Source: an uncultured Spirochaetales bacterium (GTDB taxonomy: Bacteria > Spirochaetota > Spirochaetia > Sphaerochaetales > Sphaerochaetaceae). From it: 64,000 nt of DNA. This document shows, piece by piece, positions 1-64,000 of the stretch. Within the stretch, counting starts at the first letter, position 1; each line of letters begins with the position of its first letter. The stretch covers positions 1 to 64,000 of the forward strand of contig CASDRU010000009.1 of the NCBI GenBank assembly GCA_949283305.1, read 5' to 3'. The notes under the pieces were generated by a model that ran no database searches, was not told where the DNA came from, and was given only the letters and a program-made list of their open reading frames with translations. Position numbers and translations under genes: made by a program.

Positions 1-467
1 ACACTGGTCTTGATTGCAAGATAAAGTGGGTGAATGATGTTTACATAAACGGAAAGAAATGTTCCGGAATACTTTCAGAGGGGATTCTGGATATGGAGCT
101 GCAGTGTCTGGATAGTGTGATAGTAGGTATCGGCATAAATGCAAACAGCAGCAGGTCATCATACCCAGAGGAGCTATGGGACATAGTGACTACAGTCTAT
201 GACGAGTCAGGAAAGAAGACTGACCGTCTTGTGCTCTTGAAGGATATAATCACATTTCTTCTCTCTTCTCAAAACGATTTCATTTCAGAATACAGGAAAA
301 GATGCTTCATTCTTGGAAAGGAAATAAAATATGTCAGAAACGGCAAAGTCTTTTCTGCTCTCGCAAAGGATGTCGATGAGATGGCCCACCTTGTAGTTAT
401 TGCAGAAGATGGGAAGGAGGAGGTACTCTCAAGCGGAGAGGTGAGTCTCAACTTGAAAAGCATCTAG
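1..467 (+). CDS. birA: Biotin--[acetyl-CoA-carboxylase] ligase, C-terminal part
   Basis: The reading frame is open from base 3 at the window edge, so the N-terminus is missing. The first visible residues include KWVNDVYINGKKCSGIL, matching the conserved KWPNDV..G.K..GIL core of biotin protein ligases, followed by the VGIGIN strand of the catalytic domain and a short C-terminal domain. The enzyme activates biotin as biotinyl-AMP and attaches it to the biotin carboxyl carrier subunit in the cytoplasm. A possible GTG start at base 30 is only the internal Val of this motif. Whether a DNA-binding N-terminal domain exists cannot be seen. Confidence 0.9.
   Translation, partial: TGLDCKIKWVNDVYINGKKCSGILSEGILDMELQCLDSVIVGIGINANSSRSSYPEELWDIVTTVYDESGKKTDRLVLLKDIITFLLSSQNDFISEYRKRCFILGKEIKYVRNGKVFSALAKDVDEMAHLVVIAEDGKEEVLSSGEVSLNLKSI
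448..465 (+). repeat. 18-bp direct repeat, copy 1 (end of birA)
   Basis: The sequence TCAACTTGAAAAGCATCT covers the last birA codons (NLKSI) and is repeated exactly at 3086-3103, just upstream of argS. The two copies flank the lipoprotein gene at 562-3021. Confidence 0.85.
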
Positions 468-511
468 GCCTGTTTTTGTCTATTGTTTTCTCCTTAATCT
501 GGATTCTTTCA

Positions 512-541
512 TTGCGTTGTCTGAGGCATCTGCCATATAAT
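512..541 (+). promoter_or_regulatory. Sigma-70-type promoter of the lipoprotein gene
   Basis: A -35-like TTGCGT (512-517) and a perfect TATAAT (536-541) are separated by 18 bases. The predicted start of transcription, near 548, abuts the G tract at 549-556. Confidence 0.55.
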
Positions 542-548
542 TGATACC

Positions 549-556
549 GGGGGGGG
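549..556 (+). promoter_or_regulatory. Eight-G homopolymer between promoter and start codon
   Basis: Eight consecutive G residues lie between the TATAAT box and the ATG at 562, where the Shine-Dalgarno sequence would be. The tract may serve as the ribosome-binding site. G tracts of this kind change length by slipped-strand mispairing and switch surface genes in several bacteria, including tpr genes of Treponema pallidum. Confidence 0.6.
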
Positions 557-561
557 TGTCT

Positions 562-3021
562 ATGAGAAAGATTTTTCTGGTATTACTATCATCAATTCTT
601 CTGTTTTCTTCCTGTGATATGATTGGAGACAATCAATTATATGTTGTTGATTTTGATACGGATGACATTTCAGGCAAAATTTCATATAACACATACCCAT
701 TTTATTTTGATGGTACAACAGTGCTAACTGAAAATGATCTGAACGCAAATGTTCGTCTGAATCCGCTATACAAAATCACAGGATGGTCCGTGACAGGAAA
801 AGATGGTCAGGCTGTAACTTTCCCATATACTGTAGATTCCTCTTGCATCTTTACTCCGCTTCTGGAGCGCAAGAACGGCTCGGAGGCTGTAATCACATTA
901 GAGTACTATCTTGACAGTGAATTTGAGACATTGCTCTATAAAGAAATAATCACAGCTGAGGAGATAGGGGAAGATGATTGTGTTAATCATCCCTTAATCT
1001 CTGAGGAAAAACTTATAGAAAAGAACCCTTCGTTAGAGGGATTGTCCCTGATTAGTTGGCAGAATGAAGGGGATCTTAAAAGCTATGATTACAACGAAAA
1101 AATATCATGGGCAACAGATCCTGTTGAACGGTTTTATGCAATAACTGATAAAAAACAATATAAAATTACCTATTACAATTATGAAAGCCTAATTATTTAT
1201 TCTGATACTTATACAGGTCTCTCTCCTGTTGACATTAAGCTGAAAGAAGCTATGCCAATAAAATATTATAATTTCATCGGATGGTATTCGGATCCTGAAT
1301 ATAGCTCAGAACAATGGACCTGCATTCCTGCAGGTACAACAGGTGATATTAATCTTTATGCAAAATATGAGGCTATAAGATACTCTATAAAATATGATGA
1401 TTTGACTGAAGAGGAGATTGAGAAATACAACCTTCCTTTATACCATTCAGCTGATGAAATTCGTGATTTGACAATATACGATATCATTCGTGACGGAAAT
1501 CACTCTAAAAACTTTTTCACATCTCGTGGAGGATATTGGGCTGACCGGATGGAAAAGACAAAACCTGAATACGGAGATATTGTCCTTTATTGTGACTTTG
1601 TTCCTTTTGAATTCACCTTAACTTTTGTGAATGTTGATGGAGTGGAGAATTTTGAGAATCAAAAAGGATTTGATTATGGTGAAGTAATAGAACTTGAGGA
1701 TATTTACAGGGATGGCTACAGATTCTTAGGCTGGTATACAGATCCAAGCTGTGCTGAAGAATACAGGGTCACCAGTATCAAAATGACTGAGGATGTTGTG
1801 CTATGGGCAGGATGGGAAGAAGCATGGAATCTGAAGATTTATCATGATGGAGAGTTCCACCAATATGATTATGATACTGGCGAGTCTGTAAATCTTGTCA
1901 CAGAGTTTTCTCAGATAATGAAGGATTCTGCAGAATGCGCAGAGTATGGCTATGAGATTCTCGGTTATACAAGGGCTTTCTCTCCTGTTTATCTGACAAT
2001 GAACAATACATTTGATGGAGATATGGTTGAGAGCCTGAATAGTAGTGCAACCATAGTCCCTGTGTACAGGGAAGTGAAGTGGAACGGAGCGGCAGACACT
2101 TCGTGGTATGATAATGATAAGTCTTATCCTGAGGGATATCATATATATACTGCAGCTCAGCTATATGGTCTTGGTGTGCCCATTTACATGGATGATCTAC
2201 AACCAAGCAATTGTCTATATGCAAAGTCTGATGCAATAGCTCATGGCATACATATTGAGAATGACCTTGATTTTGGAGGCAGAAATTTCAAAGGTCTTGG
2301 CACCTCTGATATAGAATTTTCCTGCAATTTCTATGGCAATGACCATACATTCTATAATTTTAAAACAGATACAGGTCTTCTCGCATGGGTGGCAGGAACA
2401 ACATATCACAACGGCAAGAAACTCAGCAATCTGAATATTGAAGGACTTGTCGTGGCCCCACCTAGAGGCGATAACAGTCACCCAATTGGAGCTATAATCG
2501 GATCTCATGCATTGAACAAGTCCTATAATGAGGTGCCTTATACTATCGAGAATGTTTCTATCAAGGGAACTGATGATATGAGGCAAATATATGTCTATGA
2601 GGATGGAAGTGCTGCCATTCTTGTAGGAGATGCTTCGAGAAATGTACAGCAGACTCCGGGTACACGGGACTTCGGTGTGTTTTTTAAGAATATTGAGGTT
2701 CATGACATAGATTTCATCCTTGATGAAGGGTACGTTTACAATGCGTTTGAAACCACTGGTGTACTGTCATGTCTGGGTTCTGTGAGATATCTGGATGCAA
2801 ATGGCAACAAGATGACAAGCATAGAGAATATTGTGAAGAATAATCTCTGGAGCGGAATCAGGATAATTGATTCTCAAAATAATGCAAATATAACAGCAAA
2901 AGGCAGCAATTACGGCGTTGCTGGAGGCTCCAGCCTGCTTTACGAATGCTTTGCAGATGTGGCTGAAGTTTATGAAAAATATAAAGGCACCTGGTTTATA
3001 AAAGCTGAAACAGATATCTGA
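562..3021 (+). CDS. Large surface-type lipoprotein with InlB B-like repeats
   Basis: The protein has 819 residues when started at the ATG at 562, which follows the G tract; an upstream TTG at 541 overlaps the -10 box and is unlikely. The N-terminus MRKIFLVLLSSILLFSSC is a lipoprotein signal with the lipobox Cys at about residue 18. The middle holds repeats of the InlB B-repeat (Listeria-Bacteroides, Flg_new) type, such as FIGWYSDPEYSSEQW and FLGWYTDPSCAEEY, each ending near LYAKYE or LWAGWEE. Such repeats form small ubiquitin-like folds in cell-surface proteins. The last 300 residues match nothing I recognise. Codons look more AT-rich than in the neighbours and the gene is flanked by direct repeats, so acquisition by transfer is plausible. 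Its ligand is unknown. Confidence 0.8.
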   Translation: MRKIFLVLLSSILLFSSCDMIGDNQLYVVDFDTDDISGKISYNTYPFYFDGTTVLTENDLNANVRLNPLYKITGWSVTGKDGQAVTFPYTVDSSCIFTPLLERKNGSEAVITLEYYLDSEFETLLYKEIITAEEIGEDDCVNHPLISEEKLIEKNPSLEGLSLISWQNEGDLKSYDYNEKISWATDPVERFYAITDKKQYKITYYNYESLIIYSDTYTGLSPVDIKLKEAMPIKYYNFIGWYSDPEYSSEQWTCIPAGTTGDINLYAKYEAIRYSIKYDDLTEEEIEKYNLPLYHSADEIRDLTIYDIIRDGNHSKNFFTSRGGYWADRMEKTKPEYGDIVLYCDFVPFEFTLTFVNVDGVENFENQKGFDYGEVIELEDIYRDGYRFLGWYTDPSCAEEYRVTSIKMTEDVVLWAGWEEAWNLKIYHDGEFHQYDYDTGESVNLVTEFSQIMKDSAECAEYGYEILGYTRAFSPVYLTMNNTFDGDMVESLNSSATIVPVYREVKWNGAADTSWYDNDKSYPEGYHIYTAAQLYGLGVPIYMDDLQPSNCLYAKSDAIAHGIHIENDLDFGGRNFKGLGTSDIEFSCNFYGNDHTFYNFKTDTGLLAWVAGTTYHNGKKLSNLNIEGLVVAPPRGDNSHPIGAIIGSHALNKSYNEVPYTIENVSIKGTDDMRQIYVYEDGSAAILVGDASRNVQQTPGTRDFGVFFKNIEVHDIDFILDEGYVYNAFETTGVLSCLGSVRYLDANGNKMTSIENIVKNNLWSGIRIIDSQNNANITAKGSNYGVAGGSSLLYECFADVAEVYEKYKGTWFIKAETDI

Positions 3022-3085
3022 AATGAGAATAGTACTTACAAAACGAATTGCGTTGTGCAATATGAGTTGAAGCATGAAGTATATG

Positions 3086-3103
3086 TCAACTTGAAAAGCA
3101 TCT
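3086..3103 (+). repeat. 18-bp direct repeat, copy 2 (upstream of argS)
   Basis: This is an exact copy of 448-465. Read in frame it encodes NLKSI, the terminal residues of BirA, so it looks like a remnant of the birA 3' end left between the lipoprotein gene and argS. The -35 box of the argS promoter lies inside it. Confidence 0.85.
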
Positions 3104-3119
3104 GGCTTTTCTATATAGT
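3091..3119 (+). promoter_or_regulatory. argS promoter
   Basis: TTGAAA (3091-3096), a 17-base spacer and TATAGT (3114-3119) give a good sigma-70-type promoter. Transcription would start near 3126, before the GGAG ribosome-binding site at about 3131. Confidence 0.6.
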
Positions 3120-3141
3120 ATTCTGGTATTTGGAGATAAAT

Positions 3142-4944
3142 ATGCTAGATAGTCTGAAAAACAGCTGGAAAGCTACTGTTATAAAAGCTGTTAACAAGCT
3201 TTACGGATTGAATGAAACTGATATAAACATGACAAATCCTCCCAAAAGCGAGATGGGAGATATAGCATTCCCTCTTTTCCCGTTCAGCAAGAGCGCAAGA
3301 AAGGCTCCTCAGATAATTGCATCTGAGGTCATGAATGAGATTCTCTCATCAGAGCATCCGGAAGGAGAGATGAATACAGCAGGCGCATATCTGAATGTCG
3401 CTCTCAACATCCACTCAATCTATCTTCCGCTTCTTGAAAAGGTAAGAACGGAAGGATTCCTTTACGGACGCGGAGAGAGCCTGAAGGGCAAGAAGATAAT
3501 GCTTGAGTTCTCCTGCCCGAATACGAACAAGCCCCTTCACCTCGGGCATATGAGGAATGACAGCCTGGGAGAGGCAGTTTCAAGGATATTGAAGGCAAAC
3601 GGCGCTGAAGTGATGAAAGTCAATCTCATCAACAACCGCGGAGTCCATATCTGCAAAAGCATGCTTGCATATAAAGTCTTCTCAAACGGCGAGACTCCTT
3701 CTTCAACAGGAGAAAAGGGAGATCATTTTGTAGGCCGCTATTATGTGAAGTTCGCTTCCTGGCAGAAAGAGATGGAAGAGAAGGCTGAGAAGCTCAGAAA
3801 TGAAGGGCATAGTCAAGAGGCTGATGAGATTATGAAGAACTCTCCTGAAGTGCAGGCTCAGGCGATGCTGAGAGCATGGGAAGAGGGAGATGAAGAGACT
3901 ATAAAGCTCTGGAAGCTGATGAACGAGTGGACGCTTGACGGGCTTTATGAGAGCTATGAGAACATGGGAATCAGCTTCGACCGCTATTACTATGAGAGCG
4001 AGACATATAAATACGGCAAGGCTGAGATTCTCAAAGGTCTTGAGGATGGAGTGTTCTTCCGTGCAGAAGATGGATCAGTGCAGATAGACCTCAAAGAAAT
4101 CGGTCTGGATAAGAAAGTCCTTTTGAGAAAGGACGGGACGACGATATATATCACACAGGATGTCGGAACTGCTATCCGCCGTCATGAGGACTGGCCTTTT
4201 GACAGGCTGATTTATGTTGTAGCAAGCGAGCAGCAGTACCATTTCAAGGCTCTCTTCTACATTTTAAAGAAGCTTGGATACAGCTGGGCAGATGAGCTTT
4301 ATCATCTCTCATACGGCATGGTCAATCTGCCGGAAGGAAAGATGAAGAGCAGGGAAGGAACTGTAGTTGATGCAGATGATCTGCTTGAGAGCCTTTCAGC
4401 TCTTGCAAAGGAAGAGATCATCTCAAAGGACAGGGAGAGTGCTGTCGGCGATGTTGATTCTGTTGCAAGAAAGATTGCTCTTGCCGCACTCAATTACTAC
4501 CTTCTTCAGGTAAGTCCCACAAAGGACATGATATTCGATCCTAAAAAGAGCATATCATTTAACGGGAACACAGGCCCTTATCTTGAATACATGGGTGCAC
4601 GCATTTCATCGATTTTGAGAAAGGCAGAGACAATCAGCGCTCTAAAGGATGCTGAGATCAAGCCAGATCTTCTTGCTTCTGATGATGAGAAGAGCCTTAT
4701 CAAGCTTGTTTCTCAATATCCGTCTGTCGTAAAAGAGGCAGGGGATGAATATGACCCATCTGTAATTGCTGCATACATATATGAAGTGGCAAAGACATTC
4801 AGCCATTACTATCACGACAATCAGGTTGCAGATGCATCAAACATTCCTCTTTCAGCAGCCCGCCTCTCACTTGTTGAGATGATACTCACTGTGATGAAGA
4901 ATGCCTTTGAGCTTCTTGGAATACCGTTCCTTGAGTCAATGTGA
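3142..4944 (+). CDS. argS: Arginyl-tRNA synthetase
   Basis: This class I aminoacyl-tRNA synthetase charges tRNA-Arg in the cytoplasm. I use the ATG at 3142, which follows TGGAGATAAAT; the frame is open further upstream but the extra residues (an aromatic stretch running into NLKSI) do not resemble ArgS. The 600-residue length is normal. The N-terminal Add-1 domain contains GDIAFPLFPFSK, the HIGH motif is HLGHMRND at about residue 133, and the KMSKS loop is the ArgS variant KMKSREGTVVDADDL at about residue 399. The C-terminal anticodon-binding (DALR) domain includes FSHYYHDNQV. Its 3' end overlaps the convergent TetR gene by nine bases. Confidence 0.97.
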   Translation: MLDSLKNSWKATVIKAVNKLYGLNETDINMTNPPKSEMGDIAFPLFPFSKSARKAPQIIASEVMNEILSSEHPEGEMNTAGAYLNVALNIHSIYLPLLEKVRTEGFLYGRGESLKGKKIMLEFSCPNTNKPLHLGHMRNDSLGEAVSRILKANGAEVMKVNLINNRGVHICKSMLAYKVFSNGETPSSTGEKGDHFVGRYYVKFASWQKEMEEKAEKLRNEGHSQEADEIMKNSPEVQAQAMLRAWEEGDEETIKLWKLMNEWTLDGLYESYENMGISFDRYYYESETYKYGKAEILKGLEDGVFFRAEDGSVQIDLKEIGLDKKVLLRKDGTTIYITQDVGTAIRRHEDWPFDRLIYVVASEQQYHFKALFYILKKLGYSWADELYHLSYGMVNLPEGKMKSREGTVVDADDLLESLSALAKEEIISKDRESAVGDVDSVARKIALAALNYYLLQVSPTKDMIFDPKKSISFNGNTGPYLEYMGARISSILRKAETISALKDAEIKPDLLASDDEKSLIKLVSQYPSVVKEAGDEYDPSVIAAYIYEVAKTFSHYYHDNQVADASNIPLSAARLSLVEMILTVMKNAFELLGIPFLESM

Positions 4945-5472
4945 TGAGAGCAGAGCAATAGTGCTTTCTATTTTTTCCATCTCAGCCTCCTTTTCACTTA
5001 TGAGCATGTCAGAAATGATTCTGATCAGATAAGATGAGAGGAGGCTTGCTTTTTCCTTTGCCTTCTTGCTTTCATAGTGCATGAATATGACTTCAATCTG
5101 ACTTTCCATCATCAGAAGAAGCGACGAGAGTATCTCATCAGAGCTTGGCATAAAGCTCCTGCTTTCAAGAAGGAATGAGATATATGAAGAAAAGTGCGGA
5201 GAAAGGAAGATCTCGAGATAGTGCTCAAAAAGTGAAATGAGGCAGAGTTTCTCATCTTTCTTGAAATCAAATGAGAAATTCTTCTTTTTCAGCTCCTTTA
5301 CAAAGTATTCATGAATTGATGAGACAAGCTCATCCTTTCCCTTAAAATAGTAATACAGACTTGCTTTCTTCATGCCAAGAGACAAGCTGAGCTTTTCCAT
5401 TGTAAATGCATAAAAGCCTTCATCCCTTATTATCTCAACGCTTTTTTCTATTATCTCATCCTTTCTGCTCAT
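4936..5472 (-). CDS. TetR/AcrR family transcriptional regulator
   Basis: The protein has 178 residues from the ATG at 5472. Residues 5-50 form the TetR helix-turn-helix, with TMEKLSLSLGMKKASLYYYF as the recognition segment, followed by a divergent all-helical ligand domain. No Shine-Dalgarno sequence precedes the start; an extended -10 (TGT TATTCT, hexamer at 5479-5484 on the minus strand) ends six bases before the ATG, suggesting a leaderless mRNA. A 22-bp inverted repeat just upstream is a good autoregulatory operator candidate. No transporter or enzyme lies next to it, so its target genes are unknown. Confidence 0.85.
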   Translation of the reverse strand: MSRKDEIIEKSVEIIRDEGFYAFTMEKLSLSLGMKKASLYYYFKGKDELVSSIHEYFVKELKKKNFSFDFKKDEKLCLISLFEHYLEIFLSPHFSSYISFLLESRSFMPSSDEILSSLLLMMESQIEVIFMHYESKKAKEKASLLSSYLIRIISDMLISEKEAEMEKIESTIALLSSH

Positions 5473-5492
5473 GGGTAGAGAATAACACAGAA

Positions 5493-5514
5493 TTCTACCA
5501 AATAGTAGGTAGAA
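5493..5514 (-). promoter_or_regulatory. Candidate TetR-family operator
   Basis: TTCTACC and GGTAGAA are perfect 7-bp arms around an 8-bp centre. Relative to a start of transcription at the regulator's ATG (5472), the site spans about -21 to -42 and would block the -35 region. Size and symmetry fit TetR dimers. Confidence 0.5.
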
Positions 5515-5559
5515 AATCTGAAAAAAGAGCAAATAGGCCACCAATAGCTGAAAAAGCTG

Positions 5560-5588
5560 TTGTAATTGGTTTCATTTATAGCAATAAT
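5560..5588 (+). promoter_or_regulatory. rplU operon promoter
   Basis: TTGTAA (5560-5565), a 17-base spacer and AATAAT (5583-5588) precede a short leader with the ribosome-binding site AGGGGAC near 5603. I see no structured leader. Confidence 0.45.
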
Positions 5589-5614
5589 CAGCATAGATTT
5601 AATAGGGGACTATA

Positions 5615-5926
5615 ATGTACGCACTAGTAGAAATCAAAGGAAAGCAGTACAAGGCTGAAGAGGGAGCAAAGATCACAGTAGATCTGCTCGGCTGTGAGGC
5701 TGGAAGTACTTACGAAATTGACAAGGTTCTCGCTATCGTAAAGGAAGACGGGGCTGTATTCGGAACTCCTTATATCAACGGAGCTACTGTTACAGCAACA
5801 GTCGGAGAAGTTTCAAAGGGCGAGAAGATCAAGGTTTACAAGTTCCACAGAAGAAAGGGCTACAGACGCACTCAGGGACATCGTGAACAGTACCAGGAGA
5901 TCACAATCTCCTCAATCAAGGGCTAA
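5615..5926 (+). CDS. rplU: 50S ribosomal protein L21
   Basis: The 103-residue protein begins MYALVEIKGKQYKAEEG and contains KVYKFHRRKGYRRTQGHR, the RNA-binding signature of L21, which binds 23S rRNA in the large subunit. It leads the rplU-rpmA-obg operon. The ysxB/prp protease gene found between rplU and rpmA in Firmicutes is absent. Confidence 0.97.
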   Translation: MYALVEIKGKQYKAEEGAKITVDLLGCEAGSTYEIDKVLAIVKEDGAVFGTPYINGATVTATVGEVSKGEKIKVYKFHRRKGYRRTQGHREQYQEITISSIKG

Positions 5927-5938
5927 GGAGGAAGTAAA

Positions 5939-6196
5939 ATGGCACATAAGAAAGGTGGCGGTTCATCAAAGAACGGAAGAGACTCCAATGCTCAGAGACT
6001 CGGTGTCAAGAGATTTGGCGGTCAGTTTGTAAACGCAGGCGAGATCATCGTTCGCCAGAGAGGTACAAAGATCCATCCGGGTGCAAATTGCGGACTCGGC
6101 AAGGACTATACACTCTTTGCAAAGGTTTCTGGACATGTTGAGTTCGTTGAAAGAAAGAACAGAAAGTACTGCAACATTGTCGAGGTAAACGCTTAA
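5939..6196 (+). CDS. rpmA: 50S ribosomal protein L27
   Basis: The 85-residue protein begins [16 protein letters not shown], the flexible tail that reaches the peptidyl-transferase centre. It lacks the N-terminal extension that Firmicutes remove with the Prp protease, which fits the absence of prp here. AGGAGG lies just upstream of the start. Confidence 0.97.
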
Positions 6197-6198
6197 TA

Positions 6199-7248
6199 AT
6201 GTTTGGTTTTTCCGACGAGACTTACATTGATATATCCTCCGGAAAAGGTGGAAACGGCGCAGTCAGCTTCCGACGCGAGAAGTTCGTCCCCAAGGGCGGA
6301 CCGGATGGCGGGGACGGAGGCAAGGGCGGCGATGTTGTTTTCGTCGTGAAGGACAACCTCAGAACCCTGGGACATCTGAAGATGACCAGGGTTTATCGTG
6401 CTGAGAACGGGCAGAACGGCTCGGGAGCACGATGCTTCGGGCGCGCGGGAGCCGATGTCGAGATTCCCGTTCCCCCGGGGACAGTGATCAAGGACGCATC
6501 AAGCGGAGAGATCATCAAGGATTTAACCGGCATGGACCGCTTTGTATTCCTGCGTGGAGGAAAGGGCGGACTTGGAAACTGGCATTTCAGGACATCCGTC
6601 CGTCAGGCTCCGAAATTTGCCCAGAAAGGGGAAGATGGAGTTGAGATGAGAGTCGGGGTAGAGCTTTTGGTCATAGCGGATCTGGGCTTTGTCGGCTTCC
6701 CGAATGCTGGAAAATCATCACTTATCAATCTTCTTACAAATGCACGCAGCAAGGTCGCGGGATACCCGTTTACAACAAAGATTCCTGTACTCGGGGTAAT
6801 GCGTTATTACGATGAGGATATCGTGATAGCAGATATTCCCGGAATCATTGAAGGTGCAAGCCAAGGAGCGGGAATGGGATACAAGTTCCTGCGCCATATC
6901 TCGAGAACCAAGGGACTGGTATACCTTGTTGATGCATCAGAGCAATCCTCTGTCACAGCATATGACAAGCTGAAAAAGGAGCTTGCTGCATACTCAGAGG
7001 ACCTTGCGTCAAAGAATGAGATAATAATTGTCACAAAGATGGACGAAGAGGGCGCTGAGGAGAACTACAGGATCATAAAGGAAAAATATAAGGACAAGAC
7101 GGTCCTTCCTCTTTCAATTTATGATGATCTTCTTCTCGAGCCGATAAAGAAAGCATTTTACAATCTTGCACGTCCTGAGCAGAAAAGCACGGACGGCGGA
7201 TTTACTACAAAAGTCGACAATAATGCATACTATAGGGACGAAGAATGA
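6199..7248 (+). CDS. obg: Obg GTPase (ribosome assembly and stress control)
   Basis: The 349-residue protein starts with the glycine-rich Obg fold (GGNGAVSFRREKFVPKGGP). A GTPase domain follows, with G1 GFPNAGKSSL at about residue 165 and G3 DIPGIIEGA at about 212. Obg binds the 50S subunit and couples its maturation to nucleotide pools. The C-terminus is short and lacks a long variable domain. The start lies two bases after the rpmA stop, so translation is likely coupled, and the 3' end overlaps nadD by 26 bases. Confidence 0.96.
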   Translation: MFGFSDETYIDISSGKGGNGAVSFRREKFVPKGGPDGGDGGKGGDVVFVVKDNLRTLGHLKMTRVYRAENGQNGSGARCFGRAGADVEIPVPPGTVIKDASSGEIIKDLTGMDRFVFLRGGKGGLGNWHFRTSVRQAPKFAQKGEDGVEMRVGVELLVIADLGFVGFPNAGKSSLINLLTNARSKVAGYPFTTKIPVLGVMRYYDEDIVIADIPGIIEGASQGAGMGYKFLRHISRTKGLVYLVDASEQSSVTAYDKLKKELAAYSEDLASKNEIIIVTKMDEEGAEENYRIIKEKYKDKTVLPLSIYDDLLLEPIKKAFYNLARPEQKSTDGGFTTKVDNNAYYRDEE

Positions 7249-8389
7249 CATATGCCTCTATGGGGGCTCTTTTGATCCGGTTCACATCGGGCATCTGAAC
7301 ATAATTCATGAGCTTGAGCGTCTTTCTGGAATAAGAAAGCTTGTACTAATCCCTGCATATTGCTCGAATTTTAAACAGTCATCTCATCCCGCTGAGTTTC
7401 AAAAACGCCTGGAAATGCTCGCTCTTGCCCTTTCTGATTACAGGAAATACTATCCTGATTCAGAAATGGAGATCACGATAAGCGACATAGAGGGTAAGAG
7501 AAAGGGAATATCCTACACAAGCGATACTGTGCGTTATTTTTTGGATGCATATTCTTCAGATCATATATATTTCCTAATCGGCGATGACCTTCTGTCAGAT
7601 CTTGAGAAATGGCACGATTTCGATTTCCTGAAGGACCATGTGACATTCATCTGCCTCTCGCGCTATGAGAGAGAAAGTGAGGACTCTAAATGGATTGTCA
7701 GAGTCAAGAGCAGGATGGTTGATGCGAGCAGCAGTGATGTGAGAAAAGGAAATACTTTGCTTCTTTCTCCGCTTGTGAGAGAATATGTTATGAAGAATAA
7801 TCTCTATATGACTGACAGCGGCGAATACAGGAAAATAATAAAAAAAGAGATGAAAGATACAAGGTATCTTCACACTCTGGGAGTCGAGAAGATGGCCATT
7901 TCTCTTGCAAGGAGATTTGCTCTCGATGAGAAGAAGGCGTCTCTTTCTGCACTCCATCATGACCGCTACCGCTATATTGAGAAAGAGAAGGCTGTAAAGG
8001 AGCTGGATGAAGCATCTTTTCCCCTTTTTGACGAAGAAAGGGAGAATGATGCGCTGCTTCATGCTCCATATGCATCTCTTAAAATGAGTTCTGACATCCC
8101 ATTCTCATCTTCAGACATGCATAAGGCTGTGCGCTACCATACACTGGGATCTTTCGATATGGGAAGGCTCGGGGCTGCAATATATATTGCTGACTATGCA
8201 GAAGAGGGCAGAAAGCACCTGGATGAAAAGGAGAGAAAGAAGATTCTTTCATTTTCAAGCCTTGAGGAAATGGTCTTTTATATCATAAGGCGTCAGGAGG
8301 AGTATTTTTCCAAGAAAGGAATAAGAAGCGCAGCTGTCACAGAGTGCCTGAAAGAGTATCTTGAAAAAGGAGGAAAGTTTGAAGACTAG
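7223..8389 (+). CDS. nadD: NadD-YqeK fusion: nicotinate-nucleotide adenylyltransferase with HD phosphohydrolase
   Basis: This 389-residue protein joins two enzymes that are separate in most bacteria. Residues 1-200 are NadD, with the nucleotidyltransferase motif GGSFDPVHIGH at about 13-23 and the late motif SSSDVRKG; it makes deamido-NAD. Residues 205-389 are a YqeK-type HD domain, which in the family hydrolyses Ap4A symmetrically. The expected ligands are all visible: H in RYLHTLG, HD in LSALHHDR, H in LLHAPYAS, H in VRYHTLG and D in IYIADYAEEGR. The start is the ATG at 7223 inside obg, the only usual start before the GGSFDP motif. NadD-YqeK fusions are known in mycoplasmas. Confidence 0.9.
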   Translation: MHTIGTKNDICLYGGSFDPVHIGHLNIIHELERLSGIRKLVLIPAYCSNFKQSSHPAEFQKRLEMLALALSDYRKYYPDSEMEITISDIEGKRKGISYTSDTVRYFLDAYSSDHIYFLIGDDLLSDLEKWHDFDFLKDHVTFICLSRYERESEDSKWIVRVKSRMVDASSSDVRKGNTLLLSPLVREYVMKNNLYMTDSGEYRKIIKKEMKDTRYLHTLGVEKMAISLARRFALDEKKASLSALHHDRYRYIEKEKAVKELDEASFPLFDEERENDALLHAPYASLKMSSDIPFSSSDMHKAVRYHTLGSFDMGRLGAAIYIADYAEEGRKHLDEKERKKILSFSSLEEMVFYIIRRQEEYFSKKGIRSAAVTECLKEYLEKGGKFED

Positions 8390-8897
8390 ATTCATATTAC
8401 TGCTTCTTCCTTTACTCATTCTTTTTTCTTCCTGCTCTTCAGGTGATGAAGCTTATATAATTGCTTCTGATACGCACGCTGATGTAATAATCTTTTCAAA
8501 AAACGAAATGACAGTGTTCTCTCAGGATGAGGAAAGTCTGAAAAAGATAGAGAAAATAAGCGGGATGAGCTCTGCCGATGCTCTTTCTGAGCTTTTTCCT
8601 TATGCCGAGTGCAGTAGCATTTCAGAGATCGAGAAGGAAAGGAATGACTATCTTTTTTCGCTTTTGGAGAATATCAGCTCAAGCGATGATGATATCATGA
8701 ATCTTTTTTTGTATAAAAAGGACTTGAAGAATACAGAGTTTGTTAATAAACTGAGCGGGCTGTATAGCCATGCCCTTGACAGGATGCTCGCTGTCAGGAA
8801 GGTAAACAGACTCAGCCTTGATGTGGTCCTTTCGTATAATACATCATGGCAGGAAACAATGGAGTTTGTGTCATACTGGCTTGAAAACAGCAACTGA
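8379..8897 (+). CDS. Small lipoprotein of unknown function
   Basis: I choose the TTG at 8379 because AAGGAGG ends five bases before it; the protein then begins LKTRFILLLLPLLILFSSC, a clean lipoprotein signal with the Cys at residue 19. The mature part, about 150 residues, is polar and helical and resembles no family I know. It overlaps the nadD-yqeK 3' end by eleven bases and is followed by rsfS, so it is co-expressed with ribosome-assembly genes. A membrane lipoprotein is unexpected at this spot. Confidence 0.7.
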   Translation: MKTRFILLLLPLLILFSSCSSGDEAYIIASDTHADVIIFSKNEMTVFSQDEESLKKIEKISGMSSADALSELFPYAECSSISEIEKERNDYLFSLLENISSSDDDIMNLFLYKKDLKNTEFVNKLSGLYSHALDRMLAVRKVNRLSLDVVLSYNTSWQETMEFVSYWLENSN

Positions 8898-8905
8898 GGA
8901 AAAAC

Positions 8906-9247
8906 ATGAAAGAAGAAATAAAGATCAAAGCAGAAAGGATAAAGGAATATCTTGAGGACCACAGAGTAAAGGATGTCGAGGTTCTTGACCTTGAATCGAT
9001 GTGCTCTTTCACCGACTGTTTCGTAATAGGCACAGTCACAAGCGTTGCTCATTTAAAAGGTGTGGTTCATCAGATCTGGGATCTCTTCAATGAGCTGGGA
9101 ATCACTGTGACAAACAGGCACAAGAGCCCATCTGACGACGGATGGCAGCTCATAGACTGTTCGGACATAATAATCCATCTCATGAGCCCTGAGCTGAGAG
9201 AGTTCTATAATCTTGAGAAGCTCTGGAAGAAAACAGAAGAGCTCTAA
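8906..9247 (+). CDS. rsfS: Ribosomal silencing factor RsfS
   Basis: The 113-residue protein shows the RsfS signature: DVEVLDLESMCSFTDCFVIG near the N-terminus, and GWQLIDCSDIIIHLMSPELR with REFYNLEKLW near the C-terminus. RsfS binds L14 on the 50S subunit and prevents subunit joining when nutrients are scarce. It is the last gene of the rplU operon, with GAGGAAAAAC before the start and a strong terminator after the stop. Confidence 0.95.
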   Translation: MKEEIKIKAERIKEYLEDHRVKDVEVLDLESMCSFTDCFVIGTVTSVAHLKGVVHQIWDLFNELGITVTNRHKSPSDDGWQLIDCSDIIIHLMSPELREFYNLEKLWKKTEEL

Positions 9248-9252
9248 GTTTA

Positions 9253-9278
9253 GTCACGGTGCCGCCGTGGCTTTTTTT
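9253..9278 (+). terminator. Rho-independent terminator of the rplU-rsfS operon
   Basis: GTCACGG (9253-9259) pairs with CCGTGGC (9265-9271), with one G-U pair and a five-base loop, followed by seven T residues. Confidence 0.9.
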
Positions 9279-9318
9279 ATTCTTTCTTTTTTTTATCGGA
9301 AATAGCATTATCAATATG

Positions 9319-9353
9319 TTTTCAAAAAATTCTGAAAATTTTACTGCTTTCTC
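9319..9353 (+). promoter_or_regulatory. Upstream module shared with mglB
   Basis: This AT-rich block begins TTTTCAAAAAA and ends TGCTTTCTC, like the block at 37995-38029; 26 of 35 positions match without gaps. It lies about 160 bases before the binding-protein start. A shorter related piece (TTCTGAAAAAATTTGC) recurs at about 9442-9457, and an inverted repeat AATTGAT...ATCAATT spans 9383-9409. Binding of the operon's LacI regulator or a general sugar regulator is possible but unproven. Confidence 0.35.
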
Positions 9354-9453
9354 TAATTTGTTATATTGCAACTAATAAATAGAATTGATTTGTAAAATAA
9401 CTATCAATTTTTTCATATATTTCTGAATAGAATAAAAATTTTTCTGAAAAAAT

Positions 9454-9483
9454 TTGCATACTCCTTTTTCTGCAATCTATAAT
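9454..9483 (+). promoter_or_regulatory. Promoter of the CUT2 sugar operon
   Basis: TTGCAT (9454-9459), an 18-base spacer and a perfect TATAAT (9478-9483) precede an AAGGAGG ribosome-binding site at about 9499. The rest of the 9279-9453 gap is AT-rich and holds only the shared module and an inverted repeat. Confidence 0.55.
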
Positions 9484-9510
9484 TAAATTGTTAATAAGAA
9501 AGGAGGCTAT

Positions 9511-10470
9511 ATGAAAAAAGTATTATTAACAATGCTCATCGCATTAGTCGCTCTCTCAACAGCATTTGCTGGAGGAGAAAAGGAAAGTGCATCAGCTGGA
9601 ACTGATGTCTATAAGATTGGAGTTCTCGCACCGGCAGTCACACACGGCTGGAGTGCAGGTGTTGCATATTATGCAGAAAAGCGCTGTGAGGAGCTCAAGG
9701 CTGATGGACTCATCGATTACAGAATCTACACATCAAATGATGGTGCAGAGATGACAACTCAGATCGATGATGCACTTCTCTGGGGCGCTGATGCTCTTGT
9801 CTGTTTCCCACAGTGGACAGGAATGGAAGTACCAATCCAGAACGTCATCGCACAGGGAATCCCAGTAGTCAACTTTGATATCGTAATCGACGTTGACGGC
9901 GTTTACAGAGTAGCAGGCGACAACTATGACATGGGTGTCCAGAGCGCAAAGTACATCGTTGAGAAGATCGGAACAGAGGGAACAGTAGTAATTCTTGATG
10001 TTCCTACAAGCGGAAGCGTAGCTGAGCTGAGAAAGGCTGGATATCTTGATACAGTAGCAGAAATTGCACCGAACCTTGAGAACATCACATACGCAACACA
10101 GTTCACAAGAGAAGCTGGTCTTGCTGACATGGCAGATATCCTTGTTGCCAACCCGCATATCGATGCTGTATACAGCATGGATGATGAGACAAGCATCGGT
10201 GCTCTTCAGGCTATCGAAGAGGCAGGAAGAACAGACATCAAGGTCATCACAGGCGGCGGCGGAGCTCAGGAATACTTTAAGATGATGCCAGAGCATGAAG
10301 ACATCTGGATCCAGAGCGCACTTTACAGCCCGGTAATGGTTGAGGATGCTGTTGACATGGCATACGCACTGCTTAAGGGTGAGAGTGTTGAGATGGAGAA
10401 CATCATTCCTACATCAATTGTAGACAGAACAAATTACCAGGATTATCTGGACGAGACATCTCCGTACTGA
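9511..10470 (+). CDS. Sugar ABC transporter substrate-binding protein (CUT2, RbsB-like)
   Basis: The 319-residue protein has a signal peptide ending STAFAGGEKE with no lipobox Cys, so it is probably cleaved by signal peptidase I and free in the periplasm. The rest is a type I periplasmic-binding fold: VYKIGVLAPAVTHGWSAG in lobe one, DALVCFPQWTGMEVPIQNV, and the hinge strand PVVNFDIVIDVDGVYRVAGD. It captures a sugar or polyol for the ATPase and permease downstream. The two dehydrogenases and two isomerases in the operon suggest a cyclitol, glycoside or unusual sugar rather than ribose. A strong hairpin follows the stop. Confidence 0.9.
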   Translation: MKKVLLTMLIALVALSTAFAGGEKESASAGTDVYKIGVLAPAVTHGWSAGVAYYAEKRCEELKADGLIDYRIYTSNDGAEMTTQIDDALLWGADALVCFPQWTGMEVPIQNVIAQGIPVVNFDIVIDVDGVYRVAGDNYDMGVQSAKYIVEKIGTEGTVVILDVPTSGSVAELRKAGYLDTVAEIAPNLENITYATQFTREAGLADMADILVANPHIDAVYSMDDETSIGALQAIEEAGRTDIKVITGGGGAQEYFKMMPEHEDIWIQSALYSPVMVEDAVDMAYALLKGESVEMENIIPTSIVDRTNYQDYLDETSPY

Positions 10471-10480
10471 TTTTTATCCG

Positions 10481-10502
10481 GCTGCAGGAGAGATCCTGCA
10501 GC
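10481..10502 (+). terminator. Intercistronic hairpin after the binding-protein gene
   Basis: GCTGCAGGA and TCCTGCAGC pair perfectly over nine bases around a GAGA tetraloop, then TGTTTTG. The weak T run suggests partial termination or 3'-end protection of the binding-protein message. Confidence 0.7.
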
Positions 10503-10533
10503 TGTTTTGTATCTTGACAAATAGGGAAAGCAG

Positions 10534-12021
10534 ATGAATTTGAAAATGGAAGGAATCTCCAAGTCCTTCGGCTCTAACCTTGTCCTGGATAAGGTCAGCT
10601 TTGAAATAGAAGGCGGGGAGATAAAGGCTCTGCTCGGTGAGAACGGAGCAGGAAAAAGCACACTGATGAATATCCTTGGCGGAGTCATAGACAAGAATGA
10701 GGGACATGTTTTTCTGGATGGAAAAGAAGTCGTCTTCTCAAATCCTAAAGATGCCATGGACAGCGGAATTGCGTTCATTCATCAGGAGCTCAATCTGATT
10801 AATGACCTTGCAATTTATGAGAACCTGTTTATAGGACGCGAGAAGAAAAAGAACAAGTGCTTCTTAGACCATAAGAGCATGCAGGAAGAGGGTGCAGCTG
10901 TATTTGAAAGAATGGGCATCGATCTTGATGTCAGGGCAATGGTGAGAGATCTTGATGCATCCTATAAGCAGATTGTGGAAATAATGAGAGCCATGATGAT
11001 GAATGCCAGACTCATTATCATGGATGAACCGACAACCAGTCTTACAGACCCTGAGATAGAGCGTGTCTTTTCATTCATGAGAAGGCTGAAAAGCGAAGGT
11101 GTTGCAATCATCTTCATTTCTCATAAGCTCAATGAGGTAATGAGCATATGCGACAGCTATACAGTGCTCAGAGACGGACATATGGTTGCCAACGGCTCTG
11201 TCAAAAGCGTCACCACATCAGAAATAGCAAGCATGATGGTAGGTCATGCAATTGATGCAAAGAACAGAGTGAAGAAATCAGAAAGCAAAGAAGAAGTGCT
11301 GCGTGTTGAATCAGTTTCTGACGGCAGGCATTTCGATAACATAAGCTTCTCCTTATATAAAGGGGAGGTCCTCGGTTTCACAGGCCTTTTAGGAGACGGA
11401 AGAAGCGAGCTCTTCTTATCTCTATTCGGGGATGGAAGAGCGTATAAGGGAAAGATGTTCTTAAATGGAAAGGAAAAGAGGATGAAGAACACAAGCCAGG
11501 CTGTTGACGAGGGCCTTGCATATGTTCCGAGAAACAGAAAGGAAAACGGAATAATAAAGGACCTCTCGATTTTAGAAAATGGAAGTCTTGTGACGCTCTC
11601 AAGGAACAGGAAGTTCCACCTCTTCATCGATAAGGAAAAAACTGAAAAGGATTTTGAGGAACAGAAGAAGAACCTCAGGATAAAGATGGAAAGAAATGAG
11701 GATCTGATCACTTCTTTATCTGGAGGAAACCAGCAGAAGGTGGTTCTTGCAAAGTGGCTCTCATCATCTCCTCATGTGCTTGTTCTTGACAACCCCACAC
11801 AGGGAGTCGATGTGGGCGCGAAGGAAGATATTTACGAGATAATAGCAGAGCTTGCAGAAAAAGGAGTCTCTGTAATAGTCCTTTCTTCTGAGGCTCAGGA
11901 GATAATGCGTGTCTGCTCCAGATGCTTCGTGCTTTATCATGGAAAGATGATGGGCGAGCTTGAAGGGGACCAGATAAACGAAAACACGATAATGAAACTT
12001 GCAACCGGAGTGGAGGAATAA
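10534..12021 (+). CDS. Sugar ABC transporter ATP-binding protein (CUT2, RbsA/MglA-like)
   Basis: This 495-residue protein has two nucleotide-binding domains in tandem, the layout of CUT2 ATPases. The N-terminal domain carries Walker A GENGAGKST at about residue 37, the Q-loop FIHQELNL and the Walker B region LIIMDEPTTSL. The C-terminal domain has a degenerate P-loop (TGLLGDGRSEL) and the signature LSGGNQQKVVLAKWL, as is usual in the family. It energises import of the sugar bound by the upstream protein. GGGAAAG precedes the start. Confidence 0.94.
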   Translation: MNLKMEGISKSFGSNLVLDKVSFEIEGGEIKALLGENGAGKSTLMNILGGVIDKNEGHVFLDGKEVVFSNPKDAMDSGIAFIHQELNLINDLAIYENLFIGREKKKNKCFLDHKSMQEEGAAVFERMGIDLDVRAMVRDLDASYKQIVEIMRAMMMNARLIIMDEPTTSLTDPEIERVFSFMRRLKSEGVAIIFISHKLNEVMSICDSYTVLRDGHMVANGSVKSVTTSEIASMMVGHAIDAKNRVKKSESKEEVLRVESVSDGRHFDNISFSLYKGEVLGFTGLLGDGRSELFLSLFGDGRAYKGKMFLNGKEKRMKNTSQAVDEGLAYVPRNRKENGIIKDLSILENGSLVTLSRNRKFHLFIDKEKTEKDFEEQKKNLRIKMERNEDLITSLSGGNQQKVVLAKWLSSSPHVLVLDNPTQGVDVGAKEDIYEIIAELAEKGVSVIVLSSEAQEIMRVCSRCFVLYHGKMMGELEGDQINENTIMKLATGVEE

Positions 12022-12022
12022 G

Positions 12023-13066
12023 GTGGAAAAACTCAGCAAAATTGAAAATATAAAGGCTATAGCATGGTTTAGAAGAATGTGGAGCGAGCATCCTCTGTTC
12101 TCCACTTTCTGTGCCCTGATCCTGATGGTCGTGCTTCAGACTCTTGCCCTTGGTTTTGATCAGGGATCATTTGGAGCATGGATTGCAATGTGGATGCGCA
12201 ACTGGATAAATATTCTCAGAAACAATGCGACTATCGGAATAATCGCACTGGGAATGACTTTCGTAATCATAACAGGCGGAATAGACCTCGCTGTTGGCTC
12301 CACTCTTGTCGCAATCGGGGCAGTTGTGATGGTCTTCATTGATGGAAGCAGCACAGGAATACTTACAAGCATCGGAATAACAGGTCCTCTTGCTTATCTC
12401 ATAGGCATACTCATGGGTCTTATTGCAGGATTCCTGCTTGGACAGTTCACAGGAATACTTGTCACGCTTGGAAAGCTTCCTCCATTCATTGCAACACTTG
12501 GAATGATGAAGATTTGCCGCTCTGTGACACAGCAGGTCATGCAGACAGCAAATCCGAGTGTTCCGATGGGATTTACTAAGATTGCAAACCTTACTATCGG
12601 ACGCCAGATGTTCATGCCGATCATATACTGGCTTATCATTGCATTCATAATGTATTACATCTCGAAGAACACTGCATTCGGCCGTCATGTATTCGCAGTC
12701 GGCTCAAATGAGAGAGCTGCCAAGCTTTCAGGTATAAACACAATGAAAGTGAAGAGATGGGTTTATACGATAATGGGCCTTCTTGTAGCTATTGCAGCAG
12801 TACTGCAGGTCTCAAGAATCGGAGCAATGGACTATGCGAACGCAGGAAGCGGCTATGAGATGGATGCAATTGCAGCTGTAATAGTGGGCGGAACAAGCAT
12901 GGCAGGAGGCCGAGGATCAATTGGCGGAACTGTCCTGGGTGTTCTTATAATTGCAGTAATGAACAACCTCTTGAACCTTCTTGGGGTTCCTCCGTTCCTC
13001 AGAGAAGCATTCAAGGGTGTCGTTGTCATTGCGGCTGTACTGCTGCAGAAGAAGGAGAAAGTGTGA
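12023..13066 (+). CDS. Sugar ABC transporter permease (CUT2, RbsC-like)
   Basis: I start this 347-residue protein at the GTG at 12023, which follows GGAGGAATAAG and begins one base after the ATPase stop; an earlier frame opening at 11999 lies inside the ATPase gene. It has eight to ten hydrophobic segments and the family signatures GMTFVIITGGIDLAVGS and AVGSNERAAKLSGI, with AIAAVIVGGTSMAGGRGS near the C-terminus. It forms the membrane channel as a dimer. Its stop overlaps the next ATG (TGATG). Confidence 0.94.
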   Translation: MEKLSKIENIKAIAWFRRMWSEHPLFSTFCALILMVVLQTLALGFDQGSFGAWIAMWMRNWINILRNNATIGIIALGMTFVIITGGIDLAVGSTLVAIGAVVMVFIDGSSTGILTSIGITGPLAYLIGILMGLIAGFLLGQFTGILVTLGKLPPFIATLGMMKICRSVTQQVMQTANPSVPMGFTKIANLTIGRQMFMPIIYWLIIAFIMYYISKNTAFGRHVFAVGSNERAAKLSGINTMKVKRWVYTIMGLLVAIAAVLQVSRIGAMDYANAGSGYEMDAIAAVIVGGTSMAGGRGSIGGTVLGVLIIAVMNNLLNLLGVPPFLREAFKGVVVIAAVLLQKKEKV

Positions 13067-14094
13067 TGTTCAGAATCGGTATAATAGGATGTGGAAAAAT
13101 AGCACAGGTAAGGCATATCCCAGAGTATGCAGCATCAAAAAAGGCTGAGATAAAAGCATTCTTTGACATAAATTATGACAGGGCAAAGGCGCTTGCTGAA
13201 AAATACGGGGCAGTTGCCTGTAAAAGCGTGGAGGAGCTTTTATCCCTTCCTCTCGATGCAGTAAGCGTGTGCACAAGCAACAACACTCATAGTCAGTATG
13301 CAGTTGCCGCACTCAAAAAAGGGATCAATGTGTTATGTGAGAAACCCATGGCAATAAGCCTTGATGAATGCATTGAAATGAATGCCGAGGCACAAAGAAG
13401 CGGAAAGATCCTCATGATAGGACAGAACCAGCGTCTTACAAAGGCTCACCAGAAGGCACGTGAGATAGTCTCATCTGGAGAGATGGGAAGAGTAATAAGC
13501 TTCAAGACCACATTCGGGCATGGAGGCCCTGAGACCTGGTCTGTGGACCCGGGAAAGAATACATGGTTCTTTGATAAGAAGAAAGCTGTAATGGGAGCTA
13601 TGGCGGATCTTGGAATACATAAGACAGACCTCATTGACTACATACTTTCTGATGAAGTTGGGGCAGTGACTGCAACAGTCAGGACTCTTGATAAAAAAGG
13701 CCCTGATGGAAATCTCATATCAGTTGATGACAATGCTATCTGCATATATGAAATGAGAGGCGGTGCTGTCGGTGTGATGAGTGCAAGCTGGACGTATTAT
13801 GGCGCAGAGGACAATTCCACGGTTCTTTATATGGAAAAAGGAATTGTCAAGATCTACTGTGACCCGAATCATTCTGTGACAGTTATTCATGATGATGGAA
13901 GAGAAGAGTATTTTGACACCGATCAGATCCAGACAAATGACAATCAGACAAGTAGCGGAGTAATAGATGAGTTCATTCTGTCGCTGGAGCGCGGCTATGC
14001 TGAAATCTCAAGCCAGAGCGTTCTTCCAGCGATGAAGGCCGTATTTGCCGCTCTTGAGTCATCAGAGAAGGGCAAAAGGATTGAGATTGTATGA
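13066..14094 (+). CDS. Gfo/Idh/MocA family NAD(P)-dependent oxidoreductase (first of two)
   Basis: The 342-residue protein opens with a Rossmann fold (RIGIIGCGKIAQVRHIPEY) and has the family motif NVLCEKPMAIS at about residue 93. A C-terminal alpha/beta substrate domain follows, with GAMADLGIHKTDLIDY supplying the usual catalytic D..H.D region. Family members oxidise or reduce one hydroxyl of a sugar, cyclitol or glycoside. The next gene starts inside its stop codon (ATGA). Pairing with a second dehydrogenase and two isomerases suggests a 3-keto-sugar or inositol-like route. Confidence 0.9.
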   Translation: MFRIGIIGCGKIAQVRHIPEYAASKKAEIKAFFDINYDRAKALAEKYGAVACKSVEELLSLPLDAVSVCTSNNTHSQYAVAALKKGINVLCEKPMAISLDECIEMNAEAQRSGKILMIGQNQRLTKAHQKAREIVSSGEMGRVISFKTTFGHGGPETWSVDPGKNTWFFDKKKAVMGAMADLGIHKTDLIDYILSDEVGAVTATVRTLDKKGPDGNLISVDDNAICIYEMRGGAVGVMSASWTYYGAEDNSTVLYMEKGIVKIYCDPNHSVTVIHDDGREEYFDTDQIQTNDNQTSSGVIDEFILSLERGYAEISSQSVLPAMKAVFAALESSEKGKRIEIV

Positions 14095-14906
14095 AAGACA
14101 GAATAATCATTGTTAACAGCAACTGCTATCATGGCTATGATTTTTACCGTGCTATGGAAGGAATAAAGAAGGCAGGATTCCATTATACGGAGCTGACAAG
14201 CACCGTAGGATGGACTGAGCATGTATCTGTCTCTGAGAGCTTTAAAGACCTTCTTGACAAGAAAAGATTTCTTGAAAGCAGCAAGATTGTTCCCATTGGA
14301 TTTTCAGGCCATACAAACCTGATGGACAAGGCACGCATTCCTGATTTTATCAATAACATAGAGCTTGCTCATTTCTTCGGATCCAAATTCATAGTCTCAT
14401 CAGTGGGAGAGGCACATATAAAGGACAGAAGAACAACTGGGGATGATGAGCTTATAGAAAACATCAGCTCCTTTATGGACCTTATTGAGAAATATGACAT
14501 GTTTTTCTCCATAGAGACACATGGTGAGCACTCAAGGGCTGAGAGGATAAAGAAGATAACAGACAGAATTAAATCAGACAGGATCGGAATCTGTTATGAT
14601 ACTGCAAATGCAATCTTCTACGGCGATGTCGAGGGCACAGAGGATGTGAAGGCCGCATGCTCTGACATAAACTACCTGCACATAAAGGACAAGGCTGGAG
14701 GACGGAAGGAATGGAATTTCCCCGCACTCGGAGACGGTTATGTAGATTTTCCTTCAATATTCAGCGTTCTTGATGAGAATGGAAACAGTGCTCCTCTTTC
14801 AATAGAAATCGAATTCACTGAAAAAGGATCATCTTCTGCTGAAGAAGTAGATGAAGCTCTAGCCAGGAGCGCAGATTACCTGAAGAGCCTGGGGTACACG
14901 CTATGA
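14091..14906 (+). CDS. Sugar phosphate isomerase/epimerase-like TIM barrel (first of two)
   Basis: This 271-residue protein belongs to the xylose-isomerase-like TIM barrel superfamily (AP endonuclease family 2). Metal-ligand candidates appear in the usual order: E in FFSIETHGEHS, D in GICYDTANAIFYGD, H in INYLHIKDKAGG and E in LSIEIEF. Relatives include IolE, IolH and 3-keto-glycoside isomerases or lyases. Gene overlaps of four bases on both sides show tight coupling to the two dehydrogenases. The exact reaction cannot be told from sequence. Confidence 0.85.
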   Translation: MKDRIIIVNSNCYHGYDFYRAMEGIKKAGFHYTELTSTVGWTEHVSVSESFKDLLDKKRFLESSKIVPIGFSGHTNLMDKARIPDFINNIELAHFFGSKFIVSSVGEAHIKDRRTTGDDELIENISSFMDLIEKYDMFFSIETHGEHSRAERIKKITDRIKSDRIGICYDTANAIFYGDVEGTEDVKAACSDINYLHIKDKAGGRKEWNFPALGDGYVDFPSIFSVLDENGNSAPLSIEIEFTEKGSSSAEEVDEALARSADYLKSLGYTL

Positions 14907-15865
14907 TCCGCACTCTTCTTGTAGGGCTCGGGGGAATGGGCAAGGTCCACTATTGCAATACAGAGGCACTTGATGGTGTGAAGATAGTTGCAGCAATAGG
15001 ATCGACAGAAAGCGATAAAGCATATGCGGATGAAAAGGGCCTTGGATACTACAGTACAATTACGGAGGCACTTGAAAAAGAGGATGTGGATGTGGTTGAT
15101 ATCACAACACCCACATTCCTGCATTATGCTCATGTGAAAGAGGCTCTTGAAAATAAAAAGCATGTGATTTGCGAAAAGCCACTGGCACTCAGGAAAAAGG
15201 ATGCAGAAGAGCTTTATGATCTGGCTGAAAAGAATGACCTTTTTTTGATTGTTGCTCAGGTACTCCGCTTTACAAAAGAGTATGCAGTCCTTAAAGAGCT
15301 TGTTGAGAAAAAGACATTCGGAGAAGCGCTCTACCTCCGCTTTACAAGGCTCTCTGAGTGCCCATCCTGGGCAAAAGGAGGATGGCTTCTTGATGAGAAG
15401 AAGAGCGGTCTTGTCCCATTTGATCTTCATATTCATGACCTTGATATGATTGTCTCTCTCTTTGGCAAGCCTCTTTTTGTCAGAGAGTACAGAAAGAGGG
15501 GAAGAAAAAGCAGCATCGATGAGTATTACAGCTTCTCTTACAGCTATCCTGGAAATCTTCAGATTGATGCAGAAGCTGCATGGCTGAATGCATCAATTCC
15601 TTTTGAAGCAACATGGAGAGCAATCTTTGAAGATGCGATGGTCATCAATGACGGAAAGAATGTGATTGCCTATCCCAAATCAGGAGAAAGGATTGTTTAT
15701 GACACAAGCTATCCTGTAGTGCTTTCTACAGGTATAAACGTACCTCCCACCGGGTGGTACTATGAAGAACTTAAAAGCATATATTCATCAATTAGAGACA
15801 AAGAGATGAATATCGTTGATAAAAAGGGGATTATTACAGTACTTGAAATACTGGAGAATCTTTAA
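14903..15865 (+). CDS. Gfo/Idh/MocA family oxidoreductase (second of two)
   Basis: The 320-residue protein starts MIRTLLVGLGGMGKVHYCN, a Rossmann nucleotide-binding turn, and has HVICEKPLALR at about residue 92. The LVPFDLHIHDLDMI segment carries the H..D catalytic residues. It differs strongly from the first copy (13066-14094), so the two probably act on different intermediates, for example one oxidising and the other reducing. It begins in the stop codon of the preceding isomerase gene. Confidence 0.9.
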   Translation: MIRTLLVGLGGMGKVHYCNTEALDGVKIVAAIGSTESDKAYADEKGLGYYSTITEALEKEDVDVVDITTPTFLHYAHVKEALENKKHVICEKPLALRKKDAEELYDLAEKNDLFLIVAQVLRFTKEYAVLKELVEKKTFGEALYLRFTRLSECPSWAKGGWLLDEKKSGLVPFDLHIHDLDMIVSLFGKPLFVREYRKRGRKSSIDEYYSFSYSYPGNLQIDAEAAWLNASIPFEATWRAIFEDAMVINDGKNVIAYPKSGERIVYDTSYPVVLSTGINVPPTGWYYEELKSIYSSIRDKEMNIVDKKGIITVLEILENL

Positions 15866-15876
15866 AAGGAGGAAAC

Positions 15877-16869
15877 ATGGAAAAAAGGATAGTCACACTT
15901 GCAAGCGGTCAGTTTGGAGATCTCTCTCTTGAGGAGCTCTGCCGTCAGGCAAAGGAAATGGGGTATGAGGGCCTTGAGCTTGCAACGCACGCACATTTTT
16001 CTGTTCAGAAAGCTCTTGAGGATGACTCATACATTCCTCATGTATGGGAGACTCTGAAAAAATATGGCCTTGAGTGCAAGGCAATAAGTGCTCACCTTGT
16101 AGGACAGTGTGTCGGAGATGTCTGGGATGAGAGACTAGATAACTTTGCTCCCGATGCTGTAAAAGGAAAGCCTGAAGAAATAAGGGCATGGGCAATTGAC
16201 GAGATGAAGAAGACAGCCGTTGCAGCAAAGAAATTCGGAGTAAGCGTAGTCAACGGTTTCACAGGATCTCCGATCTGGGCAAGATGGTATTCATATCCTC
16301 AGACTACAAAGGAGATGATCGATTCAGGCTTTGCTCTTATAAAAGAGCTCTGGAGCCCGATTTTCGATGTCTTTGATGAGAACGGGATAAAATTCGCACT
16401 TGAAGTCCATCCTACAGAGATAGCTTTTGACTACTATACTACAAAGCGTCTTCTTGACGAGTTTGAGTGGAGACCCACACTCGGACTCAACTATGATCCG
16501 TCCCATCTTGTATGGCAGGGGGTCAATGAAGTTGCCTTCCTCAGAGAGTTTTCCAGCCGTGTTTACCATGTTCACATGAAGGATGTGAAGATGCTTAACA
16601 ACGAAATGGCAGGAATACTCGGCTCATTCCTTGAGTTCGGAGACACAAGAAGGAAATGGAATTTCGTGTCAATCGGGCATGGAGATGTTGATTTTGACGG
16701 AATAATCAGGGAGCTCAATGCAGCAGGATATACAGGACCTCTTTCTGTTGAGTGGGAAGACAGTGGCATGGATAGAAAATGGGGTGCAACTGAAAGCTGT
16801 GAGTACGTCAAGAGCATAAATTTCTACCCCTCCGATGTTGCATTTGATTCAGCGCTGAGCAGGAAATGA
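15877..16869 (+). CDS. Sugar phosphate isomerase/epimerase-like TIM barrel (second of two)
   Basis: The 330-residue protein is a longer barrel of the same superfamily as 14091-14906. Metal ligands are likely in KFALEVHPTEIAFD, GLNYDPSHLVWQG, VYHVHMKDV and LSVEWED. The length and the HPTEIAFD/DPSHLVWQ motifs are common in proteins annotated as isomerases near MocA-type dehydrogenases in sugar and cyclitol operons. GGAGG at about 15868 precedes the ATG. Confidence 0.87.
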   Translation: MEKRIVTLASGQFGDLSLEELCRQAKEMGYEGLELATHAHFSVQKALEDDSYIPHVWETLKKYGLECKAISAHLVGQCVGDVWDERLDNFAPDAVKGKPEEIRAWAIDEMKKTAVAAKKFGVSVVNGFTGSPIWARWYSYPQTTKEMIDSGFALIKELWSPIFDVFDENGIKFALEVHPTEIAFDYYTTKRLLDEFEWRPTLGLNYDPSHLVWQGVNEVAFLREFSSRVYHVHMKDVKMLNNEMAGILGSFLEFGDTRRKWNFVSIGHGDVDFDGIIRELNAAGYTGPLSVEWEDSGMDRKWGATESCEYVKSINFYPSDVAFDSALSRK

Positions 16870-16874
16870 GATAA

Positions 16875-17891
16875 ATGGGTACAAAGAAACTGACATACCA
16901 GGAGATAAGCAGGAAATCAGGGATATCAATGTCAACGATTTCCCGCGTTTTCAACAAGTCCAATTTGGTTACAAGCGGGACAAGGAAGAAGGTGCTTGAG
17001 GCTCTTTCTTCCATGGGGCTTGAAGTAAACAGTGCGGACTTTACTCCTGATATCCCCGGGCGTTTCATCATTTTCAATGTACCCACCATCAAGAATCCTT
17101 ACTACAGTCCAATAATAGACTCGTCCAGAATTGTCGCAGAGAGAAACGGCTATACGTTGCTTTTGAATGTGAATCCCCTCAATGATGACAGGAGCATCTC
17201 GAACTTTCTTGAGCTTATGAAGGCGACAAGATGCTCTGGAGTGATTCTTGCTAACTCTGTCACAAAGGAAGAGATTGAGAAGATCTGTGCAAATGTGCCG
17301 TGCGTGACTTGCAGTGAGTACATCGATGACTCCACAGTCCCCTTTGTGACAATTGACAACAAGGAGGCTGCAAGGAAGGCAACTGAGCATCTGATTTCAA
17401 TTGGAAAGAAGAAGATTGCATTTCTCAACGGCCCCAGGACATTCAAATATGCCCGTGACAGGGAAAAGGGGTATATAAGCGCACTCAGGGAGCATGACAT
17501 CAGAGTGGATAACTCAATAATAGGTCAGGTGGGAGCAGACATGGATTTTGACATGGCAAAGGCAAGTGCGCACTATATGCTTTCATCCCAGTTCCCGCCA
17601 GATGCTTTCTTCTGCATATCAGATGTCCTGGCGGCGGCTGTTGTGAAAGTTGCAATCGAACTTGGCTTCCGTATTCCTGAGGATGTTGCCGTTGTAGGTT
17701 TTGACAACATCTTTGTCTCTTCCATTGTGAGTCCTGGCATTACGACAATAAGCCAGCCTGTAAGCCAGCTTGGTTCGATAGCATCAGACATGCTTATAAA
17801 GCTGATTGAGAAAAGAGAAGAGAGAATAAGCCCGATCTACCTCAAAAGCGAGCTGATAATAAGAGAGTCAACAATAGGCAAGGAAGGCTAG
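16875..17891 (+). CDS. LacI family transcriptional regulator
   Basis: The 338-residue protein has an N-terminal helix-turn-helix (LTYQEISRKSGISMSTISRV) with a hinge helix VRKKVLEAL-like segment, then a periplasmic-binding-like effector domain (FIIFNVPTIKNPYYSPI, AVVGFDNIFVSSIVSPGITT). It is the last gene of the sugar operon and most likely represses it when the transported sugar or a derived metabolite is absent. Its operator is probably near 9380-9480, but I find no classic CG-centred LacI palindrome. The stop overlaps the convergent MATE gene. Confidence 0.92.
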   Translation: MGTKKLTYQEISRKSGISMSTISRVFNKSNLVTSGTRKKVLEALSSMGLEVNSADFTPDIPGRFIIFNVPTIKNPYYSPIIDSSRIVAERNGYTLLLNVNPLNDDRSISNFLELMKATRCSGVILANSVTKEEIEKICANVPCVTCSEYIDDSTVPFVTIDNKEAARKATEHLISIGKKKIAFLNGPRTFKYARDREKGYISALREHDIRVDNSIIGQVGADMDFDMAKASAHYMLSSQFPPDAFFCISDVLAAAVVKVAIELGFRIPEDVAVVGFDNIFVSSIVSPGITTISQPVSQLGSIASDMLIKLIEKREERISPIYLKSELIIRESTIGKEG

Positions 17892-19246
17892 ATAACTGTC
17901 TTTTCCTTCCACTTTCCTTTCAGCCATCTTGTGACAAAGAATGCGCCGCGGCAGTACCAGTCAATATACATTGCCCAGCACACGCCCTCAAGACCCATTG
18001 AGAATGTGATTCCCAGCACACGGGCAAGCATGACGCGGAAAAGCCACATTGAGATTATGGATACAAGCATTGTGAACTTCACATCCCCGCTTGCCCTCAG
18101 GAAATTCGGCACGGTGAAAGCAAGAGGCCAGAATATGAATGTCTGAATCAGGCATATTCTCACAGTATCCACGCTCAGCTTGTATGCAACAGCAGAAAGG
18201 TTATAAAGCGATGCGAGATTTGGAGTGAGAACAAACATCAAAAGACATGTAAGACCCTGCAATATGAAGGTGAGGGTGATTAGCTTTCTTGCATAGTATC
18301 TTGCCTGATCGTAGTTTCTCGCTCCGCAGCACTGTCCGATTACTGTCACTGCTGCCATTCCGATTGCTGAGCCTGGAATGTTTGCAAAGGTTGCAAGGCT
18401 GTTGAAGACAGCATAGGCTGCAATACTTGCGGTTCCGAATGTGCTTATAGTGCTTGTGACAAGAATCTTTCCGATGTGGAATATGCAGTTCTCAATTCCG
18501 GATGGGAGTGCAATGCGGAGAATGCGGAAGATCATTGAAAAGCGCAGCTCGACTTTAAGAAGCTTCTTGACCCTCAGCTCGAAATTCTTTCCGCATACCA
18601 CAGAAAGCATTATCGCGCATGCCGTGATTCTGGAAAGCAGTGATGCAATTCCTGCCCCAAGAGGACCCATGCCGAATATATAGATCAATATCGCGTTTCC
18701 GCTGACGTTTATGATGTTCATCACGAGGCTTACTGTCATCGTGATCTTGCTTTTCCCGACGCTTCTGCACACAGCATTTGCACTGTTGGTTATCGCAAGG
18801 AATGGAAAGGAGAGGGCAATCGGGGTAAGGTAGCTGAGTGCAAATGACTCTACATCCTCTTCAATCTTTCCAAACACAAGGCTCATCAGCTGTTCGTTGA
18901 AAAGAAGAACAACAAGTGAAATCAGCAGAGAAAAGAGAAATGATATATAAAGAAGCTGTTTCGCGCTCTCTGACGCATTCTCCTTATCCTTTCTTCCAAG
19001 ATACTGGCTCGCAACGACTGCTCCTCCTGTTGCAAATGCAGAAAAGAGGAATATAAAGAGGTTCGCAAGGCTGTCTACAAGGCTGACTCCGGAAACTGCC
19101 GCCTCTCCGTTTGTGGACACCATGATTGTATCCATCATGCCGATTGTGACGTTCAGAAGTGTCTCAATCAGGAGCGGAATAATAAGGGTTGCAAGGAATC
19201 TGTTTGAAAAAAGAAGTGATGATTTGTCCAGAGCATTGCGTTTCAT
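17888..19246 (-). CDS. MATE family multidrug/metabolite exporter
   Basis: The 452-residue protein has about twelve hydrophobic segments in two repeats. Typical MATE features are IPLLIETLLNVTIGMMDTIM near the N-terminus and ATGGAVVASQYLGRKD in the first half, mirrored by AAYAVFNSLATFANIPGSAIG in the second. It exports cationic compounds using Na+ or H+. No Shine-Dalgarno sequence is visible before the ATG at 19246; TACAGT ends five bases upstream. Substrate unknown. Confidence 0.92.
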   Translation of the reverse strand: MKRNALDKSSLLFSNRFLATLIIPLLIETLLNVTIGMMDTIMVSTNGEAAVSGVSLVDSLANLFIFLFSAFATGGAVVASQYLGRKDKENASESAKQLLYISFLFSLLISLVVLLFNEQLMSLVFGKIEEDVESFALSYLTPIALSFPFLAITNSANAVCRSVGKSKITMTVSLVMNIINVSGNAILIYIFGMGPLGAGIASLLSRITACAIMLSVVCGKNFELRVKKLLKVELRFSMIFRILRIALPSGIENCIFHIGKILVTSTISTFGTASIAAYAVFNSLATFANIPGSAIGMAAVTVIGQCCGARNYDQARYYARKLITLTFILQGLTCLLMFVLTPNLASLYNLSAVAYKLSVDTVRICLIQTFIFWPLAFTVPNFLRASGDVKFTMLVSIISMWLFRVMLARVLGITFSMGLEGVCWAMYIDWYCRGAFFVTRWLKGKWKEKTVI

Positions 19247-19269
19247 ATATGACTGTAGTACTGGATAAG

Positions 19270-19284
19270 CTTTACTTTGTAAAG
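19270..19284. promoter_or_regulatory. Inverted repeat between MATE and lipoprotein genes
   Basis: CTTTAC TTT GTAAAG has perfect 6-bp arms around 3 bp. It lies 24 bases upstream of the MATE start and overlaps a possible -35 (TTTACA on the minus strand), so it may be an operator. Confidence 0.3.
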
Positions 19285-19321
19285 AGATTTTAAAAAATTT
19301 GCTTTTTTAAATTTTCCAATA

Positions 19322-19351
19322 TTTACAATCAATGGTTACAAAGCAGATAAT
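19322..19351 (+). promoter_or_regulatory. Promoter of the lipoprotein-barrel pair
   Basis: TTTACA (19322-19327), 18 bases and GATAAT (19346-19351) precede CAGGAG and the ATG at 19370. Confidence 0.4.
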
Positions 19352-19369
19352 ACAGAACAGGAGTGAAAA

Positions 19370-21142
19370 ATGGGAAAGAAATTTTTAGCAGTTTTTCTGA
19401 TATTGATTTCCATCTTATCATTTTCATCATGCTCGATGGATTCCCTTACGGATTTCATGGGCAAGATGGGTGTCAATATCGTTCCTTATGATGACACAAA
19501 GGCAAAGAAAGCCGCTGAGGAAACAAACCTCAGTTCATCAGATGTTGATAAAGAAGCAACAGTAACAGAAGGAAAGGTTACTATCGGTGACGTTGATATT
19601 ACTCTTGAAGATGACTTTAGTCTTGACGGGGAAGGCGGAATGCTCAAGCCTCTTAAAGATAACGAGAGAAAAGAAGTTGTCAACACACTTTACAATGCTG
19701 TGGTAACTTTGAATCCTAAGGATAAGGAAACAGTTGTTGCTGAAAAAGCAAAGCCTGCACCGAAAGATGTACAGACTGCAACAAAGAACACAGCAGCGGT
19801 CCTTGAGTCAGCTCTCAACAAACTCATAGAGAGTGTCGGCGGAGAAGCTGAAGGAGAAATCAACAAGGTTGAGGAAGTCATGGGCAGCCTTGCTTCTTCT
19901 CTTAATACTATTGCAAGCAACAAGACAGTATCTCAGGGAGAGGCACTTGCAGTGCAGCTCATGCAGAGCTTTGTTGCAACAGCATCAAAAGCATATACCG
20001 GAGGTTCTGCTACAAGTAATGATTATATTAACCTTGCAAACGAGGCATACAACATCGCAGTAATTGCATCTGCAATAACACCGACATTGAATATCGGGCT
20101 AGAGGATCTGATTGGAGCAGTTGTAAGCGGAATGGGCAGTTCATCTTCTTCAGAAGAAGAGGTCGCATATTCTTCAAGAAGCCTTATGCTCCTCAGTGCT
20201 GAAGGAGAAGAGATTCCTAATCATTCAAGTAAAGATGAAAAGGGACCAAGTGCAAAAGATTTTGAGAATATCGGAATTCCTGAAGAGAGTGCACTGGTTT
20301 TAAGGAACTACTATAAAGCAATATCTCCATTCTTGAATGATCCTGATTATATGAACACGATTGCAGTTTATAAGGCTTCATTTGATAACTACATGGTATT
20401 TGCTGAAAAGGCAGGAGAAGCTTACATGGCCAGCGATGAATTCAAGAGCATTGCAGAACCTTCAATCTTCTTCAATTATGCCCTTACTTCTGCTTTATAT
20501 GAGCTTGAGAATCAGTATAAGCTGATTAGGAATGAAGCTGCTGAGACAGGCGGCCAGCTTGATGACTATATTGAACTGAAAGGAACTGTTCAGGTTGATG
20601 GTGAGAAGTATGATTACGAATTCCCTGAAACAATCGTTGATCTCATCAATGATTTTGCAGATTCAAATTCATGGGTCAAGGATGACAGCAAGCTTAAGAT
20701 TGAAAGAATTCGAGTTGGTATACACAAGGAATATGGTCCTAATGGAGAAGTGATAAAAGAAGAGCCTATTTATGACGATCTTGTGAAAATCGAGATGCCT
20801 AAAAATATCAAGGGTATTGTGTTTGCATTTGCCTATGACTCTGACTTCTCTGGAGATAAAGGGGAAGAAAATACTGAAAGTGTCATTGATGTAATCAATG
20901 GTATAGTCGTTGACAACAATGCATCCCTTCTTGCTGCTTTAAACTCTGCTGAGATTGCTCTTACACACGGAGATCTTTTAAGCAGCATTATCGATCTTGT
21001 TACTCAGATGGCAGGAGAAGATGCAGGAGATGTTGAGACACCGACAGACACTGAGATTGAAAAAGCACTTGATGAAGCAAGAGCTTTCTTGAAAAGCAAA
21101 AAATGGGTAGAAGATTACTTTAATAGAGGAGAGACAGTATGA
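19370..21142 (+). CDS. Lipoprotein of unknown function, paired with an outer-membrane barrel
   Basis: The 590-residue protein begins with a lipoprotein signal, LISILSFSSC, with the Cys at about residue 21. The mature part is acidic, largely helical and low in aromatic residues, with an SSSSEEE stretch near residue 260. I recognise no domain. It overlaps the downstream barrel gene by four bases (ATGA), so the two are made together. A role as periplasmic or surface partner of the barrel is inferred from position only. Confidence 0.75.
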   Translation: MGKKFLAVFLILISILSFSSCSMDSLTDFMGKMGVNIVPYDDTKAKKAAEETNLSSSDVDKEATVTEGKVTIGDVDITLEDDFSLDGEGGMLKPLKDNERKEVVNTLYNAVVTLNPKDKETVVAEKAKPAPKDVQTATKNTAAVLESALNKLIESVGGEAEGEINKVEEVMGSLASSLNTIASNKTVSQGEALAVQLMQSFVATASKAYTGGSATSNDYINLANEAYNIAVIASAITPTLNIGLEDLIGAVVSGMGSSSSSEEEVAYSSRSLMLLSAEGEEIPNHSSKDEKGPSAKDFENIGIPEESALVLRNYYKAISPFLNDPDYMNTIAVYKASFDNYMVFAEKAGEAYMASDEFKSIAEPSIFFNYALTSALYELENQYKLIRNEAAETGGQLDDYIELKGTVQVDGEKYDYEFPETIVDLINDFADSNSWVKDDSKLKIERIRVGIHKEYGPNGEVIKEEPIYDDLVKIEMPKNIKGIVFAFAYDSDFSGDKGEENTESVIDVINGIVVDNNASLLAALNSAEIALTHGDLLSSIIDLVTQMAGEDAGDVETPTDTEIEKALDEARAFLKSKKWVEDYFNRGETV

Positions 21143-22476
21143 AAAAGCTATTTGTATTATTGATTGCAATACTTGTTCTTGTTCCTGTTGCCTTTGCTCA
21201 GGAAGGAGAGACTGAAACTGTCGATCCTGCAAAGGATCTTCAGACAGATTTCATCATTGACAGAGTACAGCATGGTCTTATGCCGACAAGTGTAAGGTCT
21301 CTTGGAATGGGAAATGTAGGAATTGCGCTTCCTTCAAATTCTGACAGCTTCTTCTTCAATCCTGCATCTCTTGCAGATCATAAGTTCCAGCTCTCTCTTC
21401 CAAGCGTTGCTGTTACTGTCAACCATGCTTATGACCTACTTAAGCCAGGAGCTGATGGGGAAAGCGTTCTTTCATCTCTTCTTCATATGGATATGAATGG
21501 CAGTGAAGATGGCATGCAGGATATGATTGGACCAGCTGTAAATGGTGTTCTCAGCCTTTTGAAGAAGGGCCTGGGAAAGATTGCCACAGTTGATGCAGGA
21601 CTTTCATTCTCAATCGGCGGATTTGGAATGGCAACAAATGTGCAGGCAAACATCTATACATACGGCAAGGCTGGCCTTGCAGGAGATGGAGAGCTTGATT
21701 TTACAAAGGCAGCACTCTTTGCAGAGGTGAAGGCCACAGAGACTCTTGGCCTTGGACTCAGGTTCCAGGTTTCTGATGACTTCTCAATCGATGCAGGAGT
21801 TGCAGCAAGATTCTCATATCTGGCATATACAGGACCGATTAATGCTGATAAGGTTCTCTCCTCTTTTGGTTTCAACAGCGATGGAACAGTTTCTGAGGAT
21901 GGGCCAGCTGCAGATCCAATGGCTTTCCTGAACGAGATGCCGCTTGCAGCAGGATGGTCAGTTCCTGTTGACCTTGGTCTTACATTCAACATGCCTTATG
22001 GCTTTACAGCAGCTGTTGTTTACAGAAACCTCGATATCTTCGGCTATCAGATGCAGATTTATGATAACTATGAAGGATTCCTTTCAGACTGGGCAGCAAG
22101 CTTCGATATGGATGGGGATGGAAAATTCAAGATCAAGAATTACGGCTCACTTGATTTAGGCTTTGCTTGGCAGTGGGACAATGCATTCTTCCGTCCGACA
22201 ATCGCATTTGACATTGTTGACGTAGTCGGCATGTGCCAGACAAAGGATTTCGGTATCAAGGATTTTGTATATCATCTGAACATAGGTGCTGAGATTGAGC
22301 TCTTGAGCGTGCTTGACATCAGAGGCGGACTTAACCAGGGATACTGGACAGTTGGAGCTGGACTTAACCTTTATGTCCTCAAGCTTGATGTTGCTTATTT
22401 CTGGGATGAGATGGGCGCATATGCGGGCGAAGCTCCTCTTGATGGTCTTGCAGTAAGACTTAACATTGGATGGTGA
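21139..22476 (+). CDS. FadL/UPF0164-like outer-membrane beta-barrel protein
   Basis: The 445-residue protein has a signal peptide ending VPVAFAQEG, then SVRSLGMGNVGIALPSNSDS leading into FFFNPASLADH, the GMG...NPA(S/G)LA hallmark of FadL/PorV-like barrels and of the treponemal UPF0164 family. Alternating hydrophobic strands continue to a C-terminal aromatic residue (RLNIGW), as expected for insertion by BamA. Family members transport hydrophobic molecules across the outer membrane. It is co-expressed with the preceding lipoprotein and followed by a terminator. Confidence 0.8.
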   Translation: MKKLFVLLIAILVLVPVAFAQEGETETVDPAKDLQTDFIIDRVQHGLMPTSVRSLGMGNVGIALPSNSDSFFFNPASLADHKFQLSLPSVAVTVNHAYDLLKPGADGESVLSSLLHMDMNGSEDGMQDMIGPAVNGVLSLLKKGLGKIATVDAGLSFSIGGFGMATNVQANIYTYGKAGLAGDGELDFTKAALFAEVKATETLGLGLRFQVSDDFSIDAGVAARFSYLAYTGPINADKVLSSFGFNSDGTVSEDGPAADPMAFLNEMPLAAGWSVPVDLGLTFNMPYGFTAAVVYRNLDIFGYQMQIYDNYEGFLSDWAASFDMDGDGKFKIKNYGSLDLGFAWQWDNAFFRPTIAFDIVDVVGMCQTKDFGIKDFVYHLNIGAEIELLSVLDIRGGLNQGYWTVGAGLNLYVLKLDVAYFWDEMGAYAGEAPLDGLAVRLNIGW

Positions 22477-22482
22477 TTAATT

Positions 22483-22505
22483 TGGCTCCTTTGGGAGCCA
22501 TTTTT
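22483..22505 (+). terminator. Rho-independent terminator after the barrel gene
   Basis: TGGCTCC and GGAGCCA form a perfect 7-bp stem with a TTTG loop, followed by TTTTT. It also separates the convergent YolD-like gene. Confidence 0.88.
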
Positions 22506-22896
22506 AATTCTCTGCTTTAACAATATTTTCAATCTTTATTGTTCTTCCATCTGAAAGGAAAAGCATCATATTGCCGCGATCCAGCTTTTTTATCACAGAG
22601 GAGATGGAGATGATGCTTCCTCCTCTTTTCTTCTCATCTGGAACAAAGTATGTGATTTTTATACTGCTTTTCCTTTCATATGAGTCTGTTATCGTTTTAC
22701 CGATCATCTCCTTTTCATCATCAGTGAGTTCCGGCTTGCTGCTGGTAAGCCTTCCTTCTTCCTTTATTGCATCCTCATAACCAGAAAGCGCTGCAAAAGG
22801 AGAGAACTGGCTTGCCCTGTCTTCTCTCTTCATCCGCTCTCTTATTAAAGCAAAGGGGTAGGGTGTGCCGATTATGTCAGAGTAGTCTTCTTTCAT
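22504..22896 (-). CDS. YolD-like protein, partner of a Y-family polymerase
   Basis: The 130-residue protein contains REDRASQFSPFAALSGYEDA, the signature of the YolD-like family, followed by a beta-rich C-terminal region (GRTIKIENIVKAE). YolD-like proteins are usually encoded next to UvrX/YqjW-type Y-family polymerases and are thought to modulate them. The start overlaps the polymerase stop (ATGA) with GGAGG upstream, so translation is coupled. Confidence 0.85.
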   Translation of the reverse strand: MKEDYSDIIGTPYPFALIRERMKREDRASQFSPFAALSGYEDAIKEEGRLTSSKPELTDDEKEMIGKTITDSYERKSSIKITYFVPDEKKRGGSIISISSVIKKLDRGNMMLFLSDGRTIKIENIVKAEN

Positions 22897-24452
22897 GCCT
22901 TATGTCCTCCAATCTGCTCATTCCTTTCTCTTCCGGTTGCCCCTTCCATAAGACTTGTAGCCTTCAAAATAGCATTCTTTCCATACTTCTTCTTTATATC
23001 AACAACATTCTCAAGAAGGCTTTCTTCTTCCTTTTCTTCAGGGCTCTCTTCTTTGAACAGGTCCGGAATATAGTCTTTCTCAGATCCCTTTGCCCTTATG
23101 TGATTGAAGCCTATTGTGATTCTTCTTATCAGGAGCTCTTCATCGGCAATTGATTCAAAAAGGCGTACAGCCTCATTCCTTATAAGGCTCACACTGGAGG
23201 TGTGGCGGTAAAGACTGATTGAAGAGTGTGCACTATTTATGTTTTCTCTTCCATAGTAGTCGGCCTTTATATCTTTCATGTATTTGTCCCTGATCCTCTC
23301 ATCCTTCAGATTCATAACATCATAGCCGACAGCAAGTGTTATCTGGTCTGTCTCAAGGCCTTTTTCTACAAGATCTAGCGCAAGGGATTCAGCCATCTCC
23401 TTTATTACAATCTTTGCCTTGCTGAATGTATAGCTTTCATGGAGAACCTGACCTGATGAGATGCTCTTGTCCTCGGCTCTGTAGTTTTTGATATCCCTTA
23501 TCGTGCAGCTCTCATATCCCCATGCGTGGTCAATTAAAAGCTCAGCATTAATTCCGAACATCTTATAAAGCAGGCTCTGGTTGTAGTAGTCGCTTTCCTT
23601 TCCAAGAGAGCATCGTGCAATGTCTCCCATTGTGTATATCCCTTTTTCCTCAAGGCTTTTCGATATCCCCTTGCCGATTCTCCAGAAATCAGTAAGGGGT
23701 CTGTGGGACCACATCTTCTTGCGGTACTCTTCCTCATCAAGCTTTGCAATCCTGACCCCGTCCTCATCAGCATCGATATGCTTTGCCTCAATGTCCATTG
23801 CAATCTTGGCAAGATACAAATTGCTTCCTATTCCGCATGTTGCAGTTATTCCGGTTTCCTCAAGTACATTCTTTATAAGCATTCTGGCAAAATCATGAGA
23901 GCTCAGAGCATAGAGCTTCATATAGTCAGTTGCATCGATAAAGACTTCATCGATTGAGTACACATGGATATCATCAGGGGAGACATACTTTGTATAGATT
24001 GAATAGATCTTGCTGCTTGTTTTTATGTATCCCGCCATGTTTGGCTTTGCGGCTATGAAATCAAGGAGCAGATCCTTGTGCTCTGAAAATTCTCTATAGC
24101 TTCTTGTCTTTCCCCTGATTCTAGCGCTTGCTGATCTTTTTCTGTTGATGTCATTGACAGTCTGGATCACCTCAAAGAGCCTGGGCCGTCCTGAAATGCC
24201 AAGGCTCTTGAGAGCAGGGGAGACAGCAAGACAGATTGTCTTTTCCGTCCTTTCTCTGTCTGCAACTACAAGAAATGCATCCAGCGGATCGAGTGAAAGC
24301 TTGACGCACTCTGCAGATGCATAGAATGATTTAAGGTCAATTGCGATGTAAGTCCTATGTTGTGAGCAGGGCTTCGTCGTTTGCAAACTCCTTGTTTCTT
24401 GCGCTTCTGAACATATCGACAAGAATAGGGACAGTGAGCTTTTTCTTCTCAT
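22893..24452 (-). CDS. Y-family DNA polymerase (UvrX/UmuC-like)
   Basis: This is a translesion polymerase. The catalytic acidic residues are visible in YIAIDLKSFYASAEC and in VYSIDEVFIDATDY, and the helix-hairpin-helix region follows (LTDFWRIGKGISKSLEEKGI). The frame gives up to 519 residues from the ATG at 24452, but this start lies 98 bases inside the upstream ATPase gene and the first 30 residues look unlike the family. No ATG or GTG lies nearer; a TTG at 24386 has its AGGAG only one base away. The true start is uncertain. Expected regulation is SOS, but no LexA box is obvious because the gene sits in a transporter operon. Confidence 0.82.
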   Translation of the reverse strand: MRRKSSLSLFLSICSEAQETRSLQTTKPCSQHRTYIAIDLKSFYASAECVKLSLDPLDAFLVVADRERTEKTICLAVSPALKSLGISGRPRLFEVIQTVNDINRKRSASARIRGKTRSYREFSEHKDLLLDFIAAKPNMAGYIKTSSKIYSIYTKYVSPDDIHVYSIDEVFIDATDYMKLYALSSHDFARMLIKNVLEETGITATCGIGSNLYLAKIAMDIEAKHIDADEDGVRIAKLDEEEYRKKMWSHRPLTDFWRIGKGISKSLEEKGIYTMGDIARCSLGKESDYYNQSLLYKMFGINAELLIDHAWGYESCTIRDIKNYRAEDKSISSGQVLHESYTFSKAKIVIKEMAESLALDLVEKGLETDQITLAVGYDVMNLKDERIRDKYMKDIKADYYGRENINSAHSSISLYRHTSSVSLIRNEAVRLFESIADEELLIRRITIGFNHIRAKGSEKDYIPDLFKEESPEEKEEESLLENVVDIKKKYGKNAILKATSLMEGATGRERNEQIGGHKA

Positions 24453-25143
24453 CTTCCTTTATGTCGAATATTATATGTCCTTCATCCATCATTATAAGGC
24501 GGTTGCCGTAGTCAATGGCAAACTGCATGTTGTGTGTGACCATCATCGCTGTCAGTCTGTCGCGTTCGATATAGCGCTTTGTGAGATTCATGACTATATC
24601 TGCATTGACAGGATCGAGTGCGGCAGTATGCTCATCTAAAAGCATGAGACTTGGATTTGAGAGCGTGGCCATCAGGAGAGTGAGAGCCTGGCGCTGTCCT
24701 CCTGAAAGAAGACCCACATTATCTTCCAGTCTGTCTGAAAGGTGAATAGGCTCCAGAAGCTCCTTAAAGTGCTCCCTCATCTCCTTGTTCAGGCTGAACC
24801 TGAGTCCTCTCATGCCTTTTTTATATGCAAGAATCATATTGTCTGCAATTGACATGTTGGCGCTTGTGCCCTTTGTAGGATCCTGGAATATTCTTCCTAT
24901 CTGGAAGGCCCTCTTGTATTCGGCAAGGTTAGTAATGTCCTTGTCCATGAGGCTTATTTTCCCGCTGGTGACAGGAAATGTTCCTGCAATCATATTGAAG
25001 AGCGTGCTCTTTCCAGATCCGTTTGAACCTATTACACAGATCACATCGCCCTTGTTGACTTCAAGGTTTATATTGTCAAGGGCCATCTTCTCATTTATTG
25101 TTCCAGGGAAGAATACTTTTGTGACATTCTCAATCTTAAGCAT
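24355..25143 (-). CDS. ABC transporter ATP-binding protein (TrpZ-like)
   Basis: The 262-residue ATPase starts at the ATG at 25143 after GGGAGGGCGCG. It has Walker A GSNGSGKST at about residue 40, the Q-loop IFQDPTKGT, the signature LLSGGQRQALTL and Walker B LMLLDEHTAALDP; the His after Glu in Walker B replaces the more usual Pro. It energises the transporter formed with the permease at 25136-26068 and the binding protein at 26142-27137. The C-terminal 30 residues overlap the polymerase frame. Confidence 0.9.
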   Translation of the reverse strand: MLKIENVTKVFFPGTINEKMALDNINLEVNKGDVICVIGSNGSGKSTLFNMIAGTFPVTSGKISLMDKDITNLAEYKRAFQIGRIFQDPTKGTSANMSIADNMILAYKKGMRGLRFSLNKEMREHFKELLEPIHLSDRLEDNVGLLSGGQRQALTLLMATLSNPSLMLLDEHTAALDPVNADIVMNLTKRYIERDRLTAMMVTHNMQFAIDYGNRLIMMDEGHIIFDIKEDEKKKLTVPILVDMFRSARNKEFANDEALLTT

Positions 25144-26068
25144 CGCGCCCTCCCATATTTGCCTTGATCGCTTTTCTTCTTGCGCTCTTTGCGCTTCCTG
25201 CGGCCCTCGCCTTTGCAACAGCAAGGGAGATTATGACAAGGATTCCTGTAAGCAGCTTGAAGTCATTTGTCGTAATCCCGATAAGATAGCCGTACTTTCT
25301 TCCGAAGAACATGAGGGCTTTATATATTATCGCGCCCAGAATTGCCCTGAGCGTTATGAGCGTGATCTTGTTTGACGAGAACAAGAATTCTCCGAGCATT
25401 ATGGCAGCAAGGCCCTGAACGACCATTCCCTGTCCGAGATTGGCATCTGCAAAGCCCTGATACTGGGCAAGAAGTCCTCCTGAGAGGGCAATCAGACCAT
25501 TTGAAAGTCCGAGTCCTATTATCTTTAGCACTGAGGGATTCATGCCCTGAGAGATTATTACCTGCTCGTTTCCTCCCAGTGCTCCGATGGCAAGCCCGAG
25601 GTCTGTGCGGAAAAAGAGATCGAATATGATCTTTATGAGCAGAACTATTATGAGTGTTACAAGAAGGCTTGCCGCTGCACTTGATAAAAACGGAACATGC
25701 TCTGGAAATGAGCGGTAGAGGGTCTCAACACCTCTTAACAGCTGAACGTTGGCCTTGTTGCCAAGTATTCTCAAATTGATTGAATAAAGCATTGTCATTG
25801 TGAGTATGCTTGCAAGAAGACCAGGAATTCTAAGCCTTGTATGAATGAGTGCTGTGACCATTCCGCAGAGGATTCCTCCGATGAAGGCAAGAAGCAGGGC
25901 AGAAAAGACTCCCATTCCGCTTACTATGGCCATTGCGGCAATTGCCGCTCCTGTTGCAAAGGACCCGTCACATGTCAGGTCCGCAAGATCAAGAATTCTG
26001 TAGCTTATGAGTATGCCAAGGACCATAATGGAAAAAATGAGGCCCTCTACGAATATTCCTTCTAACAT
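25136..26068 (-). CDS. ABC transporter permease (TrpY-like)
   Basis: The 310-residue protein starts at the ATG at 26068 behind GGAGGATTG. It has about eight or nine membrane segments and the branched-chain/BPD type 2 permease signature, with LDLADLTCDGSFATGAAIAA near the N-terminus. This family works with PF04392-type binding proteins, as here. The gene overlaps the ATPase start by eight bases. Confidence 0.88.
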   Translation of the reverse strand: MLEGIFVEGLIFSIMVLGILISYRILDLADLTCDGSFATGAAIAAMAIVSGMGVFSALLLAFIGGILCGMVTALIHTRLRIPGLLASILTMTMLYSINLRILGNKANVQLLRGVETLYRSFPEHVPFLSSAAASLLVTLIIVLLIKIIFDLFFRTDLGLAIGALGGNEQVIISQGMNPSVLKIIGLGLSNGLIALSGGLLAQYQGFADANLGQGMVVQGLAAIMLGEFLFSSNKITLITLRAILGAIIYKALMFFGRKYGYLIGITTNDFKLLTGILVIISLAVAKARAAGSAKSARRKAIKANMGGRDA

Positions 26069-26090
26069 CAATCCTCCGGTGTATGAATTA

Positions 26091-26117
26091 ATTAAGGCCA
26101 CTTTCGGTGGCCTTAAT
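26091..26117 (-). terminator. Intercistronic hairpin between binding protein and permease
   Basis: ATTAAGGCCAC and GTGGCCTTAAT form a perfect 11-bp stem with a 5-base loop. On the transcribed strand it is followed by TAATTC without a T run, so it may be a processing or stabilising hairpin rather than a full terminator. Confidence 0.65.
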
Positions 26118-26141
26118 CAAGTGAAAAAACACGATGATATA

Positions 26142-27137
26142 TTATTTTTCTATTTTCTGGCCGTTTTCTATAATTACTGCAGCCATGTCAAGATACTCAT
26201 CAGCTATCTCGATGCCAAGATCCTTTGCGTTATCGAGATTGAACCAGAGCTCGAAATCAGCCGGATCAGTGAGGTACACTGTTCCAATCTTTCCCGGCTC
26301 CTGGCCAGACAGGATCTTCTCAATGACCTTTCCTGTCTCTGTTCCGATTGAATAGTAGTCAAAGCCCCAGGAAATCAGGACATCAAGGCCTTCAACTCCT
26401 GACGGGTCAGCAGAAAAGAGAGGTTTTCCGCTGTCCTTGCAGACTTCAGCAACGCTTGCAAGTGCGGCAATGACAGTGTTGTCAGTTGCTATATAGACAG
26501 CATCAACGCGGTCGATTATAGACTGGGTTGCCATCATGACCTCACTTGTGTTGGCAACTGCAGCCTCTACAAATGTTCCTCCGTTTTTCTCAACAGCTTC
26601 TTTTGCAAGGTTCATCAGCACAACGCCGTTTGCCTCTCCTGATGCGTAAACATTTCCGATTGTCTTTGCCCCCGTTATGTCCATGAAGAGCTTTATCTGC
26701 TCCTCAACAGGAGAAAGGTCTGATACTCCTGCAATGTTTGAACCTTCATCTCCGCTTACATTGCTCATGAGTCCTGCATCAACGGGATCTGTGATTGCAG
26801 TAAATACAACAGGTGTGTCCATGAACACGTTTGCAAGGGCCTGTGCTGTCGGAGTTGCGACTCCTACAACTATATCAGCCCCGTCATCCTTGAATTTCTG
26901 CGCAATCTGTCCTGCAGATGATATGTCTCCGTTTGCATTCTGGAAATCGTATGTGATATCAAGCCCGGTTGAGTCAAGGTAGTCCTTCATTCCCTTTTCA
27001 GCAGCATCGAGCGCCGCATGGCTCATCAGCTTGGAAACTCCGATTCTGATACTCCCGTCATTTGTCTCTTCTGCACCCATTGCAAAGAGTGAGAAAGAAA
27101 TGGTGAGAACGAGTAAAGATAATATGATTTTCTTCAT
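26142..27137 (-). CDS. ABC transporter substrate-binding protein (PF04392, TrpX-like)
   Basis: The 331-residue protein starts at the ATG at 27137 after GGGAGGCTAT. Its signal peptide ends SFSLFAMGAEE, without a lipobox Cys. The mature fold shows the ABC_sub_bind pattern: IRIGVSKLMSHAALDAAEKG, DDGADIVVGVATPTAQAL and TPVVFTAITDPVDAGL. Members such as streptococcal TrpX bind tryptophan or related compounds, so an aromatic amino acid is a guess only. It is the promoter-proximal gene of the minus-strand operon. Confidence 0.88.
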   Translation of the reverse strand: MKKIILSLLVLTISFSLFAMGAEETNDGSIRIGVSKLMSHAALDAAEKGMKDYLDSTGLDITYDFQNANGDISSAGQIAQKFKDDGADIVVGVATPTAQALANVFMDTPVVFTAITDPVDAGLMSNVSGDEGSNIAGVSDLSPVEEQIKLFMDITGAKTIGNVYASGEANGVVLMNLAKEAVEKNGGTFVEAAVANTSEVMMATQSIIDRVDAVYIATDNTVIAALASVAEVCKDSGKPLFSADPSGVEGLDVLISWGFDYYSIGTETGKVIEKILSGQEPGKIGTVYLTDPADFELWFNLDNAKDLGIEIADEYLDMAAVIIENGQKIEK

Positions 27138-27159
27138 ATAGCCTCCCTTTATTGTCTGA

Positions 27160-27188
27160 ATGATAAACAAACAGAAGAGCAGACTCAA
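27160..27188 (-). promoter_or_regulatory. Promoter of the TrpX-like operon
   Basis: On the minus strand, TTGAGT (27183-27188) and TATCAT (27160-27165) are 17 bases apart. The predicted leader is about 16 bases and contains GGGAGG. Confidence 0.5.
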
Positions 27189-27198
27189 GAATGAAAAG

Positions 27199-27212
27199 TG
27201 CATAATTATGCA
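27199..27212. promoter_or_regulatory. 14-bp perfect palindrome upstream of the TrpX-like promoter
   Basis: TGCATAATTATGCA reads the same on both strands. It lies about 10 bases upstream of the -35 box of the transporter operon, a usual place for an activator or repressor site. Confidence 0.4.
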
Positions 27213-27215
27213 ATT

Positions 27216-27377
27216 TTATGGAAGAATATCGTATTTTTCATCCTCAAAGTCTTCAAGAAGCTCTTCTTCCTCCTCAAGAGAATCGACATACTTTCTCATG
27301 TCAGTGTAAAAGATGCATTCTTTTTCAATCTTTTCCTCTTCCTCTTCTAGATCCTCATCCTCATAATAATTTTCCAT
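27216..27377 (-). CDS. Small acidic protein (hypothetical)
   Basis: This 53-residue frame from the ATG at 27377 is very rich in Glu and Asp (YYEDEDLEEEEEKIEKE) and ends YDILP. I find no Shine-Dalgarno sequence before this ATG; a GTG at 27401 would add eight residues. It could be a real small acidic protein divergent from 27437-28222, or spurious. No family is recognised. Confidence 0.35.
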   Translation of the reverse strand: MENYYEDEDLEEEEEKIEKECIFYTDMRKYVDSLEEEEELLEDFEDEKYDILP

Positions 27378-27421
27378 ACGTGAAAGGATATGAAAAAGCA
27401 CAGACTTTTTCCATCCTCCTG

Positions 27422-27430
27422 TGCTAATAT
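27422..27430 (+). promoter_or_regulatory. Extended -10 promoter, leaderless start
   Basis: TGC TAATAT forms an extended -10 whose hexamer (27425-27430) ends six bases before the ATG at 27437. No Shine-Dalgarno sequence is present. Confidence 0.45.
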
Positions 27431-27436
27431 TAGCTT

Positions 27437-28222
27437 ATGCAGAGCTATACACTTCTTGCAGTCTTTGAAGACGATGATGAGAAACTACTTGAAATAGTGG
27501 ACACCCTCAATCTTGAAATCAGGCTTGAGAGGAACAACATGATGACTGTATGCGACCTTGAGAGACTTAAGAGCGTCGCACTGAAGAATAACAGGGCCAT
27601 CCCATTTTTCACGATGGTCAGCGACTATGAAAGCCTTGTCGAGGAAGTTGCAAAGAAATCACCGTTCATCGTATATGATGCACAGGATGTGCTTAATACA
27701 GCGTTTCTTGTCATGAACAACAATCCTGTAAAGCTCATGCTCGGATTCGGCTCGGACAGCAGATACAAGGCAGATTTTGCAGCAGAGGCGATGCCGAATC
27801 ATATAATGAACATGGTATATACCCTGGATGGAAGGAAGATATTCACATTCCCGTCAACTGCAGAGTACACAAGGGAGAACATAATAGATGCTCTTGTGCA
27901 TGTGACAAGCTACACGGACAATTCGTTTTACGATCAGGACAAGCCCCTTGTGCTTGTAAGAGCAAGCGAAGAGTTCAGAGAAGGGGAGATTTGCAGAATA
28001 GCAAGCCATCTGAGGATAAATCTTGTCATCGCACACAGTGCAGAGGAGGCATTCAGAATTCCAAATGCCGCTGTACTGATGAGGCAGTACAAAAGCGGGG
28101 CAATGGATTATGTCTTCTCGCTCGGACTTCCTTTCCTCTACATAAATACTGAGAGAAACTACAAGGGTCTTGCCTCTGTCGTAAAAAGCCTCAGAGATGC
28201 AGACTTTGGAGGTATCGTATGA
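27437..28222 (+). CDS. Conserved-looking protein of unknown function
   Basis: The 261-residue protein is cytoplasmic by appearance: no signal peptide and no membrane segment, with a mixed alpha/beta pattern. Stretches such as KSPFIVYDAQDVLNTAFLVM and DYVFSLGLPFLYINTERNYK alternate hydrophobic strands with helices. I recognise no family. Codon usage matches the neighbours and the stop overlaps the next gene by four bases, so it is likely a real gene working with the following lipoprotein. The mRNA is probably leaderless. Confidence 0.7.
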   Translation: MQSYTLLAVFEDDDEKLLEIVDTLNLEIRLERNNMMTVCDLERLKSVALKNNRAIPFFTMVSDYESLVEEVAKKSPFIVYDAQDVLNTAFLVMNNNPVKLMLGFGSDSRYKADFAAEAMPNHIMNMVYTLDGRKIFTFPSTAEYTRENIIDALVHVTSYTDNSFYDQDKPLVLVRASEEFREGEICRIASHLRINLVIAHSAEEAFRIPNAAVLMRQYKSGAMDYVFSLGLPFLYINTERNYKGLASVVKSLRDADFGGIV

Positions 28223-29307
28223 AGAAAATACTTCTTTTCTGCTTTTTCACTCTTCTTTTCTTCACATCCTGTCAGACAAGCGTGGATCTTAAATACATGG
28301 TTCCCTCCCGTGTCGACATGGGCCCGTACAGGAACATAGCAGTAGCATCCGTTACTCCTGACAGAGGTTTTTCCCGTCCATCTGTCTTCATACGTACAAG
28401 CGACAGGGAGAGCGGAAGGATGTATTCAAAAATCTATTCAAGCTATTCATCGAATCTAGCTTACTCTGTAGCAGACTATGCCACCTCTGAGCTTGTCAGA
28501 CAGCTTGAGGAAAGCAGGTATTTTTCTGTAATTTCTCCACGTGAGACTGACCACATAATAAAGTATTCATATAATCCCGGAGAGGATCTTTCTGCTCTCG
28601 GTGCCGATGCGGTCCTTCTTTCCTCAATAGACACCATGTATATAAATGAATACATACATTCAAAGTCGAAAGAGAGAATTGTGACAACTGAGGATGGAAA
28701 GGAGATTGTGGTTGTGGACACATATTATTATTACTCAGTCTCATGCAATCTCAAATTCTCATATACCCTAGTAGACAGCAGGACAAACAAAGTCATATTC
28801 TCTGATTCTTTCAGCCGCACATTTAGTGATGATGCCCAAATCCCCGGACCATGGTTTTCAGCTCCATCCCCACTTTATTCATACAATAATATGATGAGGG
28901 GAATAATAAAGAGCATGGTCTTTGACTTTGTCCCGCATACGGTTACAAGCAGCATCAGCCTGATGAAGAACAAGCCTGAAAATGAGAGTGCAGAGCTTGC
29001 ATATGATCTGGCAAAGGATGGAAAGTATCTATCTGCTGCTGACCACTTCTATTCTGTCTTCTCCTCTTCCTTTCATATCCCGAGTGCATATAATGCCGCA
29101 CTCCTTTATGCAGCAAGCGATATCTCAAAAGCGCTTGAAGTGCTTGATGAGGCATATGAGAAAACAGGATCTAGTGAGCTTCTTGAGCTTAAAAAGACGT
29201 TTTTGAGAATGCAGAAAAGCACAGAAGAGGCTCAGAATCAGATAGAAGGAAAGAGCCCCGGGGAGCAGGGGATAAGCAGCTACAACATATATAGAATGTA
29301 CATTTGA
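28219..29307 (+). CDS. Lipoprotein with C-terminal repeat-like helical region
   Basis: The 362-residue protein starts MKKILLFCFFTLLFFTSC, a lipoprotein signal with Cys at residue 18. The first half contains MGPYRNIAVASVTPDRGF and a strand-rich core resembling nucleotide-independent outer-membrane assembly lipoproteins, but I cannot name a family. The C-terminal part (AYDLAKDGKYLSAADHFYSV and AYNAALLYAASDISKALEVL) looks like a pair of TPR helices. A palindromic terminator follows the stop. Confidence 0.7.
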   Translation: MKKILLFCFFTLLFFTSCQTSVDLKYMVPSRVDMGPYRNIAVASVTPDRGFSRPSVFIRTSDRESGRMYSKIYSSYSSNLAYSVADYATSELVRQLEESRYFSVISPRETDHIIKYSYNPGEDLSALGADAVLLSSIDTMYINEYIHSKSKERIVTTEDGKEIVVVDTYYYYSVSCNLKFSYTLVDSRTNKVIFSDSFSRTFSDDAQIPGPWFSAPSPLYSYNNMMRGIIKSMVFDFVPHTVTSSISLMKNKPENESAELAYDLAKDGKYLSAADHFYSVFSSSFHIPSAYNAALLYAASDISKALEVLDEAYEKTGSSELLELKKTFLRMQKSTEEAQNQIEGKSPGEQGISSYNIYRMYI

Positions 29308-29310
29308 TGT

Positions 29311-29338
29311 AAAAATACGGAATTAATTCCGTACTTTT
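29311..29338. terminator. Palindromic terminator after the lipoprotein gene
   Basis: TACGGAATTAATTCCGTA (29316-29333) is a perfect 18-bp palindrome with AAAA on the left and TTTT on the right, suited to ending transcription from either side. Confidence 0.6.
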
Positions 29339-29411
29339 GATAAAAATTTTTTCATTTGATATCCTAAAGCAAATGAATAAAACAACAAAAATGTAGTACT
29401 TCTTGTTAATA

Positions 29412-29464
29412 TTCCATCATTTTGAAGCATGAAAGATGCAGAATTATGCCTTCAAATGATGGAA
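29412..29464. repeat. Large imperfect inverted repeat in the gap before the RloAB operon
   Basis: TTCCATCATTT (from 29412) pairs with AAATGATGGAA (to 29464); the arms continue with GAAGCAT and ATGCCTTC through single-base bulges, enclosing a 15-base loop. It sits upstream of the promoter at 29486-29515, so it is not part of the downstream mRNA. It may be an operator, a small RNA or a relic of a mobile repeat. Confidence 0.6.
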
Positions 29465-29485
29465 AAAGGCGAAATATTTTTTTAT

Positions 29486-29515
29486 TTGTAAATTTTTCAA
29501 CCTTTAAACTATACT
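29486..29515 (+). promoter_or_regulatory. Promoter of the PHP-RloAB-LuxR-hydrolase operon
   Basis: TTGTAA (29486-29491), 18 bases and TATACT (29510-29515). The hexamer ends six bases before the ATG at 29522 and no Shine-Dalgarno sequence is present, so the message is probably leaderless. Confidence 0.5.
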
Positions 29516-29521
29516 CATGGT

Positions 29522-30184
29522 ATGGGATTGATAGACGTACATGCACACCTGCTGCCTTCAATCGACCACACGGAAGTGACTTGGGAGAGCCTTGAAGACC
29601 TGCTTTCTCTTTATCGCGCCTGTGGCTTTGATACAGTATGTTTTACACCGCATCTTTACAATCCGTTTGTGGTGACCGACATAAAAGGCATAAGGAATGC
29701 ATTTAAAAAAGCAGCAGACATGTCTGAGCATCATGATCTTCTACCAGTTCTGGCAAGCGAAGTCTATGTCTCGGATGAAGCATTCATAAAAGGTCTTCCG
29801 ATTGCCGGCCGTTATATTCTTCTAGAGTTCTCAACAGCTTTCGCGCCAGTGAATCTTGTAGAGAAGCTTGAGTCGGTTTCCTCTGAGCTGACGCCGATAA
29901 TCGCGCATATTGAACGTTACAGCTGGCTTAGTGCAGACAGCCAGCTGGTGAGGCTTTTCAAGGATAAGGGGTATCTTATCCAGATAAATGGAAAGGCAGT
30001 CAAAAAAGGAGGCAGGGTGCTTGACTATCTTGAAAGCGGAGTTGTAGATCTTGTGGCCTCTGACTGCCATGGAAACAGAGAGGATATTATCTTAGCGGCG
30101 GAAGTCATTTCGCGCTACAGCATGATACAGAAGAAAATGAATGATTTATCCAGAGAGATAAAGGAGGTAGTACAATGCTTTTGA
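29522..30184 (+). CDS. PHP-family tyrosine phosphatase, CpsB/YwqE-like
   Basis: The 220-residue protein carries the PHP metal-binding motifs: DVHAHLLPSIDH at residue 5, CFTPHLYNP at about 40, SEVYVSD, HIERYSW at about 130 and DCHGNRED near 180. CpsB-type enzymes dephosphorylate tyrosine kinases that control capsule and exopolysaccharide export. No polysaccharide gene or BY-kinase lies nearby; instead it leads an operon with a RloAB-like pair and overlaps the ATPase gene by ten bases, so it may serve a different phosphoprotein or nucleotide here. Confidence 0.85.
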   Translation: MGLIDVHAHLLPSIDHTEVTWESLEDLLSLYRACGFDTVCFTPHLYNPFVVTDIKGIRNAFKKAADMSEHHDLLPVLASEVYVSDEAFIKGLPIAGRYILLEFSTAFAPVNLVEKLESVSSELTPIIAHIERYSWLSADSQLVRLFKDKGYLIQINGKAVKKGGRVLDYLESGVVDLVASDCHGNREDIILAAEVISRYSMIQKKMNDLSREIKEVVQCF

Positions 30185-31449
30185 GCATGACTATTGAGAA
30201 TTTCAAATCGGTCAAGAATCCTCAGACCATTTGCTTTGAGTCCGTTAAGGACAATCGTCTTGATTCTGCCAAGGTCATAAGAATCAATGACAAGATGAGT
30301 CTGATTAAGACAAGTGCCGTAATCGGTCCGAATGGAGCTGGAAAAAGCTCATTCGTGAGAGCTCTCGAGGTTTTGAGAAGGATTGTCCTTTCCCCGCGCG
30401 ATATTGCAAATCCGCTTGCAGGAAGCCTTTCAGGCACTGTGTTCGCATACGGAATAGACAAGGCTACACCGGCAACGATATCAATCGATGTCCTTCTTGA
30501 CAAGGGAATTGAAGGAGATGATGAGAATCCTGTTGTGATCGGCAGATACACCCTTGTGGCAAACAAGGACAGGATCTTCTCAGAAAGCCTTTACTTCATT
30601 GTCAACAATTCAAAGAAGCTCATGTTTGAGAGAAAGCTCTCATCTGATGCAGAAGGCTATGACTACCGCTTCGGAAAGCTCTACAGGGGCGAGAAGAAGA
30701 GGAGTGCGAAGAATCTTCCTGAAAGCAGGACATTCCTTTCTGAGAGCGCTCTCTCAGGCGGAGAGACATCAGGAAGAATGTATTCATGGTTTGAGAACAC
30801 TCTCAACATTCTCCCCATGGGGGTCGGAACACAGGCTGAGCAGTTTGTGGCTGAAGCTCTCTCAAAGCACCCGGGATGGGGCGACATGCTTGTCAACTAT
30901 CTCTGGTCTGTCGATATCACAGACATCAGAAGGGTTGCTGTGAGAGTCAAGGAGGATGGAAGCAAGAGCGTTGTATTCACACATGTTTATGTCAATGACA
31001 AGAAAGTCGATGGATACTCAAACACATTCCTCATGGAATCACTGTCATTGAGACGCCTTGTAGCAATCGGAATTGCGTTCTTCACAGCATTTGTAAAGGA
31101 TCAGGTTCTCTTAATCGACGACTTCGGACAGCTTTTGCATCCGGATGTCCTCTGCCATATCGTTGAGATTTTTGAGAACTGCAACAAGAGAAGTCAGATG
31201 CTTGTCGTAGACTGCAACCCGTCCCTTTTGAAGGAAGGACTGCTGCGAAAGGATGCAATCTGGTTTGCCCAGAAGGACAGCCAGTCAAGCACAGTCTTCT
31301 ATTCCCTCTCTGATTTCAAGGGAAGAAGCAGGACAAGCGTCTACAACCGCTATCTGCAGGGAGCATTCGGTTCTCTGCCTGTTACAAGTGATTTCTATTT
31401 TGTCCATGACGGCACTCCTGTTGAGGATGAAGAGAAGGAGGAAAACTAA
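30175..31449 (+). CDS. AAA_15 ATPase, RloA-like
   Basis: The 424-residue protein is an SMC/OLD-like ATPase. Residues 1-8 (LLSMTIENFKSV) start the typical strand, and Walker A is GPNGAGKSS at about 52. Late motifs match RloA/AAA_15: IWFAQKDSQSSTVFYSLSDF and YNRYLQGAFGSLP. Three active-site elements differ from the norm. Walker B reads LLIDDFGQLLHP with Asp in place of the usual Glu, the signature region is ESLSLRRL without the S-G pair, and the switch His is missing in VVDCNPSLL. ATP may therefore be bound but hydrolysed poorly. AAGGAGG precedes the ATG, and the next gene begins directly after the stop. Confidence 0.85.
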   Translation: MLLSMTIENFKSVKNPQTICFESVKDNRLDSAKVIRINDKMSLIKTSAVIGPNGAGKSSFVRALEVLRRIVLSPRDIANPLAGSLSGTVFAYGIDKATPATISIDVLLDKGIEGDDENPVVIGRYTLVANKDRIFSESLYFIVNNSKKLMFERKLSSDAEGYDYRFGKLYRGEKKRSAKNLPESRTFLSESALSGGETSGRMYSWFENTLNILPMGVGTQAEQFVAEALSKHPGWGDMLVNYLWSVDITDIRRVAVRVKEDGSKSVVFTHVYVNDKKVDGYSNTFLMESLSLRRLVAIGIAFFTAFVKDQVLLIDDFGQLLHPDVLCHIVEIFENCNKRSQMLVVDCNPSLLKEGLLRKDAIWFAQKDSQSSTVFYSLSDFKGRSRTSVYNRYLQGAFGSLPVTSDFYFVHDGTPVEDEEKEEN

Positions 31450-32085
31450 ATGATCAAGAGAAAGAAGAATACTCAGGAAGCTAAAGAGACCATCCTCCTT
31501 GTCACTGCGACAAAGAGTGAGGCACTCTATTTCAATCAGATGAGAAAGGACTGCAGGTACATGAACCTGACAGTCGAGTGGGCAGGACGCGAAGGACTCA
31601 GCCTGAAGCAACTGATTGATATTACTGGAAAGAAGAAGTACAGCGGAAAGTTCAATCATGTGTTTGCTCTCTTCGGCTTTGACGATGTGAATACAAACAT
31701 AGATGAAGTGAAGGCTGCAGAAGAGATCTGTGCAAAGAAGAGGATCACCATGATCTACTTCAACCCATGCTTTGAGCTCTGGTTCCTCCTGCACTTAAAG
31801 AGAATGAGTGCCTTTGAAGGAGACAGCCAGAAGATCAGGGACGAGGTGAAAAGCGGGATAAACGGCTTTGAGTTTTCACCTCAGTGGCTTCTCACAAAGG
31901 GTCTCAATCTCCACTTGATGCTTTTCCCGCGCCATGCTCAGGCAGATCTCAATGCCAGAACATACAATGACGCAAACAGCTACAGCCTCTCTCTTCCTGC
32001 GCTGACAATGCCTGTTTTCAATCAGTGCGTGCAGGATGTGTGCGGAGTGGCTGACATGTCTCATAACCAGAAGGCATTCAAGTGA
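31450..32085 (+). CDS. RloB-like protein (TOPRIM-related)
   Basis: The 211-residue protein has the RloB hallmark NPCFELWFLLH at about residue 104 and the N-terminal strand ILLVTATKSEALYF, equivalent to the ILIVTEGEKTE-type start of the family. The first acidic residues of that motif are replaced (TATKSE for TEGEKTE), while an acidic pair remains in LFGFDDVN. RloA-RloB pairs were first noted inside restriction-modification loci and resemble the ATPase-TOPRIM pairing of PARIS and other defence systems. Loss of acidic residues suggests altered or absent nuclease activity. Here no restriction genes are present. Confidence 0.8.
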   Translation: MIKRKKNTQEAKETILLVTATKSEALYFNQMRKDCRYMNLTVEWAGREGLSLKQLIDITGKKKYSGKFNHVFALFGFDDVNTNIDEVKAAEEICAKKRITMIYFNPCFELWFLLHLKRMSAFEGDSQKIRDEVKSGINGFEFSPQWLLTKGLNLHLMLFPRHAQADLNARTYNDANSYSLSLPALTMPVFNQCVQDVCGVADMSHNQKAFK

Positions 32086-32972
32086 TGACAAGTATTGCAG
32101 TAGTTGTCTGCATATTTGCCACAAGCATAATTTCAATGGACCTTGCGCTCGCAATCTGCTGGGGGCGCAGGGCCAATTTTTCATGGTCGCGTTATCTTAT
32201 TGTCTTCATGGCGACCATCATGGGAGCTGTATTTTCCTATACATTCCTGCAACTTACCACAATCGCATTTACAGGATTCATCAGGACAGTGGTATCTCTT
32301 GTATTTGCGTTTCTTGCCGTTCTTGATGCTGCATTTTTAATTGTGTTCACTCCGATTCTGATAAACTGGATAATCGCACGGCCGATGAATGTCAGTGAGA
32401 AGATTCTTTTTCCAGTCCTTTCTGTTTTCTTTGTAGCCATGTCAGTGCTGAGCCTTTTTCTGGACATGTATCTGAGGGCGCTGCTGCATATTGTGTTCCT
32501 CATCCTGATAATCTACACAGCCGCATTGATGACAGTCTCAAGAAGAAAGATTGAAGAAAGGAGTGTCAGGAATGTAACGCTTACTATCATGGTGGTATCC
32601 CTTTCGATGCTTCCGCTCTTGATCCTCTCTTTCATATTTCCAGATCTCAGCAGCATCTTCATCTCCCTCATTGCTCTCTTTTACTTTGTCATGATAATGG
32701 TCTTTCTGTTCATTGCAATTGAGAACCAGAGGAAGGAAGGAGGAGCAAGAGAAGAGGGGATGAGCAGCCGGATAATTGAGGAGTATCATATAACTGGAAG
32801 AGAGATTGAGATAATAAACCTCATAAAGAAGGGGCTTACAAACAAGGAAATCGCTTCTGAACTCTCAATAAGCGTGAATACCGTTAACAACCACATAGCA
32901 AACATATTCAGCAAGACTGATGTCAGATGCAGGATAGACCTTCTGAATCTCTTAAAGGAAGCATCATGGTAG
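32082..32972 (+). CDS. Seven-helix membrane protein with C-terminal LuxR-type DNA-binding domain
   Basis: The 296-residue protein has seven hydrophobic segments between residues 3 and 210, then a short linker and a LuxR/GerE helix-turn-helix at about 235-290 (ITGREIEIINLIKKG followed by LTNKEIASELSISVNTVNNH). It should sense a signal in or near the inner membrane and act on DNA from there. It overlaps rloB by four bases (ATGA) and the hydrolase gene by seven, so it belongs to the operon and may regulate it. Ligand and target are unknown. Confidence 0.88.
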   Translation: MMTSIAVVVCIFATSIISMDLALAICWGRRANFSWSRYLIVFMATIMGAVFSYTFLQLTTIAFTGFIRTVVSLVFAFLAVLDAAFLIVFTPILINWIIARPMNVSEKILFPVLSVFFVAMSVLSLFLDMYLRALLHIVFLILIIYTAALMTVSRRKIEERSVRNVTLTIMVVSLSMLPLLILSFIFPDLSSIFISLIALFYFVMIMVFLFIAIENQRKEGGAREEGMSSRIIEEYHITGREIEIINLIKKGLTNKEIASELSISVNTVNNHIANIFSKTDVRCRIDLLNLLKEASW

Positions 32973-33778
32973 AATATACTGATTTCTCTTCATGGTATGA
33001 TGGCATCTATCGTGATAAAAGCCCTGTAATTGGAGCGGCCCGTTCATTCAGGATAACTGGGAAAAAGAAGGAGGCAACACTTCTTGTCCACGGCTATGCG
33101 GGATACCCTGGAGAGTTTTTCTCTCTTGCCGCCTTTCTTGCTCCTTTTTCGGACATATACTGTCCGCGCCTTCCAGGGATGGGAACAAGCGGGGATGATT
33201 TTGTCCACACATCAGAAAAGGACTGGCTCTGCCTTGTTTCCTCTGCAATAGAGGATTTAAGGAACAGATACGAAAAGCTTTACATTGTCGCGCACAGCAT
33301 GGGAGCCTCTCTTTCCCTTAGCGAAAAAGCGGACAAAATAGTGCTTGCAGCCCCTGCATTCCACCTCAAAAGCAATGTACCGGCTTTATTTCTCAAAGGC
33401 CTTGAAAAGGAGAAGAAGATCCTCTCTCTTCCCTGGAAAAGCGACAGCAGTTACAGAATGCATTATCCGGGTGCGCCGGATGATGATGAGATGCTTGGAA
33501 AGGAATACTGGTCGCATCTCTATCCATCGCAGTTTCTGTCTTTGAAGCGCCTTATGAAGAGTGCAAGGAAGAAAATAGAGACTCTCAGCACTCCAGTTCT
33601 TTTAATCCTTGCAAAAGAGGATCAGATAGTCAGGAACATCACGCATTTTTCAAACCCGAATGTGAGCATAGCTTTTGTCGATGACGGCACACACTATCTT
33701 TTCTATGACAGGAGCGAGGATGCGGAGAAAAAGGCCATAGCTCTTACAAAAGACTTCCTTTTTCCTTCTTCTTATTGA
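32966..33778 (+). CDS. Alpha/beta hydrolase (esterase/lipase-like)
   Basis: The 270-residue protein starts at the ATG at 32966 behind AAAGGAAGC. Catalytic elements are all visible: oxyanion-hole strand TLLVHGYAGYPGEF at about residue 36, nucleophile in IVAHSMGAS, Asp in LILAKEDQIV and His in VDDGTHYLFYD. Sequence resembles carboxylesterases and monoacylglycerol lipases. There is no signal peptide, so it acts in the cytoplasm. As the last gene of the RloAB-like operon it may be an effector or may process the signal of the membrane regulator; both ideas are inferences. Confidence 0.87.
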   Translation: MVEYTDFSSWYDGIYRDKSPVIGAARSFRITGKKKEATLLVHGYAGYPGEFFSLAAFLAPFSDIYCPRLPGMGTSGDDFVHTSEKDWLCLVSSAIEDLRNRYEKLYIVAHSMGASLSLSEKADKIVLAAPAFHLKSNVPALFLKGLEKEKKILSLPWKSDSSYRMHYPGAPDDDEMLGKEYWSHLYPSQFLSLKRLMKSARKKIETLSTPVLLILAKEDQIVRNITHFSNPNVSIAFVDDGTHYLFYDRSEDAEKKAIALTKDFLFPSSY

Positions 33779-33834
33779 GAAAAAAACGAAAAGAAACTAC
33801 TATAGTCCTTGTAAAATTTTTTCGGAGATATTTT

Positions 33835-35295
33835 ATGGAATTCAGAGTTCGTTATGCTCCAAGCCCGACAGGCTTCCAGCATATTGGCGGCGTGCGCACG
33901 GCACTCTTCAATTACTTTGCCGCAAAGAGCAACGGCGGTTCGTTCATCCTCCGTGTAGAGGATACTGACAGGGAGCGCTACAGCACAGCTTATCTTGATG
34001 ACTTGTACCAGACACTCACATGGCTTGGCATCTCATGGGACGAGGGCCCTATAAAGGGAGGTCCTTGCGGACCATATATCCAGTCAGAGCGTCTTGAGAT
34101 ATATCAGAAGTATGCAAAACAGCTTGTCGATGAAGGCAAGGCTTATTATTGTTACTGTTCTCCTGAGCGCCTTGAAGAGGTGAGAAAGAAGCAGGAGGAA
34201 AGCAAGAGCGAATATCAGGGATATGACAGGCATTGCCGCTCCTTGACTGAAGAAGAGAGAGCTGAGTATGAAAGACAGGGCATAAAGCCTGTCATCAGGC
34301 TCAAGGTTCCTACAGAGGGAAAGACGACATTCCATGACATTATAATGGGAGACATCACAAGGAAGAACAAGGATGTCTCTCCAGATCCTGTGCTCTTGAA
34401 GAGCGACGGATATCCGACATATCATCTTGCGAATGTTGTAGATGACCACCTGATGGGAATTACGCATATAATGAGAGCCCAGGAATGGATTCCCTCAGGG
34501 CCTCTCCATATCCTTTTATATCAGGCATTCGGATGGGAGCCCCCTGTTTACTGCCATCTCCCGATGGTCATGGGAAAGGATGGAAAGAAACTCTCAAAGA
34601 GGCATGGCTCTACCAGCGTGAAGGACTTCAGGGACAAGGGCTATCTTCCAGAGACCATAATAAACTATGTCACCCTTGTGGGATGGGCACTTGATGGAGA
34701 GCGTGAGATTTTCTCAAAAGAAGATCTTGAGAAATGCTTTAAAATTGAGAACATCCATAAGGCTCCCGGAGTCTTTGACTACAAGAAGCTTGACTGGTTC
34801 AACGGATATTATATCAGGCAGAAAAGCGATGAAGAGCTGGCTCAGCTTATAAAACCATATCTTGAGTCTGCAGGTTTTAAAGCAGATGAGGAGAAGCTTA
34901 TATCACTTGCACACGCTGCAAAGGAGAGGATGAAGACTCTTTCTGACATAGTAAGTCTCTCTTCCTTCCTCTTTGAAGATGTTCCTGTTGCTGACAAGAG
35001 CCTCTATGTTGCAAAGGGAAGTGATGATGAGAAGACTCTTTCTGCTTTAAAAAGAGGATCTGAGATTTTCATTTCCTCTTTAGAAAGAGGAGAAGCAGAA
35101 GAAAAGATTGAAGAGGCTCTTCTTGAGCTTTCAAAAGAGCTGGAGATTAAAGTAAATGGCGTGTTCCAGCCCCTGAGAGTCGCAATCACGAACTCTCAGA
35201 TCTCTCTTCCTCTTTTTGATTCAGTCCGCCTCCTGGGCATGGATGAGACAAAGAGAAGGATCAAGAGAGCAATATCATTTCTGGAGGAAAAGTAA
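33835..35295 (+). CDS. gltX: Glutamyl-tRNA synthetase
   Basis: The 486-residue class I enzyme starts at the ATG at 33835 after CGGAGATATTTT. It has RYAPSPTGFQHIGGVRTALF (HIGH region) at residue 5 and the KMSKS loop GKKLSKRHGSTSV near 246. It charges tRNA-Glu. It begins a run of three synthetase genes, and glyQS starts at its last base. Confidence 0.97.
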   Translation: MEFRVRYAPSPTGFQHIGGVRTALFNYFAAKSNGGSFILRVEDTDRERYSTAYLDDLYQTLTWLGISWDEGPIKGGPCGPYIQSERLEIYQKYAKQLVDEGKAYYCYCSPERLEEVRKKQEESKSEYQGYDRHCRSLTEEERAEYERQGIKPVIRLKVPTEGKTTFHDIIMGDITRKNKDVSPDPVLLKSDGYPTYHLANVVDDHLMGITHIMRAQEWIPSGPLHILLYQAFGWEPPVYCHLPMVMGKDGKKLSKRHGSTSVKDFRDKGYLPETIINYVTLVGWALDGEREIFSKEDLEKCFKIENIHKAPGVFDYKKLDWFNGYYIRQKSDEELAQLIKPYLESAGFKADEEKLISLAHAAKERMKTLSDIVSLSSFLFEDVPVADKSLYVAKGSDDEKTLSALKRGSEIFISSLERGEAEEKIEEALLELSKELEIKVNGVFQPLRVAITNSQISLPLFDSVRLLGMDETKRRIKRAISFLEEK

Positions 35296-36623
35296 TGGGA
35301 TCTAAGGCTACAATGGATAAAATCGTATCACTTTGCAGGAGAAGAGGATTCATTTTCCAGTCAAGTGAAATCTATGGAGGACTTAACGGAGCATACGACT
35401 ATGGTCCGATGGGAGTTGAGCTGAAGAACAACATCAGGGATTTCTGGTGGAAGGAGATGACACAGCTTCATGACAACATTGTCGGTCTTGATGCTTCAAT
35501 CCTGATGCATTCAAAGGTTTGGGAAGCAAGCGGGCATGTCTCAAACTTCACAGACCCGATGGTTGACTGCAAGCAGTGCAAGAGCCGCTTCCGCGCAGAT
35601 CAGATTGACCTCTCAGCTCCATGCCCGGTATGCGGAAGCAAGGGCACATTCACTGAGCCAAGGAATTTCAATCTCATGTTCCAGACCCACATCGGTCCGA
35701 GCATGGACAGCGCATCAACAATATATCTGCGCCCTGAGACAGCACAGGGAATCTATGTGGATTTCAAGAATGTCCTTCAGTCAAGCAGAGTGAAGATTCC
35801 GTTCGGAATCGCACAGATCGGAAAGAGCTTCAGAAACGAGATAACTACAAAGAGCTTCATTTTCCGCTCATGTGAGTTCGAGCAGATGGAGATGCAGTTC
35901 TTCTGCAAGCCGGGCACTGAGGATGAATGGTTCCCGTACTGGAGAGAAGAGAGAATGAAGTTCTACCATAAGATGGGAATCGATCCCCAGTCATTGAGGT
36001 GGCACCAGCATGGTCCGGATGAGCTTGCATTCTATGCAAAGGATGCATATGACATCCAGTTCCTCTTTCCGATGGGATGGCAGGAGCTTGAGGGTGTGCA
36101 TTCAAGGACTGACTATGACCTTACACAGCATCAGAACTTCAGCAAGAAGGACATGACTTATCTTGATCCTGAGACAAATGAGCGCTACATCCCGTATGTC
36201 GTGGAGACAAGTGCAGGACTCACAAGAAATGTCCTCATGGCTCTTTCTGATGCATATGATGAGGAGGAGACACCGGAGGGAGATGTCAGGACTGTCCTTC
36301 ATTTCCATCCTCAGATCGCACCTGTTGCTGTTGCAGTTCTTCCTCTTGTAAAGAAGGATGGGCTTGCTGAGTATGCATCAAAGCTTGAAAAGGATCTGAG
36401 ATCTGATTATAAGACTTTCTATGATCAGAGCGGAGCAATCGGAAGAAGATACAGAAGAATGGATGAAATCGGAACTCCGTACTGTGTCACTGTCGATTAT
36501 CAGACACTGGAAGATGGAAGTGTCACACTGCGCTATCGTGACTCAATGGAGCAGGTAAGAGTGGATGCATCAAAGCTCAGCGCATTCATAAAAGAAGCAA
36601 CTGACAGCTATAAAAGGGTTTAA
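35295..36623 (+). CDS. glyQS: Glycyl-tRNA synthetase, dimeric type
   Basis: The 442-residue class II enzyme is of the alpha-2 (eukaryote/archaeal-like) type, as in spirochaetes and actinobacteria, not the alpha2-beta2 type. Motifs include FQSSEIYGGLNGAYDYGPMG near the N-terminus, a zinc-binding cluster CKQCKSRFR...CPVCGSKG, FNLMFQTHIGP and RPETAQGIYVDFKN. The start codon overlaps the gltX stop by one base; GGAGGAAAAG precedes it. Confidence 0.96.
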   Translation: MGSKATMDKIVSLCRRRGFIFQSSEIYGGLNGAYDYGPMGVELKNNIRDFWWKEMTQLHDNIVGLDASILMHSKVWEASGHVSNFTDPMVDCKQCKSRFRADQIDLSAPCPVCGSKGTFTEPRNFNLMFQTHIGPSMDSASTIYLRPETAQGIYVDFKNVLQSSRVKIPFGIAQIGKSFRNEITTKSFIFRSCEFEQMEMQFFCKPGTEDEWFPYWREERMKFYHKMGIDPQSLRWHQHGPDELAFYAKDAYDIQFLFPMGWQELEGVHSRTDYDLTQHQNFSKKDMTYLDPETNERYIPYVVETSAGLTRNVLMALSDAYDEEETPEGDVRTVLHFHPQIAPVAVAVLPLVKKDGLAEYASKLEKDLRSDYKTFYDQSGAIGRRYRRMDEIGTPYCVTVDYQTLEDGSVTLRYRDSMEQVRVDASKLSAFIKEATDSYKRV

Positions 36624-36626
36624 GCT

Positions 36627-37862
36627 ATGAACAAGGCATTACAGATACTTATAGACAGAGGTTTTGTCAAGGATTTTACAGATGCAGAAGGACTTTCAAA
36701 GCTCATGGACGAAGGTCCGGTGACTTTCTACTGCGGAACAGATCCTACAGCAAAGAGCCTTCACATAGGGCATATTGTGCCTTTTTTTGCAATGCATCAT
36801 CTGCAGAAAGAGGGGCATAATCCGATTATTCTTGTCGGAGGTGGAACAGCTTTAATCGGTGATCCTTCAGGAAAGACTGAGATGCGTCCGATTCTCTCAA
36901 AAGAAGTGATCAAGGCCAATGCTGACAACATCACCCGCCAGCTTTCAAGGATAGTCTCAATTGATACAGATAAGCCCGGATACGGGAAGGCAGTGATTGC
37001 CAACAATGCCTCCTGGCTCACAGATCTTAACTATATTGATTTCCTGCGTGATATAGGGCGCTATTTCAGCGTCAACAGGATGCTCACTTTCGAAGGAGTC
37101 AAGCAGCGCCTGGAGAGAGGTCTTTCCTTTATCGAGTTCAATTACCAGCTTCTGCAGTCCTATGACTTTTATATCCTCAACAGGGATTATGGCTGCCGTT
37201 TACAGATTGGCGGAGCTGACCAGTGGGGAAACATTGTTGCTGGAATCGATCTTCTTGACAGGATGGATGCTCCAAAAGGATATGGACTTACCTTTAACCT
37301 GATCATGACAAGTGACGGAAAGAAGATGGGCAAGAGCGAGAAGGGTGCTGTTTATCTGGATAAGGACATGTATTCAGTCTATGATTTCTATCAGTACTGG
37401 AGAAATGTCCAGGACAGTGATGTCATCAAGCTCATGAAGCTTTTCACATTCATGGAGCTGGATGAGATTGCTGAGTATGAAAAACCAGGTGTAAACATAA
37501 ATGATGCCAAGGCACGCCTTGCATTTGAAGTCACCTCAATAATCCACGGAAGAGAGGAGGCAGAGAAAGCGGAGAGCGCGGCAAAGGCACTTTTCTCATC
37601 ATCGGGAAGCATTGAGGGAATGCCGAGTGTGGAAGTTGCTAAAGACCAGTTTGAAATGGGAGTGCTCAATCTCTTTACGCTCTCAGGCCTCACATCATCA
37701 AACGGAGATGCACGCCGCCTTGTTGTACAGGGAGGGGCTGAGATCAACGGCAGGAAGATTACAGACCCGAAGACCATGATTAAACTTTCTGATGCCAATG
37801 AGGACGGTGCATTCATCCTCAAGGCAGGAAAGAAACGCTATATGCGCGTGATTGTCAAATAA
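36627..37862 (+). CDS. tyrS: Tyrosyl-tRNA synthetase
   Basis: The 411-residue class I enzyme has the HIGH motif in SLHIGHIVPFFAMHHLQ at about residue 45, the KMSKS motif as DGKKMGKSEKGAVYL at about 230, and a C-terminal S4 RNA-binding domain (ARRLVVQGGAEINGRKI). It follows glyQS after three bases and ends the synthetase cluster at a terminator. Confidence 0.97.
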   Translation: MNKALQILIDRGFVKDFTDAEGLSKLMDEGPVTFYCGTDPTAKSLHIGHIVPFFAMHHLQKEGHNPIILVGGGTALIGDPSGKTEMRPILSKEVIKANADNITRQLSRIVSIDTDKPGYGKAVIANNASWLTDLNYIDFLRDIGRYFSVNRMLTFEGVKQRLERGLSFIEFNYQLLQSYDFYILNRDYGCRLQIGGADQWGNIVAGIDLLDRMDAPKGYGLTFNLIMTSDGKKMGKSEKGAVYLDKDMYSVYDFYQYWRNVQDSDVIKLMKLFTFMELDEIAEYEKPGVNINDAKARLAFEVTSIIHGREEAEKAESAAKALFSSSGSIEGMPSVEVAKDQFEMGVLNLFTLSGLTSSNGDARRLVVQGGAEINGRKITDPKTMIKLSDANEDGAFILKAGKKRYMRVIVK

Positions 37863-37883
37863 GAATCATCTTTCAGATTCAGG

Positions 37884-37906
37884 CCGCTTTCAAAGCGGCT
37901 TTTTTC
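37884..37906 (+). terminator. Rho-independent terminator after tyrS
   Basis: GCCGCTT and AAGCGGC pair perfectly around a TCA loop, followed by six T residues. Confidence 0.9.
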
Positions 37907-37994
37907 ATCAAAAGCCCATTCAGGCTCTCAGATAAGCATGACTTTTCATACACAAAATAATGTAAATGTTCATAAGCGAAAAAAATTACATCTT

Positions 37995-38029
37995 TTTTCA
38001 AAAAAACTGCAAATTTTATTTGCTTTCTC
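37995..38029 (+). promoter_or_regulatory. Upstream module shared with the other CUT2 sugar operon
   Basis: TTTTCAAAAAA to TGCTTTCTC resembles the block at 9319-9353. Here it runs directly into the mglB promoter, so it overlaps the -35 box. Confidence 0.35.
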
Positions 38030-38048
38030 AATTTTTGCATGTTCTAAT
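38020..38048 (+). promoter_or_regulatory. mglB promoter
   Basis: TTGCTT (38020-38025), 17 bases and TCTAAT (38043-38048), followed by an AAGGAG ribosome-binding site before the ATG at 38091. Confidence 0.5.
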
Positions 38049-38090
38049 AAAGGTAGATTAAAACTTTTTCCATAAAAAAGGAGTTAGTAA

Positions 38091-39308
<1,218 letters not shown>

Positions 39309-39328
39309 TCTTGAATCTTGAAGTACTT

Positions 39329-39354
39329 ATGGCGGATTCAGACGAATCCGCCAT
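39329..39354 (+). terminator. Intercistronic hairpin between mglB and mglA
   Basis: ATGGCGGATTC and GAATCCGCCAT form a perfect 11-bp stem with an AGAC loop and no long T run. It resembles the hairpins after the other two binding-protein genes. Confidence 0.75.
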
Positions 39355-39384
39355 TATTCGATTAAATACACGGGAAAAGGACAA

Positions 39385-40881
39385 ATGAGTGGTAAAACTG
39401 TACTAGAAATAAGGAATCTATCTAAATCTTTTGCAAAGAACAAAGTCCTTGACGGTATTAACCTGACTGTAGAAGAAGGAACTGTTTGTGGTCTGATGGG
39501 TGAGAACGGAGCCGGTAAGTCGACCATGATGAAATGCCTTTTCGGCATCTATGCCAAGGATGAAGGGCAGATTCTTCTTTCAGAGACTCCTATAGATTTC
39601 AAGAATCCTAAGGAAGCTCTTGAACATGGTGTTGCGATGGTTCATCAGGAACTCCAGCAGTGCCTTGACCGTACAGTCATGGATAATCTCTTCTTAGGGC
39701 GCTACCCGTTGAAGTTCGGAGTAGTAGATGAGGCAAGGATGCTCAAAGAGAGCAATAACCTCTTTGCCAGACTGAAAATGAATGTTAACCCCCAGACTGT
39801 CATGAGAACAATGAGTGTATCCCAGCGTCAGATGGTTGAGATTGCAAAGGCTGTAAGCTATGATGCAAAGCTGATTGTTCTGGATGAGCCTACAAGCTCT
39901 CTTACAGAAAGGGAAGTAAAGAAACTTTTTTCAATTGTAGATGATCTTAGGAAACAGGGTGTTTCTTTTGTATACATCTCGCACAAAATGGATGAGATCT
40001 TTGAAATCTGTGATGACGTAGCTGTCCTCAGAGATGGAAAGATGATTTTCAAGAAGCATGTAAAAGATACGAACATGAACGAGCTTATATCCGCAATGGT
40101 CGGAAGATCTCTGGATAAGAGATTCCCCGATGTGGATAACAAGCCGGGAGAGGAGTATCTGAAGATAGAAAATCTGAATACAAAGTTTCCTCCAATCCTC
40201 CATGATATCTCATTCTCAGTAAGAAGGGGCGAGATATTCGGACTCTATGGCCTTGTCGGAGCAGGACGAAGCGAGCTCTTAGAGAGCCTTTTTGGAGTCA
40301 GGACGATTGCAAGCGGCAATATAATTGTCGGAGGAAAGAAGCTCAGATTCACATCAAGCCGTGATGCTATGGATCACAGCTTCGCACTTGTAACTGAAGA
40401 GCGAAAGCTTAACGGAATGTTCGGTAAGGACACAATCAAATTCAATACAACGATTACAAACCTTGATGCCTATAAGACAAGAAGGCTGCTGGATGGAAAG
40501 AAGATGGAGGATGCCACCAAGAAGGAAATAAGTGTCATGAACACAAAATGTGTTTCTCCTGACGAGCTTATCTCCTCACTTTCTGGAGGTAACCAGCAGA
40601 AGGTCATCATAGGTAAATGGCTTGAGCGCTCACCTGAGATTTTCCTGCTTGACGAACCGACAAGAGGAATTGATGTCGGAGCCAAGTATGAAATCTATCA
40701 GCTGATAATCAAGATGGCGAAGGAGGGTAAGACAATCATCGTAGTATCCTCAGAAATGCCTGAGATCCTTGGAATCACGAACAGGATTGCAGTCATGTCC
40801 AACCACAGACTTGCAGGAATCGTGAATACAAGCGAGACCAATCAGGAAGAGCTGTTGCGCTTATCAGCAAAATATCTGTAA
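39385..40881 (+). CDS. mglA: Galactose/methylgalactoside ABC transporter ATP-binding protein
   Basis: The 498-residue protein has two nucleotide-binding domains. The first has Walker A GENGAGKST at about residue 40 and LIVLDEPTSSLTE; the second has a degenerate P-loop (GLVGAGRSELLE) and LSGGNQQKVIIGKWLERSPE. The order mglB-mglA-mglC and the MglB-type binding protein identify it as the galactose/glucose system. Confidence 0.94.
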   Translation: MSGKTVLEIRNLSKSFAKNKVLDGINLTVEEGTVCGLMGENGAGKSTMMKCLFGIYAKDEGQILLSETPIDFKNPKEALEHGVAMVHQELQQCLDRTVMDNLFLGRYPLKFGVVDEARMLKESNNLFARLKMNVNPQTVMRTMSVSQRQMVEIAKAVSYDAKLIVLDEPTSSLTEREVKKLFSIVDDLRKQGVSFVYISHKMDEIFEICDDVAVLRDGKMIFKKHVKDTNMNELISAMVGRSLDKRFPDVDNKPGEEYLKIENLNTKFPPILHDISFSVRRGEIFGLYGLVGAGRSELLESLFGVRTIASGNIIVGGKKLRFTSSRDAMDHSFALVTEERKLNGMFGKDTIKFNTTITNLDAYKTRRLLDGKKMEDATKKEISVMNTKCVSPDELISSLSGGNQQKVIIGKWLERSPEIFLLDEPTRGIDVGAKYEIYQLIIKMAKEGKTIIVVSSEMPEILGITNRIAVMSNHRLAGIVNTSETNQEELLRLSAKYL

Positions 40882-40893
40882 GAGGAGGTAAAT

Positions 40894-42567
40894 ATGGCAG
40901 AAAACCAGGTAAAGATAGCTAATCTTGAAGAAGATCTTCAGGTGCAGAAGTATTCAGAACAGCTCAGAGCTCTCCGCCAGGATGGCGTTACTAAGCTTTC
41001 TGACTGCAAGATTGAAAAAGTCACATTAAAGAAGAACAAGCTTGTCCAGGAGGAGGATAAAGCCAGAAGGCTTGCCGAGCTTGATAAGCAGATTGAGGAA
41101 GCTAAGGTGGTTGCTGAGCAGAACAAGGCTCAGGTTGCTGCTTTAAGCAAGGAAGCTGTAGCTTATGTGAACAAGATCTCAAAGGACATTGAGACTGCTG
41201 TCAACGAGAAACAGAACAAGAGAATGAAGGGTGCAAAAGCATTCTATGAAAAGGAAATCGTTGGAATCAAGGCAGATCATGAGAAGAGACTTGTCGAGAT
41301 CAACAGCAAGTATACAGGAGATGAGCTCAAAAGCGAGGTTGCAATCTGCAACTACGAGCTCAAGAGCGCACTCTTTGACTCAAAGAGCCGTTACAAGGAA
41401 CAGCTGGATAAGTGCAAGGCCGCAAAGCATCAGGCATATGTCGATCACGTGCAGAAGAACAGAGAGCTGAGAAACGGTAAGACCAACTTCGTTGAGGACA
41501 TGAAGATGAAGTGGAAGGACTTTGTAAGGAATTTCACTGTCACATCATTCCTTCTTTCAAACGGTCTTTACATCGCGATTTTGATATTCTTCATCGTATG
41601 TGTCATCGTTGCTCCTCTTATCGGATCTGGAAACCTTCTTTCACTTCCGAACATCTTCACAATCTTAGAGCAGAGCTCCACAAGAATGTTCTATGCACTC
41701 GGTGTTGCAGGCCTTATCCTCCTTGCAGGTACGGACCTCTCAATCGGAAGAATGGTCGCACTTGGTGCGCTTACAACAGGTCTCATTCTCCATCCGGGAA
41801 TGAACATCGTATCATTCTTTGGAATGGGTCCATGGGATTTCTCTGCAATGCCTATGCTTGCAAGAGTCATAATGGCACTCGTGCTTTCAGTTGCACTCTG
41901 TGTGATTTTTGCAGCAATTGCAGGATTCTTTACAGCGCGTTTCAAGATGCATCCGTTTATCTCCACAATGGCTAACCAGCTCATAATCTACGGACTGCTG
42001 TTCTATGGAACAAGCGGAACACCGGTTGGATCAATTGACAGCACAATAAAGAATGCAATTGGCGGACGCTGGGTGCTCGGGGTTGTGAACAACCAGTGGA
42101 TCACATTCCCGAAACTGATTATCCCTGCAGTCATTGCAATCATAATTGCATGGCTGATCTGGAACAAGACAACATTCGGAAAGAACATGTATGCTGTCGG
42201 CGGTAATGCTGAGGCTGCAGCTGTATCTGGAATCTCTGTATTCAAAGTAACACTCTGCGTATTCATCATGGCCGGTGTGTTCTATGGCTGCGGTGCATTC
42301 CTTGAGGCATTCAGAGCAAACGCATCTGCCGGTACAGGTCAGGGCTATGAGATGGATGCCATTGCTGCCTGTGTTGTCGGAGGAATCTCGTTCAATGGAG
42401 GTATCGGAAAGATCGGCGGTGCGGCTTTCGGAGTAATCATCTTCACAAGCCTCACATACTGTCTTACATTCCTTGGAATCGATACTAACCTTCAGTTCGT
42501 CTTCAAGGGTCTTATCATTCTTGCAGCAGTATCTCTTGACTCAGTCAAGTATCTCAAGAAGAAATAA
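40894..42567 (+). CDS. mglC: Galactose ABC transporter permease with long coiled-coil N-terminal extension
   Basis: The 557-residue protein is about 220 residues longer than usual MglC. Residues 1-205 are charged and heptad-like (EEDKARRLAELDKQIEEAKV, KAFYEKEIVGIKADHEKRLV) and predict a cytoplasmic coiled coil. The permease proper starts with the first membrane segment at about 222 (GLYIAILIFFIVCVIVAPL) and has CUT2 signatures LILLAGTDLSIGRMVALGA, YAVGGNAEAAAVSGI and IAACVVGGISFNGGIGK. AGAGGAGG precedes the ATG at 40894, and an internal start near the membrane part has no good ribosome-binding site, so the extension is real. Its purpose is unknown. Confidence 0.92.
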   Translation: MAENQVKIANLEEDLQVQKYSEQLRALRQDGVTKLSDCKIEKVTLKKNKLVQEEDKARRLAELDKQIEEAKVVAEQNKAQVAALSKEAVAYVNKISKDIETAVNEKQNKRMKGAKAFYEKEIVGIKADHEKRLVEINSKYTGDELKSEVAICNYELKSALFDSKSRYKEQLDKCKAAKHQAYVDHVQKNRELRNGKTNFVEDMKMKWKDFVRNFTVTSFLLSNGLYIAILIFFIVCVIVAPLIGSGNLLSLPNIFTILEQSSTRMFYALGVAGLILLAGTDLSIGRMVALGALTTGLILHPGMNIVSFFGMGPWDFSAMPMLARVIMALVLSVALCVIFAAIAGFFTARFKMHPFISTMANQLIIYGLLFYGTSGTPVGSIDSTIKNAIGGRWVLGVVNNQWITFPKLIIPAVIAIIIAWLIWNKTTFGKNMYAVGGNAEAAAVSGISVFKVTLCVFIMAGVFYGCGAFLEAFRANASAGTGQGYEMDAIAACVVGGISFNGGIGKIGGAAFGVIIFTSLTYCLTFLGIDTNLQFVFKGLIILAAVSLDSVKYLKKK

Positions 42568-42588
42568 TAAGAGGAAAAGACAAAAAGC

Positions 42589-42617
42589 AAGGCGGCTTTT
42601 AAGGCCGCCTTCATTTT
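42589..42617. terminator. Bidirectional terminator between mglC and mtnA
   Basis: AAGGCGGC and GCCGCCTT form an 8-bp stem with a 7-base loop. A T run follows on the plus strand and GCTTTTTG on the minus strand, so it can serve both convergent genes. Confidence 0.88.
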
Positions 42618-42621
42618 TTGA

Positions 42622-43644
42622 TCAATCAAGTTCTTTTTTCAGTTTCAATATATTCTCTTTAAAAGGAGGGTATATTATGCCTCTTTCAGTTATTATTCCT
42701 GTAATATTCTCATGCGGTGTGACATCAAATGAAGGATTGAAGACAAAAATTTCCTTTGGTGCGACATAAGATTCTTCTATTTTTATGACCTCATCCTTGC
42801 TTCTTTCTTCAATTGGAATGTCTTTCCCTTCTTCTAAAGAAAAATCTATTGTGCTTACTGGAGCTGCAGAATAAAACGGGACATTGTACTCCTTTGCGAT
42901 GATGCTGAGAGGGAATGTTCCGAGCTTGTTTGCAACATCTCCCCTTACTGTGATTCTGTCAGCGCCAAGGACAATCACATCGATTTTCCCCTCTCTGATA
43001 AGTGTGGCAGCAGCTGAGTCAGGAATCAATGTTGCCGGTATTCCGGCTCTCACAAGTTCCCAGGATGTAAGGCGTGCTCCCTGGAGTCTCGGTCTTGTCT
43101 CATCTGCATATACATGTATGTTCTTGCCCTGGCAGTATGCCTCTTTTATCACACCAAGTGCGGTTCCCCAGCCGCATGTTGCAAGTGCACCTGCATTGCA
43201 GTGGGTAAGGACATTTGCATTCTCTTTTATGACTTCAGCCCCGTATTCTGAGAGCTTTCTATTCACCTTTCTGTCCTCATCCTCGATTACCTGGGCCTCT
43301 TTAAGCAGAGCAGAGGGATCAAGGGCTGTGTTTTCTGCAACCCTCTTCTGTCTTTCAAGCGCCCATGAAAGATTAACAGCAGTAGGGCGGGAAGAAAGAA
43401 GATAAGAAAGCTTATCAAGAAAGGATTTCTCATCTCCCTTTGCCTCAATTGCTGCAAAATAAGCTCCATATGCGGCAACAGCTCCGATTAGCGGTGCACC
43501 ACGGACTATCATGTCCTTTATAGCAAAATAGACATCTTCAACAGACGATGCTTCTACATATTCAAGTGAGGATGGCAGCTTTCTCTGATCAATTAGAACA
43601 AGCTTTCCTTCCCGGTATTCCAGTGTTTTGAAATCTTCTGTCAT
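42622..43644 (-). CDS. mtnA: S-methyl-5-thioribose-1-phosphate isomerase
   Basis: The 340-residue protein is an eIF2B-like isomerase with MtnA signatures: MIVRGAPLIGAVAAYG at about residue 46, NVLTHCNAGALATCGWGTAL with the catalytic Cys at about 160, and VLGADRITVRGDVANKLGTF with the catalytic Asp near 240. It converts methylthioribose-1-phosphate to methylthioribulose-1-phosphate. AGGAGC, inside the end of the cupin gene, precedes its ATG. No mtnB, mtnC, mtnD or mtnK follows in this window. Confidence 0.95.
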   Translation of the reverse strand: MTEDFKTLEYREGKLVLIDQRKLPSSLEYVEASSVEDVYFAIKDMIVRGAPLIGAVAAYGAYFAAIEAKGDEKSFLDKLSYLLSSRPTAVNLSWALERQKRVAENTALDPSALLKEAQVIEDEDRKVNRKLSEYGAEVIKENANVLTHCNAGALATCGWGTALGVIKEAYCQGKNIHVYADETRPRLQGARLTSWELVRAGIPATLIPDSAAATLIREGKIDVIVLGADRITVRGDVANKLGTFPLSIIAKEYNVPFYSAAPVSTIDFSLEEGKDIPIEERSKDEVIKIEESYVAPKEIFVFNPSFDVTPHENITGIITERGIIYPPFKENILKLKKELD

Positions 43645-43645
43645 A

Positions 43646-43948
43646 TTAGCTCCTGTTTTGAAATGAAATCATCTCACCTTTTTCAAGGCAGAAAACACTG
43701 TGACTGCTTCCTCTTGGAATATAGACAGTGTCTCCTTTATCCATCACCCGTGAGTCTCCGTTTACTGCAAACTCGAACTTGCCGCTTATGATGTACATGT
43801 ATTCGTCCCTCTCATTTTCATGCCTGCTCTCAATTGCACCCGGCAGGAAATAGAGATGAGCAATATTCACATCTCCGCTGATTATTTCTTTCTCTTCCGT
43901 TTTGTCTGAAATCGGATATTTTTGTAAATCCCTGTCTGCTAAATACAT
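43646..43948 (-). CDS. Small cupin-domain protein in the methylthioadenosine operon
   Basis: The 100-residue protein starts at the ATG at 43948. Cupin motif 1 is RHENERDEYMYIISGKFE with His, Glu and Glu as possible metal ligands, and motif 2 is GDTVYIPRGSSHSVF with a His. It lies between mtaD and mtnA with almost no spacing. In Rhodospirillum rubrum a cupin acts in the methylthioadenosine-isoprenoid shunt, so a step downstream of MtnA is possible. A general metal-binding or regulatory cupin is equally possible. Confidence 0.8.
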   Translation of the reverse strand: MYLADRDLQKYPISDKTEEKEIISGDVNIAHLYFLPGAIESRHENERDEYMYIISGKFEFAVNGDSRVMDKGDTVYIPRGSSHSVFCLEKGEMISFQNRS

Positions 43949-43950
43949 TA

Positions 43951-45219
43951 TTATCTCTTTTTTATATCCTCCCACTGCATTCTGAGCCCGTCCATAACGC
44001 TCTTTATGTCAATGCCTGTAAGCTTTCTGTTTTTCATCACAGTCTTTCCGTTTACGAGGACAGTATCAATACACTCACTTGAGGCACTGAAAACGAGGGC
44101 TGAAACAGGGTTGTTAAGCGGACAGAGGCAAGGGGTGTCTGCATTTAACAGCACGATATCCGCATCCTTTCCCACTTCAATGCTTCCTCTTTCCTTCTCA
44201 TAACCCAGGGCTCTTGCTCCGTTGATTGTAGCCATTTTAAGAATGTCGTAGGCTTTTACCTTATAGCCAGAGGATGAGGCGATCATAGCGGCCACATGCA
44301 TCTCTTCAAACATATCAAGATTGTTGTTGCTGCTTGCACCGTCAGTTCCAAGCGAGACATTGACTGCGATATCCATCGCCTTCTTGAGCGGGAATGTGCC
44401 TGAAATGAGCTTTGCGTTGCTTGATGGATTATGAACAACAGAGACATTCTTCTTCTTAAGAATCTCCATCTCCTGATCTGTCAGATGCACTCCGTGAGCG
44501 ACATAGCACCTTGCATCAAAGAGATTGATTGAATCAAGATAAAGAGCCGGAGTCATGCCGAATTCATTTAGAGAATCCTCAACTTCCTTCTTTGTTTCGC
44601 TCAGGTGAGTGTGCACGAAAAGATTATGCTCTTTGGCAAAGTCTCTCACCATCTCATATGTTTCTTTTGTGCATGTGTAGATTGCATGCGGTGCAAGGTC
44701 AAAACGGTAACGTGGATCTTCCTGGTGTAGATTCATATCACGCTCTGCAGCAGCAAGCCTTTTTGCTGTCTCCTTCTCATCTCCGAAGATAGTCAGTCCG
44801 AGCACAGCCTTTATGCCGACCTTTCTTGCAGCATCAAGCGTCCTGTCATAATTGAAATACATGTCAGCAAATGTGGTGCATCCACCCATTATGAGCTCAG
44901 ATGCTCCAAGCAATGAAGCTGTGTATATGTCATCACCGCAAAGCTTGTCTTCAATCGGGAATATCTGAGCAAGCCAGGCCTGAAGATTCTCCATATCATC
45001 CTTGTAGTTCCTCATGAGGACCATAGCCAGGTGTGTATGAGTGTTTATAAGGCCTGGGATTGCAATCATATGAGATGCGTCGATTATCTCATCTGCTTTC
45101 TCATCTGTCTTCCCAACTTCGAGTATCTTGCCGTTTTCTATGAGTATGTTGCCTTTAAAGTAATGCTCATCTTCTCTGTCGACAGGTATAATAAGTGCAT
45201 TCTTGATTAATGTTCTCAT
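43951..45219 (-). CDS. mtaD: 5-methylthioadenosine/S-adenosylhomocysteine deaminase
   Basis: The 422-residue amidohydrolase has zinc ligands in PGLINTHTHLAMVLMRN at about residue 56, FVHTHLSETKKEVED, VAHGVHLTDQE and SLGTDGASSNNNLDMFEE, all in the order of MtaD. It deaminates methylthioadenosine to methylthioinosine, which a phosphorylase could split to methylthioribose-1-phosphate, the MtnA substrate. The ATG at 45219 has no Shine-Dalgarno sequence; TATATT ends six bases before it. Confidence 0.92.
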   Translation of the reverse strand: MRTLIKNALIIPVDREDEHYFKGNILIENGKILEVGKTDEKADEIIDASHMIAIPGLINTHTHLAMVLMRNYKDDMENLQAWLAQIFPIEDKLCGDDIYTASLLGASELIMGGCTTFADMYFNYDRTLDAARKVGIKAVLGLTIFGDEKETAKRLAAAERDMNLHQEDPRYRFDLAPHAIYTCTKETYEMVRDFAKEHNLFVHTHLSETKKEVEDSLNEFGMTPALYLDSINLFDARCYVAHGVHLTDQEMEILKKKNVSVVHNPSSNAKLISGTFPLKKAMDIAVNVSLGTDGASSNNNLDMFEEMHVAAMIASSSGYKVKAYDILKMATINGARALGYEKERGSIEVGKDADIVLLNADTPCLCPLNNPVSALVFSASSECIDTVLVNGKTVMKNRKLTGIDIKSVMDGLRMQWEDIKKR

Positions 45220-45225
45220 AGAACA

Positions 45226-45231
45226 AATATA
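45226..45231 (-). promoter_or_regulatory. -10 box of mtaD, leaderless start
   Basis: TATATT on the minus strand ends six bases before the mtaD ATG and lies just downstream of the terminator of the preceding gene, so mtaD must have its own promoter here. The -35 is not clear. Confidence 0.4.
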
Positions 45232-45253
45232 ATATTTTTTATCTTAATTAGAA

Positions 45254-45280
45254 AGAAAAAAGCTGGCCGGAGCCAGCTTT
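45254..45280 (-). terminator. Rho-independent terminator of the acyl-CoA synthetase gene
   Basis: On the minus strand AAAGCTGGC and GCCAGCTTT pair perfectly over nine bases with a 4-base loop, followed by a T run. Confidence 0.88.
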
Positions 45281-45283
45281 CAG

Positions 45284-47002
45284 TCATGATTTAACTGTAT
45301 TTCTCTTGATTTTTTTCGTCGTGGTCATCTCCATCGGCTCATCTAAGAATGTAACTTTCTCAATCTTCTTGTAGCCGACAAGATCCTTGTTTACCGTATT
45401 GACGATATCTGTAATCTCTTTCTCTATTTCTTCCTTGCTCATGTTCTTGTCCTTGTAGAACTCGCTATTTGGATAGATTACAGCCTCAATACATTCGCAA
45501 GGGACATCCTTCTTCATCTGGAAACCGCGGATTAAAATCTGCTCAATCTGAGAATAGAGCTGGAACATGTCCTCAATCTCTTCAGGGAATACATTCTTGC
45601 CACCTTCTGTGACGATGATGTTCTTTGCTCTTCCCTTGAGCATAAGATAGTTCTCGCTGTCAAGGATTCCGAGATCACCTGTCTTGAGGTATCCGTTTTC
45701 ATCAAAGAGTGCTTTTGTATTCTCTTCATCATTATAGTAGCCAAGACAGATGTTCGGACCCTTTACTCTTACCTCGCCAACGCCATTTTCATCCTTGTCT
45801 GCGATTATCATGTCGATAAATGAGAGCACACGTCCTACAGATTCAATCTTGAAGTGCTCTGGAGGATTGAGCGTGAGGATAGGGCTTGTCTCAGTAAGTC
45901 CGTATCCCTGGAGGAAATTTAGACCAAGCTGCTGGTACTGCTTGAATACAGTCGGGCTGAGAGGGCCAGCGCCGCAGATGAGGATTCTGGAGTGGTCAAG
46001 TCCGAGCTGAGAGAGAATCTTCTTGTTGAAGAAATTTCTCAGCGGTGCCTTTCCGAATGTGCTCTTGCACCATCCGTTGAAAGCCATGAGGGTCTTGATA
46101 AGAGCATAAGTGAAAGCACCCTTTGCCTTGACTTTATCCATTATTCCGGCAATGACCTTATTAAACAGCAGCGGTATTCCCATGAAGATTGTGACCTTAC
46201 CCTGTCTGAGGTCGTTGATCATTCTGGAGACTACTATGCCATGTCCAAAAAGACATTCAGCTCCATGCATTATCGTCTCAAGAAGAACAGCTGTGCAGCA
46301 GTATGAGTGATGGAGCGGAAGAAGAGCATAAAGAATATCTGTTTCCTTGACGCCCATTCCGTTTGCCGCCTGATAGACATTGCTTGTTATGTTTGCATGC
46401 GAAAGCACTGCTCCCTTCTCGTTTCCTGTTGTTCCGCTTGTGAAAAGAATGGCAGCAGGAGTATTTGCATCCACATCGACTTTCTCCTTTAAAGAGGAGC
46501 TCCTGACATCCAGGATTCTGTCATATTCTGTGCTTCTGCCCTTGAGGAGAGCTACACCCTTCAGAGATTCAAACCATGCGTTTGAATTCTTCTTCATCTT
46601 CTCTGATACATCAAAGTCAACGATGGCAAAGCTTACGCCTGCAAATTCACTGAGTCTCATGAAGCGCTCGGTTTTCATCTGGTTGTCAATTGGAACGACA
46701 ATGGCTCCTGCAAACAGGGCAGCAAGATATGATATTGCCCATTCAGGACTGTTCTTGCCGTTTATTGCAACCTTGTCTCCTTTTCTCACACCTTTGTCAT
46801 AAAGGTATGATGCAAGGTTCATGACATTTTCGTATACAGTGCTGTATGTATATGTGATTTTCTCTTTAGGTTCTATGACAGAGAAACAGATTCTCTCTGG
46901 AAACTTGTCCAGAGACATTAAGAACATTTCGGGGATAGTTGGCCAGTCTCCTTTGACCAGAGTCCCCCTGTAAGCATCAATTTTATCCCAAGAATTACTC
47001 AT
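45284..47002 (-). CDS. AMP-dependent long-chain acyl-CoA synthetase
   Basis: The 572-residue adenylate-forming enzyme starts at the ATG at 47002. It has the AMP-binding signature LFTSGTTGNEKG at about residue 186, LQGYGLTETSPI, YLKTGDLGILDSENY and the C-terminal catalytic Lys region TTTKKIKRN. It activates fatty acids to acyl-CoA, or possibly acyl-ACP. Its promoter has a perfect TTGACA and AATAAT ending six bases before the ATG with no Shine-Dalgarno sequence, the clearest leaderless example in the window. Confidence 0.93.
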   Translation of the reverse strand: MSNSWDKIDAYRGTLVKGDWPTIPEMFLMSLDKFPERICFSVIEPKEKITYTYSTVYENVMNLASYLYDKGVRKGDKVAINGKNSPEWAISYLAALFAGAIVVPIDNQMKTERFMRLSEFAGVSFAIVDFDVSEKMKKNSNAWFESLKGVALLKGRSTEYDRILDVRSSSLKEKVDVDANTPAAILFTSGTTGNEKGAVLSHANITSNVYQAANGMGVKETDILYALLPLHHSYCCTAVLLETIMHGAECLFGHGIVVSRMINDLRQGKVTIFMGIPLLFNKVIAGIMDKVKAKGAFTYALIKTLMAFNGWCKSTFGKAPLRNFFNKKILSQLGLDHSRILICGAGPLSPTVFKQYQQLGLNFLQGYGLTETSPILTLNPPEHFKIESVGRVLSFIDMIIADKDENGVGEVRVKGPNICLGYYNDEENTKALFDENGYLKTGDLGILDSENYLMLKGRAKNIIVTEGGKNVFPEEIEDMFQLYSQIEQILIRGFQMKKDVPCECIEAVIYPNSEFYKDKNMSKEEIEKEITDIVNTVNKDLVGYKKIEKVTFLDEPMEMTTTKKIKRNTVKS

Positions 47003-47008
47003 ACTGCT

Positions 47009-47038
47009 ATTATTGACAAAATAAAGGCTAAGTGTCAA
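47009..47038 (-). promoter_or_regulatory. Promoter of the acyl-CoA synthetase gene, leaderless
   Basis: On the minus strand, TTGACA (47033-47038), 18 bases and AATAAT (47009-47014), six bases before the ATG at 47002. Confidence 0.65.
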
Positions 47039-47096
47039 TAACACAAAGATTAGCTATATAGTTAAGATATACTATTCCGCATTTAGGGCTATCAAT

Positions 47097-47102
47097 TATA
47101 AT
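47097..47102 (+). promoter_or_regulatory. -10 box of the cysteine synthase gene, leaderless
   Basis: A perfect TATAAT ends six bases before the ATG at 47109, and no Shine-Dalgarno sequence is present. No strong -35 is seen. Confidence 0.5.
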
Positions 47103-47108
47103 TTTCAT

Positions 47109-47990
47109 ATGGCAGCAATTGAAAAAATAGGAAATACAAGACTTCTGGCTCTACCGTTTCTTGGCGATAATGTGTACGCAAAGATGGAAAGCGACAATCC
47201 TTTTGGCTCGATAAAGGACAGAGCCGCGCTTTTCATGATTCAAGGCTTAATTGAAAAGAAAGGCAATAAGGATTTTGTCATTGTTGAAGCCACAAGCGGC
47301 AACACGGGAATTGCCGCCTCCGCCATATGCAGAGAGCTTGGAATAAGGATAATAATAGCAATGCCTGAGAGCATGTCAGCTGAAAGGAGAAACCTTATAG
47401 AAGAATATGGTGCAGAGCTTGTTCTGACTAAAAAGGAAGAAGGGATGCTTGGCTCTGTAAGAAAAGCTGAGGAAATAAGAAGGAAAATTAAAGGCTCTGT
47501 CTCTTTAAATCAGTTTTCAAATCCGGATAACGCGCGCTCGCATTATGAGACTACAGCTCCAGAGATCCTTGCTGCTCTTCCATCTTGTTCTGTTTTTGTA
47601 TCAGCATTCGGGACAGGCGGGACAGTATCCGGCTGTGCACGTTTCTTCAAGGAAAGGGAAAAGGATTTCTATGTTGTTGCCGCAGAGCCTGATGAAAGTC
47701 CTCTTCTGACAAAGGGATATTCAGGATCTCATAGGATACAGGGAATAGGTGCAAATTTCATACCGGAGAATCTTGATGTTTCCCTTATAGATGAATTTGT
47801 TGCTGTAAAAGAAGATGATGCAATTAATATGGCCCGCTTACTAAATGATATGGGATATCCTGCAGGCATCTCATCAGGTGCAAATGCCTGTGTTGCAAAA
47901 ATGCTTGCTTCCAGGTGGAAAGAAAAAAATGTGGTGACAGTCTTTCCTGATTCTGCAGAGCGCTATAAATCAACAGGATTATTCAGCTGA
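47109..47990 (+). CDS. cysK: Cysteine synthase (O-acetylserine sulfhydrylase family)
   Basis: The 293-residue fold-type II PLP enzyme starts MAAIEKIGNTRLLALP. The PLP Lys is in NPFGSIKDRAAL at about residue 37, the substrate loop is TSGNTG, the PLP phosphate loop is GTGGTVSG, and SSGANA-type ISSGANACVA follows. It makes cysteine from O-acetylserine and sulfide. A CysM-type or cystathionine beta-synthase-like substrate range cannot be excluded. It overlaps the convergent HAD gene by eight bases. Confidence 0.9.
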   Translation: MAAIEKIGNTRLLALPFLGDNVYAKMESDNPFGSIKDRAALFMIQGLIEKKGNKDFVIVEATSGNTGIAASAICRELGIRIIIAMPESMSAERRNLIEEYGAELVLTKKEEGMLGSVRKAEEIRRKIKGSVSLNQFSNPDNARSHYETTAPEILAALPSCSVFVSAFGTGGTVSGCARFFKEREKDFYVVAAEPDESPLLTKGYSGSHRIQGIGANFIPENLDVSLIDEFVAVKEDDAINMARLLNDMGYPAGISSGANACVAKMLASRWKEKNVVTVFPDSAERYKSTGLFS

Positions 47991-48726
47991 AGATGACTTT
48001 GTCATTCATGATATCCTCAATTCTGCTGTAAACGGCATCAGCATGCTTTTTGAGGTTCTTTTCGTCCCCTGATCCTGTGAGAACTGCAACAGTGTATCCG
48101 CAGCCTGCATTATGAGAGAATTTCATATCGCTTATCGTATCTCCGATGCAGACTATGTCCTTTTCTTCTATTGAGTATTTCCTGGCAAATTTCCTTATCG
48201 CTTCAGGATTGGGTTTCTTCTTTGAACCTGTATCTGCGCATTCTACTGTGTCAACAAGATCAGCAATCTCCATTTTCTCTAAAAAGGCCATGGTTGTTCC
48301 AAGGTAATCGTTTGTAACGATTGCCGTCTTGTATCCGTGTGCCTTCAAAGCAAGGAATATGTTCCTGATTTCCGGAAATTCCTTGTCCTTGATATCCTCA
48401 ACAATGTTATCTGATACATGTCTGACCATTTCCATTATGACAGAATACATTTTAAAAGGATTTATTCTGTAGCGGAAACAGGAGAAAAGTATCTTCATGA
48501 AATTGAGCGGAAAGAGATCATGGCGGAAAAGTATGCCATCAGAATATTTGTTGCCATAGCGGTCAACGCCGAAAATCATTTCAAGCTTTGCCGTCAGTGC
48601 ATCAAAATCTTCCTTTTTGAGATTAAATGTCTCGACACCTTTTTTGACCTGTCTGAATATTATTTCTCCCCAAACATATCCATAATCAAAAAGTGTGCCG
48701 TCCTTATCAATGACAATACCTTTCAT
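47983..48726 (-). CDS. HAD-superfamily phosphatase (phosphoglycolate phosphatase-like)
   Basis: The 247-residue protein has all four HAD motifs: IVIDKDGTLFDYG at residue 4 (nucleophile and acid Asp), AIVTNDYLG, KKKPNPEA (Lys) and VCIGDTISDMKFSHNAG (Asp pair). A helical cap lies between motifs I and II. It should hydrolyse a small phosphate ester; substrate unknown. The message has a very short leader with no clear Shine-Dalgarno sequence. Confidence 0.88.
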   Translation of the reverse strand: MKGIVIDKDGTLFDYGYVWGEIIFRQVKKGVETFNLKKEDFDALTAKLEMIFGVDRYGNKYSDGILFRHDLFPLNFMKILFSCFRYRINPFKMYSVIMEMVRHVSDNIVEDIKDKEFPEIRNIFLALKAHGYKTAIVTNDYLGTTMAFLEKMEIADLVDTVECADTGSKKKPNPEAIRKFARKYSIEEKDIVCIGDTISDMKFSHNAGCGYTVAVLTGSGDEKNLKKHADAVYSRIEDIMNDKVIFS

Positions 48727-48738
48727 AGAGCGTGATGA

Positions 48739-48767
48739 ATTATATCAGAAATAGATAATTTTGACTA
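48739..48767 (-). promoter_or_regulatory. Promoter of the HAD phosphatase gene
   Basis: On the minus strand, TAGTCA (48762-48767), 17 bases and a perfect TATAAT (48739-48744), 12 bases before the ATG at 48726. Confidence 0.5.
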
Positions 48768-48781
48768 TATGCGAACATGTG

Positions 48782-48810
48782 TTGAAAATTTTGCATTTTG
48801 AGCTGACAAT
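48782..48810 (+). promoter_or_regulatory. ispE promoter
   Basis: TTGAAA (48782-48787), 17 bases and GACAAT (48805-48810), followed by GGGAG and the ATG at 48828. Confidence 0.4.
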
Positions 48811-48827
48811 CATTAGTGGGAGTATTT

Positions 48828-49613
48828 ATGATCAGATCCTATGCAAAGATCAACATTGCACTCTTTGTAAATGAGAAAAGAAGTGATGGCTTTCATAACA
48901 TAGACTCGTTTTTCCATCTTGTAAATTTCTATGATGAGATTGATTTTGCAATTTCTGAAAGTGAAAGGACTGAAGTGAAAATCATCAGGAGTGTTCCTTA
49001 TCTTGATGAAGGAAAGACGGATCTGATGGAAAAGGCAGCCCTGCTTTTCTCATCTGCCAGTAAAAAGAATTTCATTCTTGAAATAAGCATCAAGAAGAAT
49101 ATTCCTTCCAAGGCAGGCCTTGGAGGAGGAAGTAGCAACGCATCTGCTGTCCTCCGCTATCTCAACGCCCATTATGATAACATCCTCTCTTCTGACACTC
49201 TGATGCATCTTGCTCTTCTGACCGGCTCGGATGTTCCGTTCTTCCTTTCAGGCTTCAAGGCAGCTCATGTAAAAGGAAGGGGCGAGATAATAAAGGAAGT
49301 TGAGCCCCTCATGTGTTCTGTGGACCTTTTCTTCCCCCGCTTTTCTGTAGACACAGCCGGAGCATACAGAATCCTTGATGAAATAAAGCGTGAGAAAAAG
49401 GAAATAGAGAGTGATGAGATAATATTGAGCAATAAGCTTACAAATGATTTTGAGCTTGTTGTAAGCGAGAAAAAAGAGATAGCAGAGTTAAGAGAATGCT
49501 ATGAGTTTTTCTCACTTTCAGGCAGCGGAAGCACATATTACGGCATAAACAGGCAAAAACAAGTCTCTCAGTACAATAATATCGATAGATTGACAAGATT
49601 TCTTCTTTTTTAG
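48828..49613 (+). CDS. ispE: 4-diphosphocytidyl-2-C-methyl-D-erythritol kinase
   Basis: The 261-residue GHMP kinase starts MIRSYAKINIALFVNEKRSDG, the IspE N-terminal signature, and has the ATP-binding loop PSKAGLGGGSSNASAVL at about residue 95. It phosphorylates CDP-methylerythritol in the non-mevalonate isoprenoid pathway. The C-terminus is a little short (SLSGSGSTYYG glycine loop retained). It precedes spoVG, the order seen in Bacillus. Confidence 0.93.
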   Translation: MIRSYAKINIALFVNEKRSDGFHNIDSFFHLVNFYDEIDFAISESERTEVKIIRSVPYLDEGKTDLMEKAALLFSSASKKNFILEISIKKNIPSKAGLGGGSSNASAVLRYLNAHYDNILSSDTLMHLALLTGSDVPFFLSGFKAAHVKGRGEIIKEVEPLMCSVDLFFPRFSVDTAGAYRILDEIKREKKEIESDEIILSNKLTNDFELVVSEKKEIAELRECYEFFSLSGSGSTYYGINRQKQVSQYNNIDRLTRFLLF

Positions 49614-49640
49614 TTTAATTAGGAATGTCTGAGGGGAAAA

Positions 49641-49892
49641 ATGGAAATCACAGATATGAAAATTACAAAAGTCGAAGATAAATGTCTCAGGGCTTTTGTG
49701 TCAGTCACTTTTGATAATGAACTTGCTGTTCACAATATAAGGATAGTCGAGGTTGATGGCAAGCTGCTGCTTTCTATGCCGAACAAGAAGAGCTCCAGTG
49801 GGGAGTATAAGGACTATGTTCACCCGATAAACAAGGAGTTCAGGGCAAGGCTGACAGAGCAGATAGTCTCGGCCTACAATTCTCAGGCTTGA
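49641..49892 (+). CDS. spoVG: SpoVG family regulatory protein
   Basis: The 83-residue protein matches SpoVG along its length (RAFVSVTFDNELAVHNIRIV, SMPNKKSSSGEYKDYVHPIN). SpoVG proteins bind DNA and RNA in a site-specific way, as shown in Borrelia and Staphylococcus, and act as global regulators. GAGGGGAAAA precedes the start. The downstream genes are a tRNA and then rplY. Confidence 0.95.
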   Translation: MEITDMKITKVEDKCLRAFVSVTFDNELAVHNIRIVEVDGKLLLSMPNKKSSSGEYKDYVHPINKEFRARLTEQIVSAYNSQA

Positions 49893-49928
49893 ATGATATT
49901 TCTTATTCTGCTATTTTTTTACGATGTT

Positions 49929-50000
49929 AGGGAAGTCGCCAAGTGGTCAAGGCACTGGTTTTTGGTGCCGGCATCGCAGGTTCGAATCCTGCCTTCCCTG
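49929..50000 (+). tRNA. trnQ: tRNA-Gln (anticodon TTG)
   Basis: The 72-base gene folds as a cloverleaf: acceptor AGGGAAG with CTTCCCT and discriminator G, anticodon loop TTTTGGT with TTG at positions 34-36, and T arm GCAGG TTCGAAT CCTGC. CCA is not encoded. It lies between spoVG and rplY on the same strand and is followed by a terminator. Confidence 0.95.
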
Positions 50001-50003
50001 TAG

Positions 50004-50029
50004 CGGTGCCAAGCGGTGCCGTTTTTTTT
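50004..50029 (+). terminator. Rho-independent terminator after tRNA-Gln
   Basis: CGGTGCC and GGTGCCG pair over seven bases, including two G-U pairs, around AAGC, followed by eight T residues. The following gap to 50226 is AT-rich and shows no feature I can name beyond the rplY ribosome-binding site. Confidence 0.8.
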
Positions 50030-50226
50030 ATGTCTGGATTCAGGATTATGAATATAGATTAGTGAATAATATTCTGATTTCGGATTAAAATTTTTGGTTT
50101 CTAAAACATTAAAATGTAATTTAAAGGTATCAGACTGTGATGCTTTACTTTTTTCCATCTTTGTATTAAAGTACCTTTGCTCCATGGTAGTTGGAATGAC
50201 CAATGAGAGTATAAGGAGATTAATTT

Positions 50227-50862
50227 ATGGAAAAGAAACTTTCAGCTGAGCTCAGGACATCTGATTTCGGCACAAGAGGCTCAAGAAGACTTCTCAGAAG
50301 CGGAAGGATTCCTGCAGTCATCTACGGAAAGGCAGCTCCGCTTCACATCACAGTAAGCGAGAGAGAGTTCATGAACAACAAGAAAGGATATGGCGAGTCA
50401 ACACTTATCACACTTGATGTTGCAGGGGAAAAAGAGCACGAGGTATTTGTAAAGACATACCAGGAAGACCTTCTCAAGAACTGTGTGCATCACATAGATT
50501 TCTATGAGATCACAAGAGGTCAGGCAGTAAGAACCCACGTAAGGGTTGAGCTTGTTGGAACTCCTGTCGGTGTCAAGGCTGGCGGCGTTCTCGATCAGGT
50601 TATCCATGAAGTTGAAATTGAATGTCTTCCAAAGGATCTTCCGGATCACTTCACAGTCGATGTATCCTCACTTGATATGAACGAGTCAATCAGACTTGAT
50701 GCAATTAATGCTCCAGAGGGAGTCAAGATTCATGCTGATCTTGAGCAGACACTTGCTACTGTCAAGCCTGTAAAGGTTGAGGAAGCTTCTGCTGAACAAT
50801 CTGATGCAGCAGCACCTGCTGAGGTGACAACAGCAAAGGCATCAGCTGAAGAGGAAAAATAA
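50227..50862 (+). CDS. rplY: 50S ribosomal protein L25/general stress protein Ctc
   Basis: The 211-residue protein is of the long (TL5/CTC) type. The N-terminal L25 domain has TRGSRRLLRSGRIPAVIYGK; the C-terminal beta domain has VELVGTPVGVKAGGVLDQV. It binds 5S rRNA. The last 30 residues are an Ala/Glu-rich tail. AAGGAG precedes the ATG, and the stop overlaps pth by one base. Confidence 0.95.
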   Translation: MEKKLSAELRTSDFGTRGSRRLLRSGRIPAVIYGKAAPLHITVSEREFMNNKKGYGESTLITLDVAGEKEHEVFVKTYQEDLLKNCVHHIDFYEITRGQAVRTHVRVELVGTPVGVKAGGVLDQVIHEVEIECLPKDLPDHFTVDVSSLDMNESIRLDAINAPEGVKIHADLEQTLATVKPVKVEEASAEQSDAAAPAEVTTAKASAEEEK

Positions 50863-51407
50863 TGATTGTATTCGGACTCGGCAACCCCGGTTCGAAGTAC
50901 AAGGACACACGGCATAATGTCGGGTTCATGACTGTAGAAAGGATGGCAGATCTTTCGGGCTTGAAGCTCAGAAAGGCCTGCCTTCTTTCGTATAGAAAGG
51001 CCATGCGTGATGATCTTGTGCTTGTTGAACCCTTAACATACATGAACAGAAGCGGCATCATATTCCCCTCATTGGTGAAAGATCAGGATAAGATAGTGGT
51101 TGTCGTCGACAATCTCGATCTTCCAGTCGGAAGGCTGAAAATAAAAAGGGGCGGATCATCTGCAGGACACAACGGGCTAAAAAGCATAATCGGAGCAATC
51201 GGAGAGGATTTTATCAGAGTGTATATCGGAATCTCCAGACCGAAAGATGAAACGGATATTGCTTCCTATGTTCTCTCTCCATTTTCAGAAGAGGAGAGGA
51301 AAATTCTTGATAAAGCAATAGATGAGGCAGTAATTGCAATCAAATCAATATATGAGAGTGAGGATATGAACCGTGTCATCCAGAGAGCAAATTCTTTCAA
51401 TGCTTGA
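50862..51407 (+). CDS. pth: Peptidyl-tRNA hydrolase
   Basis: The 181-residue protein starts MIVFGLGNPGSKYKDTRHNVG, with the catalytic His in the TRHN motif at about residue 19, and has VEPLTYMNRSG, VDNLDLPVGRLKIK and GGSSAGHNGLKSI. It recycles peptidyl-tRNA that drops off ribosomes. It is coupled to rplY upstream and overlaps tilS by 35 bases. Confidence 0.97.
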   Translation: MIVFGLGNPGSKYKDTRHNVGFMTVERMADLSGLKLRKACLLSYRKAMRDDLVLVEPLTYMNRSGIIFPSLVKDQDKIVVVVDNLDLPVGRLKIKRGGSSAGHNGLKSIIGAIGEDFIRVYIGISRPKDETDIASYVLSPFSEEERKILDKAIDEAVIAIKSIYESEDMNRVIQRANSFNA

Positions 51408-52614
51408 CATCCCTCAAGATGGAAGTCTCCTTCTTGCTTTCTCATCAGGAAGCGACTCGGCGGCCCTCCTTTCACTTCTTCCAAAAGACAGGAGCAGAGC
51501 TCTTTATGTCAATCATGCATTAAGAAGTGACGAAGAGCTTGAAAGAGAAATGGAGACAGCTGTTTCTCTATGTAAACGCTTTTCAATCCCGCTTAAGATT
51601 GTCTCATTGAACAAAGGAGAGATAGCCCGCCTTGCACATCAGGAGGGAACAAGCATTGAAGCAGCTGCTAGGAAAATGCGCTATCAGATACTTTTAAGCG
51701 AGGATGCGGATTATATCCTAACTGCCCATCATCTTGATGATGTTGCTGAGACATTCATTATGAGAGTTCTCACTTCATCTCCCATTTACAGCTTCTCCTT
51801 AATTGAGAAGGAGAGAGAAAGAATCATCAGGCCAATGCTGTCTGTTCCAAAGAGATTGATAAAAGAATATATAGAAAATGAGAATATTGCTTATTCAGAA
51901 GACAGCACAAACAAAGATCTTTCATATAAAAGGAATTACATAAGGCAGATGTTGCTTCCATTCATCAGCGATGAGGAAAAGTCAGCAATGCTTACTATAT
52001 CCCTCAATATACAGCAGATGAAGAAAAGGAGCAGAAAAATAGAATTTAGCGATGCTCTTTTCCTCACCTTCAGCAGGGATGAATATCTTAAAGCTCCCCT
52101 ATGGAGAAGAGAAGAGCTTTTTTTCAGTATGAACAGGAGAGAGAAAAAAGGCCTTCTATCGAGAAATGAGATAAAGCGCTTTGATGCTGCAATTGAAGAG
52201 GGTGTGAAAAAAAGCAGATTCTCCTCATATAACATGTTCATAAAAAAAGAAATGGTGTTCTTTTACTCAGAACTCAGGAGCATTGTCTTTCCTTTTGCCG
52301 GAGAAAGCATGGATACAAAGTATTTCACACTACGCGTCAAAGAAGAGGGAATGAAGGAAGATCTTGTGATAAATCTTCAAGATATTGCATATCCTGCGTC
52401 AATCAGGACATCAAGAGTGTTTGATGAGATAGAACTTGTGGAAGGAAAGAAGAAGATCAGGGACCTTGAAAGAGAATATGGCATCCCATCCTCACTGGTC
52501 CTTGAGGACAGAAATGGAATAATCGCTTTCTTCTCATCATTCCTTTCCGGGCGTGACAGAATAGCAAAGTCCTTTAAGTCAAAGGGTGGGAAGTACGTCA
52601 CAATTACCCTTTAA
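51373..52614 (+). CDS. tilS: tRNA(Ile)-lysidine synthase
   Basis: The 413-residue protein has a PP-loop LAFSSGSDSAALLSLL at about residue 21 and the family motifs VNHALR, GTSIEAAARKMRYQ, TAHHLDDVAETF and DSTNKDLSYKRNYIR. It modifies C34 of the CAU-anticodon tRNA-Ile to lysidine so that AUA is read. I take the GTG at 51373, preceded by AGGATATGAACC; the ATG at 51400 is an alternative without a ribosome-binding site. It precedes ftsH, as in many bacteria. Confidence 0.93.
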   Translation: MSSREQILSMLDIPQDGSLLLAFSSGSDSAALLSLLPKDRSRALYVNHALRSDEELEREMETAVSLCKRFSIPLKIVSLNKGEIARLAHQEGTSIEAAARKMRYQILLSEDADYILTAHHLDDVAETFIMRVLTSSPIYSFSLIEKERERIIRPMLSVPKRLIKEYIENENIAYSEDSTNKDLSYKRNYIRQMLLPFISDEEKSAMLTISLNIQQMKKRSRKIEFSDALFLTFSRDEYLKAPLWRREELFFSMNRREKKGLLSRNEIKRFDAAIEEGVKKSRFSSYNMFIKKEMVFFYSELRSIVFPFAGESMDTKYFTLRVKEEGMKEDLVINLQDIAYPASIRTSRVFDEIELVEGKKKIRDLEREYGIPSSLVLEDRNGIIAFFSSFLSGRDRIAKSFKSKGGKYVTITL

Positions 52615-52659
52615 AAATTGATGACTTTTTTGTATATTGATTTGAAAGGAATAAAATTA

Positions 52660-54681
52660 ATGGACGATTTTGAAAAGAAAGATGAGGAGAAAAAGGAAAA
52701 CATTCCTCCTCTCAGTGATGAAAAAAAACCGGAGGAAAAGCCTGAAGATAAGAAAGATGACAAGGCTGAAGAAAAACCGGGTAAAGGAAAAAAGAATCCA
52801 TATGAGGAATACAAATACTGGGGATCTGAGAAGAAGAAGGGAAACGGCCCTGCTTTCAAGGGCGGCAAGCCTAACCGTTTTGCACTGGTTATCCTCATCC
52901 TGCTCATACTCAGCTTTGTCTATATGATTTTCAATGATGCTGTTGTGAACACACAGTACGAGGTCTCATATTCGACATTCATCAATCTTGCCAAGAACAA
53001 CCAGGTTAGAAGTGCCGAGATTCTGGATCAGAGCACTGTGAATTTCATAACTTCTGACGGTCTTTCTGGAACTGCGGATATTCCGTATGCGGATCCGGGA
53101 CTTCTTGCAACCCTGGAAGAGCATAATGTAGATGTTGCCGGAGGAACAAGTCCTGTAAGCTTCTGGTATATCCTGCTCAATCTCCTTCCATGGATCATAT
53201 TCATCTTCTTTATGGTCATGATCTTCCGCCAGGCTGGAGCACAGGGCGGTGGAAAGATGATGAACTCCTTTGGGAAAAGCCATGCACAGAAATATGACAA
53301 GAAAGACAATAATGTGAAGTTTTCTGATGTTGCCGGGCAGAAAGAGGCAAAGTATGAGCTTGAGGAGGTCGTTGACTTTTTAAAGCATCCTGAAAAGTAT
53401 GTGAAGATAGGTGCAAGGATTCCAAAAGGAGTTCTTCTTGTAGGTCCTCCAGGAACAGGTAAGACTCTTCTTGCGCGTGCTGTTGCAGGAGAGGCTGGTG
53501 TAAGCTTCTTCCACACATCCGGTTCTGATTTCGTTGAGATGTTTGTCGGAATGGGAGCAGCCAGGGTGCGTGATCTCTTTGAACAGGCAAGGAAGAATTC
53601 TCCATGCATAATCTTCATCGATGAGCTTGATGCCGTAGGACGCGCACGAGGAACAGGACTTGGCGGAGGGCATGATGAGAGGGAGCAGACGCTTAACCAG
53701 CTCCTTGTCGAGATGGATGGATTCTCTACAGCACCAGGCATCATAGTGATGGCTGCTACAAACCGCCCTGATGTCCTTGATCCAGCACTGCTCCGTCCAG
53801 GAAGATTTGACAGGCAGGTTGTTGTGGATCTTCCTGATGTTCAGGAGCGTCTTGATATATTGAGGATACATACAAAGAAGGTCACACTTGATCCGTCAGT
53901 CGATCTTGAAAGAATTGCAAGGGCAACTCCAGGAACAAGCGGAGCGGACATTGCCAACCTTGTAAACGAGGCCGCACTATATGCCGCACGCTCCAACAGG
54001 ATGGCCGTTGACATGAATGATTTTGAGAATGCTAGGGACAAGATCCTCTTAGGCGTTGCCCGCGAATCCCGCTTTATGACTGAAGAGGAAAAGAGGGCTA
54101 CTGCATATCATGAGTCAGGACATACTCTCATGCATTATTACCTGAAAACACTCGATCCTCTTCATAAGGTCACAATCATACCGCATGGAAGGGCGCTTGG
54201 AATCACGATGAGCCTTCCTGAAAAGGATGTTTACTCACGCAATCAGACCATGCTTGAAGACATGATCAAGATGATTATGGGAGGCTATGCGGCCGAAAAG
54301 ATCGTATACGGAGTGACTACGACCGGCACAAGCAATGACAACCAGAAAGCAACAGAGATTGCAAGGAGAATGGTCACAGAGTGGGGAATGAGTGAGCTTG
54401 GCTTTGTGAACCTCTCGTCAAACGGGGATGAGCCGATATTCCTCGGGCGTGAGATAGCTCAGCACAAGGACTATTCTGATTACACAGCCCGCAGGATTGA
54501 TGAGGAAGTTGAGAAGATTCTTTCCAGATGCATGAAGGAGACGCTTAGAACGCTGACTGAGCACCGTGACCAGCTGGATCAGCTTACTGAGGCTCTGGTC
54601 GAGAAAGAGACTCTTGATGATGCTGAAATCAGGGCTATGTTCAATTTCCCTGAAGTGGAGCATGTTACTAAATTAGTTTGA
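52660..54681 (+). CDS. ftsH: ATP-dependent zinc metalloprotease FtsH
   Basis: The 673-residue protein starts at the ATG at 52660 behind AAAGGA. Residues 1-70 form an unusual Lys/Glu-rich cytoplasmic extension before the first membrane segment at about 72-95. A short periplasmic domain, a second membrane segment at about 170-190, the AAA domain (GPPGTGKT at about 262, [19 protein letters not shown]) and the zinc site HESGH at about 483 follow. It degrades membrane and regulatory proteins. The extension is absent from E. coli FtsH. Confidence 0.96.
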
Positions 54682-54683
54682 TT

Positions 54684-56495
54684 ATGGACACAAGCAAGAA
54701 AAGAAATTTCTGTATCATAGCACATATAGATCACGGCAAGAGCACTCTTGCCGACCGCTTTATCGAAAAGGCGGCACTTGTCACCAGCCGTGGCCCCCAG
54801 CAGTCCCAGATTCTTGACAACATGGATATCGAGAGGGAAAGGGGAATTACTATCAAGAGCCAGGCTGTAACGATTCCATACACAGCAAAGGACGGAGAGG
54901 TGTACGAGCTGAATCTTGTAGACACTCCGGGCCATGTTGACTTTACATATGAAGTTTCACGCGCAATCTCATCCTGTGAGGGTGCGCTTCTTTTAATCGA
55001 TGCATCTCAGGGAGTTGAGGCACAGACACTTGCCAATTTGTATCTTGCAATGGAGCATGATCTGGAGATAATTCCGGTCATAAACAAGATCGATCTTCCT
55101 TCTGCAGATATTCCCTCCTGCCTTCATCAGATAGAGCATGATCTTGGTCTTGATCCTGATATGGCAATCCGTGTCAGCGCAAAGACAGGCGAGGGTGTTG
55201 ATGATCTTTTTGAAGCAATTGTCAATTACATCCCTTCTCCTGAGGGAAAGGATGATGACTGTCTGAGGGCTCTTATCTTTGACTCCCACTATGACCCGTA
55301 CAGGGGAGTTGTGGTTCATGCAAGGATTTTTTCTGGCACTTTGAAAGCAGGCGATGAAATCAGGCTCATGCACTCAGGGGCTGTTTACAAGGTAGAGGAC
55401 CTCGGGATATTCCAGCTCCAGCTTGTGTCCAAGCCGTTTCTGACAACAGGTGATGTCGGATATTTCATAGCTGGAATAAAGACCATCAGCGATATCAGAG
55501 TAGGAGATACGGTGACGCTTTCAAAGAATCCGGCTCCTGAGCCGCTCAGCGGTTTTAAGGAAGTGAAGCCCGTTGTGTTCTCATCAATATATCCTGTTGA
55601 CACCAATGACTATGAGGAGCTTTCTGATGCAATTGCAAGGCTCAAGCTTAACGATGCCTCCCTTGTCTATGAAAAAGACAGCTCTGCAGCTTTGGGCTTC
55701 GGTTTCAGATGCGGTTTTCTGGGACTGCTTCATCTTGAGGTCATCCAGGAGAGGATTGAAAGGGAATTCGGACTGTCAATTGTGTTCACCTCTCCTTCAG
55801 TCAGATACATCGTTCATCTGAAGAACGGGGAAATCAAGGAGATAGACAATCCTCTTGAGTATCCTGATCCTATGAGAGTCGAGTACGCAGAAGAGCCTTA
55901 TATAGAAGCCCAGATCATCACTCCTGTTGATTATGTAGGGCCTATAATCACGCTCTGCATGGAAAAGAGGGGTGTGCAGACAAACATGAATTATCTTGAC
56001 CAGAAAAGGGTCGAGCTTACATATGAGATGCCTCTTGCGGAGGTTCTCTTCGAGTTTTATGACAGACTCAAGAGCGTCTCACGCGGCTATGCATCATTTG
56101 ATTACCAGGTGAAGGGAGTCAAGAAGACAGATCTGGTCCGTCTTGACATTCTTGTAAACGGGGATCCTGTTGACGCGCTTTCGCAGCTTGTTTTCAAAGA
56201 CAGCGCGCAAAGCAGGGGAAGAATAGTATGCGAGCGCCTCAAGGATGAGATTCCGCGTCAGCAGTTCAAGATACCTATCCAGGCCGCAATCGGGGGAAAC
56301 ATCATAGCACGTGAGACAATAAGCGCATACAGAAAGGATGTCACTGCAAAATGCTATGGCGGTGATATATCAAGAAAGAGAAAGCTTCTTGAAAAGCAGA
56401 AGGAAGGAAAGAAGAGAATGAAGATGGTTGGAAATGTCGAGATTCCGCAGTCTGCATTCCTTGCTGTGCTGAAAACGGAGGAAAATGAGAAATGA
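54684..56495 (+). CDS. lepA: Elongation factor 4 (LepA)
   Basis: The 603-residue GTPase has G1 AHIDHGKSTLADR at residue 14, GITIKSQAV, DTPGHVDFTYEVSRAISSCE and NKIDLPSAD, then the LepA-specific C-terminal domain (AAIGGNIIARETISAYRKDV, CYGGDISRKRKLLEKQKEGK). It binds ribosomes and promotes back-translocation or biogenesis. The ATG lies two bases after the ftsH stop with no strong Shine-Dalgarno sequence, so it is probably coupled. Confidence 0.97.
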   Translation: MDTSKKRNFCIIAHIDHGKSTLADRFIEKAALVTSRGPQQSQILDNMDIERERGITIKSQAVTIPYTAKDGEVYELNLVDTPGHVDFTYEVSRAISSCEGALLLIDASQGVEAQTLANLYLAMEHDLEIIPVINKIDLPSADIPSCLHQIEHDLGLDPDMAIRVSAKTGEGVDDLFEAIVNYIPSPEGKDDDCLRALIFDSHYDPYRGVVVHARIFSGTLKAGDEIRLMHSGAVYKVEDLGIFQLQLVSKPFLTTGDVGYFIAGIKTISDIRVGDTVTLSKNPAPEPLSGFKEVKPVVFSSIYPVDTNDYEELSDAIARLKLNDASLVYEKDSSAALGFGFRCGFLGLLHLEVIQERIEREFGLSIVFTSPSVRYIVHLKNGEIKEIDNPLEYPDPMRVEYAEEPYIEAQIITPVDYVGPIITLCMEKRGVQTNMNYLDQKRVELTYEMPLAEVLFEFYDRLKSVSRGYASFDYQVKGVKKTDLVRLDILVNGDPVDALSQLVFKDSAQSRGRIVCERLKDEIPRQQFKIPIQAAIGGNIIARETISAYRKDVTAKCYGGDISRKRKLLEKQKEGKKRMKMVGNVEIPQSAFLAVLKTEENEK

Positions 56496-57448
56496 CAAAG
56501 GTCTTTGATCTTGAAAAGGACTACAAGAGGATTGTAATCAGAGAAGGAAGATATGAGGTGAGCGTTCTCACTCAGGGTGCCATCCTCAATTCCTTTAAAA
56601 TCGACGATGTGGATGTATGTTTAGGCTACAAGGACTATAGAAGCTACATAGACTGTCCGTCTCACATGGGAGAGGTCGTAGGTCCTTTTGCCAACAGGAT
56701 CAAGGACGCAAGGTTCAAACTCGACGCAGTTGAGTACACACTTGAGAAGAACAACAACGGACGCAACAGTCTTCACAGCGGCTCAAAGAGTTTCGGACTT
56801 GAGAACTTTTCGATTGCCGGCATTTCTGATTCCTCTGTTACCCTTGCCCTTATAAGCGGAGAAAAGGGAGGCTTTCCTGGCACTCATGAGGTCCTGGTCA
56901 CTTACATGCTCTCTGGCGGGGCTCTTACAATCTCCTACCAGGTTGCAAGTGACAAGAAGTGCCCTGTAAACATAACAAACCACGCATATTTCAACCTCAA
57001 CGGAAAAGGGGATATTAGAAGTCAGGAGATAATGATTCCGTCCGATGAGTACATTGCAGTGGATGAGTATCTCATTCCGACAGAGATAAGAAAGAGTGAG
57101 GGAACTGATTTTGATTTTAACAAGAGCACAGTTATCGGAGAAAGAAGGGACGGAAAATATGACCATGCCTTCATCCTCCGTGAGGGTGAGCAGGTGATTG
57201 CAAAGGGCGAGAAATACCAGCTGAGGATGCTTACAGACCTTCCAGCTGTACAGTTTTATACAGGAGCATATCTTAAGAATGAAGGTGAAAGCCTTAACGG
57301 AGAAATCTATGGTCCTCACTCAGGCTTTGCACTTGAGTCCGAGTTCTATCCTGATTTCGTAAACCGTCCTGATTTCAGAGGCTCATATACAAGAGAGGGT
57401 GTTCCATTTAAGACAAGCACCACATATATTCTGGAAGACCGGCTATGA
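56492..57448 (+). CDS. galM: Aldose 1-epimerase (galactose mutarotase)
   Basis: The 318-residue protein has the GalM fold: GPFANRIKDARFKLD at about residue 70, SLHSGSKSFG with a His, NITNHAYFNLNGKG with the catalytic His at about 165, and GFALESEFYPDFVN with the catalytic Glu near 280. It interconverts the alpha and beta forms of aldoses and would support sugars imported by the Mgl system. Overlaps of four bases on both sides couple it to lepA and udk. Confidence 0.93.
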   Translation: MTKVFDLEKDYKRIVIREGRYEVSVLTQGAILNSFKIDDVDVCLGYKDYRSYIDCPSHMGEVVGPFANRIKDARFKLDAVEYTLEKNNNGRNSLHSGSKSFGLENFSIAGISDSSVTLALISGEKGGFPGTHEVLVTYMLSGGALTISYQVASDKKCPVNITNHAYFNLNGKGDIRSQEIMIPSDEYIAVDEYLIPTEIRKSEGTDFDFNKSTVIGERRDGKYDHAFILREGEQVIAKGEKYQLRMLTDLPAVQFYTGAYLKNEGESLNGEIYGPHSGFALESEFYPDFVNRPDFRGSYTREGVPFKTSTTYILEDRL

Positions 57449-58059
57449 AAGTAAGGCTTATAGGAATAACCGGAGGCTCTGGCAGCGGCAAGAGCACTGT
57501 AGTAAGAAGAATCCAGGAAAACAGCGGGGACTGTCTTTTAATCGAGATGGATAATTATTACAAAAGCGCTCCTCAGGTCAATAACGACAATATCACAAGC
57601 TATAATTTTGACCAGCCTGATGCATTTGACATGGATCTTCTTTTAAAGAACCTTGATGATCTGAAGAGTGGAAGAAGCACAGAAATGCCCCTCTATGATT
57701 TTGTCACGCATTCGAGAAAAGAAGAAAGCGTAATCCTTGAGCCTAAGAAGCTCATAATACTTGATGGGCTCATGGTGCTCTATGATGAGAGAATCAGAAA
57801 TCTTCTGGATCTCAAGATCTATGTCGAAACGCCTGCAGACATAAGGTTCATAAGAAGGCTTAAGCGTGATATAGTCGAGCGCGGAAGAACGATGGAAAGC
57901 GTGATAAAGCAGTACATGGAAGTTGTCCGCCCCGGGCACTATAACTTCATCGAGCCGACAAAGGAATATGCTGATATCATAATTCCTGAGGGCGGGTATA
58001 ACGAGAATGCGATGAAAGTGCTCTTCACGTTCGTATCGAGCATATTGAAAGAAGATTAA
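57445..58059 (+). CDS. udk: Uridine kinase
   Basis: The 204-residue P-loop kinase starts with IGITGGSGSGKSTVVRR and has YNFDQPDAFDMDLL, PLYDFVTHSR and the lid IRRLKRDIVERGRTMESV. It phosphorylates uridine and cytidine in pyrimidine salvage. A threonyl/uridine-kinase-like relative of other specificity cannot be excluded, but the YxFDxPxAFD motif supports Udk. The 3' end overlaps convergent yidD by four bases. Confidence 0.92.
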   Translation: MKVRLIGITGGSGSGKSTVVRRIQENSGDCLLIEMDNYYKSAPQVNNDNITSYNFDQPDAFDMDLLLKNLDDLKSGRSTEMPLYDFVTHSRKEESVILEPKKLIILDGLMVLYDERIRNLLDLKIYVETPADIRFIRRLKRDIVERGRTMESVIKQYMEVVRPGHYNFIEPTKEYADIIIPEGGYNENAMKVLFTFVSSILKED

Positions 58060-58349
58060 TCCTTGTCAAAGCCCTTCGGCTTCTTGTAGATTCTGTGCCT
58101 GTCCCTTATTTCCTTTACTGAGAAAGTCTCCGGAACAGGGTCCGGACCTCCAAGAAATGATTTGCGGCAACGGAAGAGGCGGGCAAAGCCAAGAACAGCA
58201 CCCCTTATTATCCCGTGCTTTCTTACAGCCTGTATGAAATATGATGAGCAGGAGGGAGTATAGCGGCAGCTCGGGCCGAAGAACGGGCTGAGCAGGCCAC
58301 GGTAAAGATATACAGGAATCAAAAATATTTCCCTCAGTATTTTTCTCAT
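58056..58349 (-). CDS. yidD: Membrane protein insertion efficiency factor YidD
   Basis: The 97-residue protein has the YidD signature PVYLYRGLLSPFFGPSCRYT followed by PSCSSYF, with an amphipathic N-terminal helix. The family assists YidC-dependent insertion. The gene is separate from rpmH, rnpA and yidC here. The ATG at 58349 has no Shine-Dalgarno sequence; TATTTT ends six bases before it. Confidence 0.92.
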   Translation of the reverse strand: MRKILREIFLIPVYLYRGLLSPFFGPSCRYTPSCSSYFIQAVRKHGIIRGAVLGFARLFRCRKSFLGGPDPVPETFSVKEIRDRHRIYKKPKGFDKD

Positions 58350-58355
58350 GGAAAT

Positions 58356-58361
58356 AAAATA
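58356..58361 (-). promoter_or_regulatory. -10-like box of yidD, leaderless start
   Basis: TATTTT on the minus strand ends six bases before the ATG; TTTCAT lies 17 bases further upstream. Matches are weak. Confidence 0.3.
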
Positions 58362-58378
58362 AAACAAAGGAAAAAATT

Positions 58379-58855
58379 ATGAAAGTGGATAAGACAAATG
58401 CCCTCAGGCTTCTTGACCTGAACAAAATAGAATACAGAATAGTCACATACGATGCTGATCTCCTTGAAAGAGGTGAAGATATTGCAAAAGAACTCGGAGA
58501 AGAAGAGGAAAGGGTATACAAGACCCTTGTGACAGTATCCAAGAGCGCAGAGCATTACGTGTTTGTAATACCTGTTTGTGAAACTCTTGATTTAAAGAAG
58601 GCTGCCAGGATCACAGGTGAAAAGGAAATTGAGATGATAAAGCAGAAGGAACTGCTTCCATTAACCGGCTATGTGCACGGCGGATGCTCTCCAATTGGAA
58701 TGAAGAAGAGCTTCAAGACATATTTTGATGAGACAGTCATCCTTTTTGACCGCATTTATGTGAGTGCCGGCAAGAGAGGAATGCAGATGGAAGTCGAAAC
58801 GGAAAAGCTGATTGAAATCTCTGGGGCAGAGACTGCGGACCTTATAAAAGGGTGA
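58379..58855 (+). CDS. ybaK: Cys-tRNA(Pro)/Cys-tRNA(Cys) deacylase YbaK
   Basis: The 158-residue protein belongs to the YbaK/EbsC family: VYKTLVTVSKSAEHYVFVIP with the conserved Lys, KKAARITGEKEIEMI and GYVHGGCSPIGMKKSFKTYF with the GGxSP motif (here GGCSP). It clears Cys from mischarged tRNA-Pro. AAAGGAAAAA precedes the ATG. Confidence 0.93.
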   Translation: MKVDKTNALRLLDLNKIEYRIVTYDADLLERGEDIAKELGEEEERVYKTLVTVSKSAEHYVFVIPVCETLDLKKAARITGEKEIEMIKQKELLPLTGYVHGGCSPIGMKKSFKTYFDETVILFDRIYVSAGKRGMQMEVETEKLIEISGAETADLIKG

Positions 58856-58858
58856 TAC

Positions 58859-58886
58859 TTGCAAAAAGGCAAATTCCGTATATAAT
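58859..58886 (+). promoter_or_regulatory. Distal promoter upstream of rpmF
   Basis: TTGCAA (58859-58864), 16 bases and a perfect TATAAT (58881-58886). It would give a leader of about 135 bases before rpmF, which encodes no protein I can recognise; the yceD gene often found before rpmF is absent. Confidence 0.5.
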
Positions 58887-58957
58887 GTACTTAACACATT
58901 TTGATAATCTGTCAGAAAAGGTATAGCTCTTTATGGCAAGAAATTTTATTTGAGGCG

Positions 58958-58986
58958 TTGACGTATTTATTTTCTTTTGATACTAT
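58958..58986 (+). promoter_or_regulatory. Proximal promoter of rpmF-acpP-rnc
   Basis: TTGACG (58958-58963), 17 bases and TACTAT (58981-58986), with a leader of about 35 bases containing GAGG. Confidence 0.6.
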
Positions 58987-59026
58987 CGTATAGGTCAATT
59001 GAGAAAATAAGGTTAAGAGGTTTAAA

Positions 59027-59212
59027 ATGGCAACACCTAAGTATAAAACATCAAAGTCAAAGGCAGCTAGCAGAAAGGCAGCTAACATGAAGCTCAGCAT
59101 GCCGAATCTTTCAGAGTGTCAGACATGTGGAAACTTAATTCCGTCTCACCGTGTATGCCCTAAGTGTGGTTACTATGCAGGCAAGCCGGTTGTAGTTAAG
59201 GACGAGGAATAA
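59027..59212 (+). CDS. rpmF: 50S ribosomal protein L32
   Basis: The 61-residue protein starts MATPKYKTSKSKAASRKAAN and has a four-Cys zinc ribbon (CQTCGN...CPKCGYY), so it is the zinc-binding (C+) form. It leads the rpmF-acpP-rnc operon. Confidence 0.96.
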   Translation: MATPKYKTSKSKAASRKAANMKLSMPNLSECQTCGNLIPSHRVCPKCGYYAGKPVVVKDEE

Positions 59213-59226
59213 TAAAGAGGAAACAT

Positions 59227-59469
59227 ATGACAGAGAACGAAGTATTTGAAAAAGTCAGAGACCTTGTAGTTGAGAAGCTCAACATCAAGAGTGAGAAGAT
59301 TACAATGGATGCAGATTTCAGAAAGGATCTTGGTGCAGACAGCCTTGATACTTATGAGCTTGTTTATGCCATCGAGGAAGAGCTCGGAGTCACAATCAGT
59401 GATGATATGGCTAACGAGTTCGAGACAGTAGGTGATGCAGTAAGATATCTTGCAAAGGAATTGAACTAA
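59227..59469 (+). CDS. acpP: Acyl carrier protein
   Basis: The 80-residue acidic protein has the phosphopantetheine site DLGADSLDTYEL with Ser at about residue 39. It carries growing fatty acids. AGAGGAAAC precedes the ATG, and rnc begins directly after its stop. Confidence 0.97.
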   Translation: MTENEVFEKVRDLVVEKLNIKSEKITMDADFRKDLGADSLDTYELVYAIEEELGVTISDDMANEFETVGDAVRYLAKELN

Positions 59470-60219
59470 TTGAATCCTGCCGTTCAGAAAAAAGCTCCCG
59501 GTCTTAGTGAAGACAGAAAAAGGGAGCTTTTATTATTTTTAAACGAACATGATCTTGAAATAAATGATCTTGAGCTGCTGAATCTCGCATTCACTCATTC
59601 ATCCTATTCAAATGAGATGAAATTCCACGCTGATTCAAACGAGCGTCTGGAGTTCTTAGGCGACAGCGTGCTTGCTCTTGTCACCGCCCAGTATCTTTAT
59701 TCACATCTTGCCAATGTGGATGAAGGAGTGCTCAGCAAGATCAAGGCAAGCGTGGTAAGTGAGGAAAGCCTTGCAGAAATCGCATATTCATTTCACCTTG
59801 AGCGCTTCCTTTTAATGGGAAAAGGAGAGCTTGCTCAGGGGGGAAAGATGAAGAAGGCCGTGCTTGCAGATGCAATGGAAGCAGTCATTGCCGCTCTTTA
59901 TCTTGATCAGGGACTGGAGAAAGCTAGAAGCTATGTCCTTTCCTTCATCTCCTCCCAGGTTGAGAAATACCTTGATGACAGGCTTGACTTCAAGGACTAT
60001 AAGACAAAGCTTCAGGAATACATCCAGAAGAAGAGGAAAGCTCTTCCCTCTTATAAGGTGGTGAACCAGACAGGACCTGACCATAACCAGGAATTCACGG
60101 TCACTGTCACGGTCCTTGGACGTACATTCGGACCGGCAAAAGGCAGGAACAAGAAATCAGCGGAGCAGGAGGCTGCGCATATAGCCCTCAGGGAGCTAAA
60201 GATCATCAGCGAGAACTGA
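59470..60219 (+). CDS. rnc: Ribonuclease III
   Basis: The 249-residue protein has the RNase III signature NERLEFLGDSVLALV at about residue 57, LADAMEAVIAALYLDQG with the metal-binding acidic residues, and a C-terminal dsRNA-binding domain (DYKTKLQEYIQ...GRNKKSAEQEAAHIAL). It processes rRNA and structured mRNA. The start appears to be the TTG at 59470, immediately after the acpP stop, with AAAGGA upstream; no ATG occurs before the catalytic domain. Its last 24 bases overlap the convergent cca gene. Confidence 0.95.
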   Translation: MNPAVQKKAPGLSEDRKRELLLFLNEHDLEINDLELLNLAFTHSSYSNEMKFHADSNERLEFLGDSVLALVTAQYLYSHLANVDEGVLSKIKASVVSEESLAEIAYSFHLERFLLMGKGELAQGGKMKKAVLADAMEAVIAALYLDQGLEKARSYVLSFISSQVEKYLDDRLDFKDYKTKLQEYIQKKRKALPSYKVVNQTGPDHNQEFTVTVTVLGRTFGPAKGRNKKSAEQEAAHIALRELKIISEN

Positions 60220-61551
60220 TGCGCGTGAGAGCAGATAAGACTTTTCATTCTTCTCCGGATTTTCTATAACCTCATCAAGAAGCATCTCAAGCATCCTTCC
60301 CATTTTTGCAGAAGGCTCTGCTATTTTGTTCTCAATCAGATCCTTTCCGTTTATCTTCAGATCCTTGAGAGAAATCGCATTGTTCTTCTCATCCTCTTCT
60401 TTTATCCTGTCAATGAGCGAGACAAGATATTCTGTATTCACATTTCCGGAAATCGCAAGCGCATCATCAATCCTGAGGTCTATGATCTCTTCTATGTTGC
60501 TTCTTCCCGCAGCGCGGACAAAGCGTCTGACAGCGGCATCTGAAAAGGATGGATTGTAGTTGAACATGTGCATTCTTATCAGGTGCGATACTTTCTCTCT
60601 TTCCTCGTTGCTTGTTTTCAGCCTTCGTGCGATGCTCTCAAATATTTCTGCACTTCTGATCTCATGCCCATAGAAGGTGTACTCCCTTTCACCGCTCTCA
60701 TCTTTTTCCCTCGTCGAGAGCTTTCCTATGTCATGAAAGAGGGAAGCAAGCCTGACATAGCTGCTGTGTCCGTTGATCCTTGCATAATCAAGGGTGCACA
60801 GAAGGTGAGTGTAAAGATCGTTTTTATGCATTCCTCCAAGAGCAAAGCCATATGCTGCTTTGAGCTCAGGAAGGATTATGTCCATCAGGCCGCATTTTCT
60901 CATCTGCTCAAGACCGAGCGTCGGATTGTCTGAAAGGATCAAGGAAAAGAGCTCTTCCTTTATCCTCTCGGCAGAGACCTTTCTTATATTGTCCTTCATT
61001 TTTATTATGGCAGAGAAAGTTTCATCCTCGATTTTAAAAGAGAGCTTTGAAGAAAAGCGCAGCGCGCGGAGCATCCTCAGCGCATCCTCGCTGAAGCGTT
61101 CCTCTGCATTTCCGATAGCCCTTATTATTCCCTTCTTCAGATCTTTTTTCCCTTCATGCAGGTCAATTATCTCTCCATCCGGAAGACTTGCTGCCAGTGC
61201 ATTTATTGTAAAATCCCTTCTTTTAAGATCTTCGGCAAGATCTTTAGTGAACTCAATTGTTTCAGGATGCCGGGAATCCAGATACACTCCGTCAGATCTG
61301 AATGTAGTGACCTCGTAGCTCTCTCCTTTATAGAGCACTGTCACCGTGCCGTGTTTTATTCCCGTATCTATCGTGCGGCGGAAGATTCTCTTCACATCCT
61401 CAGGCCGTGCATCGGTCGTGAAATCATAGTCCTGGTTCTCTTTTTTCAGCAGATAGTCGCGAACTGCACCACCTACAAGGTAAACCTTGTAGCCGTTTAG
61501 GTTGAAATATTTAGCAAATTCCTTTATCTTTTCCGGGACTCTGTACTTCAC
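60196..61551 (-). CDS. cca: CCA tRNA nucleotidyltransferase with HD domain
   Basis: The 451-residue class II nucleotidyltransferase has YLVGGAVRDYLL at about residue 25, DYDFTTDARPEDV with the catalytic Asp pair, RRDFTINALA and EERFSEDALRMLRALRFS, then an HD domain (LASLFHDIGKLS) at about 270. It adds or repairs CCA ends; tRNA-Gln in this window lacks an encoded CCA. A poly(A) polymerase role is a less likely alternative. The GTG start at 61551 has no Shine-Dalgarno sequence; a perfect TATAAT ends six bases before it. Confidence 0.92.
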   Translation of the reverse strand: MKYRVPEKIKEFAKYFNLNGYKVYLVGGAVRDYLLKKENQDYDFTTDARPEDVKRIFRRTIDTGIKHGTVTVLYKGESYEVTTFRSDGVYLDSRHPETIEFTKDLAEDLKRRDFTINALAASLPDGEIIDLHEGKKDLKKGIIRAIGNAEERFSEDALRMLRALRFSSKLSFKIEDETFSAIIKMKDNIRKVSAERIKEELFSLILSDNPTLGLEQMRKCGLMDIILPELKAAYGFALGGMHKNDLYTHLLCTLDYARINGHSSYVRLASLFHDIGKLSTREKDESGEREYTFYGHEIRSAEIFESIARRLKTSNEEREKVSHLIRMHMFNYNPSFSDAAVRRFVRAAGRSNIEEIIDLRIDDALAISGNVNTEYLVSLIDRIKEEDEKNNAISLKDLKINGKDLIENKIAEPSAKMGRMLEMLLDEVIENPEKNEKSYLLSRASVLADDL

Positions 61552-61557
61552 AGCCTG

Positions 61558-61563
61558 ATTATA
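61558..61563 (-). promoter_or_regulatory. -10 box of cca, leaderless GTG start
   Basis: TATAAT on the minus strand ends six bases before the GTG at 61551. No clear -35 is present. Confidence 0.5.
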
Positions 61564-61597
61564 TGCTATCGTGAGCCTTTAAAAAAGGGCTTTAGTC

Positions 61598-61626
61598 TTG
61601 TCTATATCCTGCCTTTTCACTATGAT
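61598..61626 (+). promoter_or_regulatory. ileS promoter
   Basis: TTGTCT (61598-61603), 17 bases and TATGAT (61621-61626), followed by AAGGAG and the ATG at 61647. No T-box or other structured leader fits in the short 5' region. Confidence 0.5.
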
Positions 61627-61646
61627 AACAGAGTTAAGGAGATATC

Positions 61647-64000
61647 ATGTTCAAAGGTGTAAACAACAAAGTCAGCTTCCCTAAAATGGAAGAGGAAATC
61701 CTCCGTTTCTGGGATGAGAACAACATATTTAAGAAATCAATTGAGACAAAAGCTGAAGATAATGAATACGTGTTCTATGACGGACCTCCGTTTGCAACAG
61801 GACTTCCGCACTACGGACACCTTGTTCCTGGAACAATCAAGGATGCCATCCCCCGCTATCAGAGCATGAGGGGAAAGCGTGTCATCCGCCGTTTCGGATG
61901 GGACTGTCACGGTCTTCCTGTGGAAAATGAGATAGAAAAGAAGCTTGGCATCTCCGGGCATAACAGCATCGAGAAATTCGGTGTTGCCAAATTCAATGAC
62001 GAATGCAAGTCAATTGTCCTCAGATATACAAACGAATGGAAGAGCACAATAAGGAGAATGGGACGATGGGTCGATTTCGACAACGGCTACAAGACCATGG
62101 ATATCTCCTTCATGGAAAGTGTCTGGTGGGCATTCAAGACACTCTATGAAAAGGGTTATATCTACAAGGGCTTCAATATCCTTCCATATTCTCCTGCCCT
62201 TGAGTGCCCTGTATCAAACATGGAGGTGAGCCTTGGAGGCTACCGTGATGTCACGGATCCTGCCGTTACTGTCAAGTTCAAGGCAGATGGAAAGGAAAAC
62301 ACATATTTCCTTGCATGGACAACAACTCCATGGACACTGCCAAGCAATCTTGCTCTGGCTGTCGGTCCTGATATCGATTATCTCCTGATAAAGGACAAGG
62401 AAAACGGTGAATGCTATTACCTTGCCAAGGCGCTTGTTGGAAAGTATTACAAGAGTGAGGAAGATTATTCAGTCATCTCCCAGATGAAGGGAAGTGCCTT
62501 GAAGGGTATGACATATGAGCCTCTCTTCCCTTATTTCGCATCACTGAAGGAAAAGGGAGCATTCATTGTTGTGACTGGCGATTATGTCACCACCGAGGAT
62601 GGATGCGGAATCGTACACACAGCACCAGGCTTTGGTGAGGATGACTATAATGTTCTGCGTGGAACAGGAATTCCAACAGTCTGTCCGATAGACTCTGCAT
62701 GCCGCTTTACAAGCGAGGTCCCAGATTTTGAAGGCATGTTTGTAAAGGATGCTGACAAGAGCGTGATCGAGTGGCTCAAGAATAACGGAAAGCTCGTGAA
62801 GAGGGAGAACTACCTTCATGCATATCCTTTCTGCTGGAGAACAAAGAAACCTCTGATCTACAGGGCAATGAGCTGCTGGTTTGTTGATGTGCAGAAGATA
62901 AAGAAGGCAATGCTGGAAGCAAATGAGCAGATCCACTGGGTTCCTGAGCATATAAAATACGGACGCTTCGGAAAGTGGCTTGAGGGCGCAAAGGACTGGG
63001 CAATAAGCCGTAACAGATTCTGGGGCAACCCGATTCCTGTATGGCAGTGCGACGGCTCTGACTATGTTGAGGTAATCGGAAGCGTTGAAGAGCTTGAAAA
63101 AAAGAGCGGCAAGAAGGTTTCTGATCTTCATAAGCAGTATGTTGATGAGCTTACATGGCCAAGTCCGGATGGAAAAGGCACTATGAGAAGAATCCCGGAT
63201 GTCTTTGACTGCTGGTTCGAGTCCGGCTCCATGCCTTATGCGCAGCAGCATTATCCGTTTGAGAATAAGGAGCGCTTTGAGAGGATCTTCCCGGCAGATT
63301 TCATCAATGAGGGACTGGATCAGACAAGGGGGTGGTTCTATTCTCTGACTGTGCTTGCGGCAGGACTTTTCAACAAGCCTGCATTCTATAACTGCATAGT
63401 CTCAGGAATCGTGCTTGCTCAAGACGGAAGAAAGATGAGCAAGAGCGAGAGGAACTTCACAGATCCGATGGAGATTGTGAAACAGTATGGTGCTGACGCA
63501 CTGCGCTTTGCCCTCATCGACTCATGCCTTGTAAAGGCTGATGACCTCAAGTTCAGCGATGATCTTGTGAAGGATGTGTTGAAGAACCTCCTCCTTCCGC
63601 TCTGGAATGCTTATTCCTTCTTTGTCACTTATGCAAACATTGACAGCTACGAAAGGAGCGAGACAAGATTCGAGGATCTGAAAAATCCGCTTGACAAATG
63701 GATCATAAGCTGTCTCAACCGTCTTGTAAAGGAAGTTACCGACGGCTTTGACAGCTATGACATGACTGCCCCGTGCACATCAATTGTCCGCTTTATCGAT
63801 GACCTTAATAACTGGTACATCAGAAGAAGCAGGAGAAGATTCTGGAGAAGTGAAAATGATGAGGACAAGAAGGAGGCATATGATACTCTTTACAAGGTGC
63901 TCATCACACTTTCAAAGGTCGCTTGTCCTTTAATTCCTTTTGTTACTGAGGAGATCTATCAGAACCTGAGAAAGGAAAGTGATCCAGAGTCAGTCCACCT
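61647..64000 (+). CDS. ileS: Isoleucyl-tRNA synthetase, long form, 3' end outside the window
   Basis: The frame starts at the ATG at 61647 after AAGGAGATATC and is open to the window edge (784 codons visible). Motifs are HIGH as [10 protein letters not shown] at about residue 53, [10 protein letters not shown], the editing-domain [13 protein letters not shown], and KMSKS as [12 protein letters not shown] at about 596. The [17 protein letters not shown] pattern is that of the eukaryote-like IleS2 class found in spirochaetes, which is generally less sensitive to mupirocin; that property is inferred. Confidence 0.95.

Follow-up and report, generated by a model that had tools for sequence, protein, structure and literature searches.

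A conserved N-terminal helical domain of spirochaete MglC permeases accompanies circularly permuted MglB

We found that the MglC permease of an uncultured Spirochaetales bacterium carries a genuine, conserved extra domain at its N-terminus, for which we found no prior description in the literature searched. Its sequence distribution suggests that this extension is the constant partner of a circularly permuted MglB, an association that likewise appears to be new, since no earlier description was found. Literature searches returned no paper on extended treponemal MglC, and a term search of PMC4990184 (the paper describing the permuted binding protein TpMglB-2, PDB 5jx2) turned up no mention of an MglC extension. 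The gene lies in a 64,000-nucleotide stretch of contig CASDRU010000009.1, here called the window.

Results

mglC encodes an ordinary permease preceded by an added domain

mglC is the final gene of an mglBAC operon (positions 38091-42567 of the window; Table 1). Its ATG lies 12 bases past the mglA stop codon, AGAGGAGGT precedes this ATG by five bases, and the reading frame is uninterrupted over 557 residues, so the intact frame and strong ribosome-binding site described in the sequence-only reading were borne out. The match to the NCBIfam MglC profile is confined to residues 215-557 (274.6 bits, under the 386-bit equivalog cut-off), and Pfam BPD_transp_2 (PF02653) matches residues 253-545 at 103.4 bits. 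The CUT2 permease that had been placed from about residue 222 is thus present and begins slightly earlier, at about 215 by profile. As had been noted, the region ahead of it is charged (39% K/R/D/E in residues 1-212) and is proline-free. It is also an addition to the usual protein: the compared MglC proteins that lack it are 331-382 residues long and have 1-43 residues ahead of the equivalent of residue 213, and almost all extension-bearing relatives have 180-230. Searches of the extension against Pfam, NCBIfam and PDB sequences revealed no meaningful match. Together, these data indicate that residues 215-557 are an ordinary MglC permease and residues 1-212 an added charged helical domain.

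Table 1 Features of the mglBAC operon and of the MglC extension in the window
Feature	Coordinates	Strand	Basis
mglB, circularly permuted TpMglB-2 type, 405 aa, no lipobox cysteine	38091..39308	+	Colinear with PDB 5jx2 over full length
mglA, double-NBD CUT2 ATPase, 498 aa	39385..40881	+	NCBIfam MglA, 676.8 bits
mglC ribosome-binding site, AGAGGAGGT	40881..40889	+	Sequence; site at the chosen start in 68/76 loci
mglC, 557 aa (extension plus permease)	40894..42567	+	Intact ORF, profile matches
N-terminal extension domain, residues 1-212	40894..41529	+	Conserved in 79 loci and 64/393 genomes; omega ~0.10
Predicted helix A, residues 15-47 (Y20, L24, R28 conserved; K46-K47-N48)	40936..41034	+	AlphaFold2, alignment
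Predicted long helix B, residues 53-139 (87 residues)	41050..41310	+	AlphaFold2
Predicted helix C, residues 142-192	41317..41469	+	AlphaFold2, column entropy
Predicted juxtamembrane helix, residues 199 to about 213	41488..41532	+	AlphaFold2
CUT2 permease domain, residues 215-557	41536..42564	+	NCBIfam MglC and Pfam BPD_transp_2

The extension is translated and under purifying selection

Sequence comparisons indicate that the extension is translated, is under purifying selection and is fixed in length apart from the tip of its predicted hairpin. In close pairs, omega is about 0.10 for the extension, compared with 0.019 for the permease, and a ribosome site accompanies the chosen start in 68/76 loci. 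A full-length counterpart of ~560 residues is present in most genomes of the genus within a set of 60 relatives; the closest named organism, Candidatus Ornithospirochaeta avicola, is 97% identical over the extension and 99% over the whole MglC. The protein could instead be translated from about residue 205, with the upstream frame being noise, and the window does have an ATG at codon 205 with GAGG eight bases upstream. However, an internal start codon with a ribosome site near 203/205 occurs in only 11/79 and 17/79 sequences. We rejected this start because it is kept in a minority of sequences only; the low omega and the conserved length, start and ribosome site of the full-length frame also argue against it, leaving an extension that is not part of the protein with almost no probability.

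The extension is predicted to form a helical hairpin rod

Modeling of the extension alone by AlphaFold2 (71 sequences) yielded a confident prediction (pLDDT 96.2, pTM 0.81). A full-length MglC model (73 sequences; mean pLDDT 73) gave near-identical helices, the first of them broken at 30-31, and predicted the extension better than the permease. Deriving the geometry from helix lengths, the rod would be ~130 Å long, helix C would end about half way along helix B, and E87-N93 would sit close to Q187-G195 and to the place where helix A begins. Within the extension, conservation is strongest in the C-terminal part of helix C and the turn after it (169-197; mean column entropy 1.11, and 1.7-2.1 for helices A and B). 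Insertions and deletions cluster near the N-terminus and at residues 141-150, where a turn connects the long helices, and hardly occur between these two places, which agrees with the predicted hairpin. Covariation inside the extension (Neff 51) did not support the predicted antiparallel pairing.

The earlier description of the region as heptad-like held weakly for the stretch as a whole (hydrophobic periodicity p 0.011, best period 3.75) and did not reach significance in any single predicted helix (3.5-residue periodicity, p 0.07-0.29). Given this weak periodicity and the missing covariation support, the region is better described as a 'helical hairpin rod' than as a 'coiled coil'. A PDB fold search with the extension model gave no significant match (Foldseek best E 0.15), and VIA-align Z scores of at most 9.4 fell in the chance range for helical bundles; a missing fold match does not demonstrate a new fold. 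CUT2 permeases have an N-in topology. Based on this topology, the lack of a signal peptide and a K/R-rich flank before TM1, the extension is presumably cytoplasmic.

Extended MglC is paired with permuted MglB in every operon scored

The window MglB is colinear with TpMglB-2 (5jx2) over its whole mature length (E 2.8e-164) and matches standard enterobacterial MglB in rearranged pieces only, so its circular permutation is the one that PMC4990184 reports for TpMglB-2. Extended MglC occurred with permuted MglB in 84/84 scorable operons and never with standard MglB, while short MglC occurred with standard MglB in 26/26 and never with permuted MglB, the scoring having left aside six extended loci without a readable MglB and one ambiguous short locus. 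No exception to the pairing was seen across two phyla. Because the extension has a single origin in the permease tree (below), these pairings are not independent events, and a single ancestral operon, not functional coupling, may account for the co-occurrence.

The permutation was suggested in PMC4990184 to be perhaps an adaptation to membrane tethering. The signal peptide of the window MglB (38091-38180) has no lipobox cysteine, and only 14/84 permuted MglB proteins have even a loose lipobox motif. With regard to TpMglB-2-type (type Ic) features, the window MglB therefore has the permutation and lacks the lipid tether, a feature of the binding protein that PMC4990184 suggests and that is not strictly defining. 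The rarity of the lipobox makes the MglC extension a better correlate of permuted topology than the lipid-tether idea of 2016.

The extension arose once and is found in two phyla

Searching for the extension in other spirochaete MglC proteins, as the sequence-only reading had proposed, revealed it in 64 of 393 sampled Spirochaetota genomes, each time in frame with an MglC permease; no free-standing copy was found in the 393, all matches being in the permease frame. Extension-bearing loci in named genomes number 79. The extension-bearing genomes belong either to the window's family or to the one containing Treponema-type genomes, and a genome from a third family (G052), found separately from the survey, carries the extension as well. 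Some genomes of the window's own family have a short MglC instead, so MglC type does not simply track host taxonomy.

All MglC proteins at least 57% identical to the window MglC (at least 59% over the match in the full-length survey) carry the extension, and permeases at most 49% identical lack it: their matches begin no earlier than residue 158, and nearly all of them have 304-435 residues. The exception to this threshold is Agathobacter (Bacillota): an MglC of 549 residues encoded on an Agathobacter rectalis plasmid, the sole non-spirochaete example found, is 46% identical overall and yet has an extension homologous over residues 14-210 (E 3e-9). This protein shows that the domain is not a spirochaete-only oddity and either predates the spirochaete families or is more mobile than they are. 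Homologues of Tp0686 are distributed like TpMglB-2, Gram-positives included, for which horizontal sharing has been suggested (PMC4990184). In a permease-domain tree (a quick method, with long branches included), all 82 extended proteins lie on one side of a branch with support 100, indicating that the extension arose on a single branch.

Several loci depart from the common pattern. A Subdoligranulum match that seemed to span the extension is actually a 363-residue MglC without it. A Treponema subgroup (L141:2790-4367, L136:4911-6485, L137:563-2140) encodes MglC proteins of 525-526 residues, with an extension ~31 residues shorter. In one Treponema-type genome, a decaying duplicate (L139:1265-3454) fuses a shortened MglA to a broken permease preceded by the C-terminal part of the extension. 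At L142 (genome G384), mglC is split into frames of 490 and 99 residues, probably through a frameshift or an assembly error.

No chemotaxis receptor or flagellar rod domain was detected in seven genomes of the host family

Mgl-type binding proteins feed chemotaxis in E. coli, and the sequence-only reading had proposed that the extension might anchor MglC to a flagellar or chemotaxis structure. Neither an MCP signalling domain nor a flagellar rod protein was detected in the window's genome, which is 95.7% complete, or in six other genomes of the family, and in the same search four other spirochaete genomes had both domains. An anchor to either machinery is thus refuted for the host organism, within the completeness of its assembly, and we consider it practically out of the question. 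The other roles put forward in the sequence-only reading, regulation of MglA or attachment to a different kind of scaffold, may still apply.

Discussion

Our leading explanation, held with somewhat less than even confidence, is that the extension is an integral helical domain of a distinct glucose/galactose importer type with permuted MglB and extended MglC, serving control or assembly within the importer itself. The model predicts a rigid three-helix rod (15-47, 53-139, 142-192) joined to TM1 through the juxtamembrane helix on the cytoplasmic side, with each importer predicted to bear two such rods. Since helix C leads into the membrane and would end only about half way along helix B, the rod could not stand upright in the cytoplasm and would be expected to run along the membrane or to rest against the MglA ATPase. 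The conserved polar and basic membrane-proximal part (E87-N93, Q180-G195 and Y20-R28 of helix A) may touch MglA or the coupling region, such contact may tune assembly or ATPase activity, perhaps with a cytoplasmic metabolite as the trigger, and the variable hairpin tip may act as a spacer. In structural terms, the most likely place for the modeled arm is on the cytoplasmic face of the transporter, where it would tune MglA.

The MglA partners of extended MglC have fixed differences at K18-N19 (GV in others) and E414-R415 and a one-residue gap near 365; these clade-specific changes are compatible with an MglA contact, are not evidence for it and may reflect plain phylogeny. The shortened extension of T. 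pallidum has lost many conserved residues, so the function is not indispensable in detail. A bolder and rather improbable version makes the extension a new ABC-importer control domain, in which the rod would sense a metabolite in the cytoplasm (such as a sugar phosphate that binds the conserved basic and polar part near the membrane) and set MglA activity, having co-evolved with permuted MglB as an inside-outside regulatory module carried between phyla.

The main rival to importer-internal control is that the rod serves as a docking arm for a cytosolic partner, either a signalling protein or an enzyme such as a glucokinase that phosphorylates the incoming sugar. CUT2 importers deliver unphosphorylated sugar, an 87-residue helix offers a large surface, and the conserved polar and charged residues exceed what helix packing needs, all of which fit recruitment. 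However, the strongest conservation lies at the membrane-proximal end and not at the exposed tip, a pattern that fits contacts within the transporter, with MglA or the coupling region, better than a tip used as a hook, and we regard docking as unlikely, though deserving of serious consideration. The rod shape, together with weak fold resemblances to the APP E2 domain and F-BAR proteins, could alternatively point to clustering or membrane shaping, with rods of neighbouring importers forming arrays as BAR or spectrin rods do. Those resemblances score at chance level for helical proteins, though, the monomer is already predicted with confidence, and weak heptads speak against a long oligomeric coiled coil, making arrays improbable.

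The extension could also be an inherited passenger, gained once with permuted MglB and kept by descent as a structural leader for TM1 folding or insertion with no regulatory role. A single origin, constraint weaker than in the permease and the shortening seen in T. pallidum and in some Treponema (526-residue MglC) are all consistent with this, but strong purifying selection and conservation of specific residues across families and a second phylum make it quite improbable. The extension is a separable domain whose effect on transport could be probed in culturable treponemes or Agathobacter.

Comparison with known systems

Charged N-terminal regions are not confined to this lineage of permeases. 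A CUT2-type permease of 604 residues in the inositol-catabolism cluster of Mesomycoplasma hyopneumoniae (L171:4800-6614) has one of ~285 residues with no detectable sequence relationship to that of the window; it is probably independent, and CUT2 permeases have thus probably gained such extensions more than once. The SPX domains of eukaryotic XPR1 and VTC also place an N-terminal cytosolic helical domain before a transporter; the comparison is architectural only, as the structural score (VIA-align Z 7.8, E 0.08) is not significant and falls among unrelated helical proteins, and there is no sequence or Pfam match.

The standard MglBAC importers of enterobacteria, fusobacteria and other spirochaetes (CUT2) share the permease and ATPase families and the gene order of the window; unlike the window, they have MglB in standard order and an MglC of 331-382 residues without an extension. 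The closest known counterpart is the Treponema pallidum system of TpMglB-2 (Tp0684), Tp0685 and Tp0686, which has the same gene order and a colinear permuted MglB. In a T. pallidum-type genome (G113), MglC has 531 residues and is 57% identical overall to that of the window. Its extension is recognisable and shortened, with the region around the hairpin tip missing, whereas that of the window is full length; T. pallidum MglB is a lipoprotein and the window MglB has no lipobox. The TpMglB-2 system has been proposed as the glucose importer of T. pallidum, an organism whose main source of energy is believed to be glucose (PMC4990184). The MglC extension thus adds a second defining feature to this syphilis-type importer class.
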